A stretch of DNA of 51,591 bases, from NCBI GenBank assembly GCA_013215375.1, contig JABSRB010000038.1, forward strand, positions 1-51,591, written 5' to 3'. Below the pieces are notes generated by a model, which saw only the letters and a program-made list of their open reading frames with translations, did no database searches and was not told the DNA's origin. Position numbers and translations under genes: made by a program. Shown here one piece after another: positions 1-51,591 of this stretch. Origin of the DNA: Oceanospirillaceae bacterium. GTDB taxonomy: Bacteria > Pseudomonadota > Gammaproteobacteria > Pseudomonadales > Balneatricaceae. Each line of letters begins with the position of its first letter. Position 1 is the first letter of the stretch.

Positions 1-52
1 GCTCACAGCTCACAGCTCACAGCTCACAGCTCACAGCTCACAGCTCACAGCT
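1..52. repeat. 7-bp tandem repeat (GCTCACA)n, open at the left edge
   Basis: About 7.4 head-to-tail copies of the heptamer GCTCACA run from the first base of the window. The true length is unknown because the array is cut by the window edge. It ends 83 bases before the ATG at 136. A 7-base unit shifts the reading frame with each copy, so it would be a frameshifting contingency repeat if it lies in a gene to the left. A second heptamer array with a different unit occurs at 34081. Confidence 0.9.
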
Positions 53-135
53 AAAGTCTAAGACTTATGTATTAATTCTACCGACCGCTATTTTTGCTAG
101 ACTGACCCTAACTACCACAAGCTAAAGGGGTTTCT

Positions 136-1569
136 ATGCAAAATAATAAAGCACGTCGTCCTCAGCTAAGCACTTCCCAAGCACAGCAATTCAGCGCTAT
201 TAAGGTATTAGAGTATACCGGGGAGATTGGCGCAGAGCGCTTTGATCCCTGGGATCCTGAGGGCGATGATTTTATGCGTGGTAGGGCCTCGATAAAAGCC
301 GATTTTCTAGTTAGCACAGTAGCTGATCAAAATAGTAAAACTCAATTTAGCAGTATCCAAGCGGCAGTCGATGCCGCCATTTATAGTGCCATTAAAAAGC
401 AATCCAGTGCGCGTATTTACATCAAAATTGATAGGGGAAGTTATCAAGGTTTAGTGTTTGTGCCCAAGTTGGAAATTAATAATCAATGCGTGCCTATCAC
501 CCTATTTGCCGATGATGCGAATGCTACCAGCATTGTTGAAAATATCGATGCGCAGATGCCCGCCACAGAGTTTGCCCGTCGCTTTGCTGAGCATTTTGCT
601 GCTAGCCACTCGCTCGTGCAAGAGATGTACTTGCCAATAGCGCAGCTCAAAGCCGAGATATCGACTTTTAATGCCTCTGTGTTGCGCATTGCCAATGAAG
701 GGTTTCAGCTGAAAGGCGTTAGGGTGATCAATAGCTATCATTGTGATAGATTTTTACCCAATGCATCGGGGGGGCAACAGCTTAAAAACAGCGCAGGGCA
801 ATTCCTTGATGGCCAGCATCAAGCGGTGGCGCTGCTAATAGCAGGGGCTGATAAAGTGCATGTGGCAGATGTGCAGCTGTCGAGTTTCCAAGATACACTG
901 TTTTTGCGCGAGCCTGGCCCCTTTGAAACGGCGCGAAGTTACTTTAAAAATTGTTTTATTGAAGGGGATATAGATTTCATTTTTGGTCAGACCACCGCTT
1001 TCTTTACCCAGTGCGAAATTCGCAGTCGAGGTACTCGCGCGACAATGACTTACATGAGTGCCCCAAGCACTAATATTGATGCTAAATATGGTTTAGTTTT
1101 TGATGATTGTGATTTTACTCATGATGGCAGTGAAAATGCGCTCAAAGGGGTGTTTAGTCTAGGTCGTCAGTGGTTTGAGGGAGTGCGTTGTACCCCTTAT
1201 AGCCAATCGCCTATAGTAGACTACCAATGCAAGCTTGGCGTGATTTCACAATATGATAGCCCACCAATAGGGTCAATTAGCCGTAAAACCATATTTTCAG
1301 TGGGCAAATGTATCATTTTGCACTCGCGTATTGGTGAACATATTAATTTTTCTGCCCCTTGGAGTGAGTGGAGCGGGGGCGAGTTTAGTACTGCTGGGGT
1401 TTATTTAAGCGCCGCATGGAAAACACGTTTTAGGCCGGTGCAATATTGTTTAGATGACATGATAGGGCATTTGGAAAACTGGGTAGATGCCCCGCTGTTA
1501 ACCCTTGAAAAACGAGATAAAACGGCTACTTGGATTGCAGAATATCAAAATACTGATGTCAGCGGTTAG
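136..1569 (+). CDS. pectinesterase-like (carbohydrate esterase family 8) protein
   Basis: A 477-residue protein with the right-handed parallel beta-helix signature of pectin methylesterases, which remove methyl esters from galacturonan. Visible motifs are QAVAL (about residue 231), SFQDTLF (about 252), the DIDFIFG block (about 279-285, GNVDFIFG in the family) and LGRQW (about 342-346). Together these supply the two catalytic aspartates, the oxyanion glutamine and the substrate arginine. The start has AAGGGG six bases upstream. The N-terminus is polar with no signal peptide, which is odd for an enzyme acting on an extracellular polymer; a cytoplasmic role or a different ester substrate, as in the YbhC branch, is possible. 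It converges with the TetR gene 26 bases downstream. No pectate lyase or uptake genes are present. Confidence 0.85.
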   Translation: MQNNKARRPQLSTSQAQQFSAIKVLEYTGEIGAERFDPWDPEGDDFMRGRASIKADFLVSTVADQNSKTQFSSIQAAVDAAIYSAIKKQSSARIYIKIDRGSYQGLVFVPKLEINNQCVPITLFADDANATSIVENIDAQMPATEFARRFAEHFAASHSLVQEMYLPIAQLKAEISTFNASVLRIANEGFQLKGVRVINSYHCDRFLPNASGGQQLKNSAGQFLDGQHQAVALLIAGADKVHVADVQLSSFQDTLFLREPGPFETARSYFKNCFIEGDIDFIFGQTTAFFTQCEIRSRGTRATMTYMSAPSTNIDAKYGLVFDDCDFTHDGSENALKGVFSLGRQWFEGVRCTPYSQSPIVDYQCKLGVISQYDSPPIGSISRKTIFSVGKCIILHSRIGEHINFSAPWSEWSGGEFSTAGVYLSAAWKTRFRPVQYCLDDMIGHLENWVDAPLLTLEKRDKTATWIAEYQNTDVSG

Positions 1570-1595
1570 CCGTCTGAAGCTGAGGGAGTTTGATC

Positions 1596-2240
1596 TCAAG
1601 GATAGAGAAATTTAAGTGCCATTTCAGCGGCATCTTCGGCTTTTTGTTCTAGCCAGGCATCGTCAATAGGGCAGTCAAAAACGGTGCGCAGGGTGTATCT
1701 ATTAGAGATGGGAAAAAAACACAGAGAGGCAATGGCTATATAAAAATTTAATGGATCAACACCTGCCCGAAATACCCCCGTTTGAACGCCGCGCTGTAAT
1801 ATTTTATCTAATTTATTGACCACATCTGAACGTATTTCTGCAAGATCTTCGATTTCTCTGATGCTTTTACCGCCTCGCAAGTTCTCGGTGTTGAGGATAG
1901 AGACAAACCATGGATTAGATTTGAAATGTTGCAAAGTGAATCTGACCAGTGCTCTAATGGCGTTTTCTGGATCCATTTCATCGAGATTTAATGCTTGTTC
2001 TCTTACTCTAATCTGCACATAGGCCTCTCGTAAAGCGGCAGTATAGAGCGCATCTTTATTACCAAAGAAGGCATAGATTAGCGGTTTGCTGACTTTGGCT
2101 TGTCGAGCGATGCGGTCTATTCTAGCCCCCGCGTGACCATGTGCGGAAAATTCAATTAACGCCGCCGATAAAATTGAGTTTTTCGAGCGCGTTGTATCCC
2201 GGGCAGTATTTTTGGGCGAAAAAGCGGGTTTGTTTTTCAT
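1596..2240 (-). CDS. TetR/AcrR family transcriptional regulator
   Basis: A 214-residue one-component repressor-type regulator. Residues about 18-65 form the TetR helix-turn-helix, with ILSAALIEFSAHG followed by IARQAKVSKPLIYAFFGNKDALY. The remainder is an all-helical ligand-binding and dimer domain with no recognisable ligand specificity. A weak AGG lies 10-11 bases before the ATG. The gene converges on the pectinesterase-like gene. Its own upstream side faces the structured palindrome at 2328-2392, which could be involved in its control, but that is inference. The ligand and targets cannot be told from the sequence. Confidence 0.92.
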   Translation of the reverse strand: MKNKPAFSPKNTARDTTRSKNSILSAALIEFSAHGHAGARIDRIARQAKVSKPLIYAFFGNKDALYTAALREAYVQIRVREQALNLDEMDPENAIRALVRFTLQHFKSNPWFVSILNTENLRGGKSIREIEDLAEIRSDVVNKLDKILQRGVQTGVFRAGVDPLNFYIAIASLCFFPISNRYTLRTVFDCPIDDAWLEQKAEDAAEMALKFLYP

Positions 2241-2327
2241 GTTTACACCTGCCTAACAGTTCTAAAAGATTCTTGCTACGATAATTAGAAATAGTCCCCC
2301 TATATGGTGTGCTTATATTATTGACCC

Positions 2328-2392
2328 TGTAATAGTGAGGGCTGCGCCTGTTGATGCAGGCCCTGTGCTAAAAGGATCAGCCAACTATTACA
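2328..2392. repeat. Nested 65-nt palindromic element
   Basis: The outer arms TGTAATAGT (2328-2336) and ACTATTACA (2384-2392) are perfect 9-bp inverted repeats. Inside them GGCTG (2340-2344) pairs with CAGCC (2378-2382), and CCTG (2347-2350) with CAGG (2357-2360) around TTGATG. It lies in the 374-base space between the TetR and RNase T2 genes. It could be a structured RNA, a regulator site, or a small dispersed palindromic (REP/MITE-like) element. It lacks the GTTRRRY core expected of an integron attC site. Confidence 0.6.
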
Positions 2393-2614
2393 CTCAATGT
2401 TAAGCCTCTTCTTCAACCTATGTCCATTAAACTACGTAAAATACTACCTAGGACTAAGGGGCAGCAAGGAACATGCGCACAAATCTAATATCCCCTTGAG
2501 AGGCTATTTTAAAGACCGCATAAAAAAGTTAGGACTAATTCGCATGTTTCTTAACGAGAGCAACAATGATAGATTCCTCAAACGGATTACCTAAAAGGAT
2601 TGAGGGAGTTTTAA
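2393..2614. other. Spacer upstream of RNase T2
   Basis: An open frame of 65 codons (2397-2594) exists here, but it has no ribosome-binding site and its product resembles no family, so I do not call it a gene. No other feature is visible apart from the GAGGGAG ribosome-binding site of the following gene. Confidence 0.5.
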
Positions 2615-3655
2615 ATGAAACAAATAGTACTCATGTTGTTGATTATCGGCACAGGGATAACGTCAGGCATGTTGCAGGCGAGCCAAGCTGTGCAGGGCAC
2701 TGTTATCGCTATTAAGAGTTGTGCGGCCTACCAGTCATTTCGTAAAAAGACCAACCCTGGGAATATTTACACCATTATTGGCAATCATTACGCCGTTAAA
2801 GAGCTCAACAAAAAAGCCCATAACAGCCGATATCGGATTATTGTAGCAGGGGCCACACCGAAAATGCGCTGGATAGATGGCAGCTGTGTCTCGGTAGGGG
2901 AAATTGCACTCGGTAAGAGCAATGGGGCTAATCAACAGAACTGGGGCGCTAATCAAGGAAAGACTCAAAACAATCGCTGTGAATCTGAGCCTGGTTTAGC
3001 TGATAGCAACGTATTGGCATTGAGCTGGCAGAGTGCTTTTTGTGAAATAAAGCCGGATAAAAAGGAATGTAAAGTAAGAGATAGCAATAGCTATCAAGCT
3101 AACAATTTCTCTTTGCATGGGTTGTGGCCGAACCGCAATAAATGCAACCGAAAAACCGGTTATTACGGCTACTGCGGTGCTGTTAACACTAAGCCTAAAC
3201 AGTTTTGTGGCTACCCTAAACTCGCTTTAAATGAGGCCACCCGAGCGCAGTTGAGAATCAACATGCCCAGCGCTGCACAGGGTACTTGTCTGCAGCGTCA
3301 CGAGTGGTATAAACACGGAACTTGCCAAAGCTTGGATGTAAACCAGTACTATGATATTGCGATAGCGCTGCAAGATGAATTCAATAATAGTGGCATAGCC
3401 ACATTGATGGCGGCCAATATTGGCAGCAATGTATCAACAGCGGAATTTTTCGCCGTTTTTGATCACGCTTTTGGACAGGGAGCGCATAAAAAATTACAAT
3501 TCAAATGCACAGGTGCCAATCTGATTGACGTATACATCAATTTACCGAAGGATATAACCACCGGCGATACTCTTAAATCATTGGTTAATAGAGCTAACAC
3601 CAATTTTAAGAATGGCTGTGGTAAAACCTTTAGAGTTGATGCTATTGACGATTAA
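2615..3655 (+). CDS. Secreted ribonuclease T2 family endoribonuclease
   Basis: A 346-residue protein with an N-terminal signal peptide (hydrophobic to about residue 20, cleavage near LQASQA). Residues about 23-110 are an N-terminal extension with no recognised family, seen next to the catalytic domain. The RNase T2 domain (about 115-346) has both active-site blocks: FSLHGLWPN (CAS I) and HEWYKHGTC (CAS II), with the histidine, glutamate and lysine needed for cleavage through a 2',3'-cyclic phosphate. Many cysteines fit a periplasmic or extracellular disulphide-bonded enzyme. GAGGGAG precedes the ATG. It is monocistronic, with a strong terminator 14 bases after the stop. The likely role is scavenging of external RNA. 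Confidence 0.93.
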   Translation: MKQIVLMLLIIGTGITSGMLQASQAVQGTVIAIKSCAAYQSFRKKTNPGNIYTIIGNHYAVKELNKKAHNSRYRIIVAGATPKMRWIDGSCVSVGEIALGKSNGANQQNWGANQGKTQNNRCESEPGLADSNVLALSWQSAFCEIKPDKKECKVRDSNSYQANNFSLHGLWPNRNKCNRKTGYYGYCGAVNTKPKQFCGYPKLALNEATRAQLRINMPSAAQGTCLQRHEWYKHGTCQSLDVNQYYDIAIALQDEFNNSGIATLMAANIGSNVSTAEFFAVFDHAFGQGAHKKLQFKCTGANLIDVYINLPKDITTGDTLKSLVNRANTNFKNGCGKTFRVDAIDD

Positions 3656-3669
3656 CGTTGCAATATAAG

Positions 3670-3692
3670 GGAGGCTCTAGTGCCTCCTTTTT
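3670..3692 (+). terminator. Rho-independent terminator of the RNase T2 gene
   Basis: GGAGGC (3670-3675), a six-base loop, and GCCTCC (3682-3687), followed by five T. Confidence 0.85.
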
Positions 3693-4043
3693 GCTGTAAT
3701 AATCAGTGAGACCCTAATTACCTATTGAAGGCTGCTTTAGACAAGTGGCCACCTTTACCTCTTGCGTACAGGCACTTAGGCTCATTCAACTATCCTCTTA
3801 TATAAAAGTATATCCCGGTTATTTACAGACAGTATCTATTATAAGGGCGGCAATAGTACCTGCTCCCTATCCCCGACAACATGACTGCCAAAAACCGCTA
3901 GCTAAAGTCAGTGCATCAACTTGGTTTGTGTGATTTTTGAGCTATATTTTAAGTTGATTTATCGATTAGCAGCAACGCTGGGTAGCACTATTTAGCCTGT
4001 TGTTTATGTGTGTCTGAACATTTGAATAGCTAAGGAGTTAAGG
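3693..4043. other. Spacer before first chemoreceptor
   Basis: A 351-base spacer. A 62-codon frame at 3745-3933 has no credible ribosome-binding site or family resemblance. I see no convincing flagellar-type (FliA) promoter. AAGGAGT lies directly before the ATG at 4044. Confidence 0.5.
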
Positions 4044-5723
4044 ATGACGAATTTCTTTAGGAATATCAGTTTGCGTAATAAGCTGTTGTTAAATACTGGA
4101 TTTTTACTATTAATGCTACTGGGTAGCTTTTTGTACGCTATTTATAGTTTGAATAAAATAGGCAATGAATTAATCACTATCGTCGAAGAAAATATGCCGC
4201 TAACCCATAAGTTAACGGTGATCACTGTTGAGCAATTAGAGCAGGCGATATCCTTCGAGAAGATTTTGCACTACGGTGCTACCTTAGCGATTGAACCTAG
4301 TGCTTTATCTAAGTTTCATGCATCTATTGAGCGCTTTACTAAAGGCACAGATGTTATTGAAAGCACTATTGTCGAGGCGATTATTCTCACGGATCACGCG
4401 GTAGATTATAACAATGCCGCATTGCTAGAGAAAATGAAGGTAGTCAAAAAATCGCTACAGCATATTTCGTTGGCGCATCAACAGTATGTCGAGCATGCAG
4501 AGCAAGTATTCAATTTGTATGACGAGGGATACATGCGCCAAGCGGAAATAAAAGCAGAGCAAGTAGAGATAGAGGAAGATGCACTAGATAAAGAAATAGA
4601 AACACTACTGTTTGACTTGCAGGCTTTTACTGAGCATAGCGCAGATGCCGCGCACCACCATGAACAAGACGCCATTATTACCTTATCTGTGATAGTCGCC
4701 CTTAGCATCATATTGGGTATTATCGTCAGCTTTATCACTAGCAAATATATTATTAATGGCATACGTTTGGCCATTGTTACTGCCTCGGGAGATTTAACCA
4801 CCGAATTAAAGGTGAACTCTCGCGATGAAATTGGTGACTTGTTACGGGCGATGAATAATATGAAAGGTAAACTGATCGATATGATTAAAAAAATATCGGG
4901 TATTAGCGCCGAGTTGTCTATCTCTGCCCAGGCGATGTCGATAGTGACAGAGCAAACCCATAGTATTATCTCGCAACAGCAGATTGAAACAGAATTTGTC
5001 TCCACAGCCATGAATGATATGACCCGTACTGTACTTGAGGTATCGAAGAATATTAATGGCACTGCTGAATATGCACTGCGGGCAACTCAACAAAGCGCCA
5101 AAGGGGGCTTAGTGGTAGCGTCGGCAGAGTCAGAGATCGAGCAGTTGTCTATGTTGATCTGTAATGCCTCTAGCAGCATTCATAATTTACAAACTCAGGG
5201 AGAAAAAATCAACGCGGTGATGGATGTTATTGAAGGGGTGGCAGAGCAAACTAATCTACTGGCGCTAAACGCTGCGATTGAAGCCGCAAGGGCTGGAGAG
5301 CAAGGTCGCGGGTTTGCGGTAGTGGCAGATGAAGTACGCACCCTTGCAGTTCGCACCCAAGTATCGACCAAAGAAATCAACGCTATTATCTTAAAGTTAC
5401 AGGAGGATACCAGCAGTGCGGTATCGATGATGGATCAGAGTAGTGATCAGGCGAAAACCACGGTCAATACTACTTTGCAATCTGGGTTGGCCTTTAGTGC
5501 TATATCTGGAGATGTTGAGCAAATAAGCACGATGTGCGATCAACTTGCAGCAGCGGCAGAAGAGCAGAGTATGGTGAGCGGGAAAATTAATGACAAGATT
5601 ATACAAATAAACTCACTGTCGGTGCAGACCGCTGATGGCGCTAAAGAAATTTCATCATCCAGTAAAAAACTTGAGACCATGGCAGTACAATTAGATACTT
5701 TGGTTGGCCAATATTCGCTTTGA
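4044..5723 (+). CDS. Methyl-accepting chemotaxis protein (paralogue 1)
   Basis: A 559-residue transmembrane chemoreceptor. TM1 is at about residues 10-31, the periplasmic region (all-helical, four-helix-bundle type) at 32-209, and TM2 at about 210-232. A HAMP linker follows, then the cytoplasmic signalling domain with the highly conserved hairpin tip ([20 protein letters not shown] then [15 protein letters not shown]) at about 397-440, which docks CheA and CheW. A histidine cluster AHHHEQ sits just before TM2. There is no C-terminal CheR-docking pentapeptide. AAGGAGT precedes the start. It is followed by a long hairpin and a second receptor of exactly the same length, so the pair is a tandem duplication. 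The ligand is unknown. Confidence 0.95.
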
Positions 5724-5731
5724 GTTATGTT

Positions 5732-5781
5732 GATAACGATAGGGAGTGTCGGGCTCATATAAGCCGATCCCTATTGTTATC
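5732..5781 (+). terminator. Long stem-loop after first chemoreceptor
   Basis: GATAACGATAGGGA (5732-5745) pairs with TCCCTATTGTTATC (5768-5781) with one G-U wobble, and GGCT/AGCC forms an inner stem. There is no T tract, so it may be a 3'-end stabiliser or processing signal instead of a classical terminator. Confidence 0.6.
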
Positions 5782-6213
5782 CCTGTAAGGCTGATTCTCT
5801 AGCAATGATACCTAATCACCCAAAGTGGAGGTTTGGAGAGTAGCAGGTCTTAAAAGTCTTCAAAACAGTGCAGTGCTGCCTGTAGCATTCCAGCTGATAC
5901 CCCTGCAGCAAAGTTTAAGCTCTCTAGCGTTTACAAGTTATTTTTTTAACTCAGGTTATTAAAAACTCTTTTATTAACAACAGATTAACGTTGAGATTAT
6001 TTGGTTGAATAAAGAGTCTTTCCGTGATATTTTCTTTTTAAGTTAAGAGTTACAGTTTTTTATATGCAAAAACAGCTTTTTTTTAGTGTTTTTTATCACT
6101 CTATAAATTTTTTTTATTAAAGCCTATCTCATACCATTTAATAACCATGGTCAGTGTGCCGGGTATTAACATGTCTAAGTTATTCGGTTTATTTATCTCA
6201 AAGAGAGCTCATT
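5782..6213. other. AT-rich spacer between the chemoreceptors
   Basis: About 430 bases without a gene. From about 5940 it becomes strongly AT-rich, with runs of T (for example 6078-6085 and 6109-6115). Frames reaching into the next gene from ATG 6154 exist, but the paralogue alignment argues against that start. It presumably holds the promoter of the second receptor, though no clear -35/-10 pair stands out. Confidence 0.5.
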
Positions 6214-7893
6214 TTGTTCAATTTCCTAAGAAATATCAGCGTGCGTAACAAATTATTATTGAATACTGGGGTGCTGTTATTGCTGTTACTCAGCAGTTTT
6301 ATCTATGCCATCTACAGCTTGAATAATATAGGGGGGCAGCTAACAACGATTGTAGAAGAAGACATGCCGCTCACGCAAAAGTTAACAGTGATCACTGTGG
6401 AGCAACTGGAGCAGGCGATTTCCTTTGAGAGGGTGTTACGCTTCGGGGCGATTTTGGCGGTTGAGCCGAGGGCTTTACAGAAATTTGATACAGCGGTAAA
6501 TCGCTTTGTTAAAGGCACTAGTGTTATTGATGACACGATAGAAAAAGCAATAAAACTCACTGACCACGCGGCAGATTTTAACGACCCAGTGTTATTGAAG
6601 AAAATGAAGAAGGTTAAAAAAGCGCTGCAACATATTCTCTTTGCGCACCAACAATATGTCGGACACGCCGAGCAAGTTTTCAGTTTGTATGTCCAAGGTG
6701 ATATGCAACAAGCTGAGATAAAGGCGGTACAAGTAGAGCGCGAAGAAGCTGTATTGGACCAAGAAATAGAAGCGCTGTTGTTTGATATTCAGTCTTTTAC
6801 TCAGCAAAGCGCCAGAGCTGCCCACCATCATGAACAAGAAGCTATCGTCACTCTTTCTGTCATTGTGGCTGTGGGTATTCTATTGGGGGTATTGATTAGT
6901 TTTATTATTAGCCGTTACATTATTAGCGGTCTTCGTACCGCAATTGTTACCGCCTCCGGGGATTTAACTCAGGAAATTGAGGTACGCAGTAGCGATGAGA
7001 TTGGTGAGTTGTTGCAGGCGATGAATAATATGAAACGTAAATTGATTGATATGATTAGGCAAATATCCGCTATCAGTGCCCAACTGTCGGTATCTGCAAA
7101 GGAGATGTCAATCGTTACTGAGCAGACCAACAGTGTTATCTCACAACAGCTACTTGAGACTGAATTTGTCTCAATGGCGATGAACGATATGACCCGTACT
7201 GTGCAAGAAGTATCCAAGAATATAAATGATACTGCCAATTATGCGTACAGAGCGACAGCGCAGACCAATAAAGGCAGTTTGGTCGTGTCTAGTGCAGAGA
7301 CTGAGATACAGCAATTGTCACAGCTTATAAGTAATGCCGCCGCTAGTATTAAAAATTTAAAAACCCAGGGAGATAAAATTAATTCAGTGATGGACGTGAT
7401 AGAAGGGGTCGCTGAACAAACTAATTTACTGGCCCTAAATGCTGCGATAGAAGCCGCCAGAGCTGGTGATCAAGGTCGCGGATTTGCGGTCGTGGCTGAC
7501 GAAGTGCGCACTTTAGCGGTACGTACTCAAACATCCACCAAAGAAATAAATGACATTATAATAAAGCTGCATGAGGGGACTATTTCAGCGGTTTCTCTGA
7601 TGGAAAAGAGCAGTGCTCAGGCGAATAATAGTGTGAATATCACCTTGGAGTCTGGTCAGGCCTTTAACACTATCTCAGCTGATGTAGATCGAATCAGTGC
7701 AATGTGCGATCAGCTTGCTGCAGCTGCTGAAGAGCAGAGCGTGGTGAGTGAGCAGATTAATGCAAAAATTATACAAATAAAATCACTGTCGGTACAGACC
7801 GCCGATGGTGCTCAGGAAATTTCAACATCCAGTAAAAAACTGGAAAATATGGCAGTACAGCTGGACGATTTAGTCGGTCAATATGCGTTGTAA
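6214..7893 (+). CDS. Methyl-accepting chemotaxis protein (paralogue 2), TTG start
   Basis: A 559-residue chemoreceptor colinear with the gene at 4044. Start choice: an ATG at 6154 would add 20 residues with no counterpart, whereas TTG at 6214 gives MFNFLRNISVRNK, which aligns exactly with [13 protein letters not shown], makes both proteins 559 residues, and has AAGAGAG a few bases upstream. It has TM1, a periplasmic helical domain, the AHHHEQ cluster before TM2, HAMP, and the conserved signalling hairpin ([20 protein letters not shown]). The periplasmic half has diverged more than the signalling half, as expected if the copies now read different ligands. The next gene, an EAL protein, converges 37 bases away. 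Confidence 0.93.
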   Translation: MFNFLRNISVRNKLLLNTGVLLLLLLSSFIYAIYSLNNIGGQLTTIVEEDMPLTQKLTVITVEQLEQAISFERVLRFGAILAVEPRALQKFDTAVNRFVKGTSVIDDTIEKAIKLTDHAADFNDPVLLKKMKKVKKALQHILFAHQQYVGHAEQVFSLYVQGDMQQAEIKAVQVEREEAVLDQEIEALLFDIQSFTQQSARAAHHHEQEAIVTLSVIVAVGILLGVLISFIISRYIISGLRTAIVTASGDLTQEIEVRSSDEIGELLQAMNNMKRKLIDMIRQISAISAQLSVSAKEMSIVTEQTNSVISQQLLETEFVSMAMNDMTRTVQEVSKNINDTANYAYRATAQTNKGSLVVSSAETEIQQLSQLISNAAASIKNLKTQGDKINSVMDVIEGVAEQTNLLALNAAIEAARAGDQGRGFAVVADEVRTLAVRTQTSTKEINDIIIKLHEGTISAVSLMEKSSAQANNSVNITLESGQAFNTISADVDRISAMCDQLAAAAEEQSVVSEQINAKIIQIKSLSVQTADGAQEISTSSKKLENMAVQLDDLVGQYAL

Positions 7894-7930
7894 TTCTGCG
7901 TAAAAATGAAATAAATTAGAGGTTAAAGTA

Positions 7931-8713
7931 TCAGATGACTTCTTTTTTCCTGGTCTTTATCAAGGCAATTAAAGCAGGGTAGGCAATGTAATAACCTTGC
8001 AACCAATCGACACCCGCTGCTAGCGCTTGGTTTTTGTGTTGCTCCGTTTCAATGCCTTCTTGTAAGATTTTCATGCCAAAGGCCTGTAACCTTTTGACGA
8101 AATCTGTGTAGTTTGAAGCGGGTAACATGCTTTGATCAATTTTTACGATATCAGGTTGAATCATTCTAATTCTATCCCAGACACCTGGGGAATCTACAAT
8201 ATCGTCAAGTGCGATTAAAATGCCGTCGTTTTTTCTTCTCCATTGACTCATCATCATTAACCAATGTTCGGATTTTACCTCATGCTCCAGTATTTCAATC
8301 ACGGTAGATAACGCTGAAATACCTAATTCCGCCTGTCTTTTTAGTAACAACTTGCGGTAAGTGTCCATGTTAGTTATGTCTGTCAGGCTTTCATATTCAT
8401 AATTCAAAAACAGATAGGGACTTTTTTCTGTTAACAATGAAAAATTTCTATAATGCAGTGCTCTTATCAGTCGATCAATACGTTCAATTTCTTGGTCTTT
8501 GCGCATGACATCTAAAAACTCAGATGCCGTACAAGCTATACCGTCTTGAAATGGCCGTAGTAAGGCCTCATAACCGATGAGTTTGTTATCTTTATCGACA
8601 ATACGCTGGAAGGCGGTAGTCACTTCGTAGCCGTTTGTCATCGCAAAATGAACATCGTCTAAAATTTTTAGACGTTGCTCAAAATATTGCAGCACCTTTA
8701 GGTTAGTTTCCAT
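7931..8713 (-). CDS. Stand-alone EAL-domain protein (putative c-di-GMP phosphodiesterase or sensor)
   Basis: A 260-residue soluble protein that is nearly all EAL domain. Family landmarks are YEALLR (about 48, the EAL signature), LNYEYESL, EILEHE, ALDDIVD, VKIDQS, LQEGIET and LQGYYIA. The loop-6 motif DDFGTG is altered to DDIVDSPG. The two acidic metal ligands remain, but the loop that couples dimerisation to activity has diverged, so the protein may hydrolyse c-di-GMP poorly or only bind it. No GGDEF, PAS or membrane segment is present. It lies next to the two chemoreceptors in a convergent orientation. The start has only a weak ribosome-binding site. Confidence 0.88.
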   Translation of the reverse strand: METNLKVLQYFEQRLKILDDVHFAMTNGYEVTTAFQRIVDKDNKLIGYEALLRPFQDGIACTASEFLDVMRKDQEIERIDRLIRALHYRNFSLLTEKSPYLFLNYEYESLTDITNMDTYRKLLLKRQAELGISALSTVIEILEHEVKSEHWLMMMSQWRRKNDGILIALDDIVDSPGVWDRIRMIQPDIVKIDQSMLPASNYTDFVKRLQAFGMKILQEGIETEQHKNQALAAGVDWLQGYYIAYPALIALIKTRKKEVI

Positions 8714-9001
8714 GGGATAGCCGTTTAATTAAAGCATCTTGAAAATCAAAGAAAGGTGAAAATAAGTAGCTTATAGAGCTGAAAATTCCGGGCCAAAAGG
8801 TTGCGCTTATGGCGGCTAAGATAAGATCAAACACGATCTTTACTCCAGAGATTTAAGCATAAAAATGCAAATTAATACGCGAAACACAATTGTTATAAAG
8901 TTGTACCAGCTAGTGTTTTGTAGAAGCTATCAATGGCTTTTACAATCTATATAGCAGTGCTCCAAGAAACTTATGAGGTGGTTGATTATTGCACAGCACA
9001 C

Positions 9002-9140
9002 AATACCTTTGCAATACCATTTATAAAATACGATTGTTAATGGTATCTATATTTTAAAAGTATTCAGCTGTTTGTTACCTATATTATAGTTTTATCAATG
9101 TTTTAGTATAGTTGTATGAAATTGGTATTTTTTTGGTATT
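9002..9140. promoter_or_regulatory. Cluster of helically phased AATACC/GGTATT hexamers
   Basis: AATACC occurs at 9002-9007 and 9013-9018, 11 bases apart. The reverse orientation GGTATT occurs at 9124-9129 and 9135-9140, again 11 bases apart. ATACCATT (9014-9021) and AATGGTAT (9039-9046) form a perfect inverted repeat. All lie in an AT-rich intergenic stretch upstream of the leftward EAL gene. The same-face spacing fits a protein-binding array, but this is inference. Confidence 0.35.
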
Positions 9141-9629
9141 TAAAATATATATCAATTTTTGGACGGCGTTTTTATACATCAACGGCATCTTAAAATTGTT
9201 CACGCTAAGTGTTTTTACAGTGTTAGAGGTAGGAAAATGAGAAATAGCTTCAGTGTTAAATCTTTCGGCTGAGAATAGTAGAAGTAGTTACTGGTTAGGT
9301 TATGCGCACAACAGGCCGTAAATACTTAGAAGTAGGGGGCGAGGGCATTAACCTAGAAATAGCAGTTAACCACTAAGATGGGCCTTAATCACATAAATAA
9401 ATTGAAAATATCACACCATCAACTGACAGCCAGTGGGTGCAGCGCTATACCCTTTTATGCTTGATGATTCACGTTATAGCTGCGTTATGAATTTCATAAA
9501 GGGAACAGCCATTTATTTCAATTCATACCTCGGCAACTGCTCCTGCGTTGCTCTTATGCCCGACATCCATGTAGGAAATATCAGAAAGTTAAAAATATTG
9601 CCGCAAATAATCACTGAGGGCAATAGAGT
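9141..9629. other. Gene-poor stretch with tiny open frames
   Basis: ATG 9237 has an excellent AGGTAGGA ribosome-binding site but opens only 11 codons (to 9272). A 24-codon frame at about 9302-9376 lies in another frame. A 69-codon frame (9433-9642) lacks a ribosome-binding site and runs into the hairpin at 9630. Together these could be the remains of a decayed gene, or a leader peptide plus noise. No family is recognised. Confidence 0.35.
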
Positions 9630-9653
9630 GGGGCTTATCTAGTTTTAAGCCCC
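9630..9653. terminator. Hairpin terminator, possibly bidirectional
   Basis: GGGGCTT (9630-9636) and AAGCCCC (9647-9653) enclose a 10-base loop. A T-rich tail follows on the plus strand. It lies 18 bases beyond the stop of the leftward AGE gene and may end that transcript too. Confidence 0.65.
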
Positions 9654-9670
9654 GTTGTTTATTGCTTGGT

Positions 9671-10867
9671 CTAATCAAAAACAGTCTCTAAAACAATAGT
9701 GCAGGCACCTAAGGTGTGGTAGTCGCACTTAGCGCCGGCGGCACTTTTGATATTGCTTTGGCTGCTGTTGTCGGCATTTAAAATCCGAAACCAAGCGCCA
9801 TTTTCATGATCGACAAAATGCTCCCAACTGTAGGCCCATAGTTTGTCGTACCACTGCCAGTATTGCTCTTCACCTGTAGCGTGAGCTAACAGGGCGGCGG
9901 CGGCAAAGCTCTCAGCCTGTACCCAAAAATACTTGTCATCATCGCAAATATTGCCCTGCTCATCGTAGCCATAAAATAAGCCACCATTAACATCATCCCA
10001 TGCGGTATTCACTGCGTGATCAAATAATGCTTTAGCGCGCTGCACCATCCAAGCTTCAGGGCGATGTTTATGCAACATTAGCAGTAACTTAGTCCATTCG
10101 GTTTGGTGCCCTGGCTGGAATCCCCAAGGGCGATATAAGTTTTTAGGATCATCCCTATTGTAGTCCCAGTCGATACTAAGATCGGTTTTGAAATGCTCCC
10201 AGACTAAACCATTAGTTTTATCGGCTTGCTCAACGGCAATCTTTTTCGCCAAGTGGTAAGCGCGATCTAAAAACAGCGTATCTTGGGTGGCTTCAAAGGC
10301 TAATAACATCGCCTCGCAGCTGTGCATGTTGGAGTTTTGACCGCGATAATCTGACATGTTTTGCCAGTCGCCGGAGATTTCATCTGCGTACAAACCAATA
10401 TCAGCCTGCCAAAAGTGTTTCTCCATAAGCTCGTAAGTATGATAAACATCGGCGCGGGCACTTTCATCTCCGCCTTTAAGGGCAGTAGCAAAAGCCAGTA
10501 ACACAAAAGCCAGGCCATAACATTGATTGGTTTCATCGGTGACGCCACTTTTATCTAAAGTCCAGCTATAACCTTGGCGCTCATTTTGCCAGTGCACACT
10601 ACGCAGGTACGCTAAACCGTGTTGCCAAATATTCTGGTGCGGTGCCTCTCCAAATAAGGCTTGCGCTTTGACATAGTTAAATATCATCCGACAGCTGCTG
10701 ACTAGCTGTTTTTTATCGGTATCAAAAAGGGAGCCATCGTCTAAATAATTTTGATGAAAGCCGCCATTGTCATCGACTATTTTGTCCGTATAAAAATCCA
10801 GGATCGATTTGACATGCTGTTCTAAAAATTGCTTAGATCTGAAGTTGATGCTGTTGTTTTTGCTCAT
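9671..10867 (-). CDS. AGE-family sugar epimerase/isomerase (N-acylglucosamine 2-epimerase-like)
   Basis: A 398-residue cytoplasmic enzyme with the (alpha/alpha)6-barrel of the AGE superfamily, which includes N-acylglucosamine 2-epimerase, mannose isomerase and cellobiose 2-epimerase. Family landmarks are SCRMIFNYVKA near residue 40, LVWEHFKTD, the RPWGFQPGHQTEW block (catalytic histidine loop) around 250, YFWVQAESFAAAALL, and GAWFRILN near the end. The length is normal for the family. The lack of an obvious ATP-binding feature and the mannose-isomerase-like PGHQTEW block make free mannose/fructose interconversion a reasonable guess, but the substrate is not determined. It is a single gene with no sugar transporter next to it. 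Confidence 0.88.
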   Translation of the reverse strand: MSKNNSINFRSKQFLEQHVKSILDFYTDKIVDDNGGFHQNYLDDGSLFDTDKKQLVSSCRMIFNYVKAQALFGEAPHQNIWQHGLAYLRSVHWQNERQGYSWTLDKSGVTDETNQCYGLAFVLLAFATALKGGDESARADVYHTYELMEKHFWQADIGLYADEISGDWQNMSDYRGQNSNMHSCEAMLLAFEATQDTLFLDRAYHLAKKIAVEQADKTNGLVWEHFKTDLSIDWDYNRDDPKNLYRPWGFQPGHQTEWTKLLLMLHKHRPEAWMVQRAKALFDHAVNTAWDDVNGGLFYGYDEQGNICDDDKYFWVQAESFAAAALLAHATGEEQYWQWYDKLWAYSWEHFVDHENGAWFRILNADNSSQSNIKSAAGAKCDYHTLGACTIVLETVFD

Positions 10868-11129
10868 TTAATCGTCCAGTGATGATAGGTATCTAATGGA
10901 GTAGATAATAAGGGATTAATCACCAGTTTACTATTTTTCAAGGCAATGAGTTTAACGTTAAACCTTAAGGTAGTGAAGGGGCAACGTTTTTGTAAATATC
11001 AGAGCTGGTGAATAATGCTATGTTGCTTTTTACTTGATATCCCGCAGAAAAAACAGCCTACTGACATGAACTGGCAGTAGGTCATTGTTATTATAAAACA
11101 ACAGTTAGCCAATAAAAGGACGTTCAAAA

Positions 11130-11555
11130 ATGACAGTTTCAAATACTAAAAATGCAAAGTGTTTATGCGGCAGTGTGAAAATAGCTGCAAGTGACATAAA
11201 CCCAAAATTTACGGTGTGCCACTGTGATACCTGTCGCGCTTGGGGATCCGGTCCTTTTTTTGCCGTGCAATGTGGCACCCAAGTAAGCTTTGAAGGTGCT
11301 GAGCACATTACAGAATACGATTCGTCGCCCTGGGCGTGTCGGGCCTTTTGCAGTAAATGCGGAACACATTTGTATTACCGGTTAAAGAAAACCCAGAGCT
11401 ACAATATGCCGGTGGGCTTATTTGCTGATATGCAAGATTTGGTCATGGAGATGCAGTACTTTTCAGATAAACGCCCCGACTACTATTGTTTTTCGAATAA
11501 AAGTAAGGAAATGACAGAGGCACAGATATACGCCTATTTTGCCGCCGATGTTTAA
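11130..11555 (+). CDS. GFA-family (CENP-V/glutathione-dependent formaldehyde-activating type) zinc protein
   Basis: A 141-residue small zinc protein. Cysteine pairs typical of the fold are CLCG (about residues 11-14), CHCDTC (about 31-36) and CSKCG (about 74-78), which bind structural and catalytic-type zinc in the Gfa fold. Despite the family name, most bacterial members are not proven to act on formaldehyde, so the reaction is unknown. AAAGGAC lies upstream of the ATG. A weak hairpin follows, and 72 bases on begins the VOC-type gene in the same direction, so the two may share a transcript. Confidence 0.88.
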   Translation: MTVSNTKNAKCLCGSVKIAASDINPKFTVCHCDTCRAWGSGPFFAVQCGTQVSFEGAEHITEYDSSPWACRAFCSKCGTHLYYRLKKTQSYNMPVGLFADMQDLVMEMQYFSDKRPDYYCFSNKSKEMTEAQIYAYFAADV

Positions 11556-11558
11556 CTG

Positions 11559-11576
11559 CATTATTCTAAAATAATG
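11559..11576 (+). terminator. Weak hairpin after GFA gene
   Basis: CATTATT (11559-11565) and AATAATG (11570-11576) with a four-base loop, followed by mixed sequence including a short T run. It is AT-rich and probably a weak terminator. Confidence 0.4.
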
Positions 11577-11627
11577 GCGCTGTTTTGATAAAACCCCTCT
11601 TTAAAGTTTAATGGCAGAGGCATTACG

Positions 11628-12302
11628 ATGAGTATTAATGTTGACCATATCGTCATAGGCGCTAGCACTATAGAGCAGGGGATCCGTTATATAAAAGAGC
11701 AATTGGGTGTCGTGGTGCCATTTGGTGGAGTTCATACTACTATGGGTACTCACAACGCTCTGATGCAATTGTCGCCAACGCTGTTTTTCGAAATAGTGGC
11801 GATTAACCCGCAATCGTATATCTTGCCCGCTTTAAAAATAACTCAACCTAGATGGTTTTCACTGGACGATTCGCTACTGCAACAGCAGCTGGAGAAGCAA
11901 CCGAGGTTACTTACTTGGGTGGTCAATAGCACAGATATAAAAACTTCATTATCAAAAGGCATCTATCAACAAACCAGTTCGGAGCAAGTATCGAGAGGGA
12001 GTTTAAGTTGGGACTTTGCATTACCTTTTGATCGATCGTTATTAGCAGCGGGGCTAATTCCCTACGTCTTGCAGTGGCATGGGGCGCATCCGGCAGCTAA
12101 GATGGCTGATTTAGGCTGCCAGTTAGAAAGCTTTATTTTGTACCATCCGCAGCCTCAATGGTTGGAGCAGCAATTAAAGGTAATTGGTGTCGATCACTTA
12201 GTCAGTATTGAGCCTTTACCATTGACTCAATGTGCCTTTATGGAGGCTGTTTTCAATACACAAAATGGTAAGATAACGCTATCATCAAAGCTTAATAATT
12301 GA
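11628..12302 (+). CDS. VOC-superfamily protein (glyoxalase-like domain)
   Basis: A 224-residue cytoplasmic protein. It opens with VDHIVIGASTIEQGIRYIKEQLGV and then HNALMQLS and FFEIVAINP, the first beta-alpha-beta-beta-beta module of the glyoxalase/bleomycin-resistance fold, in the arrangement of the Glyoxalase_3 subgroup. The histidine of DHIV and the glutamate of FFEI are the likely metal ligands. The second half carries a more diverged module (DFALPF, then LECFIL-like strands). The substrate is unknown. AGAGG precedes the ATG. It may be co-transcribed with the GFA gene upstream, a pairing consistent with small-molecule detoxification, but that is inference. Confidence 0.82.
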   Translation: MSINVDHIVIGASTIEQGIRYIKEQLGVVVPFGGVHTTMGTHNALMQLSPTLFFEIVAINPQSYILPALKITQPRWFSLDDSLLQQQLEKQPRLLTWVVNSTDIKTSLSKGIYQQTSSEQVSRGSLSWDFALPFDRSLLAAGLIPYVLQWHGAHPAAKMADLGCQLESFILYHPQPQWLEQQLKVIGVDHLVSIEPLPLTQCAFMEAVFNTQNGKITLSSKLNN

Positions 12303-12439
12303 GTGACATATTCTCCTCTTGTTGCTTTTTCTGATAATTCTTAGTCTATTGGTCTATAAAGTTATATTCTGATAGTCGCTGGCATATCTTTGTATTATAA
12401 ATAGTATTTCTTATTCAATATTATTTTTAGTGGTACTAA

Positions 12440-14452
12440 ATGAGATTTAAATTCTTATTCAATAGGCAGCAACTTAAAGTTGTTAGCGCCATATTCTTTA
12501 CCATTATTTGCTGTGTTAGCGTGGTGATTTATTCCCTGCAACAGGTCATGCAGACGCTATTAGAAAAAGATGCCAATATAAGCGGTATGCGCTGGGCGGA
12601 ACAAGTTGAAAAACACACCCCGAATATAGCGGCTATCATTGGCGGTACGCTGCAAGTCTCGGAACTATTACCTGCTTTAGACCGCCTGAGTGAAGCGGGG
12701 CAAATATATCGTTACGATTATATTAATGCCGTTGGCAAAACAGTCGCTACGTTAGGCTCTTACCATCCACAGACTTTGACGACACAAGCTGAACATCATG
12801 CACATTCACATGACGAGGAAACCAGTGTAGAGCTTTTGGATCCTCCAGATAAAGTATTACAACAAGACATACATCGGAAAATATTTTCAATTGAGCATAT
12901 GCATACTGTTGGACTGCACACTGGAGATGGGCTCGCAAATCCAAGTGATTATGCGATAGTTGTTCATCCTATCTTGTCAAAAGGGGTCCTTAAGGGAGCC
13001 ATCGTTGTTTATGTTGATCAATCGGAAAAAAGAAATTTATTTACAAAAACGATGTTTAAGTTAGCTTTTATTTTACTGGCAGCTTCCGGAATCGGCTTTA
13101 CTTTAATCAGTTATTTTTATTTGTTGTTGCGCAAAAAAGCAGACAAAGCACTTGTTAAAGCTGATTTTTTTGCCAATTTTGATATAGGTACTGGCTTGCT
13201 CAATAGAGATGCCTTTTTTAAAGCGGTTGATAAAATTATTAGCAGTGAAAGGCAGCAAGGTATTCGTCACGCGATGTATTACATAGACATGGATGAGTTT
13301 CAAAAAGTTAACTATAAATACGGCCAAGAAGTTGGTGACACATTACTGAAAGAAATAGGCAATACTCTGAACAGCTTAGCCAATGCGCAATGCGTTGTCT
13401 CAAGATTAGGTAATGATGCCTTTGCGGTCTTTCAAATCAATTCAAGTACCGATGATAGTGTTAAGCTTTTTATTGATCAACTACAGTCATTGATCGCCAG
13501 AGAGTATACCGTTAAGGGGCATAACATTAGCTTATCAGTGACTCTAGGTGTCGCTTTAACCGCAAGCCAACAGGCACACAGTGAAGATATTTTAAGCTGC
13601 GCTGATATCGCTTTACATTACGCAAAAAAGTCAGCCCGTGGCCAGTATCTGATTTACAAAGAAGGCATGAAAAAAAGCTTAGCGCAAAGAGATGCGCTTG
13701 AACATGAAATTATTATGGCTCACAAAGAGCAGCGCTTTGAAATACATTATCAACCTTTCTATGCCGCCAACAATACAGAGTTAAAAGGTTTCGAGGCGTT
13801 AATTCGGCTGCCGAGTCACAGCGGTGAATATATTTCACCTGCAGAGTTTATCCCGTTGGCTGAAGAGCTATCACTCATTGATGAGATAGGAGCCTGGGTT
13901 TTAAACGAAGCGATGCGCTTTGCCAGTAGTTGGCCTGAGCATCTAACGTTAGCGGTAAACCTTTCGACTCGTCAGTTTGAGGCTAATACCTTAGTGGGCG
14001 TAGTAGATAGAGCATTGCGTGAACATGACTTTATCGCCAGTCGTTTGGAACTGGAGATTACAGAGGGGCTAATCTTACAAGATACTGATAGTAATATCGG
14101 TCAATTACAACAGCTCAAAGACTTAGGTGTTTGCATTTCAATGGATGATTTTGGCACTGGGTATTCTAGTCTTGCCTATCTATGGCGGTTTGCCTTCGAC
14201 AAAATTAAAATAGATCAAAGTTTCTTGCACAATTATGAGCAGCAGAGCAAAAAAACTGCGGATATTGTCCGCACTATTATTATCTTGGCGCACTCTCTGG
14301 ATATGTTGGTTACGGCAGAAGGGGTAGATACTCAGGCCAAGAAAGACATGTTGCAGCTCGAAAACTGTGATTTGTTACAAGGGTTTTATTTGTCCAAACC
14401 ATTACCAGAGTACCGTGTCAGATCTTTGCTGGAAGTGTACGCGGTTAAATAA
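12440..14452 (+). CDS. Membrane GGDEF-EAL protein with degenerate GGDEF (c-di-GMP phosphodiesterase)
   Basis: A 670-residue inner-membrane signalling protein. TM1 is at about residues 13-33, a periplasmic sensor at 34-200, TM2 at about 206-228, a GGDEF-fold domain at about 240-410, and an EAL domain at about 425-665. The GGDEF signature reads LGNDAF (about 322), so cyclase activity is not expected; it may bind GTP as an allosteric domain. The EAL side is intact (FEALIR about 449, EITEG, DDFGTGYSS about 569, KIDQSF, EGVDT, LQGFYLSKP), so it is probably an active phosphodiesterase. The sensor domain contains an unusual histidine/acid cluster, HHAHSHDEE, at about 117-125, which may bind a metal ion. 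Confidence 0.92.
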   Translation: MRFKFLFNRQQLKVVSAIFFTIICCVSVVIYSLQQVMQTLLEKDANISGMRWAEQVEKHTPNIAAIIGGTLQVSELLPALDRLSEAGQIYRYDYINAVGKTVATLGSYHPQTLTTQAEHHAHSHDEETSVELLDPPDKVLQQDIHRKIFSIEHMHTVGLHTGDGLANPSDYAIVVHPILSKGVLKGAIVVYVDQSEKRNLFTKTMFKLAFILLAASGIGFTLISYFYLLLRKKADKALVKADFFANFDIGTGLLNRDAFFKAVDKIISSERQQGIRHAMYYIDMDEFQKVNYKYGQEVGDTLLKEIGNTLNSLANAQCVVSRLGNDAFAVFQINSSTDDSVKLFIDQLQSLIAREYTVKGHNISLSVTLGVALTASQQAHSEDILSCADIALHYAKKSARGQYLIYKEGMKKSLAQRDALEHEIIMAHKEQRFEIHYQPFYAANNTELKGFEALIRLPSHSGEYISPAEFIPLAEELSLIDEIGAWVLNEAMRFASSWPEHLTLAVNLSTRQFEANTLVGVVDRALREHDFIASRLELEITEGLILQDTDSNIGQLQQLKDLGVCISMDDFGTGYSSLAYLWRFAFDKIKIDQSFLHNYEQQSKKTADIVRTIIILAHSLDMLVTAEGVDTQAKKDMLQLENCDLLQGFYLSKPLPEYRVRSLLEVYAVK

Positions 14453-14567
14453 CATACCAAGATGATTACTAAAGCGTTGAGTTAGATCAGCTTATTGAAT
14501 GTTCTAAGATTTGAACAAGTGTGATAGTTTGGTTGCCAAACAACAATAATTAAAACAGGAATCAAGG

Positions 14568-15329
14568 ATGAGAAACATGTTATATAAAAATTATTTAAAG
14601 GTCGTTGTGCTGGCTGTATCGCTGTTTTTAACCGCTTGTATGACGATTGACCCGCAACAAATGCAAGATCATTTAACTATCGTCAATGCCGATGATGATA
14701 AAAAAACACCCGTGGTATTTTTCTTTCAAGCCAGTAATGGTAATAACCGTCATGCCGCAAAATGGACTTTATGGTTTGCAGAGCATGGAGTATCGGCGGT
14801 GTGGATTAACAGTGCTTCTGTGCGCGGTATTCAACGATTATTCGGCAAAAATTACGGTGGAGATCTAGCGCCAGCTTTAAGGGTGGCCGCTAATAATGCT
14901 AATTTGGATCTCACACGTTATGCTTTAATGGGCTTCTCTCGAGGCGGAACTGCCGCGTTAGAATCTGAGTCTTTTCTTGATGAAGATCAGCCTAAACCTG
15001 ATTTGATTTTCTCGCTGTATCCCGCCGATAAAGGTAAGTGCCCTAACAGCTACGATGATGAGACTAAAGTGACGGTTTTTTACGGAGAGCTAGATGATTG
15101 GGGTACTCATCAAGGTAATCGAAATGCTTGTAGAAGAATGGCCGAACGCCATGATAATGCCAGCTTTTATCAACTGGCCAATGCTCATCATGCCTATGAC
15201 GGTAACAAAAATGAACAGTGGAAGTGCTGTGGTAATAGAACTTTTACCAGCGCCTCTAATCCAGCAGCTTTGGCTGAAACCAAGCGTATTATCTTGGCGC
15301 AAATGCAAGAGGCTTGGGGGGTGAAGTAG
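14568..15329 (+). CDS. Lipoprotein of the alpha/beta-hydrolase (dienelactone-hydrolase-like) fold
   Basis: A 253-residue protein. The N-terminus is a lipoprotein signal ending in LTAC (cysteine about 24), so it should be anchored in the envelope. The alpha/beta-hydrolase landmarks are the nucleophile elbow GFSRGG (serine about 125), a likely acid in GELDDWG, and a C-terminal histidine in ANAHHAYDG. The order and spacing fit the dienelactone-hydrolase branch. Several cysteines (KCPN, NACRR, WKCCG) could form disulphides, suiting a periplasmic enzyme. AGGAATCAAGG precedes the ATG. The substrate is unknown; an ester or peptide-like bond is likely. Confidence 0.85.
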   Translation: MRNMLYKNYLKVVVLAVSLFLTACMTIDPQQMQDHLTIVNADDDKKTPVVFFFQASNGNNRHAAKWTLWFAEHGVSAVWINSASVRGIQRLFGKNYGGDLAPALRVAANNANLDLTRYALMGFSRGGTAALESESFLDEDQPKPDLIFSLYPADKGKCPNSYDDETKVTVFYGELDDWGTHQGNRNACRRMAERHDNASFYQLANAHHAYDGNKNEQWKCCGNRTFTSASNPAALAETKRIILAQMQEAWGVK

Positions 15330-15339
15330 CCAGCTTTAG

Positions 15340-15378
15340 GCCTGTCTAGTTACGTCTCTTATACGGTAAGCGACAGGC
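15340..15378. terminator. Hairpin between convergent genes
   Basis: GCCTGTC (15340-15346) and GACAGGC (15372-15378) form a perfect 7-bp stem over a 25-base loop. It sits between the lipoprotein hydrolase and the leftward ricin-like gene, so it could terminate either. Confidence 0.45.
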
Positions 15379-15409
15379 TCAAATTACTCATTATTTAGCT
15401 ATCAAGGGA

Positions 15410-15946
15410 TTATTTAAGCATGCGTGTTTGCCAAGTTTGAAACCTTTTTTTATCGGCACTACAAGGCTCAAGTGTTAGCCCTTTGACTTGCTGCTTAAAG
15501 TTCTCACTGGATAGTCGAGTATCTAATGATGCCGTTAAGCAAAGACTTGGCTCAACTGTAGAGGCAATGTGGCCCTTGCCCGAAAAATCAAACATTTGCT
15601 CTGCGGTGCTATTGCAAGTGGCGAGGGTCACGCTTGAGCCAATAGTTAAATTTGTTAACTCTGCACAGACATCAGCTTTGGGTAGGTACAATAAATTGTG
15701 TTCCAGCTCATTGCGATCAAACATTTGCAATTTACTGGCAGTCCCTTGATAGCTAGAACAAGTATGTAATTGCAGGCCTTTAGTGAGATCAGCATCGTTC
15801 TCATTACCTTCAAGTGATAAACAATAACTATCTAAGTATCCATCTAGTGGGTCGGTTAACGATATTTCAATGGTCTGCGCATTTACCGATCCTGCTATTA
15901 GCAGCATTGATAAGGAGGCTTGAGAGAGGGCATTTTTAATTATCAT
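15410..15946 (-). CDS. Secreted ricin-B-type beta-trefoil protein
   Basis: A 178-residue protein with a signal peptide (cleavage near VNAQ, about residue 24). The mature part has the repeating pattern of ricin B-type lectins: YCLSL...LQLHTCSS, VCAEL...VTLATCNS...QMFDFSGKGHI, and LCLTA...LTLEPCS...FQTWQ. Each block pairs a CL-type strand with a later cysteine and a Q-x-W/F position. One trefoil makes up the whole mature protein, with no attached catalytic domain, so it is probably a free carbohydrate-binding or host-interaction protein. The QxW motifs are partly degraded, and sugar binding is not certain. Confidence 0.75.
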   Translation of the reverse strand: MIIKNALSQASLSMLLIAGSVNAQTIEISLTDPLDGYLDSYCLSLEGNENDADLTKGLQLHTCSSYQGTASKLQMFDRNELEHNLLYLPKADVCAELTNLTIGSSVTLATCNSTAEQMFDFSGKGHIASTVEPSLCLTASLDTRLSSENFKQQVKGLTLEPCSADKKRFQTWQTRMLK

Positions 15947-16255
15947 AGCTTTGGGTCCGGATGAAAGAGGCGTTAATGAATTAGCTGCTGACCATTTTAG
16001 AAATAATTAGCTGAAATTTCTAGAGGTTACAAAGTAAAGAAGGGTAAAATTTATAAAAATAGTGAGCATAAGCTAAATCATCCAAGCTTAGCTTCTATAC
16101 TTGCTAGTGTTTATCCTCAATAGACAGCCTATTGTAGATAGGCACTCGTTTTACCTGTTGATAAAAATAGTAATACATCTCGATTGATTTCTGTTATCAA
16201 GCTTGTAACTATTCATCCGTCAGAAATGATATTTCATAAAATATAAAGGATTATT
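15947..16255. promoter_or_regulatory. Divergent intergenic region with two mutually exclusive hairpins
   Basis: The notable structure is at 16118-16143. CAATAG (16118-16123) can pair with CTATTG (16129-16134), or GCCTAT (16127-16132) can pair with ATAGGC (16138-16143), but not both, as in an attenuator or RNA switch. The remainder is AT-rich and must hold promoters for both flanking genes. AAGGA precedes the ATG at 16256. Confidence 0.35.
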
Positions 16256-18364
16256 ATGAACAAATATATGGCCGCAGTAGCGCTAAGCTGCTGTTTTTTC
16301 TCTAGCTTTAGCATTGCGAAAACAACCAGCCTAGTGCCTGATACCAGCGTTTCTTCCATCACACAAAAGCCTTGGTTACGGGCGAACCTCCCTGATAATA
16401 CGCTGCTCTACGCTAGAATCCCCTCTATTTGGAACACACTTTCGTACAAGGACGATAGTTTTAAATACGCGCTAGGTAATCCAAGCTTTACCCAGTCAAT
16501 GCAGAAGTTACAGATATCGAGCCAAACATTGATCGAAAGTGCGGATAAAAAATTAAAGCCTTGGTTAAATTTATTGATCGCGCAAATTAATGGCCCGATT
16601 GAGCTAGCGGTTTTCCCAGGTACTGGTATGCCTGAGCTATTAGTATCAGCCAGTATTAATTTGAGCTCAGAGAGTGATTTACAACTGCTAATCGATAAGT
16701 TGAAAAAGCAGCGTCTTATTCGCGGCGAAGCGGCACCCTTAAAAGAGGGCAGTGGTCTACTGCAAGCGAATATTGGCAATGTGCCCTATCGCTGGGACAA
16801 AGAAAATAATCGACTAAACCTGTTGGTGCGTATAGGCGGTGGCACCGTTGCCGATCTAGACGCAAAACTGGCGGGTCTAAAGCCTAACGATAACAGCCCA
16901 ATGCTGGCCAATGAGCAGCAGATGGATAGCTCAAAACAAGGCTTATACGTTTGGATGAATAATACTTTAGCCTACCCGATGTATAAAATGATGTTGCCCT
17001 CGCAAAATATGGCTGCGCTGCAAATGTTGTCGGTAGAGGAGATAAAAAGTGTCGCTATTAGCGCTGGCGTCAGAGATCAAAAAGGCAGACTTAAACTGCA
17101 AATAGAAGCCCCGACTACGGGCGTGATACGTTCTATTATTCCGACCAATAGCAACCAATTAGATGTAGTCACTGCTGGGGAGCCAAAGGTAGCGTTGCTG
17201 CTGGCTATCCCCTCAAAAGAGCAGTTTGCGGTGATTGAAAGTGCGTTGAACAATAATCCTAAAAGAAAAAAAGAATACCAAGGCTTTAATGCCAAGCTAA
17301 GCGAAAACTTTGGTTTTGAAATTGAAGATATTTTCGCTGCCATAGGTTCTGAATTTGTCGTAGTCTCTGATGATGTCGGCGAATATGGCTTGATAAAGAT
17401 ACGTGATGAAGTGCAATTTAATACCATTTTAGAGGGGGTTAAACAGCAATCGGGTGTGACTTTTGAAAGTAAAGAAATCGCTGGTATCCAAATTAACTAT
17501 CTTAAATTTCCAGGCTTAACCAGCATGCTGGCACCGGGTAAAAGCGCTAAAAAACCACAGTTGCTAGATCAAGTGTTAAATAATTCCAGTACGCATTTAT
17601 ATTGGCAGCTAGATGGTGAGTTTCTCGTCTTAGCCAGTTTGCCGCAAGTATTGATAGATAGACAGCTGGCGACTGAAAAAGTCAATTTAGGGCAGTGGTA
17701 TAAAGAAACCCAGCGACAAGATATCAGTGGTAGTACTTTGGCGATCTCGGGTTCAATCGAGCATGCCCCTAGAAGGATCTATTATAGTTATATAGAGGCG
17801 ATGCAATTTTTAGCGGATGTGAGTCAAACACAGTTAGATACATTTTCACTGCCCTCTGCTAAACAATTATCACTGGCGCAACAAGGATCATTAGGCTTGC
17901 AGATCGATTCTACCAAAGAGTCGTTATCCCTGGAGCTGAGTTTTGAATCAACCCCCATGGATTTTCTACTGGCAGCACCGATCATGGGGACTTTTGCAAG
18001 TGTCGGTATCTTAAGCGCTGTTGCCATCCCCGCGTATCAAGATTACCAATTTAAAGCGAATTTGGCCTCTGCGCAGTTTGTAACACAAGTGCTTAAAGAT
18101 AAAGTAGCAGCTGCCTATTTGAGTAATAAGCAGTTTCCCAATCAACAATTACGCGATGAGATGCTGTTATCCATTGAACCTGCAGCGCAATACCGGATAG
18201 ATATCATCGCGGATGTAGGGGAGATATTGATGACCTTTAGAAAGCCGCGCGCTAAGTTCATAAAATGGACGCCCGTGGTCAATGAAGAGCGTATTGATTG
18301 GCAATGTACTTCTAATTTAAAAGCTGACCTTAGGCCTAAACAATGTGAACGGGCAAGCTTGTAA
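16256..18364 (+). CDS. Secreted DUF3352-like protein with C-terminal type IV pilin-like module
   Basis: A 702-residue protein. A signal peptide (about 1-21) leads into a roughly 540-residue domain resembling the poorly known DUF3352 proteins (opening with RANLPDNTLLYARIP). Near the C-terminus, LLAAPIMGTFASVGILSAVA (about 569-588) runs into IPAYQDYQFKANLASAQ, which closely matches the N-terminal alpha-helix of PilA-type pilins. The last 20 residues (WQCTSNLK... RPKQC, cysteines about 682 and 696) match the pilin disulphide-bonded D region. There is no prepilin peptidase site (no G-F/M-T-L-I-E motif) before this helix, so it may act as a membrane anchor or a pilin mimic. No pilus assembly genes are nearby. 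Confidence 0.7.
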   Translation: MNKYMAAVALSCCFFSSFSIAKTTSLVPDTSVSSITQKPWLRANLPDNTLLYARIPSIWNTLSYKDDSFKYALGNPSFTQSMQKLQISSQTLIESADKKLKPWLNLLIAQINGPIELAVFPGTGMPELLVSASINLSSESDLQLLIDKLKKQRLIRGEAAPLKEGSGLLQANIGNVPYRWDKENNRLNLLVRIGGGTVADLDAKLAGLKPNDNSPMLANEQQMDSSKQGLYVWMNNTLAYPMYKMMLPSQNMAALQMLSVEEIKSVAISAGVRDQKGRLKLQIEAPTTGVIRSIIPTNSNQLDVVTAGEPKVALLLAIPSKEQFAVIESALNNNPKRKKEYQGFNAKLSENFGFEIEDIFAAIGSEFVVVSDDVGEYGLIKIRDEVQFNTILEGVKQQSGVTFESKEIAGIQINYLKFPGLTSMLAPGKSAKKPQLLDQVLNNSSTHLYWQLDGEFLVLASLPQVLIDRQLATEKVNLGQWYKETQRQDISGSTLAISGSIEHAPRRIYYSYIEAMQFLADVSQTQLDTFSLPSAKQLSLAQQGSLGLQIDSTKESLSLELSFESTPMDFLLAAPIMGTFASVGILSAVAIPAYQDYQFKANLASAQFVTQVLKDKVAAAYLSNKQFPNQQLRDEMLLSIEPAAQYRIDIIADVGEILMTFRKPRAKFIKWTPVVNEERIDWQCTSNLKADLRPKQCERASL

Positions 18365-18384
18365 TAGAGAAAGAGAGGAATAGC

Positions 18385-18423
18385 GTCGCAGGGATTATTA
18401 GTGTTATGCATTATTACTGCGAC
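18385..18423 (+). promoter_or_regulatory. Stem-loop just upstream of the sulfatase gene
   Basis: GTCGCAG (18385-18391) and CTGCGAC (18417-18423) form a 7-bp GC-rich stem over an AT-rich 25-base loop. It is 11 bases from the GGAAGG ribosome-binding site of the sulfatase, with no T tract, so it may influence translation or mRNA stability. Confidence 0.4.
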
Positions 18424-18449
18424 TTCGAACATGGCGGAAGGTTTAGTTG

Positions 18450-19763
18450 ATGACAAATATTATATATATCGTTGCCGATGATTTAGGTTATGCAGATTTA
18501 GGCTGTTATGGCGGCCGCGAGGCACAATTTGGCCAAGTGTCTCCTAACATCGATAAGCTGGCGAAAGAGGGGCTGATGTTCCACAACGGCTATTCGAACT
18601 CGCCGGTCTGTTCGCCAACACGTTTTGCGCTGATGAGCATGGCCTATCAGTACCGTCTCAGAGGGGCGCTCGAAGAGCCGATGAGTACTGCAACCAGGTA
18701 TAGCAAAACCTTAGGTTTGCCCCCAGAGGTTCCGACATTGCCCTCACTGCTGAAGAAAGCAGGTTATCAAACGGCGTTAGTCGGTAAGTGGCACTTGGGC
18801 TACCCACCGCATTTTGGGCCGCGTGCCTCAGGTTACGATGCTTTTTTTGGCATCATGGCGGGTGGGGTAGATTATTTCTCTCACAAGAGTAGTCGCGATG
18901 AACACGACTTATGGAGCAACGAGGAAAAAAGCGGGGAAATCGGTTATCTGACGGATTTGATCTCAGACAAAGCCGTCGATTTTGTGAATAGCCAAGGTGG
19001 CGATAGTGAAGCCAAACCGTTCTTTTTAAGTGTGCATTACACTGCTCCACACTGGCCGTGGGAAACGCGAGATGACGAGCATTTGTCAGATCAGATAACC
19101 TCGCTGGGGCATTTAGAAGGCGGCAATATCCACACCTATCGCAAGATGATTCATCACATGGATGAGGGCATCGGGCGCATTATGGCTGCCCTTGAGGCGC
19201 ACGGACTCACCCAAGATACTTTGATCGTCTTTACCAGTGACAATGGCGGGGAGCGCTTCTCTGATAACTGGCCATTGGTAGGTGGCAAGATGGATTTAAC
19301 CGAGGGCGGTATTCGAGTGCCTTGGATAGTGCGTTGGCCCGCGGTAGTCACCCCTGGAACAAGTAGCGATCAGCACTGCATGACCATGGATTTTTCCAGA
19401 ACATTATTAGCGGCGGGGGGCGGTGAAGTTGATCCCAACTATCCCGTCGATGGCGTCTCGTTGCTGTCGGTACTCAAAGGAGAATCGGCATCTTTTGAGC
19501 GGCCGCTCTACTGGCGCATGAAACACCGCCAGCAGCGAGCACTGCGAGTAGGTCCTTGGAAATACCTAAAAGTGGATGAGCAAGAGTATTTGTTTAATGT
19601 CGATAACGATGCTCGAGAGCGCGCTAATCTGTCAAAAATAAAGCCTGAAAAGTTAGCGGCGATGAAGCAACAGTGGCTGGATTGGAATGCCACCATGCCA
19701 GCTATTCCCGAGGATGCTGTGGTCAGTTTAGTGTATAGCACTGAGGATATGCCGCAGCGTTAA
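18450..19763 (+). CDS. Type I (formylglycine-dependent) sulfatase
   Basis: A 437-residue sulfatase that hydrolyses a sulfate ester. Metal-binding aspartates lie in VADDLGYAD (residues 10-11). The catalytic residue comes from CSPTR (Cys54), the C-x-P-T/S-R motif that is oxidised to formylglycine. VGKWHLG, HYTAPHWPW and SDNGGERFS supply further active-site ligands. ATG 18450 is chosen over an in-frame TTG at 18447 because GGAAGG is spaced nine bases from it. There is no signal peptide, so the enzyme should be cytoplasmic and act on imported molecules. No anaerobic or FGE-type maturase is in the window. The substrate is unknown; sulfated algal sugars are a common target of marine relatives. Confidence 0.93.
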   Translation: MTNIIYIVADDLGYADLGCYGGREAQFGQVSPNIDKLAKEGLMFHNGYSNSPVCSPTRFALMSMAYQYRLRGALEEPMSTATRYSKTLGLPPEVPTLPSLLKKAGYQTALVGKWHLGYPPHFGPRASGYDAFFGIMAGGVDYFSHKSSRDEHDLWSNEEKSGEIGYLTDLISDKAVDFVNSQGGDSEAKPFFLSVHYTAPHWPWETRDDEHLSDQITSLGHLEGGNIHTYRKMIHHMDEGIGRIMAALEAHGLTQDTLIVFTSDNGGERFSDNWPLVGGKMDLTEGGIRVPWIVRWPAVVTPGTSSDQHCMTMDFSRTLLAAGGGEVDPNYPVDGVSLLSVLKGESASFERPLYWRMKHRQQRALRVGPWKYLKVDEQEYLFNVDNDARERANLSKIKPEKLAAMKQQWLDWNATMPAIPEDAVVSLVYSTEDMPQR

Positions 19764-19804
19764 AGGCGCTGTGTTGGCTTTATTGAGGATTATTTTTAGA
19801 CATG

Positions 19805-19840
19805 CGAAAACAGCCAGGTAATATTATTTGGCTGTTTTCG
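19805..19840. terminator. Strong bidirectional terminator
   Basis: CGAAAACAGCCA (19805-19816) and TGGCTGTTTTCG (19829-19840) form a perfect 12-bp stem with A-rich and T-rich flanks on the two arms. It lies between the convergent sulfatase and ABM genes, so it can serve both. Confidence 0.88.
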
Positions 19841-19885
19841 AATTCTGAATTTTCGCAGTAGATTAGCGTTAAGTCCGACAGGGTC

Positions 19886-20167
19886 CTAATGCTCTAGCAC
19901 TGTTATTTTTTCATCGCTTTGTAACATAGGCAATAAGTTAGCCATTATCTGTTGGCGCTCATCGCTACTATGCCAGCGCTGCCAATCTTGAATACTGTCG
20001 TATTTGGCGATTACTACTCTATGATTTTCATCATAACTATTATGAAATGAACTCCCTGAGACAAAACCTTGTTGAACGGTCGCCTCAGAGAGTACCTGTT
20101 GCGACATTTTGTCGAAGTAGCTGGCAAAGCCCTCTGCAATATGGCGCTCAATAATGATACAAACCAT
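19886..20167 (-). CDS. Antibiotic-biosynthesis-monooxygenase-like (ABM, dimeric alpha/beta barrel) protein
   Basis: A 93-residue small protein. The pattern of an opening strand VCIIIERHIAEGFASYFDKM, then a GFVSGSSF strand and DWQRWHSSDERQQI helix, is that of ABM-domain ferredoxin-like proteins, which include cofactor-free quinone-forming monooxygenases and haem-degrading enzymes. ATG 20167 is preferred over an in-frame GTG at 20170 because GGAGG is six bases from the ATG. It is the last of three leftward genes (DODA-like, PhyH, ABM), 150 bases after the PhyH gene. The reaction is unknown. Confidence 0.75.
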   Translation of the reverse strand: MVCIIIERHIAEGFASYFDKMSQQVLSEATVQQGFVSGSSFHNSYDENHRVVIAKYDSIQDWQRWHSSDERQQIMANLLPMLQSDEKITVLEH

Positions 20168-20317
20168 CACTCACCTCCAGGGGAATATGACCTTTAGGTC
20201 TGTTCCCTTAACTGACTGATTATACCATATTGCTTACTGAAGGAGCGGGCGACGAGGCGCTAGTGTTATGTCGTAGATAGCACCGTGATTAAGTAAAAAC
20301 GACGGGTGATGCTGTTG

Positions 20318-21103
20318 TTATCCATAAATCAGCGGAAACCAATCATCCCTTAAACGCTGGCCATTCTGCTGGTTTATATCTGGGTAATCCGGTGAGGTCT
20401 TTCCTGGGCGCTGCACATAGCGGGCATCGTCACCGACTAATCGAAATGACAAGGTGCGGTTGATACTATCGACGTTATTGGCGTTTGCTCCATGTACCGT
20501 GCGAAAATTAAAAGCGACTACATCGCCGGGTTCTACCGCCTCACTGTGAATTTGATAGTCGCCGTTATCGATGTCCGGCAGCGCCATAAATTGCGTGTCA
20601 CCGGGATAAAACTCGGCGTTGTTGGACCACTTAGTGGGCATGACTAATTTGGGCCAAAGATGAGAGCCTATAACGCTTTTTAAAGAGAGTTGCGCGGTTC
20701 TCGCATCGAGTGGAATCCAAAAACTGACATTTTGCATGCCCTCAACAAAATAGTAGGGCATGTCTTGGTGCCAGGGAGTAGCGACAGTACTCGTAGCCGC
20801 CTTATCTAAGTAATGATCGTGAAAGAACTGTACTTGGCTTGATTGCATCAACTGCGCGGCGATAGATGCCATGGGGGATTGTTCAACAAACTGTTGATAT
20901 TCTGCTATGTTTTTCCAGTTGCAAAAGTCCTCGAAAAATCGGCCTTTATTATTGGCAGAATGATGGGTGATAGCCCGCGAACTCGGGTGCGCTACATTGT
21001 AATCGGCACCGCGATTTAAAGTCTCGATCCAATCCTTAAAGACTCCGCGCAATACGACTACCCCCTGGTTTTGATAATCCGTAATCTGCTGAGCACTAAC
21101 CAT
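20318..21103 (-). CDS. Phytanoyl-CoA dioxygenase (PhyH) family Fe(II)/2-oxoglutarate oxygenase
   Basis: A 261-residue cytoplasmic enzyme. The iron-binding facial triad is visible: WHQD (His and Asp, about residues 111-113) and the distal histidine in TVHGANANN (about 203). The nearby arginine in RTLSFRLVGDD should bind 2-oxoglutarate. The opening YQNQGVVVLRGVF is typical of PhyH proteins. Bacterial members hydroxylate many small molecules (lipids, natural products, ectoine), so the substrate cannot be assigned. It lies 51 bases downstream of a DOPA-dioxygenase-like gene in the same direction, probably as one operon. Confidence 0.9.
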   Translation of the reverse strand: MVSAQQITDYQNQGVVVLRGVFKDWIETLNRGADYNVAHPSSRAITHHSANNKGRFFEDFCNWKNIAEYQQFVEQSPMASIAAQLMQSSQVQFFHDHYLDKAATSTVATPWHQDMPYYFVEGMQNVSFWIPLDARTAQLSLKSVIGSHLWPKLVMPTKWSNNAEFYPGDTQFMALPDIDNGDYQIHSEAVEPGDVVAFNFRTVHGANANNVDSINRTLSFRLVGDDARYVQRPGKTSPDYPDINQQNGQRLRDDWFPLIYG

Positions 21104-21154
21104 ATAGTTATTTCCTGTGTATCGTTTATTGTGACGCGCTTAGTCAGCGTCTTG

Positions 21155-21508
21155 TTATTTTCTAAACATGGCGAGGTTAAGTGCAACCTCATTACCTAGC
21201 CAGTAGGCGTAATCGGTATGATCTTTTAAGTCATCGCCAGTTTGCGCATGCACAAAAACAGTGAGGCCGGCGCGATTGGCATCCAACCATGGAATTAATT
21301 GCTCAAAGTGCTTACTGGAAAAAAGGATTTGGCAGCTCCATTTAGGGTGTGGGCCCACATTTTTTTGATGTATGGTGCCTATTTTGAGACCAAAGCGCTC
21401 TTTTACTTGGTGGCAAATATCACTCGCAAGCGCGAGTGTTTCAGACTCAAAATAGACATGCGCGTGATAGGCCTTATGTTTATTGACTGGGCGTTTGGTT
21501 TCAAGCAT
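21155..21508 (-). CDS. DOPA 4,5-dioxygenase family extradiol oxygenase
   Basis: A 117-residue protein matching the small DOPA 4,5-dioxygenase family: YHAHVYFES near the start (two histidines), a VGPHPKWSCQI block, and VHAQTGDDLKDHTDYAYWLG. These histidines are the presumed Fe(II) ligands. The family cleaves catechol rings such as DOPA to give betalamic- or muconate-type products. ATG 21508 (MLETKRP) is preferred over an upstream ATG at 21541 because AAGGAA lies nine bases before it. It is first in a leftward set with PhyH and ABM genes and is divergent from an EamA exporter, which hints at catechol-derived metabolite chemistry. Confidence 0.85.
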   Translation of the reverse strand: MLETKRPVNKHKAYHAHVYFESETLALASDICHQVKERFGLKIGTIHQKNVGPHPKWSCQILFSSKHFEQLIPWLDANRAGLTVFVHAQTGDDLKDHTDYAYWLGNEVALNLAMFRK

Positions 21509-21654
21509 TTGATAATTCCTTAAAGTAATGTTGAGCCACATAGAGTCATTGAACTGTTGAAGCTTAATCTACAGCTATTTATCTCAGGAGGCCAAGCTAA
21601 TTTTCTGACTTGTTATATCCATATAACTAAAGTTATTTTTTTAAATAGGTAGTT

Positions 21655-21684
21655 TTGCTGTACCTCAAACTGCAATGCTAGGAT
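21655..21684 (+). promoter_or_regulatory. Candidate sigma-70 promoter for the EamA gene
   Basis: TTGCTG (21655-21660) and TAGGAT (21679-21684) are 18 bases apart, about 50 bases upstream of the ATG at 21736. The match to TTGACA/TATAAT is only fair. Confidence 0.35.
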
Positions 21685-21735
21685 GATAGGCTCGAAACTT
21701 AAATACATCTCATTCACAGATATGATGGACAAATA

Positions 21736-22635
21736 ATGAACGCAGATTTAAAAGGGATTAGTTTACGCATTGGAGCAACGTTGTTTTTTGCCATAATGGT
21801 ACTGTTTATCAAAATGTTAGCGGATGATATTCCGGTCGGTCAGATTGTTTTTTATCGCAGTGCTATCGCCTTAATTCCGCTGGTGGCCTTTTTGATGATC
21901 GGTGGAGTCTTTCCTTCAGGATTGAGCACTAAGAGACCGCTGGGGCACTTAATTCGCTGCCTATGTGGTTGCACCGCAATGTTTGCCTCTTTCGCCTCGT
22001 TAAAATATTTACCGATGGCCGATGCCACTATTATTGGTTTCTTAGCGCCTATATTTACCGTGATAATGGCACGTCTGTTTTTGTCAGAAGTGGTCTCTGG
22101 TGCTCGCTGGTTTGGGGTGGTGTTTGGCTTTATTGGCATGTTGGTGCTGATCATGCCACAGCTGGCAGATCTAACTTTTAGCAGTGACTATATGCTGGGA
22201 GTGGGGCTGGGGTTATTGATGGCCTTTTTTACCGCGATTGCTAAAATCCAAATTCGCCGTTTAGCGCAAACAGAACACGCCGGAGCAATCGCGTTTTACT
22301 TTGCACTTACCTGCGCAGTAGCGGGATTGTTGACCTTGCCTTTGGGCTGGGTAAACCCTAGTTCTGATCAATTAATGCTGTTGGTAGGCTCAGGGTTAAC
22401 GGGAGGCGTGGCGCATATTATGATGACCTTGAGTTTCCAGTATTCAGAAGCCTCTAAACTGGCGACCTTCGAATATCTAATGTTGGGCTTTGCCGCCGTG
22501 CTCGATTTAGTGTTTTTCCAAATAATCCCGCAGTGGCACTTTTACCTGTCATCGATGTTTATCATCTTGGCCACGCTGACAGTGGCCTTTGAAGGTAAGC
22601 GAATATTCTCTAAACGAAAAGCGGCATCAGCTTAA
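21736..22635 (+). CDS. EamA-family (drug/metabolite transporter) inner-membrane protein
   Basis: A 299-residue integral membrane protein with two EamA repeats and about ten hydrophobic segments. The first repeat opens with GATLFFAIMVLFIKMLA and contains VGQIVFYRSAIALIP; the second opens with LGLLMAFFTAIAKIQIRRLA. DMT members export amino acids, nucleobases or drug-like metabolites by proton exchange. It is divergent from the DODA/PhyH/ABM set, so it could export a product of those enzymes, but the direction and cargo are inference. A palindrome AATAGCTCGCTATT follows at 22672-22685. Confidence 0.9.
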   Translation: MNADLKGISLRIGATLFFAIMVLFIKMLADDIPVGQIVFYRSAIALIPLVAFLMIGGVFPSGLSTKRPLGHLIRCLCGCTAMFASFASLKYLPMADATIIGFLAPIFTVIMARLFLSEVVSGARWFGVVFGFIGMLVLIMPQLADLTFSSDYMLGVGLGLLMAFFTAIAKIQIRRLAQTEHAGAIAFYFALTCAVAGLLTLPLGWVNPSSDQLMLLVGSGLTGGVAHIMMTLSFQYSEASKLATFEYLMLGFAAVLDLVFFQIIPQWHFYLSSMFIILATLTVAFEGKRIFSKRKAASA

Positions 22636-22769
22636 GTTCAGAGATCCAATTTTTCCTTTTCTTTGTTGTTAAATAGCTCGCTATTCACCGCAAAAGAACA
22701 GAAAATCTGTCTCAAATTTACTTTTTCTCGCAATGATCACTCAAGCCCGAAAGGCTTCTGGAGTAATGA

Positions 22770-23384
22770 ATGACAACATCCACTTTATATTATGTGCATG
22801 ATCCAATGTGTAGCTGGTGCTGGGGACATCGTCCGCAATGGCAGCGGTTGTTAAAGGCTTTACCTGCAACCGTTACCGTTAAAAATGTAGTAGGTGGTTT
22901 AGCACCGGATAGCGATGAGGTTATGCCCCAAGCTCAGCAGCAGGCGATAGCTGGTTATTGGAAAAACATTGAGAATTTATTGGGTACGAAGTTTAACCAT
23001 GATTTTTGGCGGGATAACGCACCGCGTCGCTCTACTTACCCCGCTTGTCGGGCTGTCATCGCCGCGCGTTGGCAGGAGAGCGAAGAGCAAATGATAGAAG
23101 CTTTGCAAGAGGCTTATTACCTCAACGCCAAGAACCCTTCTGACATTGAAGTACATATTGAATTGGCGCAACAGTTGGGTCTAGATAGCGAGAAATTTGC
23201 AACGGATTTGACCTCTGATGCACTAGAGCAAACCTTTATGAAAGAGTTACAGTTTGCCCGCAGTTTACCAATCAATGGTTTCCCATCGATGGTGTTAGAG
23301 CATCAAGGTACAATGCATGTTATCCCCTTGGATTATAAGGACTGTAGTGGTGCGCTAGCGGCTGTCTGTGAAATTATTAGCTAA
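22770..23384 (+). CDS. DsbA-family (thioredoxin-like) protein with CSWC active site
   Basis: A 204-residue protein with no signal peptide, so probably cytoplasmic. The redox motif C-S-W-C is at residues 14-17 in DPMCSWCWGHRP, followed by the helical insertion typical of DsbA/FrnE-like proteins and the cis-proline strand NGFPSMVLEH near residue 173. It may act on small-molecule or protein disulphides or as a glutathione-dependent isomerase relative. The next gene, a GST-like protein, begins 24 bases after the stop, so the two are very likely one transcript and a thiol-chemistry pair. Confidence 0.88.
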   Translation: MTTSTLYYVHDPMCSWCWGHRPQWQRLLKALPATVTVKNVVGGLAPDSDEVMPQAQQQAIAGYWKNIENLLGTKFNHDFWRDNAPRRSTYPACRAVIAARWQESEEQMIEALQEAYYLNAKNPSDIEVHIELAQQLGLDSEKFATDLTSDALEQTFMKELQFARSLPINGFPSMVLEHQGTMHVIPLDYKDCSGALAAVCEIIS

Positions 23385-23408
23385 CTGTTGATCAAGAGGA
23401 ATTCATTT

Positions 23409-24335
23409 ATGAGCGATATTATATTCCATCACTATCCGCCATCCCCTGTGGCTGAAAAGGTACGCGTAGGCCTGGGGATCAAACAGCTTAGCTGGCACAG
23501 TGTGATTATTCCACGTATACCGCCCAAGCCATTGCTGATGCCTTTAACGGGTGGCTTTAGACGCACGCCAGTGATGCAAATTGGCGCTGATATCTACTGT
23601 GATAGCCAGTGTATTTTACGTGAATTGCAAAAACGATATCCCCAAACATCGTTTTATGCACAAGGCTCTGGTGAGATGTCATGGGCTTTAAGTCGCTGGT
23701 CAGATACGACACTGTTTGCGCTGTGCGCTAAAGTTATATTGGCGGTAGCAGAACCTGATATGCCCGCAGAGTTTGTCAAAGATCGCGGCCGGTTATACTT
23801 TGGCCCCGACTATGATTTTGCAAAAATACGCGAGGAATTACCTCAGATTATTGCACAGCTAAGAGCACAGTTAGGCTGGGTAGATGAGCAATTATCTAGC
23901 GGTGGCAAATTTCTGCAAGGCGAGAGCGCGACTTTAGCGGATGCATTGATTTATTACCTTATTTGGTTTTTACGCGGTCGCTGGCCACAGGGGGCTGAAT
24001 TTCTGGCGCAGTTTCCAGCAATCGTTGCCTGGGAGCAACGTGTTCAAGAGATCGGGCATGGATCTTCAATCGAGATGGATGCACAAGAGGCACTTAATAT
24101 TGCCAAAGCGGTTGAGCCTATCACGCCTGAATATGTTGACCCCAACGATCCTTTAAAGCTTGCCGTAGGGATGACAATTTCTATCGTTCCCGATGAGGAT
24201 AGTGGTGAGCAGCCGGTCACAGGGACCTTACGTTTCGCGGATCGCGACACCATAGGTCTATTGTATAAACATGATCAGGTTGGTGAGGTCTGTATCAATT
24301 TTCCTCGAGTCGGTTATCGAATCACGATCAACTAG
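23409..24335 (+). CDS. Glutathione S-transferase family protein with C-terminal extension
   Basis: A 308-residue protein from ATG 23409. An in-frame TTG at 23388 is rejected because AGAGGA sits about nine bases before the ATG. The N-terminal thioredoxin-like GST domain has PPSPVAEKVRVGLG, then TPVMQIGADIYCDSQCILREL (the glutathione-binding S/C-x-x-I region). The C-terminal helical domain has GESATLADALIYY. After about residue 220 a further region of about 85 residues (GMTISIVPDEDSGEQPVTG...) looks like a small beta domain, which is not part of an ordinary GST. It lies just behind the DsbA-like gene. The substrate is unknown. Confidence 0.85.
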   Translation: MSDIIFHHYPPSPVAEKVRVGLGIKQLSWHSVIIPRIPPKPLLMPLTGGFRRTPVMQIGADIYCDSQCILRELQKRYPQTSFYAQGSGEMSWALSRWSDTTLFALCAKVILAVAEPDMPAEFVKDRGRLYFGPDYDFAKIREELPQIIAQLRAQLGWVDEQLSSGGKFLQGESATLADALIYYLIWFLRGRWPQGAEFLAQFPAIVAWEQRVQEIGHGSSIEMDAQEALNIAKAVEPITPEYVDPNDPLKLAVGMTISIVPDEDSGEQPVTGTLRFADRDTIGLLYKHDQVGEVCINFPRVGYRITIN

Positions 24336-24371
24336 CGATATTTAATGGCTTTGCGCCTGTTAATATTTTCC

Positions 24372-24623
24372 TTAATCTAATCTGGGCATGTCATCATCCT
24401 CAACGATGATGAGAATGCTCGGTGCCCTTTTGCTTTTATTCAGCAACTCTTTCTGAGTGTTTAGATCGTCTTCTACACTGAATACACTGCTGTCCATCGC
24501 TTCCATTGACTCAATGGGTGCGGCAACTGGTGCCTGTTTTTTTACACTTTCTTGCTCGTTACTAGAGCTGCAGCCACTGATTATCAGTAAGCTGGTAAAT
24601 AGTATGATGATATTTTTTAACAT
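24372..24623 (-). CDS. Small lipoprotein of unknown function
   Basis: An 83-residue protein. A lipoprotein signal peptide ends in ISGC (cysteine about 18) followed by SSSNEQES, so it should be lipid-anchored. The mature part of about 65 residues is low in complexity in the middle and ends in ILIIVEDDDMPRLD. I recognise no family. The start is 10 bases after the stop of the upstream gene 24634-25497, so the two are co-transcribed. Confidence 0.7.
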   Translation of the reverse strand: MLKNIIILFTSLLIISGCSSSNEQESVKKQAPVAAPIESMEAMDSSVFSVEDDLNTQKELLNKSKRAPSILIIVEDDDMPRLD

Positions 24624-24633
24624 TATTTTTTTC

Positions 24634-25497
24634 CTAGCTTAACTGCGCAATTGCCCATTGGAATTCTGCGCTGTGCATAATTGGTGGTGCGCCGTTGGGT
24701 GCGTAGTTAAAATCTTTAAATGCGTGGTTTGCTCTGATTAGCGCCCGATAAAAAAAATCACAATCTTGGTTGTTTTTATTAATTGAGCTAAAGCGCAGGC
24801 CGTTTCTGGCAATTATCCATTGGTAGGGCTCAGTGTGCAAAACTCTTTTGCTGCTTTGGATAAAGTTAGAGTGACTCAAATAATGTTTAAGGCTGGCGTC
24901 AGTATAACGTTTGTCACTATGCAAAGCGTTTAAATGGCAAGCCAGCATATTTTGTTGCAATTTGTACAAGGTGAAATCGTCAATGCTCACCGGCTGTTGT
25001 GTCTCTTTTATGCCTTCCAGTAATTGATAAGCTTGCAGATAGTGATCTAGCGCCAGTTTTTTTTGCTGCGAAAGCGCTGGTAGTTGGCCATTGTTGCGCA
25101 GAGTGGGTAATTGATCTAAATGCATGTCTGCTTTCAGCCAGTGCAGCCGAGCTTTTCTTAAGTCACTGCCAAAGTTGAGATCGCTGGACAAAAAGAGCAT
25201 AAAATCTTTAATGTCCTGGTCTAAACTTGGATGCTTCTTACAGCTCAATAAACGATTGTAAATGTTTAATAGCGCTTGAGTATCAGCGGGAAAGGGTGAG
25301 GGGAACTGCTGATCATGTAATTGCAAAATAGCTTTGCTAATTTGTGTATTAGCTTTGTGATGCGGTTTACGGTACAGCGCAGTTAAGGTTTTTGGGTCTA
25401 TTCCCGCCGGGTAGACTAAATCGATTTTCTGCAAAAACATTTCCCACGTCCAGCCCTGAGACTTGAGCCGATGGATTTTACTGTATAAATTTGACAT
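24634..25497 (-). CDS. Hypothetical helical protein
   Basis: A 287-residue soluble protein with no signal peptide or membrane segment. It appears almost wholly alpha-helical, with leucine/alanine-rich helices and repeated aromatic positions (RARLHWLKAD-, HYLQAYQLLEG-like stretches), which is compatible with a TPR-like or other helical-repeat fold; I do not recognise the family. The first 60 residues (GWTWEMFLQKI, TLTALYRKPHHKA) look like a small DNA-binding-type helix bundle, but this is only an impression. It precedes a small lipoprotein by 10 bases and is divergent from the VWA lipoprotein gene. The ribosome-binding site is weak. Confidence 0.65.
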   Translation of the reverse strand: MSNLYSKIHRLKSQGWTWEMFLQKIDLVYPAGIDPKTLTALYRKPHHKANTQISKAILQLHDQQFPSPFPADTQALLNIYNRLLSCKKHPSLDQDIKDFMLFLSSDLNFGSDLRKARLHWLKADMHLDQLPTLRNNGQLPALSQQKKLALDHYLQAYQLLEGIKETQQPVSIDDFTLYKLQQNMLACHLNALHSDKRYTDASLKHYLSHSNFIQSSKRVLHTEPYQWIIARNGLRFSSINKNNQDCDFFYRALIRANHAFKDFNYAPNGAPPIMHSAEFQWAIAQLS

Positions 25498-25626
25498 AAC
25501 ATATATTCAAGTTTATTTGAAGACCATTTTATAATGAAAACCAGGCTGATATCTACTCAAGCTTCCCTCTAAACTGGATTTAACCATCAGTGAATAGGTC
25601 ACTGGTTTGTAATTAGGAATGAAGCC

Positions 25627-27273
25627 ATGAGATATTTACCTTTAGCCCCTTTAAGCATTTCTCTGTACGCGAGCTTTGCGATAGCTGGCTGCTCGCAATT
25701 AGAATCAACCAACGATCAGCAGCAAGATTTAGCGCTAGAACAACCAGTATTCAATACCAGCGTCTTGAGTAAAATGGCTGTAAAAAAGTTCTCACAATTA
25801 AAGATGAGCGAGTCGCTCGCTATGCCTAGCGTCGCACAAGATACGCAATTTTACCCCATGGATAATCATCGGGGCAGTGAGCGCTATCAGGCTATCATTG
25901 ATAATGTATTAATAGATCCTGCCGTGCGGCCATTGAGTACTTTTAGCACCGATGTCGACACGGCCAGCTATGCCAATGTGCGACGTTTTATCAATCAGGG
26001 GTTACTGCCACCGGCGGATGCGGTACGCACCGAGGAGATCGTTAACTACTTCGATTATCACTACTCGCAACCAACTTCAAATCAGCAACCAGTAAAAATA
26101 GCGTATGAGCTGGCGCCAAGCCCTTGGAATAATAAGGCACAATTACTCAAAATCTCCCTGCAAGCTAAAGACATTAAAAATACCAAGGGGAAAAATTTAG
26201 TCTTTTTAGTGGATGTGTCGGGTTCTATGTCTAGTGCAGATAAACTGCCATTGCTGAAACGCTCCTTGCATTTGTTGACGAAAACGCTAAACAGTAAAGA
26301 TTGTATCGCGATCGTGGCCTATGCGGGCAATGCGAATGTGGTGCTACAAGCGACCAGTGGCAGTGAAAAAAAGGATATTGATCGAGTGATCTCAAACTTG
26401 CGTGCTGGTGGCTCGACCAATGGTGGTAATGGCTTAGATTTGGCCTATCAAATAGCCGAGGCAAATTTCATCAAAGGGGGAGTTAATCGTATTTTATTGG
26501 CCACCGACGGTGATTTTAATGTGGGCATGAGCGATGTGTCGCAAATGAAATCATACATAGAGAAAAAACGTAAAACGGCGATAGACCTAAGTGTGTTAGG
26601 TTTTGGGCAGGGTAATTACAATGACCACTTGATGGAAGAGCTATCTAATGCCGGTAATGGCAATGCAGCTTACATCGACTCTTTGCAAGAGGCGCAAAAA
26701 GTCCTAGTGCATCAGGCCAATGCCACTTTCAAAAATGTAGCTTTTGATGCCAAAATTCAAGTGGAATTTAACCCTGCTGTTGTCGCCAGCTATCGTCTAT
26801 TGGGTTACGAAAACAGAGCGCTGGCGGATCGTGATTTTAAGGACGATAAAAAAGATGCTGGGGATATTGGGGCGGGGCAAAGTGTCACTGCACTGTATGA
26901 AATTGTTTACAACGGCCAAGTAACGCCCGCTAAATTGCGTTATAAACAACAGCAACCTAGGTTGTTGAATGAAGAGGCAGAACTTGGCTTTATTAAAATT
27001 CGCTATAAGTTAACACGTGATGGAGCATCTAAAGAATACTCTTTGGCGGTCACGCAAGATTCACAGCGGTCATTAGCTAACAGCACAGCGAGCTTCAGAC
27101 TGGCCACCGCTGCAGCAGCTTACGCGCAAAAGTTGCGTAACAACGATAATTTCCATAGCTATTCTTGGCAGCAAATTATCAACTTGGCAGTGAGTGCTAA
27201 GGGTGAGGATGCCTACGGTTATCGCAGTGATTTTATCCAGCAATTACGCCTTACTAAGGCGTTGGATAATTAA
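25627..27273 (+). CDS. VWA-domain lipoprotein (YfbK-type)
   Basis: A 548-residue envelope protein. The signal peptide ends in IAGC (about residue 21), so it is probably a lipoprotein. The order is a VWA-associated N-terminal domain (FSTDVDTASYANVRRFI, then VRTEEIVNYFDY), a central von Willebrand A domain with an intact metal-ion site (DVSGSMSS, then a threonine in GGSTNGG and aspartate in ATDGDFN), and a C-terminal DUF3520-type region. This is the E. coli YfbK architecture. The role of this family is unknown; the MIDAS implies protein-protein contact. A clear terminator follows. Confidence 0.9.
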   Translation: MRYLPLAPLSISLYASFAIAGCSQLESTNDQQQDLALEQPVFNTSVLSKMAVKKFSQLKMSESLAMPSVAQDTQFYPMDNHRGSERYQAIIDNVLIDPAVRPLSTFSTDVDTASYANVRRFINQGLLPPADAVRTEEIVNYFDYHYSQPTSNQQPVKIAYELAPSPWNNKAQLLKISLQAKDIKNTKGKNLVFLVDVSGSMSSADKLPLLKRSLHLLTKTLNSKDCIAIVAYAGNANVVLQATSGSEKKDIDRVISNLRAGGSTNGGNGLDLAYQIAEANFIKGGVNRILLATDGDFNVGMSDVSQMKSYIEKKRKTAIDLSVLGFGQGNYNDHLMEELSNAGNGNAAYIDSLQEAQKVLVHQANATFKNVAFDAKIQVEFNPAVVASYRLLGYENRALADRDFKDDKKDAGDIGAGQSVTALYEIVYNGQVTPAKLRYKQQQPRLLNEEAELGFIKIRYKLTRDGASKEYSLAVTQDSQRSLANSTASFRLATAAAAYAQKLRNNDNFHSYSWQQIINLAVSAKGEDAYGYRSDFIQQLRLTKALDN

Positions 27274-27300
27274 TCAGCACAGAATAGGGAGTGAAGAAGG

Positions 27301-27339
27301 GGTTGTTTTACTTTTGTTAGTAAAACAGCCTGTTTTTTT
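27301..27339 (+). terminator. Terminator of the VWA gene
   Basis: GGTTGTTTTAC (27301-27311) pairs with GTAAAACAGCC (27320-27330), with one T-G wobble, followed by TG and seven T. Confidence 0.88.
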
Positions 27340-27448
27340 CAGTGTTTTTAGAATGACTTAGTCACCACTTCTAGTATCATCTGTCCCAATCAAATAACGG
27401 GTTAAACTGTCGCTATGTTTAATCAATATTACCTGGGTAACTTTAATA

Positions 27449-27709
27449 ATGTCTATAGAGCAACAAATTGAACAGATCGATAAAAGAATCCTCATTGCCA
27501 GAGTAGTAGATTTACCAGGTACGGTTGTCTTTGGTTTAGCTATTTATGCTAGATTTTACGCCAAAGGGGATGCCTTTGTTAGCTTCTTGAATACGCCTAA
27601 AATTGTTGATTCGATGTTCGTGGCTGGTCTGGTCTTAATGGCGTGGAGTGGCTATAGAATTTTCAAATTAAAGAGGGAGAGAGTTAAACTTTTGAAGTCT
27701 GAGGAGTAA
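27449..27709 (+). CDS. Small membrane protein of unknown function
   Basis: An 86-residue protein with two hydrophobic segments (about 22-40 and 54-72) and charged ends: an acidic/glutamine-rich start and a lysine/arginine-rich tail (FKLKRERVKLLKSEE). That distribution suggests both termini are in the cytoplasm. I recognise no family. It is the only gene between the VWA terminator and the convergent Amt fusion, and its ribosome-binding site is weak. Confidence 0.65.
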   Translation: MSIEQQIEQIDKRILIARVVDLPGTVVFGLAIYARFYAKGDAFVSFLNTPKIVDSMFVAGLVLMAWSGYRIFKLKRERVKLLKSEE

Positions 27710-27723
27710 TGTTTTACAGAAAA

Positions 27724-27751
27724 AGCCAAAGTCGATGCATTTACTCTGGCT
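27724..27751. terminator. Hairpin between convergent genes
   Basis: AGCCAAAGT (27724-27732) and ACTCTGGCT (27743-27751), with one mismatch, A-rich before and T-rich after. It could end either the small membrane protein gene or the Amt fusion. Confidence 0.55.
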
Positions 27752-27784
27752 CTTTGATTGGCGAGCATGCTTAAAACGGGTTTG

Positions 27785-30700
27785 TTATGCAATTTCTCGC
27801 TCTTTTAATAGCTGTGCCAACGCTTCATGTGACATAGGTTTGTAAAAATAATATCCCTGAAACATATCACAACCTAGTTCAGATAAGGTTTTTACCTGCT
27901 CGATAGTTTCAACGCCTTCTGCAACGGTTTTTAAATTAATGCCCTTGGCCAGATTGATAATAGCCTGACAAATTTCTTTGTCTTCCTTCTCATTATTACA
28001 ATCTATGACGAAGGAACGGTCAATTTTTAGGATATCTAAGGGCAGGCGTTTTAAATAATTCATAGAGGAGTAACCCATCCCAAAGTCATCCACAGAGACA
28101 CTTACGCCGCGCTTCTTGATGCGGGTCAATACTGAAATACACAGTTCAATGTCTTTAATTAAAACGCCTTCCGTTATTTCTATTTCTAAATACTTTGCAT
28201 CGATATCAAAGTGCAATAATTGCTGATCGATAAATTCGGCAAAGCCATCAGTAAGTAGATGCCGTTCGGCGATGTTGACAGAAATAGGGATCAATTTTTT
28301 ACCTTGTAAACGGTAGTCTCTTAACTGCTCAAGCACTTTACTAATCACATACTCGCCGATATTAATGATCAGCTCACTGTCTTCAATAATGGGAATGAAT
28401 TCACCGGGGTACACGACTACTTGGTCGTTTTTACGCCAGCGTATCAGAGCTTCAGCTGCTGCAATCTCATGGTTTTCACTGGATACTTTAGGTTGATACA
28501 CCATAAAAAAGGCTTCATTGGTTAACGCAGTCTCTATTTCTTTTTCATATCTCAATGATTTAGTGGCGTCCTCTCTCATATAGTCTTGATAGAGTTGAAA
28601 GTTATCTCTACCTAACTCTTTCGCTTTATACATGGCTATATCAGCTTGTTGAATAATTTCCTGCGTGGTTTGCTCTGATTTCGCACAGTAAGAGATGCCA
28701 ATGCTGGTGGGTATTTTATACGCAGAATCGCCAATAATAATAGGTTTGCGCATTTGCGATAAAATATTGAGCGCCTTATCTTGGATAACATCGATGGTTA
28801 GCTGGCCTTGCATCAAATAGATAAATTCATCGCCTCCCCAGCGGGCGATAATATCCTCGGATCTGGCGACTAATTTTAATCTATTCGCGACCTCACAGAG
28901 CAAACTGTCGCCGGCGTCATGACCAAAGGTATCGTTAATTTTTTTGAAGTTATCTAAGTCTAAGAAAAATAATGCGACTACATGCCCGCCAGTGGTGGTT
29001 TGTTGCAGCGCTTTACTTAGCTCACTCATCAAATGTGTTCTGTTGGATAGTTTTGTGAGAGGGTCATTATAGGCAAGAAAATGCAAACGGTCTTGCATGC
29101 GTCTCTCTTTAGAGGTATCTCGAATATGAAAAATAAATTCTTTACTGGAAAAATATTTCTCTGAAGCTACCGTTATGGTTATTTCAGCGGGGAAATTCTC
29201 ACCACTTATTCTCATTAATACCACATTGGAACGTCGGTTGATTAATAGACCGCCCGCTTGCAAAAAACTAAATTTTAAGCTCTCGTGTGCCGACTGTTTA
29301 TAGTCATCACTAAAGAAAGAGTCGATGAAATTATCACCGATAACGCTTTTTTTGTAGCGGCCAAATAACCGCTCTGCCGAGGGGTTGTACTCAATGATTC
29401 CCCCGTCTTGATCGATAGATACAATCGCATCCATGGATGAGAGCAAAATAGCGCCTTTTCGAGACTCACTGAGTTGATGGTTCTTGATCGCTACATCACG
29501 GTTTTTAATCTCAGAGGCGATTCGGTCTATGACTTGGTTGTATTTTTTGGCGATTTGACCGACTTCAGTAAAAGGCTCTTCTCTTACCTTTTGCGAAAAC
29601 TGTGCTTTTTGGTGTTGTACATCCATCTCACCTAGCAAATCAATTAATTCTGTGGATGCCCGATGCTCGCTAATATTTAAACCAATACGCTCGTTTTCTG
29701 CGGAGACTCGCAACGGTAAAAAGTAGTTGAGAGCACGCATGATGCAGTAACTGACAAAGAAGCTGTAGGCGGCTACGGCCACTACGCCGACCAATTGAAT
29801 GGAAAATTGATCGATGCGTGAGAGACCAGTGCCTAGTTTGTCTAAATCGGCGAATAGCGCCAGTGCCAATGTGCCCCATACCCCGGCAAAAGCATGTACG
29901 GGAATCACCGTTAATGCGTCATCAATTTTAAGTTTTTCTAAGAGGATGCAGCCATAGTAGCAAATCAAACCCGCTACCATACCTATCATCACCGCACTTT
30001 TTACATCAACCGCATGACAGGAGGCGGTAATAGAGACCAGCCCCGCGATGATACCGTTGAGAGACGACTCGACATCGAAATACTTGGTATGCAGGTAATG
30101 CACAAACACACAGGCAAGGCCTCCCCAAATGGCCGCCATGCAGGTATTTAATATAATACCGGGCACTGCGTGGGTGAAAGCCAAGGCGCTGCCGCCATTG
30201 AAACCAAACCATCCAAACCAAATCAACAAAGTCCCCAGGGCTGCTAAAGGTAAATTATGCCCTCCCGGGAAATTAATCCCCGCCTTAAACCTGCCCACCC
30301 TAGGACCTATGATGATAACGGCCGCTAAAGCGATCCAGCCCCCGACAGAGTGCACCACGGTAGAGCCGGCAAAGTCGACAAAGCCGCGTTGTTCTAACCA
30401 GCCTTGGGCTTCTCCTGCATAGGCGCTGCCCCATATCCAATGACCTGTCACGGGATACAAGATAGAGCTGACCATTAAGCTAATTAAGATATAACCATTG
30501 AAAGTCATTCGCTCTGCAACAGCGCCTGAAATGAGGGTGGCGGTCGTGCCGCAAAACATAACTTGAAAGATAAAGAAGCTAATTTGATAGGGAGTTTGAG
30601 AGCCGTCGAATAAAAATGCACTAGTGCCGAATAGTCCCTGATAACTAGATCCAAACATCAGACCAAAGCCAACAATCCAAAACATGGCCCCGGCAAGGAG

Positions 30701-30835
30701 CGCATCGAGAATATTTTTAGCCGCAACGTTGATGCTATTTTTACTGCGTGTACGACCGCTTTCCAAGCACAGAAAACCCGCTTGCATCAAAAATACCAAC
30801 ATTGCACAAAGCAGCAGCCAAAAAGTATCTAACAT
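27785..30835 (-). CDS. Ammonium transporter (Amt) fused to PAS-GGDEF-EAL
   Basis: A 1016-residue inner-membrane protein. Residues about 1-390 are an Amt/Mep/Rh channel with about eleven transmembrane segments, and the paired pore histidines are kept (VHSVGGW about 162, VHAFAGVWG about 313). A linker follows, then PAS (about 455-575, IVSIDQDGGIIEYNPSAERL), GGDEF (about 585-745) and EAL (about 765-1005). The cyclase motif WGGDEF (about 665) is intact, with an RSED product-inhibition site five residues before it. The EAL motifs are intact too (AEALIRW about 793, EITEGVL, DDFGMGYSS, KIDRSF, EGVET). It therefore probably senses ammonium and makes or breaks c-di-GMP. A sigma-54 promoter lies upstream. 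No GlnK gene is adjacent. Confidence 0.95.
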   Translation of the reverse strand: MLDTFWLLLCAMLVFLMQAGFLCLESGRTRSKNSINVAAKNILDALLAGAMFWIVGFGLMFGSSYQGLFGTSAFLFDGSQTPYQISFFIFQVMFCGTTATLISGAVAERMTFNGYILISLMVSSILYPVTGHWIWGSAYAGEAQGWLEQRGFVDFAGSTVVHSVGGWIALAAVIIIGPRVGRFKAGINFPGGHNLPLAALGTLLIWFGWFGFNGGSALAFTHAVPGIILNTCMAAIWGGLACVFVHYLHTKYFDVESSLNGIIAGLVSITASCHAVDVKSAVMIGMVAGLICYYGCILLEKLKIDDALTVIPVHAFAGVWGTLALALFADLDKLGTGLSRIDQFSIQLVGVVAVAAYSFFVSYCIMRALNYFLPLRVSAENERIGLNISEHRASTELIDLLGEMDVQHQKAQFSQKVREEPFTEVGQIAKKYNQVIDRIASEIKNRDVAIKNHQLSESRKGAILLSSMDAIVSIDQDGGIIEYNPSAERLFGRYKKSVIGDNFIDSFFSDDYKQSAHESLKFSFLQAGGLLINRRSNVVLMRISGENFPAEITITVASEKYFSSKEFIFHIRDTSKERRMQDRLHFLAYNDPLTKLSNRTHLMSELSKALQQTTTGGHVVALFFLDLDNFKKINDTFGHDAGDSLLCEVANRLKLVARSEDIIARWGGDEFIYLMQGQLTIDVIQDKALNILSQMRKPIIIGDSAYKIPTSIGISYCAKSEQTTQEIIQQADIAMYKAKELGRDNFQLYQDYMREDATKSLRYEKEIETALTNEAFFMVYQPKVSSENHEIAAAEALIRWRKNDQVVVYPGEFIPIIEDSELIINIGEYVISKVLEQLRDYRLQGKKLIPISVNIAERHLLTDGFAEFIDQQLLHFDIDAKYLEIEITEGVLIKDIELCISVLTRIKKRGVSVSVDDFGMGYSSMNYLKRLPLDILKIDRSFVIDCNNEKEDKEICQAIINLAKGINLKTVAEGVETIEQVKTLSELGCDMFQGYYFYKPMSHEALAQLLKEREIA

Positions 30836-31242
30836 TTTATGAAGAGTCCATTACAAAACGCACCAAAATCGTACAAAAAACAATCAGTCGCGCACGGGAA
30901 TAGCCTTTATGCAGCAAAGTATTTATCTTAAGCGGTATTTTAGCTATTAAAACCAATAGCTTGCAATATATATGCCAGATTAAAGCAGGTTTGTGAATGA
31001 TGTTTTTCTCGCTAATAGTCGTTGGATCTCAGCTGTGCTATGAGAGCAAGGTTATAGTGACGGACGCTGCAAAAACGAGCGTTGGAAAATATAAATAAAG
31101 ATACAAACTAACTATTACATTTTGGCTATTTGATTTAACTGTTTAATCTTAATAAAAAATAGTTACAGTTTATGCTTAAAATTATTTATGCTAGACCCAC
31201 TTATTTAGGATGAATATTGAACGCCTGCCCCGGAGATTTTTA
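30836..31242. other. Divergent intergenic region
   Basis: About 400 bases between the Amt fusion and the D-lactate-dehydrogenase-like gene. Apart from the sigma-54 site I see only AT-rich sequence and no open frame with a ribosome-binding site. Confidence 0.5.
30962..30977 (-). promoter_or_regulatory. Sigma-54 (RpoN) promoter of the Amt fusion
   Basis: On the minus strand the sequence TGGCATATATATTGCA matches the RpoN consensus TGGCACG-N4-TTGCW: GG at -24 and GC at -12 are at the correct spacing. It lies 127 bases upstream of the ATG at 30835. A TGCT-N5-AGCA inverted repeat around 31036-31050 could be an activator site, but it is not a clear NtrC box. Confidence 0.7.
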
Positions 31243-32238
31243 ATGAATGTCACTATGTTTAGCACTAAGCCTTATGACCAGCGTCACTTAGACAGCTTTA
31301 ACCAAGGCTTGCATCATTTCAATTATGTCACTGCACGTTTAACCTCCCAAACAGCGGCGCTAGCTGATGGCAGCGATGCAGTGTGCTGTTTTGTCAACGA
31401 TCAACTCGATGCCGCTTGTCTGGAGCTGTTGGCCGAAATAAATATCAAATATATTGTGATGCGCTGTGCCGGATACAACAATGTTGATCTTCAAAGCTGT
31501 GCAGCACTTAAGCTAACAGTAGTGAGAGTGCCTGACTATTCGCCTTACGCTGTCGCAGAACATGCGGTGGCTTTAATCATGGATTTAAACCGCAATATCC
31601 ACCGCGCTTATGCCCGGGTTAGAGATAACTACTATCTGTTAGATGGGCTGTTAGGCTTTGATATGCATAATAAAACGGTGGGAGTTATTGGCACTGGTAA
31701 AATAGGCCTCTGTTTCATCAAAATCATGCTTGGCTTTGGCTGCCAAGTTATTGCCTATGACATTGCAGAAAATGCAGAGGTGAAAGCCTTAGGCGTTGAT
31801 TATCAGCCGCTAGAGCAGGTATTAGCACAGGCAGATATCGTTTCTTTACACTGCCCGCTTACCAAGGGCACTTATCATCTTGTCGATACTCAGGCTATTG
31901 ATAAAATGAAGCGGGGCGTCATGATCATCAATACCAGTCGCGGTGGTTTGGTGGACACCACCGCCGTTATCGCTGGGCTAAAAACAGGAAAAATCGGTTA
32001 CTTAGGTTTAGATGTTTATGAAGAGGAAACTGAACTGTTTTTTGAGGATTTCTCCAATACAGTACTCCAAGACGATACTTTTGCCAGGCTACTGACATTC
32101 CCTAATGTAGTAGTGACAGGTCACCAAGCCTTCTTTACCCGTGAAGCGCTCGACGCTATATCCAAAGTTACACTTAATAATTTAACAGCCTTAGAAAATG
32201 ATGATTTGAAAAGCGCACAGATTGTTAAATTAAGCTAA
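31243..32238 (+). CDS. D-2-hydroxyacid dehydrogenase, LdhA-type (D-lactate dehydrogenase-like)
   Basis: A 331-residue cytoplasmic NAD-dependent enzyme. The Rossmann motif is GVIGTGKIG (about 140). The catalytic arginine lies in NTSRGGLVDT and the glutamate/histidine pair in LDVYEEE and VTGHQAFFT. The FEDFSNTVLQDD insert and HQAFFT ending are the LdhA signature for reducing pyruvate to D-lactate. ATG 31243 is preferred over 31210 because CGGAGA is nine bases upstream and the remaining N-terminus aligns with the family. The signal peptidase-like gene follows 41 bases after its stop. Confidence 0.88.
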   Translation: MNVTMFSTKPYDQRHLDSFNQGLHHFNYVTARLTSQTAALADGSDAVCCFVNDQLDAACLELLAEINIKYIVMRCAGYNNVDLQSCAALKLTVVRVPDYSPYAVAEHAVALIMDLNRNIHRAYARVRDNYYLLDGLLGFDMHNKTVGVIGTGKIGLCFIKIMLGFGCQVIAYDIAENAEVKALGVDYQPLEQVLAQADIVSLHCPLTKGTYHLVDTQAIDKMKRGVMIINTSRGGLVDTTAVIAGLKTGKIGYLGLDVYEEETELFFEDFSNTVLQDDTFARLLTFPNVVVTGHQAFFTREALDAISKVTLNNLTALENDDLKSAQIVKLS

Positions 32239-32279
32239 ATCAGTTAACTAATACACTTAGTATGAAGGAGGCACAAAAG

Positions 32280-33125
32280 ATGGATTGGAAGCCAAATAAA
32301 TTATTAGCAGTATTGTTAGGTTTTTTTTTACAGCCCATAGGGATGTTGTACATCAATAGAGCCAAGCTGGCGGTTGTCTATTTTTTTCTCGCGGTAATGG
32401 CAGGCGGATTGGATCTTTGGCTGAGCAGTAACCATGTGAGTGGGAGCGAGTATGTTCCATTTACTTTAATTATTATGTCTATTTGCGCTACTCATATTTA
32501 TTATATAGTGAGGGGGCTTGAGCTTGTCTCTAGTCGCACATGGTATAGCCGCTGGTATGGCTTGATGTCAATTTTGATGGTGCTATTACTGGTAACCGTT
32601 TCTTTTAGAACTTTTCTCTATGAGCCTTTTAGGATGCCATCTAGCTCAATGTCGCCAACGCTTATCCCGGGAAATGTGCTAGTCACCTCTAAATGGGGAT
32701 ATGGTAATTACAGTACCTTTGGGGTTTCTTTGGCAAAGGGAAAGCTATCCAAAGTGCTGCAACGAGGCGACGTGTTGGTGTTTGAATATCCTAAAGATCG
32801 CTCCATCAATTATGTGAAAAGAGTGATTGGTTTGCCCGGGGATTCAGTGGAATTTGCTAAAGGTTTGCTAGCGATTAATGGTAGAGCTGTGGCGCGTGAA
32901 TATGCGAGCACTGAAGCAGAGTTTGAGCTGTACAACGAAGCGCTCGACACTGGTGTTTATACGATAAAATTAATGATGAGTCGCCCCGGGGTGAATGGTT
33001 TGGTAAGAGTACCCAAAGGTCACGTTTTTGTGATGGGGGATAATCGTGATAACTCCAATGATAGTAGGTATTGGGGATTTGTCCCGCTGGAAAATATCGT
33101 TGGAAAAATGATGTTTGTTCTTTAA
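32280..33125 (+). CDS. Signal peptidase I (LepB-like), with multi-helix N-terminus
   Basis: A 281-residue membrane protease that cleaves Sec/Tat signal peptides. The catalytic serine lies in MPSSSMSPTL (about 123) and the lysine in YVKRVIGLPGDS (about 180), with the distal box GDNRDNSNDSR. It has about four hydrophobic segments before the catalytic domain, more than the usual one or two. ATG 32280 is chosen because GGAGG is nine bases ahead; an in-frame ATG at 32262 lies before that site. It is not next to lepA, rnc or era, so it is probably an additional signal peptidase. A small membrane protein follows. Confidence 0.9.
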   Translation: MDWKPNKLLAVLLGFFLQPIGMLYINRAKLAVVYFFLAVMAGGLDLWLSSNHVSGSEYVPFTLIIMSICATHIYYIVRGLELVSSRTWYSRWYGLMSILMVLLLVTVSFRTFLYEPFRMPSSSMSPTLIPGNVLVTSKWGYGNYSTFGVSLAKGKLSKVLQRGDVLVFEYPKDRSINYVKRVIGLPGDSVEFAKGLLAINGRAVAREYASTEAEFELYNEALDTGVYTIKLMMSRPGVNGLVRVPKGHVFVMGDNRDNSNDSRYWGFVPLENIVGKMMFVL

Positions 33126-33260
33126 AAAAATATTGGCAGTAAATCTTCGCAGGTTATTAAATATAACTATGAATAGTTACGCAAAATGTTATATTGCGCC
33201 GATTTCTGAATTGAGGATCTGCCTCAATAAAACTGATTATTACAATTTGGGTTGTATCTA

Positions 33261-33500
33261 ATGAACTTATATTACGCGGTTATGTTGGTCCTTAGTGTTG
33301 GTTATTATCTAGTGGCTTGTTTTTATAGCTACAGAATGTTGACTAAATTAGGCGTTAAAATGAATTTTTATTTAGTCACGACCCCTGGCTATTTGTATTT
33401 TGTGGCGAGAAATACCAACCGTAATTTACGCATGCTGACATTGAGTAGTGTCTGCGCTTTCTTACTGGTATTAGTCGCCACGGGCATGCTTGAAGGCTAG
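33261..33500 (+). CDS. Small membrane protein of unknown function
   Basis: A 79-residue protein with hydrophobic segments at about 3-24 and 57-77 and a basic loop between them (YRMLTKLGVKMN, ARNTNRNLRM). The ATG at 33261 is taken instead of an in-frame TTG at 33252. The ribosome-binding site is poor. It may be co-transcribed with the signal peptidase, 135 bases upstream. No family is recognised. Confidence 0.6.
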   Translation: MNLYYAVMLVLSVGYYLVACFYSYRMLTKLGVKMNFYLVTTPGYLYFVARNTNRNLRMLTLSSVCAFLLVLVATGMLEG

Positions 33501-34042
33501 AGAAATACTGGCACTCAGCAGCTTGTAACAGTAACAATCCCTGTTGTTTGTGTTTAAGGCTAGTTCTGACTCTAAAGTGGGAGTTTAGCTATCCTTGTAA
33601 TAAAAAATTTATGCTGTTGCGGCCAGTAATCATGCCACATTAATAGCTTTTATTAGAGTGGGGCATAGCACATCGTCCTTAGGTTGCCATCCGCTGCCTT
33701 TAGCAATAGGACTAATGGTATTTCAAATAGCTTAGGTCGCAAGTTTGCTCGCGAATAGATCTAAGAGCTGCGTACGTTTTAGTAATAAAAATTCTTGATT
33801 TTATGTTTTTAAAAACAATCTATAGTATGATTTACTGAATGTGAATAAATTTTAGAGGTTTGTTTTTACTTAATATTTTTCGTTGCATTGCATCGATTTC
33901 TCTCATTTATAATGTTTAATTATGAGCTTTTTGTAGGTATGGGAATCTTTTCTACTTCCTTAGTAAAGGATAAATATTTTCCTCATAGCTTTGTCATAGA
34001 TTAGCGTCTAAGCTTGAAGTTATTGTAGTTTGAGGAGGCAGG
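33501..34042. other. Gene-free spacer upstream of the repeat-bearing binding-protein gene
   Basis: About 540 bases. It is AT-rich from 33780 with long T runs. No open frame with a ribosome-binding site is seen. GAGGAGG (34032-34038) is the ribosome-binding site for ATG 34043. Confidence 0.55.
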
Positions 34043-34789
34043 ATGCCTAGATATTACTTAAGCGGTTTTTTCATAATGTTAGTCAGTAGTCAGTAGTCAG
34101 TAGTCAGTAGTCAATTGGCTCTTGCGGACCCTAAGGTTCATAAAGTGACGCTGGCTACGCATAATTTGTGTCCCTATGGATGTTATCAAGCTAATGGTTC
34201 AAGCGTTAGCAAGTCTAAGTTACGTTTTTCAGGAGTGGCAGTTGATGTGGTTCACTGTTCTTTGAAAAAAATGTCGATTCAGTTAGAAATATCAGTACTA
34301 CCTTGGAAAAGAGCAGAAAAGGCGGCGAGCGAAGCAGTAGTTGATGGTTTTTTTGCCGCTTCCCAAAACTCTGTACGCGATGACTTTGCGACCATGTCAG
34401 CGGTTATAGCTGAACAAAAATGGCAATGGTTTTTATTGAGTGATAGCCCGTTAGATCCTTTGCAATTATCCTTTAAACATAATGCAACAGTGTCAGGGTT
34501 TAGAGGTTCCAATATGTTATTTTGGCTCAAAAAAAATAACTATCAAGTCGCGGCCACAGCGATAGATACCCAAGGCCTACTCAAACTTTTATTAAGAGGG
34601 CGGGTCGATGCGGTACTTGCCAATAATTATGTGATGAAAGAGGTTATCACGGATCAACATTTGCTCGACAAAATTAAAGTTTATACCCTTAAAAATAAAC
34701 CTTTAGGCGTTTATTTTGGTAAATCATTTCTCTCTCAATATCCCTCCTTCTTAAAAGAATTCAACGCTAATGTTAGCAAATGTCGTTAA
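34043..34789 (+). CDS. Periplasmic solute-binding protein, interrupted in the signal peptide by a heptamer repeat
   Basis: ATG 34043 has a strong GAGGAGG site and begins a signal peptide (MPRYYLSGFFIMLVSSQ), but a TAG stop at 34094-34096, inside the 7-bp repeat, ends it. The same frame then resumes (LALADPKVHKVTLATHNLCP) and stays open to 34789, giving a family-3-like extracellular binding protein of about 220 residues. With 1.7 instead of 4.7 repeat copies the frame runs straight through and gives a normal signal peptide ending ALA-DP. A downstream TTG at 34115 could give a short cytoplasmic form but has no ribosome-binding site. It is either a phase-OFF state or a recent pseudogene. No transport permease is nearby. 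Confidence 0.75.
34081..34113. repeat. 7-bp tandem repeat (AGTCAGT)4.7
   Basis: Four perfect copies plus AGTCA, inside the signal-peptide codons of the binding-protein gene. Three tandem units (21 bases) restore frame but place a TAG in every reading phase, so arrays of three or more full copies always block translation. Confidence 0.95.
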
Positions 34790-34984
34790 CAAAATAATTG
34801 CTGTTAGCTGAGGATACTTTGAAATATTCACGAATGGATTATTGTGCCCACTCCAAAAACATAAGTTAAAATGTGTTAGTTTTTAGGTAAGCAATATTTC
34901 ATTGTTTTAACATTACTTTTAGTACAAACAGGTACCATTGAATCACCCTTTTAGGGAATGTTTTGGAACGAGTTGATTTTTAAA

Positions 34985-35008
34985 CCTGCCCTGCGGGGAG
35001 AAGGCAGG
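34985..35008. terminator. Hairpin downstream of the DUF3127 gene
   Basis: CCTGCC (34985-34990) and GGCAGG (35003-35008) over a 12-base loop. It lies 57 bases beyond the stop of the leftward DUF3127 gene, followed on that strand by an AT-rich stretch but no clean T tract. Confidence 0.4.
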
Positions 35009-35064
35009 GATCTCAGAATTATTTATATGTATTCAGTAATTTCAAACCAATATTACTCAATAGC

Positions 35065-35412
35065 TTAGAACGGCACTTCGTCGTCAAAATCAGTGGTTGG
35101 CATATTGGTGTCATAGTTCGGCGTTTGATCGTATTGATCTCCCGCTGTCGCGCTTTGTATTTTCCAGCCCACCAAGTTATTAAAGTAACGACCGTTGTAT
35201 TCGCGCCCGCGAATATCAAAAGTAACTACAACTTGCTGCCCAGGTTGCACTGCATCTAATAAGCTTACTTTGTCTTGCACAAACTCGATATTGATATCCT
35301 GCGGATACTTACCCTCTTCAACCGTTACCACCATCTCACGCTTAGTAAAACCGCTGTTAAAGCTTTGGGGATCCTGAATTAACTTTACCTTTCCGGTCAG
35401 TTCGTAAGCCAT
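35065..35412 (-). CDS. DUF3127 OB-fold-like protein with SSB-type acidic tail
   Basis: A 115-residue protein. The core (about 3-85) follows the DUF3127 pattern: a first strand ELTGKVKLI, then FTKREMVVTV, then INIEFVQDK and DIRGREYNGRYFNNLVGWKI. This is a predicted OB-like beta barrel. The C-terminus is a flexible glutamine/aspartate/threonine-rich tail ending in FDDEVPF, very like the DDDIPF tip by which single-stranded-DNA-binding proteins recruit repair enzymes. DUF3127 is better known from Bacteroidetes, so horizontal origin is possible. AGGTAGAG precedes the ATG. A role in DNA metabolism is inference. Confidence 0.8.
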   Translation of the reverse strand: MAYELTGKVKLIQDPQSFNSGFTKREMVVTVEEGKYPQDINIEFVQDKVSLLDAVQPGQQVVVTFDIRGREYNGRYFNNLVGWKIQSATAGDQYDQTPNYDTNMPTTDFDDEVPF

Positions 35413-35631
35413 TGTCTCTACCTTGAATCGCTAAATTTAAAGGTTGCTATTAAAGCAGAATCGGCAGGGGATTACTTTAAATATTTGTTCGAGGTTGTTG
35501 ACAGAAAGGGATTCAAACAGAGCGGTACTAGAAGAGTTAAGGGTTTTTAGTGGTATGAGTTTTTTTGGTCTATGCTGAATAGAGAATAAACTTCGTACTG
35601 TTTGGACTAATTCTTATTAAAAGGGGGATAC

Positions 35632-36396
35632 ATGAAAATTATACTAAAAAAAATATTGTTTGTTTTTATGTTAATAGGTTCTGCATATTTACCTAAGGCA
35701 TCTTATGCACAAGAACTTATCGTTGCTATTGACGACTTCCCACCATGGAATATAACCACATCTGAGCCGATTAGTGGTATTAATGTGGATATTTTAACAG
35801 AGCTTTCTCAGCGTTTAGATTTACAACTGTCGTTTATTAAATGTCCTTGGAAGCGATGTCTAAAAATGATGCGCAGTGGACAGGTAGATATTATTCCCGG
35901 CTTGTTAAAAAGGGCTGAAAGAGAAGAGTATATGGAATATATAAATCCACCTTATAAAGAAGAATCCACTAAAGCTTTCTATGTACACAGAGGAAAAGAG
36001 CAGTTAATTAGTAAATACCAAGACCTGTATAAATTGAATGTGGGTGTTGTGGCAGGAAATAAATATTTTTTACCTTTTGATGAAGATCAAAAAATTATTA
36101 AACAAGCAGCAAATAGCGAGTTACAACAGCTGAGAATGTTAGAAAAACGTAGAGTACATACATTCGTAGGAACTGCGTCGCAAATAGACTATTTAATAAT
36201 AGCAGAAGGGCTTCAACATAAATTTGTAAAAGCTGACTATAAATATAATGAAAAAATTAATGTTCATCTGGCCGTCTCTAAAAAATCTAAATTCGCTAAT
36301 GAAATATCACAATTCGATGCACAGATCCAAAAGATGAAAGCGGAGGGGGTTATCGATAAAATCATTACTGATTTTTACAAAAATATACAGAAATAG
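35632..36396 (+). CDS. Extracellular solute-binding protein, family 3 type
   Basis: A 254-residue periplasmic protein. Signal peptide to about residue 26 (cleavage after SYA), then ELIVAIDDFPPWNI and ISGINVDILTELSQRL, the typical first lobe of amino-acid-type binding proteins. The hinge and second lobe (KLNVGVVAGNKYF) and C-terminal helices follow. AAGGGGGA precedes the ATG. There is no permease or ATPase in the neighbourhood, so it is an orphan receptor that may deliver ligand to a distant transporter or to a sensor. The fold is clear, the ligand is not. Confidence 0.85.
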   Translation: MKIILKKILFVFMLIGSAYLPKASYAQELIVAIDDFPPWNITTSEPISGINVDILTELSQRLDLQLSFIKCPWKRCLKMMRSGQVDIIPGLLKRAEREEYMEYINPPYKEESTKAFYVHRGKEQLISKYQDLYKLNVGVVAGNKYFLPFDEDQKIIKQAANSELQQLRMLEKRRVHTFVGTASQIDYLIIAEGLQHKFVKADYKYNEKINVHLAVSKKSKFANEISQFDAQIQKMKAEGVIDKIITDFYKNIQK

Positions 36397-36400
36397 CCAT

Positions 36401-36509
36401 AACCCTCATAGGAAATATAGGGTTTGAAATTTAGTTCGCTTGCCGTGCAAGAAACTTAAATGGCATTGCTTATAGTCAATAGCGGAGCAGCAATTTTAAA
36501 GTACTCCGC
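36401..36509. terminator. Two hairpins between convergent genes
   Basis: AACCCT (36401-36406) pairs with AGGGTT (36419-36424) just after the binding-protein stop, and GCGGAG (36482-36487) pairs with CTCCGC (36504-36509) further on. Neither has a strong T tract. Confidence 0.4.
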
Positions 36510-36530
36510 CAATTCATCGTTTATACTTTC

Positions 36531-36567
<37 letters not shown>

Positions 36568-36585
36568 CTTCTACAGCTGAATAGG

Positions 36586-37695
36586 TCAGTTAAGCTCATT
36601 ATCTCTGGCGATGATACGCATGCGGCTGTCGACTTCTGAGCGATCAACGTAATAACCACGTAAATGTCGCTTGCCGCTAGTTGGGTCAAAAGCCTTGCGG
36701 CCATGTAATACTCTACGGTTATCAAATATCATCATTTCACCCGCCTGTAGTTTTAGGTTTAAGCAGTATTTAGGCTGGCGAACTCTGTTCATTAAGTCGC
36801 GATAGGCACGATAATACTCCCGCCCATTCGCTGCGATAAAATCCGGTCCCGCCGCTATGTGAGCATTAAAAATAAAGCTGTTTATTTGATGCTCTTCATC
36901 TAAGCCTATTATCTTGTGACGAAATCGGATATCAACGCTGTTGTCGTGAAAGCGAAATGGCATGCTCTGCGAGCTGAGTAAATTAAAATATGGCGCTGCT
37001 TGCTCTCGCATTTCCTCGGTAATAGCAAAGCCGTCTGCCAGCATAGATTCCCCGCCCTGCGCTTCATTGGTGATGCAGTGTAAAAACTGATAGCCGGGAG
37101 GGAGTTCCTGATTGGGCAAATCGGTATGTAAAGGTAAGGCGATGCTGGTGTACGCTAAATTGTTGGGCTCTGCCTTACTAATAACTTCGAACATCACACC
37201 AAAGTTCGTCTCGCGTTTAAAACCTATTAAATCGGCAAAGTTCTCCCCACCGCTATCTCCCTCTAGTCCTGTAACAATCACCAGTCCATAGCGTTTTAGG
37301 TTTTGCAGTAATGTGGCCATGGCTGAAGGTTGCTGCATTTGATCAGCTGGGTATCTAGGAGGAGAGAAATCACCTTGCCAGCTTTGATAATCGATCTGGG
37401 CCGGATCTGGTAGGGCGCAATCTTGGCGGTAATCGAGCAGTAACTGTTGTGAAAAAACAGAGCTCTGGGTCTCTGCGGGCCACTGTAATTCTACCCCTAG
37501 TGCTGTTAGTCGCACTTGTTGAGGCTGGATATCTAATTCAACGCTAGTGAGGTCAAAGATGCGCTCTTTGGTCTGTGGATGAAACCCCAACGGGTCTATG
37601 TCGCGCAGCCAGATAAAAGGGTATTGGGCAGTAGTGTTATCACTCCAGCGCAGCTCTAAAGCATCACAAGAGGTGGATATAGCAATGATATGCAT
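36586..37695 (-). CDS. Gamma-butyrobetaine hydroxylase-like (TauD/TfdA) dioxygenase
   Basis: A 369-residue Fe(II)/2-oxoglutarate oxygenase. The N-terminal small domain (about 1-90: LELRWSDNTTAQYPFIWLRD) is the DUF971-type domain of gamma-butyrobetaine hydroxylases. The C-terminal double-stranded beta-helix has HTDLPN (His-x-Asp, about 190), VLHGRKAF (distal histidine, about 330) and the 2-oxoglutarate arginine in RHLRGYYVD. The two-domain layout and length fit carnitine biosynthesis (hydroxylating gamma-butyrobetaine to carnitine) or trimethyllysine hydroxylation. No other carnitine genes are nearby. An EamA-type exporter lies upstream in the same direction, 410 bases away. Confidence 0.88.
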   Translation of the reverse strand: MHIIAISTSCDALELRWSDNTTAQYPFIWLRDIDPLGFHPQTKERIFDLTSVELDIQPQQVRLTALGVELQWPAETQSSVFSQQLLLDYRQDCALPDPAQIDYQSWQGDFSPPRYPADQMQQPSAMATLLQNLKRYGLVIVTGLEGDSGGENFADLIGFKRETNFGVMFEVISKAEPNNLAYTSIALPLHTDLPNQELPPGYQFLHCITNEAQGGESMLADGFAITEEMREQAAPYFNLLSSQSMPFRFHDNSVDIRFRHKIIGLDEEHQINSFIFNAHIAAGPDFIAANGREYYRAYRDLMNRVRQPKYCLNLKLQAGEMMIFDNRRVLHGRKAFDPTSGKRHLRGYYVDRSEVDSRMRIIARDNELN

Positions 37696-38104
37696 AACAG
37701 AAAGTACTCACTTATAAAGTAATAGCAGTGGTGGTTGGCAATCCAGCGCATAGACAAACGCAAAAGAGGGCGCGGATTCCAAGCTTAAATTTTCAGGGGC
37801 ACTAATGTTGCGTTTAATTCAACCTGCCACTCAAGAGTGATAGAGATTAATCACAGGCCGCTATTGCACCCTTTAGTGGGGGAGAGGAGGTGGCCACCAA
37901 TCTTGGCGTTTTATATAAGTAGCTAGTCTGTACATGTAGTGTTTTTCTGGCGTTATAAATATCAGGATAAGGCCTTATTAAATGCGGTTTACGCATGTTA
38001 CTAAGGGCTTTAATTTAGACTTAATAATTACCCCAATTGAAAAAAATAGCAATGGCTAAATTGACTCAGGTACTTAACTACTTCTGAACTTATGTTTTAA
38101 GGGA
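37696..38104. other. Spacer with two short palindromes
   Basis: No gene is seen. CACTC-AA-GAGTG (37828-37839) and the perfect GGTGGCCACC (37889-37898) are possible operator sites for the leftward dioxygenase gene. Confidence 0.4.
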
Positions 38105-38992
38105 TTATTGGTGAGCGGATTTTACTGCTTTAACTTTATTCTCTGAGCGTATGTTCAAATAATTGGCAGCAAAAATAATAATCGCACCAATGATTATCCA
38201 GATATCTATCGCCTCGTTATAAAAACTAGCACCAATGATAGCGATAATAGGTAAACGCAAAAAATCTATCGGAGCAATGAGCATAATAGGGGCCAGTCTA
38301 AGGGCGGTTGTAATGCAAAAATGCCCGAACAATCCGGCGCAACCGACCAATATTATTAAGGGTAAAGCCGCTAAGCTGGGGATGGCGACATCCCCATCGT
38401 AAAAACTACAGATTATGCCGAAGAACAATTGCATGCATGTTAACCAAAACAAAATGCTAGTGGTGCTTTGTGTTTGCGAGAGTAATTTTGTGGCGATAAA
38501 AGTACCGGCGAAAGCAATGGCACAAAGTGCCGCAGCGGCCACTCCTGGCCCCATCGCAATATTGCCAGGCTGCGCTACTATCAATATCCCCAAAAAACCT
38601 AAAATAACAGTGATCAAACGTGTTCTGGTTAACTTCTCTCTTAAAAAAATGGGCGCCATTAGGGCCATCCAAATAGGAGAGCTAAATTCAAAGGCAAAAA
38701 CTTGGGAGAGAGGAATAACGGTTAATGCATAAAACCATAAGTTTTGCCCAGTGAAATGACAGAGGTTTCGTACCAAATGTAAACCAAAACGCTCTCTGGA
38801 AACACTCTTTAAACTGCCGGAAATACTAGCGATAGTCAGCACCACCAACACGCCGATAATAGAGCGATACATCATGATTTCAAAAGTATCGAGCTCGCTG
38901 GCCATTTCTCTACCCGCCACCGCCATCGACGTGAATGAAATGACTGCTCCTAGCATCCAAAGCCCTGCTTTTAAAGTGTGGGGTATCGTCAT
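38105..38992 (-). CDS. EamA-family (drug/metabolite transporter) inner-membrane protein
   Basis: A 295-residue protein with about ten transmembrane segments in two EamA repeats: GLWMLGAVISFTSMAVAGRE with FEIMMYRSIIGVLV, then GVAAAALCAIAFAGTFIATK. It is a second member of the family in this window and not especially close to the one at 21736. It is divergent from the SDR gene at 39209. Substrate unknown. Confidence 0.9.
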   Translation of the reverse strand: MTIPHTLKAGLWMLGAVISFTSMAVAGREMASELDTFEIMMYRSIIGVLVVLTIASISGSLKSVSRERFGLHLVRNLCHFTGQNLWFYALTVIPLSQVFAFEFSSPIWMALMAPIFLREKLTRTRLITVILGFLGILIVAQPGNIAMGPGVAAAALCAIAFAGTFIATKLLSQTQSTTSILFWLTCMQLFFGIICSFYDGDVAIPSLAALPLIILVGCAGLFGHFCITTALRLAPIMLIAPIDFLRLPIIAIIGASFYNEAIDIWIIIGAIIIFAANYLNIRSENKVKAVKSAHQ

Positions 38993-39208
38993 TATTTACA
39001 TGTTCTCAGGAGTGTATTAATTACAAATAGTGGAGTGGGTGAATAAGAACAGCTTTTATTAATAGAGTAAACTCAAATTAGAAATTTTACTGGCTAGCAC
39101 CCAATCGAGACAGATGGAGCATAGTCGACGCGACTTACACAATTGATTATTCGACAAGTATGTTTTATTTTAATCGGCTTAAGGTATTTTAAAAATAAGG
39201 GGATGCAG

Positions 39209-39949
39209 ATGAAAGTAGCTCTAGTCACAGGTGCGGGTTCTGGTATTGGCCGCGCAGTCGCAATACGTTTAGCGAAAGATGGGTATGTGTTGGTGCTTGC
39301 TGGGCGCCGCCTTGAAAAATTGCAACAGACCGAGCAGCGCATTGCTACTCAGTGCCTTTGTATTGCAACAGATGTCACTGATCATCTCAGCGTAGCACAA
39401 TTATTTGAACAAACTCGCAACAGCTTTGGCCGTCTTGATTTGCTGTTCAATAATGCCGGTAGCAACACATCAAAAGAAATTAACCTTGAAGATATTGATC
39501 CCGAGCAATGGCGTAGTGTGGTCGATACTAATTTGTCGGGTAGCTTTTTTTGTATACAGCAGGCTTTCAAATTGATGAAAGCACAGCAGCCACAAGGAGG
39601 TAGAATTATAAATAACGGCTCTATCTCCGCTAGCGCCCCGCGGCCAAATTCAGCACCTTATACGGCCACCAAACATGCCATCACCGGCCTGACTAAATCA
39701 GCGGCACTGGATGGTCGAAAATATAATATTGCCGTGGGTCAGATTGATATAGGTAATGCCGCCACTGACATGACCAAACAAATGGAAGTCGGTATGCCCC
39801 AGGCGGATGGCAGGATTGCCGTAGAGGCGGTAATGGACGTTACCAACGTGGCGGATACGGTTAGTTTTATGGCTTCTTTAACATTGGATGCAAATGTACA
39901 GTTCATCACTGTAATGGCCACAAAAATGCCGTTCATCGGCCGTGGTTAA
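39209..39949 (+). CDS. Short-chain dehydrogenase/reductase (SDR)
   Basis: A 246-residue cytoplasmic NAD(P)-dependent oxidoreductase. Cofactor motif TGAGSGIG (residues 8-15), then NNAG, and catalytic serine in NNGSISA with YTATK (the Tyr-x-x-x-Lys pair). The GRR after the second strand favours NADP. ATG 39209 is preferred because AAGGGG lies six bases ahead; an ATG at 39203 is too close to that site. The substrate is unknown. It is divergent from the EamA gene and convergent with a TRAP-type binding protein. Confidence 0.92.
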
Positions 39950-40045
39950 ACGCAGCAGCTGGTGGGTTCAACGGAATGTTATTGTTAGGAAAACTTGCGA
40001 GTATGATCGATAGTAATTGATAAGTTAGTGATGTCCTTAGTGCCG

Positions 40046-41062
40046 CTATAAATTATTAATTTCTTTTAAATAATCTATTAGCTCTGCAACTAATTTTTCG
40101 GCGGTAGGGCTTTTACTCGCATATTTTTTCCAAACTGGGATCGCTAATCTTCTTACTTCTCTACGTTGTTCTTCATCCCAATTATGGATCGTAACACCTG
40201 ATTCTTTCATTTTATCCAATGTCTTGGGTAACATTTTAATGAAAACTTGTTTATAAAATAATTTTATTTCCGATAACGCGAGATGTAGTGCCTCTTTTTT
40301 TGCAGTGTCTAAATTATCCCAAGCATTAATATTTACCACAAAATCTGTCATTGTTATTGAATGGAAGCCTGGGTAGGTTGAATGTTTAGCTATCTTATAT
40401 AAACCCACATTATAGTTTAGAACAAGGTTTGAATAATCTGCGATGGTGATTTGCTTAGAGACTAAGCTACTAGCGACTTGCTCTAAGGAAATTATTCTAG
40501 TTAGCGCGCCTAATTCTTTAAAGAAGTCAGTCACCATTCCCGGAGGGGTGCGCATTCGCTGGCCTTTAAAATCTTTTATATCGCGTAAAGGTATCGTGCT
40601 AACAAGAGCATCTAAAGGGGCGAGAATATAGGCAATTTGTTTTAAACCGAACCGATGATAAGCATTTTCTATGTAGCGAATCCCCTTTCTTTTTTGTAGC
40701 CATATCTCATATTCTGCAGGGCTGTCCCAAGCAGTTACAAAATCCCCCATAATGGCAAAAACAGGATCTGCTGCACTCCAATACATAGGAGACGTGATCA
40801 TACCTGTAATTTTGTTAGTGCGTGTTGAGTTGAAGGCCGAGCGGATAGAACCTATCTCATTGGGGGGTAATATTTTGATGATAAATTCGTTATTAGTAAG
40901 CTCAGTAACTCTATTTGCAAGCTTAATTTCTAGTTGGTAGGTTAAGCTGTGCTCCTTCTGGGAGGATTGCACTAGCCATTCTACATTGGCGCTAACTGCA
41001 TTCTGACAGAGGGTACTCATCATTAAAATGAGTGGCAATAACATGACTTTTAACCAGGCCAT
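40046..41062 (-). CDS. TRAP-transporter-type solute-binding protein (DctP family), orphan
   Basis: A 338-residue periplasmic protein. Signal peptide (cleavage near VSA, about residue 25), then the DctP fold: FIIKILPPNEIGS, MITSPMYW, RTPPGMVTDFFKELGA (the substrate-carboxylate arginine loop), and a long C-terminal helix. DctP proteins capture carboxylates for DctQM membrane subunits, but none of those genes is in the window. Gene context does not show the ligand. GAGGAG precedes the ATG. Confidence 0.88.
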   Translation of the reverse strand: MAWLKVMLLPLILMMSTLCQNAVSANVEWLVQSSQKEHSLTYQLEIKLANRVTELTNNEFIIKILPPNEIGSIRSAFNSTRTNKITGMITSPMYWSAADPVFAIMGDFVTAWDSPAEYEIWLQKRKGIRYIENAYHRFGLKQIAYILAPLDALVSTIPLRDIKDFKGQRMRTPPGMVTDFFKELGALTRIISLEQVASSLVSKQITIADYSNLVLNYNVGLYKIAKHSTYPGFHSITMTDFVVNINAWDNLDTAKKEALHLALSEIKLFYKQVFIKMLPKTLDKMKESGVTIHNWDEEQRREVRRLAIPVWKKYASKSPTAEKLVAELIDYLKEINNL

Positions 41063-41606
41063 TCCGTGGCTCCTCTCTATCAGTAAGTCTTATTTTTATA
41101 TTGATGACAGGATATATATAACGAGTTTAGCAAGGCGATGTCTAGCAATAAGTTTTACAAATCAATAAATTCTCTCAATAAATTGTAAGTATAAACAGAT
41201 AGATAACTAAGATATAAAGATCAAAGGGGCTGTGTGAAGTGCTGAATGTGCCGATACGATTGGTGGTGAAATCTTTGTTAATGGCAGAGAAATTGGATCT
41301 GCTGCTGGGGAAATAATAGCGGCAATATAATTTGCAGATATCAAAAGGGATAAATATCGATTTCGGAGAACCAATGACTCAACCCCTACTGATCATAAAA
41401 TAACGATCAGTTCATCAGCACTTTATAATGGGAAAAACCATTGCTAGCAGTTGTAGCACGGCGCATATCCATCAAAGAAAAGTAACTGATTCAAATTGAG
41501 TGATTTTAAATTTCACATAACCGCTCTAATGTTAATGATGAAAAGTTAGAGGCTAGGTTGGCACTATCCTGTTTTTAGTAGATCAAAGTGTTTAGTTGGC
41601 TAATGT
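41063..41606. other. Gene-free region with possible coding remnant
   Basis: About 540 bases. At 41238-41447 one frame reads about 30 protein-like codons, a TAA, then about 38 more (including DTIGGEIFVNGREIG and FADIKRDKYRFRRTND) with no start or ribosome-binding site. This may be the remnant of a lost gene; I recognise no family. The remainder is plain AT-rich spacer. Confidence 0.3.
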
Positions 41607-43337
41607 TTGTTACTCTTACATTTTTTAGACGAACATAAATGGCTCAAAGTGATATTAGATATTGAAGAAGTTAAAGCTCAAGCCTCAGACACTATTTTTA
41701 AAAAAGGTGAGCAGTTGCTGGCCAAAAACAAAGTGGCGGTTAAATCCCGTGATATCCATTCAATAATCGCCAAAGTATCTGGTCAGTTTGTTTATCAAGT
41801 TAAACTAGAAATAGACAATGCTTTAATCACTAATGCGCAGTGTAGCTGTCCGGCATTTAGTTATCAGAGTATCTGTAAACACTGTGTAGCAACGGCATTG
41901 GCGTTTAACGCCAAGGATGATCAGTGTTTAGAGGTAGAAGATGACGAGCAAAAGATTCGTCGCTTTTTACTTAATAAAACCCCGGAGCAGCTCGTTGAGC
42001 AGTTGATGGACTTTGTCTTAGAAGATCCCGCCAAATATAAGCGTCTATTATTTCAAGTGGAAGCCGCGACTAAAATCTACTCTAGCAGTGAGTTAAAAAA
42101 GCTAGTGACTAAAGCGTTGCCACTGAAAAACATCTGGCAATATGATGAGGTATTAGCTTATTTTCAGCAGGCGGAAGCAGTGTTACAAGTGTTTTATGAG
42201 CACGCTAGCCAGTTACCCACTCAAGAGTACTTCTCTTTACTCAATATCGCCTTTACCCGCTTTGATAAAGCGTTAGAGCGTGTGGATGATTCCGCAGGCT
42301 ATCGCTTTAATATCGTAGAACAGCTATCTGAGCAATTGAAAGACACTTTCGGGCAGTTAGACTGGAGCGATAAGAAAAAGGCGCAATGGATCGTCGATAA
42401 TATTTTTGACCCCTTCGAAATGAGCATAACGTCGAGTGCCGATTTTTTAGTCACAGATTCGTTAAATGCTGCGTTTTTAGAATGTTGCCAAGCTGAAGTT
42501 GAGTTAATTGAAGTACCTGCAGATTTTTCTAAACGTGAGCATAATTGGCGTCTTAGCAGTTTAATTCAGCCGTTATTAAATCAAGCTGTCAATAATGGTG
42601 ATGTGCACAAACAAGCTAAATTACTGGCTATACAAGCGACAGATATTAAAGATCTAATAGAGATCAGTAAATTGTATTTGGAGCATGATGATGAGTTTAA
42701 TGCGGAAGATTGGCTGTTAAAAGCCAACAAACTTCCCGCCAGAAGTCATGAAAAAAAGGAGTTACAACAGCTGCAAATACGGGTTGATGTAGCTTTAGGT
42801 AAAAAGGAGCAAGCTTGGGTCATTGCCTGGCAGTGTTTTATCACTGAGCCAAGCTTTCAAGGCTACTTACAACTAGAGCGGCACATTTTATTAACGGGTA
42901 GCTTTGACCCAGACTATTTAAGCAAAGTAGAACAAGGGTTATTAAAGAAGCCGGGCAAACAAGGAAATGCTTATCATAGTGACGCTGCTCTAGAATATTA
43001 TCTTCATCATAATCATTTAGCAAAAGCGGCTCATTGGGCTAACAGCCATGAGGTTGATTGTTATCTGTTGATGAAATTAGCGCTGCGTATAGTCGATAGT
43101 GAACCCAAACAAGCAATTGTTTTCTGCCAGCGCAGCATTAGTCATATGGTTATACTTGGGACAAATCAGGTCTACGCAGAAGCGATTAGTTACCTGAGCA
43201 AGTTCGTGACACTATGGAATGATCGTGCACAAGAGCAAGGCTTATTAAAAATCCTGATCAAAGACTTGTACCTGAAATTCAAAGCCAAACGCAACTTCAT
43301 TAAATTACTGGATGAGCAATTTTCTGAGTATCTCTAA
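41607..43337 (+). CDS. SWIM zinc-finger protein
   Basis: A 576-residue cytoplasmic protein. The SWIM motif is intact (CSC at residues 79-81, then CKH, C90 and H92, giving C-x-C-x8-C-x-H). The rest is predominantly helical, with repeat-like helices from residue 300 onward. SWIM domains bind DNA or protein. The SWIM-containing family of this length often lies near DNA-repair or helicase genes, which are absent here. The start is uncertain: TTG 41607 is the first possible, GTG 41649 another; neither has a good ribosome-binding site. Confidence 0.82.
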   Translation: MLLLHFLDEHKWLKVILDIEEVKAQASDTIFKKGEQLLAKNKVAVKSRDIHSIIAKVSGQFVYQVKLEIDNALITNAQCSCPAFSYQSICKHCVATALAFNAKDDQCLEVEDDEQKIRRFLLNKTPEQLVEQLMDFVLEDPAKYKRLLFQVEAATKIYSSSELKKLVTKALPLKNIWQYDEVLAYFQQAEAVLQVFYEHASQLPTQEYFSLLNIAFTRFDKALERVDDSAGYRFNIVEQLSEQLKDTFGQLDWSDKKKAQWIVDNIFDPFEMSITSSADFLVTDSLNAAFLECCQAEVELIEVPADFSKREHNWRLSSLIQPLLNQAVNNGDVHKQAKLLAIQATDIKDLIEISKLYLEHDDEFNAEDWLLKANKLPARSHEKKELQQLQIRVDVALGKKEQAWVIAWQCFITEPSFQGYLQLERHILLTGSFDPDYLSKVEQGLLKKPGKQGNAYHSDAALEYYLHHNHLAKAAHWANSHEVDCYLLMKLALRIVDSEPKQAIVFCQRSISHMVILGTNQVYAEAISYLSKFVTLWNDRAQEQGLLKILIKDLYLKFKAKRNFIKLLDEQFSEYL

Positions 43338-43379
43338 AAGGGGCAGGTAAGCAATTGTTGCGCTTAAACTATATTGAAC

Positions 43380-44102
43380 TCACAAAGAGTCTTGCAGGAT
43401 TTTCTGGTAGATACCTTCACGTTTAAGGGTTGCTAAAGCTTCACTATACGCTTTAGCAATAACGGCGTGTTTCGCTAAAAAAAAGGTATAAGTGTCTAAT
43501 ACAGTGACTGGATTGTTTAAGCGTATTATGTCTCCAGAATCGAACTCTACGTCGTCTAACAAGCTATTGACTGTGAACATATCTGCAACAAAGAGATCGG
43601 CTCTGCCGGCTTTAAGCATTCGCAGTGCTTGAAAGGGACTCTCCGCTTCAACGGTATCAAACCCCGCTAAGCTATCCCTGGTAAATATCCAGCCTTTGAT
43701 GGTTAAAATCCGATAGGGCTTTAAACTTTGCCAGCCTTTGACGTTGAATGTTTTATTGGCAGAAAAAACGTAGATAGGGAATTTAGAAATAGGTTCTTGG
43801 GCTTTAATCGCAGTGGGGCTTATTTTTTGGTATTGGGCTACCCGAGAGAGTTCGGCATCTATCTGTCCTAAGCTAAATAGACGGGATGCTCTGATAGCGG
43901 GAATGTGGACTAACTTAATCGGTATATTTAGCTGTTGTGAGATGTGGCTTAGCACTTTTTTAGCAACCCTGAATGACAGAGTGTTTGCTTTTACTGAGGT
44001 AGCAATAGTGAGGGTATTATCCGCGGCTATGCTAACGGTTGATAGCAATGAAAACAGCATTACTATGGTAAAAGCTGGCTTTATATTCATTCTTTTTCTC
44101 AT
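43380..44102 (-). CDS. Extracellular solute-binding protein, family 3 type
   Basis: A 240-residue periplasmic protein with a signal peptide (cleavage near SIAADN, about residue 27). The mature part has the two-lobe fold of amino-acid-type binding proteins (TLTIATSVKANTLSF at the start, LFSLGQIDAEL, and a C-terminal LKREGIYQKIL). It is the third family-3-like orphan in this window and has no permease. The ligand is unknown. Confidence 0.8.
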   Translation of the reverse strand: MRKRMNIKPAFTIVMLFSLLSTVSIAADNTLTIATSVKANTLSFRVAKKVLSHISQQLNIPIKLVHIPAIRASRLFSLGQIDAELSRVAQYQKISPTAIKAQEPISKFPIYVFSANKTFNVKGWQSLKPYRILTIKGWIFTRDSLAGFDTVEAESPFQALRMLKAGRADLFVADMFTVNSLLDDVEFDSGDIIRLNNPVTVLDTYTFFLAKHAVIAKAYSEALATLKREGIYQKILQDSL

Positions 44103-44763
44103 GATTTTGTTGGTAATAATAATTACCGATATAAATTTTACAAATTAATATTTGCTGTTATCTAATCCCTATTGGCTGGTACAAACACACTGCGTATATC
44201 GCAGGCTTTGTAACGGGTTAAAACGTCCCTTAACACCTAATTTAATCGTGCCCTATAGTATATTATTTAAAAGGCTAAGGAACATGCGATCAAGTACAAT
44301 ACTTGCTTTTCAGTCTTTTAAACGGCTAATACCCATAAACAGGGGCACGCAGATACGCGAAAGGTAGCGCAGTGGAATGACGAGTTCTTTCCAAAATGGC
44401 CTGACAAAGTAGAAAAACAAGATTTTATCTCTGTTAGTCGTTATTAGGATCGCCCTTTGGGGCGTTCAGAGCACTCCGAACTCGTTGTTATCGAGTTTTC
44501 CCGGACACAAACTTCTAGTGCCAAAAAAATCTAAGTATCTACTTCCCTGTAGTCAGCCCGTCTGTAATTATCATACCCTTAGCTGCGATGCCTAGATATC
44601 GAAATGCTCTGTACCTGAGGCGTGTTGAACTTGTTCTAGTGTTACCTAACAGAATCTGATATTTAATTTTATGTTTTTAAGAGCTTTGGTTAATGCAATT
44701 GAACCATGCAAGGAAGAGCTAGATCCCGTCTACAGTTAACGACGTTCTAGGCGGGTAGTGTGA
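44103..44763. other. Gene-free region with hairpins and a possible gene remnant
   Basis: About 660 bases. A 71-codon frame (44152-44367) lacks a ribosome-binding site. Another frame at about 44319-44440 contains QWNDEFFPKWPDKVEKQDF and looks protein-like, but it has no start. Two hairpins are clear: CGCCC/GGGCG (44451-44464) and AACTCG/CGAGTT (44479-44497). I call no gene here. Confidence 0.4.
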
Positions 44764-45585
44764 TTATTTTTGCTCATTTAACTGCCAGTTGTAATGGTAT
44801 TTTATCTTGCTCTTTCCTTGCTGGACGTAGGCGGTCAGTGCCGCACTTAACTTAGGTTGTGCATATTTTTGCAAATGTTTAATCACCTCAGTGTCATTGC
44901 GCCCAAAATCGACCTGGTACCAATCAAAAATGGAGGAGAGAGTGAGTTTGTTTTTACTGAAAGCCACCCCTCGTGAGTGATTGATATATTGCTTAGCGCC
45001 TTGTTCTAACAGTGCGTGTGTGTTGTCTTTGGTATACACCTTAGTGGCGAGATTAGGGCAGGAATAAGAGGCGCAGTTCACCGCATAATGAATACGTTCG
45101 TCATTGTAAATAGGGCGTAAAATACGATGCTCTATATCGTTCAGGGTGAGTTTACGACCATTAACACTCAGTAGCTTATCGTCCCAAGGGCCAAAAGAGA
45201 AAAAACCTTTACCTAGCTTGGTAATAGTTTTAACCGGGTATTTCTCCAGTATTAAATTGACCGTCGCCGCATTGTATAAATTGATCCAATAAGCTTTTTG
45301 TTGCGCTCTGGTTAAAGCCAGTGGGTCTAGGGCAGATAAACTGGCAATGTAGTTGTTTAATACTTGTCGGTGTTGAACGGTGACTTTGGCATAGGCAAAA
45401 AAGGTTTGTTGCTGGGCATCTATGCTCAGGTAGTTATCTAACAGTAATTGCCAAGGTTGATGATCCACCGCAATGGACTCGGTCGCGGCAAAAGGCTGCC
45501 AATAAACATCCAGGTTTTTTGCAGGTGCAGCCCAGGCACTATTTAAGATACAAAGATTGAATAAAATAACACAGAGCAATTTCAT
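44764..45585 (-). CDS. Secreted DUF547 domain protein
   Basis: A 273-residue protein with a signal peptide (about 1-19, cleavage near WAAPA). The DUF547 core is present: AYWINLYNAATVNLIL, then YPVKTITKLG, WDDKLLSVNGRKLTLNDIEH and YAVNCASYSCPNLA, with an FDWYQVDF ending. The domain resembles cysteine-protease/transglutaminase-like folds, and the cysteine in NCAS is the likely key residue. The function of the family is not settled. It lies 139 bases downstream of the DUF3179 gene in the same direction and may be co-transcribed. Confidence 0.88.
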   Translation of the reverse strand: MKLLCVILFNLCILNSAWAAPAKNLDVYWQPFAATESIAVDHQPWQLLLDNYLSIDAQQQTFFAYAKVTVQHRQVLNNYIASLSALDPLALTRAQQKAYWINLYNAATVNLILEKYPVKTITKLGKGFFSFGPWDDKLLSVNGRKLTLNDIEHRILRPIYNDERIHYAVNCASYSCPNLATKVYTKDNTHALLEQGAKQYINHSRGVAFSKNKLTLSSIFDWYQVDFGRNDTEVIKHLQKYAQPKLSAALTAYVQQGKSKIKYHYNWQLNEQK

Positions 45586-45724
45586 ATTTATTTACCACAA
45601 TAAGTTTAAGTCGCAATTAGCACTGTTTCAGACAAAGTTGAATAGCAGTAGTTCATTGTGCCGTCGCGCAGAGATGGCATCTGGGCAACTGCTGCATGTT
45701 TCTGTCTGATGTAGTTTCGTGCCG

Positions 45725-47155
45725 TTATTTAATCAGCTTAGTTTCAGGAAAAACCGCATGCCAGCCAAACCAAAAGGCGCGCCGATAGGGCAAGCTAGTC
45801 AACGTGCGCTGACTCTTTTTAGCCACTAACATCTCCTCTTCTAAATGCCATTGCTCGCCGGTACTATCCACTAGCGTACTGTCTTGATCGTAGCTCACAA
45901 AATCTACCTCTTTGGGGTCATAAACCCGGTTAGCGCCTGAGGAGTCTGTCAATACCAGTATTTTTTGGCGCCCAATATTATTTTTATACAATGGATTCTT
46001 GTTTAAAAAATCGGTATCGATGGCTAATTGCTCTTTGGGAGATGCAAAAAATCTGAGCGCTAGCACTTCTTGTTTGTTTTTAAGTCGAGTATCGGTAAAA
46101 GGGGTATTAAACATGAGTTGGTCCGTCGAAAAATATGCACTGTAGGCAACCCCTTCGCCATAGTTACGATTATGGCCGGTATCTAGTGATAATACGCTGG
46201 TCTTGGGATGGCGACGTTTCCACTCGCCCCAAGTTGTAGTGACAACACCTACGTGTTCTAGGACAATGCCTTTGCCGACTAAAGGCCCAACCACAGGCTC
46301 GCCTTTAACGGTGCTCCACAAAGATTGGGTCTTTTTGTCATACATTAATTTATTTGAACGGTATAAAAAGCCACTGGTGCCCAGTTCAAACTGCACCCCA
46401 TTGAGGCTGGTTTTATAGGGGATAACAGTGCCGCACAAAGTGCAATAAACGCCAGCGATATCAACACCACCGACAGTATCCACAAACATTTCATGCCACG
46501 CTAAAATTCTTTTTGGGTAGGCGCGTGCATCGCCATTAATCTTAATACCAAACACAATGTTATCGTCTGCTAGGTAAGTGGCCTGTTGCGCCGACAGCAT
46601 TTTTGGCTGGCGTAGCGGTGGAATACCATCTTGCACGACCCCACCCCAGCGAATTTCATCGAGTCGAATCCGTGTCTGTTGTTGTCTGCCCTTGAAATAT
46701 TGATTAAATTTCGGGTCTATTTGTTGGTACAAAATGGCTTTGAAATTGTCATAGTAATTAACAATGTTTTGCGGTTTATTCCAGAGCCAAAAGAACCATT
46801 GGTTAGTGTTATGTTTAAAGTTATTGCCAGTTTTTTCCTCTAAGAGATTAACTATTTGTGTCGCTGTTGCACTGCTGCCACTCACACTGAGTATATCAAG
46901 CAGCGGCGCAATATAAGCATCTTGCCAGTGTGTCTCAAGCAAACTTAGCGTCTTACTGGTATCGGCATTATTTACATTGTTGGCTAAGCGAATTAACGCC
47001 ACGTCGGCGGTATTATGTGACAAATTGGGCGACAGGTTATTATTTTGAACCGATAGCTGGGTATTTTTATCACTTGCGGAAAAGGCCAGCTGACTCAAAA
47101 AACCAGTAGCGATTAACAGCGTTAAACTCGATATCATTTTGTTTGAAAATGTCAT
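45725..47155 (-). CDS. Secreted DUF3179 domain protein
   Basis: A 476-residue protein with a signal peptide (about 1-26). The C-terminal two thirds carry the DUF3179 pattern: IKINGDARAYPKRILAWHEM, then YCTLCGT (Cys-x-x-Cys), GTSGFLYRSNKLMYD, LWSTVKGEPVVG, and WGEWKRRHP. The CTLC pair and the histidine in AWHEM could bind a metal or haem, but the function is unknown. The N-terminal third is helical and unrecognised. It is divergent from the ferritin/cytochrome/sigma operon. GAGGA precedes the ATG. Two imperfect 17-bp direct repeats lie upstream. Confidence 0.88.
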   Translation of the reverse strand: MTFSNKMISSLTLLIATGFLSQLAFSASDKNTQLSVQNNNLSPNLSHNTADVALIRLANNVNNADTSKTLSLLETHWQDAYIAPLLDILSVSGSSATATQIVNLLEEKTGNNFKHNTNQWFFWLWNKPQNIVNYYDNFKAILYQQIDPKFNQYFKGRQQQTRIRLDEIRWGGVVQDGIPPLRQPKMLSAQQATYLADDNIVFGIKINGDARAYPKRILAWHEMFVDTVGGVDIAGVYCTLCGTVIPYKTSLNGVQFELGTSGFLYRSNKLMYDKKTQSLWSTVKGEPVVGPLVGKGIVLEHVGVVTTTWGEWKRRHPKTSVLSLDTGHNRNYGEGVAYSAYFSTDQLMFNTPFTDTRLKNKQEVLALRFFASPKEQLAIDTDFLNKNPLYKNNIGRQKILVLTDSSGANRVYDPKEVDFVSYDQDSTLVDSTGEQWHLEEEMLVAKKSQRTLTSLPYRRAFWFGWHAVFPETKLIK

Positions 47156-47190
47156 GCTTTATCCTCAAATTTATTAAGGTGCTAATTAAG

Positions 47191-47290
47191 CTTAGGGAAG
47201 TAGCTATAGATACTCGGGTAGCAAGGTTTTAGATTCACAGAAGTAATAGTTAACTTATTGATGTGATGGGAGCCTTAGGGAAGTCGCTAT
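47191..47290. repeat. Pair of near-identical 17-bp direct repeats upstream of DUF3179
   Basis: CTTAGGGAAGTAGCTAT (47191-47207) and CTTAGGGAAGTCGCTAT (47274-47290) differ at one base and are 83 bases apart, just upstream of the leftward DUF3179 gene. They could be regulator-binding sites. Confidence 0.7.
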
Positions 47291-47347
47291 CAGAAAACAG
47301 CCGCTTAGCTGATATATAAGAAGATAACCCTATTTATATTTCAAACC

Positions 47348-47467
47348 CTAAATAGAAGGGGAGAGTTCATCAGCGAGAAAGAAATCATCAATCCAAGCCC
47401 TAACAATACGTAGGGCATCGCCAGTGCAGAGCAAAGCGTCAGTTGCTTTTTGATTCTGAACTTTCAT
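47348..47467 (-). CDS. Possible 39-residue small protein
   Basis: A leftward ATG-to-TAG frame of 39 codons, upstream of the DUF3179 gene. The predicted peptide (MKVQNQKATDALLC, then ALRIVRAWIDDFFLADEL) is amphipathic and looks protein-like, with a helix of alternating hydrophobic and acidic residues. There is no clear ribosome-binding site. It could be a small regulator or chance. Confidence 0.35.
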   Translation of the reverse strand: MKVQNQKATDALLCTGDALRIVRAWIDDFFLADELSPSI

Positions 47468-47605
47468 CTTTAATTAACCTTATTTGAAGGGTTTATAGGG
47501 ATTTGAGACTCTTAATAATACAGATGATAGGCATTAAATTATTCGGTATTAGCTGCGCACTATTCTTAGTTTAAAACCAGCGTGCTTTTTCTTGAAGAAA
47601 TAACG

Positions 47606-47664
47606 GGAACCTTTTTGCATTGATATGCATCTTGCTGGCGATATCGAGATAATTATCGATGTCG
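47606..47664 (+). promoter_or_regulatory. Possible ECF-type promoter and 26-bp operator palindrome before the ferritin-like gene
   Basis: GGAAC at 47606-47610 with TCTTG at 47630-47634 resembles an ECF -35/-10 pair. CGATATCGA (47639-47647) and TCGATGTCG (47656-47664), with one mismatch, form a 26-base palindrome. A further GTGAA/TTCAC repeat lies at 47680-47700. The assignments are inference. Confidence 0.35.
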
Positions 47665-47739
47665 TTAATAAATGCTTGAGTGAATGACACTGTTTTTCAC
47701 CCCAAGGCTTTATATTTTTTATCATCAATAGGAAGCAAT

Positions 47740-48345
47740 ATGAATATTTTAAGAAGCAAGCCGTCTGCGTCGGGGCTAGTAGAGGAGATGTCGATACGGT
47801 CACGTCGTCAGTTTTTGAGCAGTGCTGGTGCTGTAACTTTGTCAGCGACAGGGGTAGCGCTATTGAGTGGTTGTGCCAACGCTGCTAAACACGACACAGA
47901 AGCAAGTGCTACCCAGCAAGATGTGATCATTCTGAATACGGCCATCAGCGCTGAATTTGAAGCGGTTGCCGCCTATCAAGTGGGCGCCCAGAGCGGTTTG
48001 TTATCAAGCGAAGTATTAAAAGTCGCCCTACAATTTCAAGGCCATCATAAAGAGCATATCGAAGCACTGGTAAACGCTGTTAAGTCATTAGGTGGTACTG
48101 CAGTGGAGGCAAAAACTGATTATGACTTTCCCCTTGATCAATTAAAGAATCAAACCAATGTACTTGAATTTGCAGCGGGTCTTGAACGTGGTGCTGTCAG
48201 TGCATATGCCGGTGCTATACCGGTATTTGGCGACCGTGATTTGGCCGCTGCAGCAGCGAGTATTTTGGCTGATGAAGCAATGCATTGGGCTATTTTACGC
48301 AATGCACTGGGGCTTGACCCTGTGCCTGGTGCCTTCTTTTCATAA
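47740..48345 (+). CDS. Tat-exported ferritin-like lipoprotein
   Basis: A 201-residue protein. The N-terminus is a twin-arginine signal (SRRQFLSSAG, about residues 20-29) continuing to a lipobox LLSGC, so it should be exported folded and then lipid-anchored. The mature part is a four-helix ferritin-like domain with likely di-iron ligands: glutamate in SAEFEAVAAY, HHKEHIEAL, glutamate in LERGAVSAY, and ADEAMHWAI. Tat export suits a cofactor loaded in the cytoplasm. ATG 47740 with AGGAAG upstream is preferred over 47680, which would add a non-signal leader. It is the first gene of an operon with cytochrome c and a sigma factor. Confidence 0.85.
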   Translation: MNILRSKPSASGLVEEMSIRSRRQFLSSAGAVTLSATGVALLSGCANAAKHDTEASATQQDVIILNTAISAEFEAVAAYQVGAQSGLLSSEVLKVALQFQGHHKEHIEALVNAVKSLGGTAVEAKTDYDFPLDQLKNQTNVLEFAAGLERGAVSAYAGAIPVFGDRDLAAAAASILADEAMHWAILRNALGLDPVPGAFFS

Positions 48346-48458
48346 ATAATGCTGAGTAAACAAGCCGCCCTGAGCCACAGATTTGTGTTTAACACAGACA
48401 GTAGTGTGCCTAGTCTGTTCTCGGGTCGCTATACAAAGTGCTCTATTAGGAATTGACC

Positions 48459-48857
48459 ATGTTAAAGGCCATCTTTATGGTTATCAGTTTGCTAAGTTTT
48501 ACAGCGGTAGCACAAGGCGTTACCACCGTTGATATAGCTCAAGGGCGAGCTATTTATGCCACATGTATGGGGTGTCATTCGCCGGAGCGTCATCGCACTG
48601 GTCCTCAGCATTGTGGGCTTATTGGGCGCAAGGCAGGATCTGCCGTGGGCTTTGATTATTCACTGGCGATGCAACAGTCTGATATCATTTGGACTAAGAA
48701 AACCTTAGATGATTTTTTAACCGCGCCATTAAGAGTCATTCCCGGCACCAAGATGGCTATCGCGGGAATCAGTAACAAAGTAGATCGAGCAAATTTAATC
48801 AGCTATCTAATCTCTCTTAACCAAGACGCCAAGTGCCAATACAAGGAAATACCATGA
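48459..48857 (+). CDS. Periplasmic c-type cytochrome
   Basis: A 132-residue protein. Signal peptide to about residue 20, then one haem-binding motif CMGCH (Cys36, Cys39, His40) and a likely distal methionine in GTKMAIAG. The layout (ARxLYATCMGCH, RTGPQHCGLIGR, then GTKM) is that of class I cytochromes c of the c2/c550 kind. ATG 48459 is preferred over TTG 48453. Its stop overlaps the next gene's start (ATGA at 48854-48857), so translation of the sigma factor is coupled to it. Its probable role is electron transfer to or from the ferritin-like protein, but that is inference. Confidence 0.9.
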   Translation: MLKAIFMVISLLSFTAVAQGVTTVDIAQGRAIYATCMGCHSPERHRTGPQHCGLIGRKAGSAVGFDYSLAMQQSDIIWTKKTLDDFLTAPLRVIPGTKMAIAGISNKVDRANLISYLISLNQDAKCQYKEIP

Positions 48858-49543
48858 TTTCACTCGTTAAAGAGGCATCACAAAGAGTGTCTTTAATCGA
48901 TTTGTCGGATCAAGAACTAGTGGTGCGTATTATCGCTGGCGACGCCAATGCGTATGAAGGGATTATGCGTCGCTATAACCAGCGTTTGTTTCGGGTCACT
49001 CGGGGTATTTTGGATAATGATGCCCAGGCAATGGATGCAATACAGGAAACTTATCTAAAGGCCTTCAGTCAATTGACAACGCTGAAAGATATTAATGCCT
49101 TACCTGCGTGGTTAACCTCCATTGCTAGAAGAGAAGCATTACAGTATCTGCGTCGTAATAAGCGCAATGTATCTATGGATCCTGCACAGATGGAACCTGT
49201 CATAGCGTTAGCAGTGATGATGAAAACAGATGATCAACCAGAGAGTAAAATGGCCAATGATCAGCTAAAAAGCTTACTTGAAAGCTGTATAGACAAACTA
49301 CCGTCAACCTTCCGTGAGGTTTTTATATTGCGCTCGATTGAGCAATGTAGTGTCAACGAGACTGCCAATATTCTGGAAATATCAGAGGCCACTGTAAAAA
49401 CACGGTTATTTCGTGCTAAAGCGCTGCTTCAACAGCAGCTAAGTTTGCATATTCAGGAATCTAATATTGCACTGTACGAATTTGCCGGACACCGTTGTGA
49501 TGCTATTGTACAAGGCGTTCTTACACGCTTGGCACAAAGCTAA
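48854..49543 (+). CDS. ECF-type sigma factor
   Basis: A 229-residue sigma-70 family protein. The sigma-2 region is AYEGIMRRYNQRLFRVTRGI then DAMDAIQETYLKAF, and the sigma-4 helix-turn-helix is CSVNETANILEISEATVKTRLFRAK near residue 180. ATG 48854 with AAGGAA is chosen because it overlaps the cytochrome stop; 48833 would extend into that gene. No anti-sigma gene follows. Its likely targets include its own operon and the divergent DUF3179 gene. A C-terminal extension of about 25 residues (HRCDAIVQG) contains a histidine and cysteine that might sense metals or redox. Confidence 0.92.
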   Translation: MISLVKEASQRVSLIDLSDQELVVRIIAGDANAYEGIMRRYNQRLFRVTRGILDNDAQAMDAIQETYLKAFSQLTTLKDINALPAWLTSIARREALQYLRRNKRNVSMDPAQMEPVIALAVMMKTDDQPESKMANDQLKSLLESCIDKLPSTFREVFILRSIEQCSVNETANILEISEATVKTRLFRAKALLQQQLSLHIQESNIALYEFAGHRCDAIVQGVLTRLAQS

Positions 49544-49642
49544 AACAATGAAATTTACAGAGGAGTTGGCAGCTGTTTTGTCTGTGTCATTGGCATAAAA
49601 GTCAAAACTGAACCTGCAGGTTGTTGGAGTTCAGCCTGCTTG

Positions 49643-50317
49643 TTATTTGTTTTTACCTCCCTTACTTGCGCTATTACCTTTATTGCCACTACTATTCCCG
49701 CTTTTTGAACTATTACCACTACGCTTGTTGCTACTAGCACCTTTGTTGCTGCTTTTTCCTCGGTTTTTACTAGCGGTAGATTGTTTGCTGTTACCTGAGA
49801 TTGCCGCATCAGTAGCCTTTTTTTCACTGCGTTTGTTATGGCCCAAACCCAGAACACTAGGATGTACACCCAGCTGTTGTGCGATCTCACCCCAACCCAA
49901 CCCAGATGCCCGCATTTGAGCGATACTCTCTGTTGAGGCTGTAGAGATGTTTTCTAATTGTTGGTTCGCTGTATCCAGGCCACTTAACGCTACCGTCAGT
50001 GCCTGACGGGCCTGTTCAAGGGTTTGGTTGGCGCCAAGCAGTGCATCGGCGTCTTGGCTATTAGTTGCATCAAGTACCGCTTGGGCTTGCTCTATAACTT
50101 GCTGCGCTTCATCTACCAAAAACTGTGAAACATCAATGCGCTGCTCGGCTTTCTCAGTGGCTACTTCAATTGCCTGGGCTAGATTTTCCGCCCTTTGAGC
50201 CTGCGCAGTATTGCTCGCGGCGGTGTTTTCTTCTGAATTAACAGCTTCTGCGCCAGTGGCAAAGTTAATGAAGGTGCAGCAAATAGCTAAAGTTAATAGC
50301 TTTATACTTTGTCTCAT
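49643..50317 (-). CDS. Secreted coiled-coil protein with low-complexity basic tail
   Basis: A 224-residue protein with a signal peptide (about 1-22). The middle (about 35-135) is a long helical, probably coiled-coil, stretch rich in alanine, glutamine and glutamate. Residues about 136-160 (MRASGLGWGEIAQQLGVHPS) form a compact helix-turn-helix-like motif, seen in some envelope proteins of unknown role. The last 60 residues are almost all lysine, serine, glycine and asparagine, like a cell-surface or nucleic-acid-binding tail. No family is recognised. GAGGA precedes the ATG. Confidence 0.75.
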   Translation of the reverse strand: MRQSIKLLTLAICCTFINFATGAEAVNSEENTAASNTAQAQRAENLAQAIEVATEKAEQRIDVSQFLVDEAQQVIEQAQAVLDATNSQDADALLGANQTLEQARQALTVALSGLDTANQQLENISTASTESIAQMRASGLGWGEIAQQLGVHPSVLGLGHNKRSEKKATDAAISGNSKQSTASKNRGKSSNKGASSNKRSGNSSKSGNSSGNKGNSASKGGKNK

Positions 50318-50690
50318 GGTCTAGTCCTCAAAAAGTTAAAATGTAAATTAACTGACGATTAATAAAATCCTTGCTACAACAATATTGAGCTTAGCATATC
50401 TAACTCCGTTTACTTGAGCAGCTTAAGTAGTGGGTTGAGATTGAGCTGCTAATGGATCGTCGTGTAAACATTTACGGACCTGTAAGTTAAGGAGTAGATG
50501 TAAGCTCTGAATTCGCAATCTAGCTGTTCAATAAACGTACAGCAGGTGCGAGGTATAATAGCTTCAATGTAAGTACAATAAATCCAGATAAACAGTAAGG
50601 GTTGTTGAGTGAGCCATGGGCCGCAGGAGTTTCGATCTTAACCAAATATTATCTGATTATTTGTAAGTCAATTCCAATGGGGAGTGAGTT
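50318..50690. other. Divergent spacer before the subtilase
   Basis: About 370 bases with no gene, apart from the GGGGAG ribosome-binding site for ATG 50691. No clear palindrome or terminator. Confidence 0.5.
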
Positions 50691-51591
50691 ATGAAATATG
50701 ATTACCTATGCGCCTTAACTATTAGTTTAGCAGTGTCAGCTGCCAACGCAGAAATCCCCGCCAGTAACTACTTAAATACTGAACTAGCCAATGTGCATAA
50801 TCGATGTATCGTGCAGTTTTCTGCTAATACGATTTCTAGCAATGTACTTGGGCTGGCGAAAAATTTAGCGAGGCAGGCTAATGCCAAGCTAAGTTATGTT
50901 TATCGACATGCTATTAAGGGCTTTACCATTAATTTGCCATGTCATGCTGCTCGCTCGGTATTTCGACATTCCACTGACGTTATCTCGATGTCTGTAGATA
51001 CTGTTGTATCTATCAATAAAGGTAAGCCAAATAAAGGAGGCGGGGGCTCAGATACTGCACAACAAGTCTCTTATGGCACTTTACGAGTGGCTGGTGGCTT
51101 GATCGACAGTGCAAATTATACCGCCTGGGTGATAGATAGCGGTGTGGACCTTGATCATCCTGATTTAAATGTAGATAGCACACGCGGCTTCACCGCTATA
51201 AGACGCGGTGGTATGGATGATCAAAATGGTCACGGAACCCATGTAGCAGGGATCATAGGGGCTATAAACAATAATATAGGCTCTTTAGGAGTAGCGCCTA
51301 ATACGCAAATAGTACCCGTAAGAGTGCTTGATCGCAGAGGGTCCGGATCTATGTCTGGAGTCTTGGCAGGGGTAGATCATGTGGCTGAAAATGCATCGCC
51401 CGGGGACTGCGTAAATATGAGTTTAGGTGGCGGTGCATACGATATTCTAGATCAGGCGGTGATTAATGCAGCGGCAAGCACTGGCGCCTATTTTGTCTTA
51501 GCGGCAGGTAATGAAGGGGAGCCGGCAGTTCTACACTCTCCTGCACGTGCCAATGGCAATAACGTTTATACAATATCAGCGGCAGACATCG
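50691..51591 (+). CDS. Secreted subtilisin-like serine protease (S8), 3' end outside the window
   Basis: The first 300 residues of an S8 protease. Signal peptide (about 1-20), an inhibitor-like propeptide, a glycine-rich linker, then the catalytic aspartate in VIDSGVDLDHPD (about 147) and histidine in NGHGTHVAGI (about 182), and the oxyanion asparagine region LAAGNEGEP (about 270). The serine lies beyond the window edge. GGGGAG is upstream of the ATG. It is probably secreted and self-processed. The gene starts a rightward unit. Confidence 0.9.
   Translation, partial: MKYDYLCALTISLAVSAANAEIPASNYLNTELANVHNRCIVQFSANTISSNVLGLAKNLARQANAKLSYVYRHAIKGFTINLPCHAARSVFRHSTDVISMSVDTVVSINKGKPNKGGGGSDTAQQVSYGTLRVAGGLIDSANYTAWVIDSGVDLDHPDLNVDSTRGFTAIRRGGMDDQNGHGTHVAGIIGAINNNIGSLGVAPNTQIVPVRVLDRRGSGSMSGVLAGVDHVAENASPGDCVNMSLGGGAYDILDQAVINAAASTGAYFVLAAGNEGEPAVLHSPARANGNNVYTISAADI

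Follow-up and report, generated by a model that had tools for sequence, protein, structure and literature searches.

The array and the interrupted reading frame

The window, by which we mean the whole stretch of DNA analysed (51,591 nucleotides, all of contig C32), comes from a marine bacterium that is kin of microbes living with bone-eating worms. Its forward strand carries a gene for a predicted binding protein, whose signal-peptide region is interrupted by a heptanucleotide array. The features are as follows.

34032..34038, forward strand: ribosome-binding site GAGGAGG ahead of the ATG at 34043, read directly
34043..34117, forward strand: start codon with the interrupted signal-peptide region, which contains the array, from the translation and the N-terminus of the orthologue L115
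34080..34113, forward strand: perfect heptanucleotide array, TAGTCAG x4.86, from Tandem Repeats Finder, with 21 bases missing in the orthologue of the genome G004
34094..34096, forward strand: in-frame TAG at codon 18, supplied by the array, from the translation
34115..34789, forward strand: remaining gene with the periplasmic-binding-protein domain, from the ORF, Pfam, the structure model and Foldseek
1..52, no strand given: GCTCACA x7.4, the other heptanucleotide array of the window, located at the contig end

The initial annotation had proposed that the ATG at 34043 is preceded by a ribosome-binding site and that 4.7 copies of AGTCAGT introduce a TAG. Both proposals were borne out. Tandem Repeats Finder assigned the array a period of 7, 4.9 copies and 100% matches; counted as AGTCAGT, it spans 33 bp and 4.7 copies. 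It starts 37 bases past the A of the start codon and is located in the 5' coding region, which, along with the promoter, is where a simple-sequence contingency (phase-variable) locus has its array. The frame from the ATG runs for 17 codons to the TAG and, behind the array, the same frame continues to 34789. In the sequence as assembled, the gene is off. Removal of three units opens the frame over 241 residues, with the N-terminus MPRYYLSGFFIMLVSSQLALADP, of which the signal peptide and the cleavage site were judged by eye and from relatives. The state of 1.7 copies (1.86 when counted as TAGTCAG), predicted earlier to restore the frame, is indeed open, and its length matches that of an intact relative. 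When the window was shuffled 100 times with its dinucleotides preserved, no period-7 array had three copies or more (maximum 2.43), compared to two such arrays in the real sequence. The second of these, (GCTCACA)7.4, begins the contig 84 bp before a 477-aa ORF, and the same unit is seen 89 bp before a 454-aa ORF elsewhere (L052:11155-11185). The window also holds the tetranucleotide array TCTA x9.8 at 36529-36567; a second binding-protein gene lies on one side of it, and on the other a minus-strand ORF of 369 aa, with its 3' end toward the array.

The product had been annotated as a binding protein for sensing or uptake, and its fold agrees with a binding protein. The match to Pfam SBP_bac_3 is 23.2 bits, below the gathering score of 26.4, a point of difference from the amino-acid-binding proteins named below. 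The best of five structure models of the domain, built on an alignment of 7 sequences, had a mean pLDDT of 87.1 (63-72 for the other four). Foldseek matched it to amino-acid-binding proteins; the 50 matches listed all have a probability of 1.00, and their query TM-scores range from 0.56 to 0.72 (for example 6q3u, E 2.3e-14). The sequence profile agrees with this fold (GlnPQ, 6h30, E 3.6e-13). A predicted periplasmic-binding-protein fold of the amino-acid type is thus supported, with one confident model of the five. The fold is common to the amino-acid-binding proteins of ABC uptake systems, such as T. maritima ArgBP and the binding domains of GlnPQ. Reading of the ORFs gave no transporter gene adjoining the binding-protein gene.

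Orthologues without the array

Whole-genome searches gave good orthologues in three of the six other genomes of the genus, with identities of 78% (G004), 60% (G006) and 54-56% in two pieces (G005); the best matches in G001, G002 and G003 were at 25-30% identity. All three orthologues, each from another species of the genus, are without the array. The G004 orthologue (L115) is intact, has 242 aa, and starts with MRSQVLSGFYVMLICSQLANAD, an N-terminus similar to that of the window gene, with GAGGAG at the place matching the ribosome-binding site. In the signal-peptide region, the sole gap between the two genes is of exactly 21 bases, at the array. The N-termini of the G004 and G006 orthologues are signal-peptide-like by eye, and their window counterpart is broken by the TAG. 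Because the G004 copy is intact and lacks exactly these 21 bases, the three extra units are likely to be the derived state, and with the array missing from all three orthologues, a gain of three units in the lineage of the window is the simplest history. The seed from which the array would have grown is itself an inference, because the G004 sequence departs from it at three bases.

A comparison of the window gene with that of G004 across 224 codons gave a dN of 0.12 and a dS of 0.52 (NG86; 0.13 and 0.48 by YN00), which argues that the protein has been under constraint. The orthologue of the Osedax symbiont Rs2 contains a frameshift at an A-run (L117:2336-2361), which is either real or a sequencing error and for this reason was not counted as evidence of decay. 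We considered a 10-bp tandem duplication as the lesion in this orthologue and rejected it, since a +1 frameshift at the A-run is the better reading of the sequence. The symbionts Rs1 and Rs2 are assigned to Nitrincolaceae, genus Rs1, in an excerpt of PMC10199937. None of seven neighbouring genes of the window was found beside the orthologue in the short stretches from the relatives (6.2, 10.6 and 6.3 kb), except that the second binding protein gave one weak cross-match, to the orthologue. No relative of the gene was confirmed in IMG/VR.

Period-7 arrays in the genome and its relatives

We sampled 851,591 bases of this genome (G000), made up of the window plus 40 stretches of 20 kb each, and counted perfect arrays of at least three copies at periods of 4 to 21. 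Period 7 accounted for 27 arrays, compared to four at period 4, three at period 6 and one each at periods 8, 9 and 18; the remaining periods in this range had none. The genome thus has the excess of period 7 over other periods that is a trait of heptanucleotide-rich genomes. The G006 sample of 400,000 bases, one of whose 20 stretches was picked for a known array, held 36 period-7 arrays, five of period 4 and at most two of any other period. One period-7 array was found in 73 kb of G001, and none in the samples of G002, G003, G004 and G005 (45, 27, 69 and 68 kb), which indicates that array density varies within the genus. Farther afield, 15 other genomes of the family had no period-7 array in 244 kb, five genomes of other families had one in 97 kb, and G008, a genome in a single contig, had seven along with four period-6 arrays in 400 kb. 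A search for AGT at every seventh base, five times over, gave between 27 and 1049 overlapping matches per genome in all seven members of the genus and also matched 27 of the 109 other genomes in the family, with the proviso that the TGANNNN control pattern was not a clean negative (143 control matches in G000, compared to 161 for the AGT pattern). The control pattern was frequent in genus g3 (G008, G023, G079 and kin), so that genus, too, has arrays of period 7, built from other units.

For the analysis of placement, arrays less than 150 bp apart were merged, which gave 51 sites in G000 and G006; 12 of these, near sample edges, were not placed. The 39 placed sites comprise three in ORFs (all in G006), 17 in convergent gaps, 14 in tandem gaps and five in divergent gaps, on crude ORF calls and with a few sites sharing one gap. 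The window array was counted among the tandem-gap sites because it breaks its own ORF. Convergent gaps hold 17 of the 36 intergenic sites, compared to a 16.5% share of intergenic bases (p = 1.7e-5). ORFs have only three of the 39 sites, even though coding sequence makes up most of the bases; the arrays of these two genomes are mainly intergenic, which is another trait of heptanucleotide-rich genomes. This placement fits arrays that survive where harm is least, and not arrays set at gene starts.

With regard to turnover, the loci in the relatives that match three array-bearing loci of this genome (L052, L036 and L045) were without arrays of the same unit in the stretches compared (L138-L161), some of which cover the gap in part. 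At the L036 locus, G006 has TCGCTAC x13 and G002 has TCACGCC x9, and the compared stretches of G001, G003, G004 and G005 have no array of at least three copies. Certain units recur at unrelated places: TAGTCAG x11 is present in G006, and the L036 unit is found at several places in G004. A 600-bp cluster in G006 (L072:11181-11776) contains six arrays of different heptamers, some of them touching; its first unit, AAGACTC, is by chance that of neuO.

Six of the 13 unit classes of G000 contain AGT/ACT (p 0.04, with 21% expected), as do 11 of the 16 classes of G006 (p 6e-5) and one of the five of G008 (p 0.70); for AGC/GCT, the counts are four of 13 (p 0.21), one of 16 and none of five, respectively; the classes in these counts are not independent. 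A common unit motif, YRGYY, was set aside as post hoc. A dispersed, partly palindromic intergenic element, CTCCGTGTTCTCTGTGCCCTCTGTGGTG...CACCGAGGGCACAGAGGCGCTTCGCTACACGGAG, is found at L182:10215-10388 and at ten other places in the G000 sample. Eight of these 11 copies in 852 kb have a period-7 array within 200 bp, and 11 of the 27 period-7 arrays of G000 lie within 200 bp of the element. The sampled stretches of G006, G008, G001, G004, G005 and 15 other genomes hold no copy, and since the G006 sample has 36 arrays, the element is not needed for arrays. In whole genomes, a stretch related to it gave more than 100 matches in G003 and some in G004. Neither the window nor L182 matched a known RNA family at the gathering threshold.

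Origin of the interruption and comparison with known systems

Our preferred reading, which we regard as probable, is that a heptamer expansion disabled a binding-protein gene that is not universal in the genus, and that this is reversible only by chance. A lineage-wide tendency to expand 7-bp units would have produced the window array. A short seed of about 1.7 units (AGTCAGTAGTCA), placed at the end of the signal-peptide region, would have gained three units, probably through replication slippage and perhaps recently. Such a gain would amount to 21 bases, in frame yet carrying the TAG, at which translation begun at the proper start stops once 17 codons have been read. The binding protein of the assembled genotype would not be exported and probably not be made. 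The loss was likely tolerated, since the gene is not in all species of the genus and shares no neighbours in the contigs of relatives that were compared. Because arrays shrink as well as grow, ON cells could reappear by chance. The window array needs no special purpose in this account, given how many arrays of period 7 this genome has, most of them intergenic. Some observations pull against the account. The mature domain is intact and constrained relative to G004, as a switch would likewise need; array density varies within the genus; and identical units are found again at loci unrelated to one another, for which slippage from random seeds is not a sufficient explanation.

The array had been interpreted at the outset as a contingency or decay switch. 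In a true contingency locus, heptamer slippage would switch binding-protein export between on and off, reversibly and under selection. The position of the array at the 5' end of the gene, the open 1.86-copy state and the preserved domain are all in keeping with this idea, and excerpts describe heptamer arrays that switch genes elsewhere, as in neuO (PMC13001214) and the Haemophilus hmw genes (PMC2651432). Against it, a phase-variable locus should return repeatedly to an ON state and should retain its array among related species. We read the frame for zero to nine full units plus the partial unit. One unit gave the only open frame of the ten; zero units led to a stop at codon 26, and each number from two to nine to a stop at codon 18, at the same TAG. 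Further gains of units would keep the gene off, and a return to ON needs the exact loss of three units, a layout with a single ON length that does not appear to have been built as a switch. With the array also missing from the three orthologues, and with the arrays of this genome abundant and mostly intergenic, we consider a contingency locus unlikely; the decay half of the earlier interpretation, as an accidental knock-out that chance could undo, fits better. Equally doubtful to us is a broader proposal, by which an active process in this Osedax-symbiont genus would build 7-bp repeats from preferred seeds containing AGT or AGC, in this genome often beside the dispersed palindromic element. 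It would turn genes such as the window binding protein off, and occasionally on, and so create unselected on/off variation in free-living or host-associated marine bacteria.

It is also conceivable that the gene is still expressed, through read-through of the TAG or from a later start, and that the array may act in the control of translation. With 4.86 copies, the codons that follow the TAG are in the correct frame, so that read-through would yield an exportable protein with seven extra residues, and TAACTGA heptamers near starts have been proposed as control sites in a Beggiatoaceae genome (excerpt of PMC4679880). The later start, however, would be the TTG at 34115, a formal start only, with neither a preceding Shine-Dalgarno-like sequence nor a signal peptide; the array is placed after the start rather than before it, and the G004 gene manages without one. 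We judge continued expression to be quite improbable. A misassembled copy number, by collapse or expansion in the assembler, is more improbable still. Arrays do disturb this assembly, since its contigs often end in them: a period-7 array lies no more than 200 bp from five of the 42 contig ends (about 0.2 expected) and from two of 20 further contig starts. But the 34 bp of the window array are far below the usual length of a short read, the array is internal to its contig, and arrays of this period are also present in the single-contig genome G008.

Heptamer-rich genomes are already known, and this genus, with the Osedax symbiont Rs2, adds a member. An excess of period 7 in bacteria is described in excerpts of PMC4692102, PMC4679880 and PMC6344855. 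Mrazek 2007, as cited in excerpts of the first two, reported heptanucleotide long simple sequence repeats, with GGGAATC in Xanthomonas and GGGGA(T/C)T in Nostoc. None of the literature matches listed deals with heptamer repeats of Nitrincolaceae or of Osedax symbionts. What leads bacteria to over-produce repeats of exactly seven bases is still an open question, and one paper, in the text excerpted, finds no clear clue to their function (PMC6344855). The genus offers related species that have or lack a given array, what seems to be one and the same gap occupied by different units, and an in-gene array with an array-free relative, and for these reasons makes the birth and turnover of arrays directly accessible to study.

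As in this genome, period 7 stands out in the genomes with long simple sequence repeats and the arrays are mostly intergenic (excerpts of PMC4692102 and PMC6344855); unlike those repeat-rich genomes as excerpted, this one has many different units, often with AGT or AGC, and one array in a gene. Most arrays of Xanthomonas lie between the same genes in two species (excerpt of PMC4692102), whereas the three loci compared here have no array of the same unit in the relatives. The TAACTGA repeats of Beggiatoaceae and cyanobacteria (excerpt of PMC4679880) resemble the present arrays in that they form many intergenic heptamer arrays, with forward units that contain stop codons. That system has one unit, mostly just upstream of start codons, in contrast to the several units seen here, the preference for convergent gaps and the position of the window array behind the start codon. 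A parallel to the window gene itself is neuO of the E. coli K1 phage CUS-3 (excerpt of PMC13001214), in which a heptamer array in the 5' coding region likewise sets the frame through its number of units. In neuO, the full-length product (ON) is made at repeat numbers divisible by three, and 3 to 53 repeats were counted in 64 genomes, whereas the window gene is ON at one of ten unit numbers.
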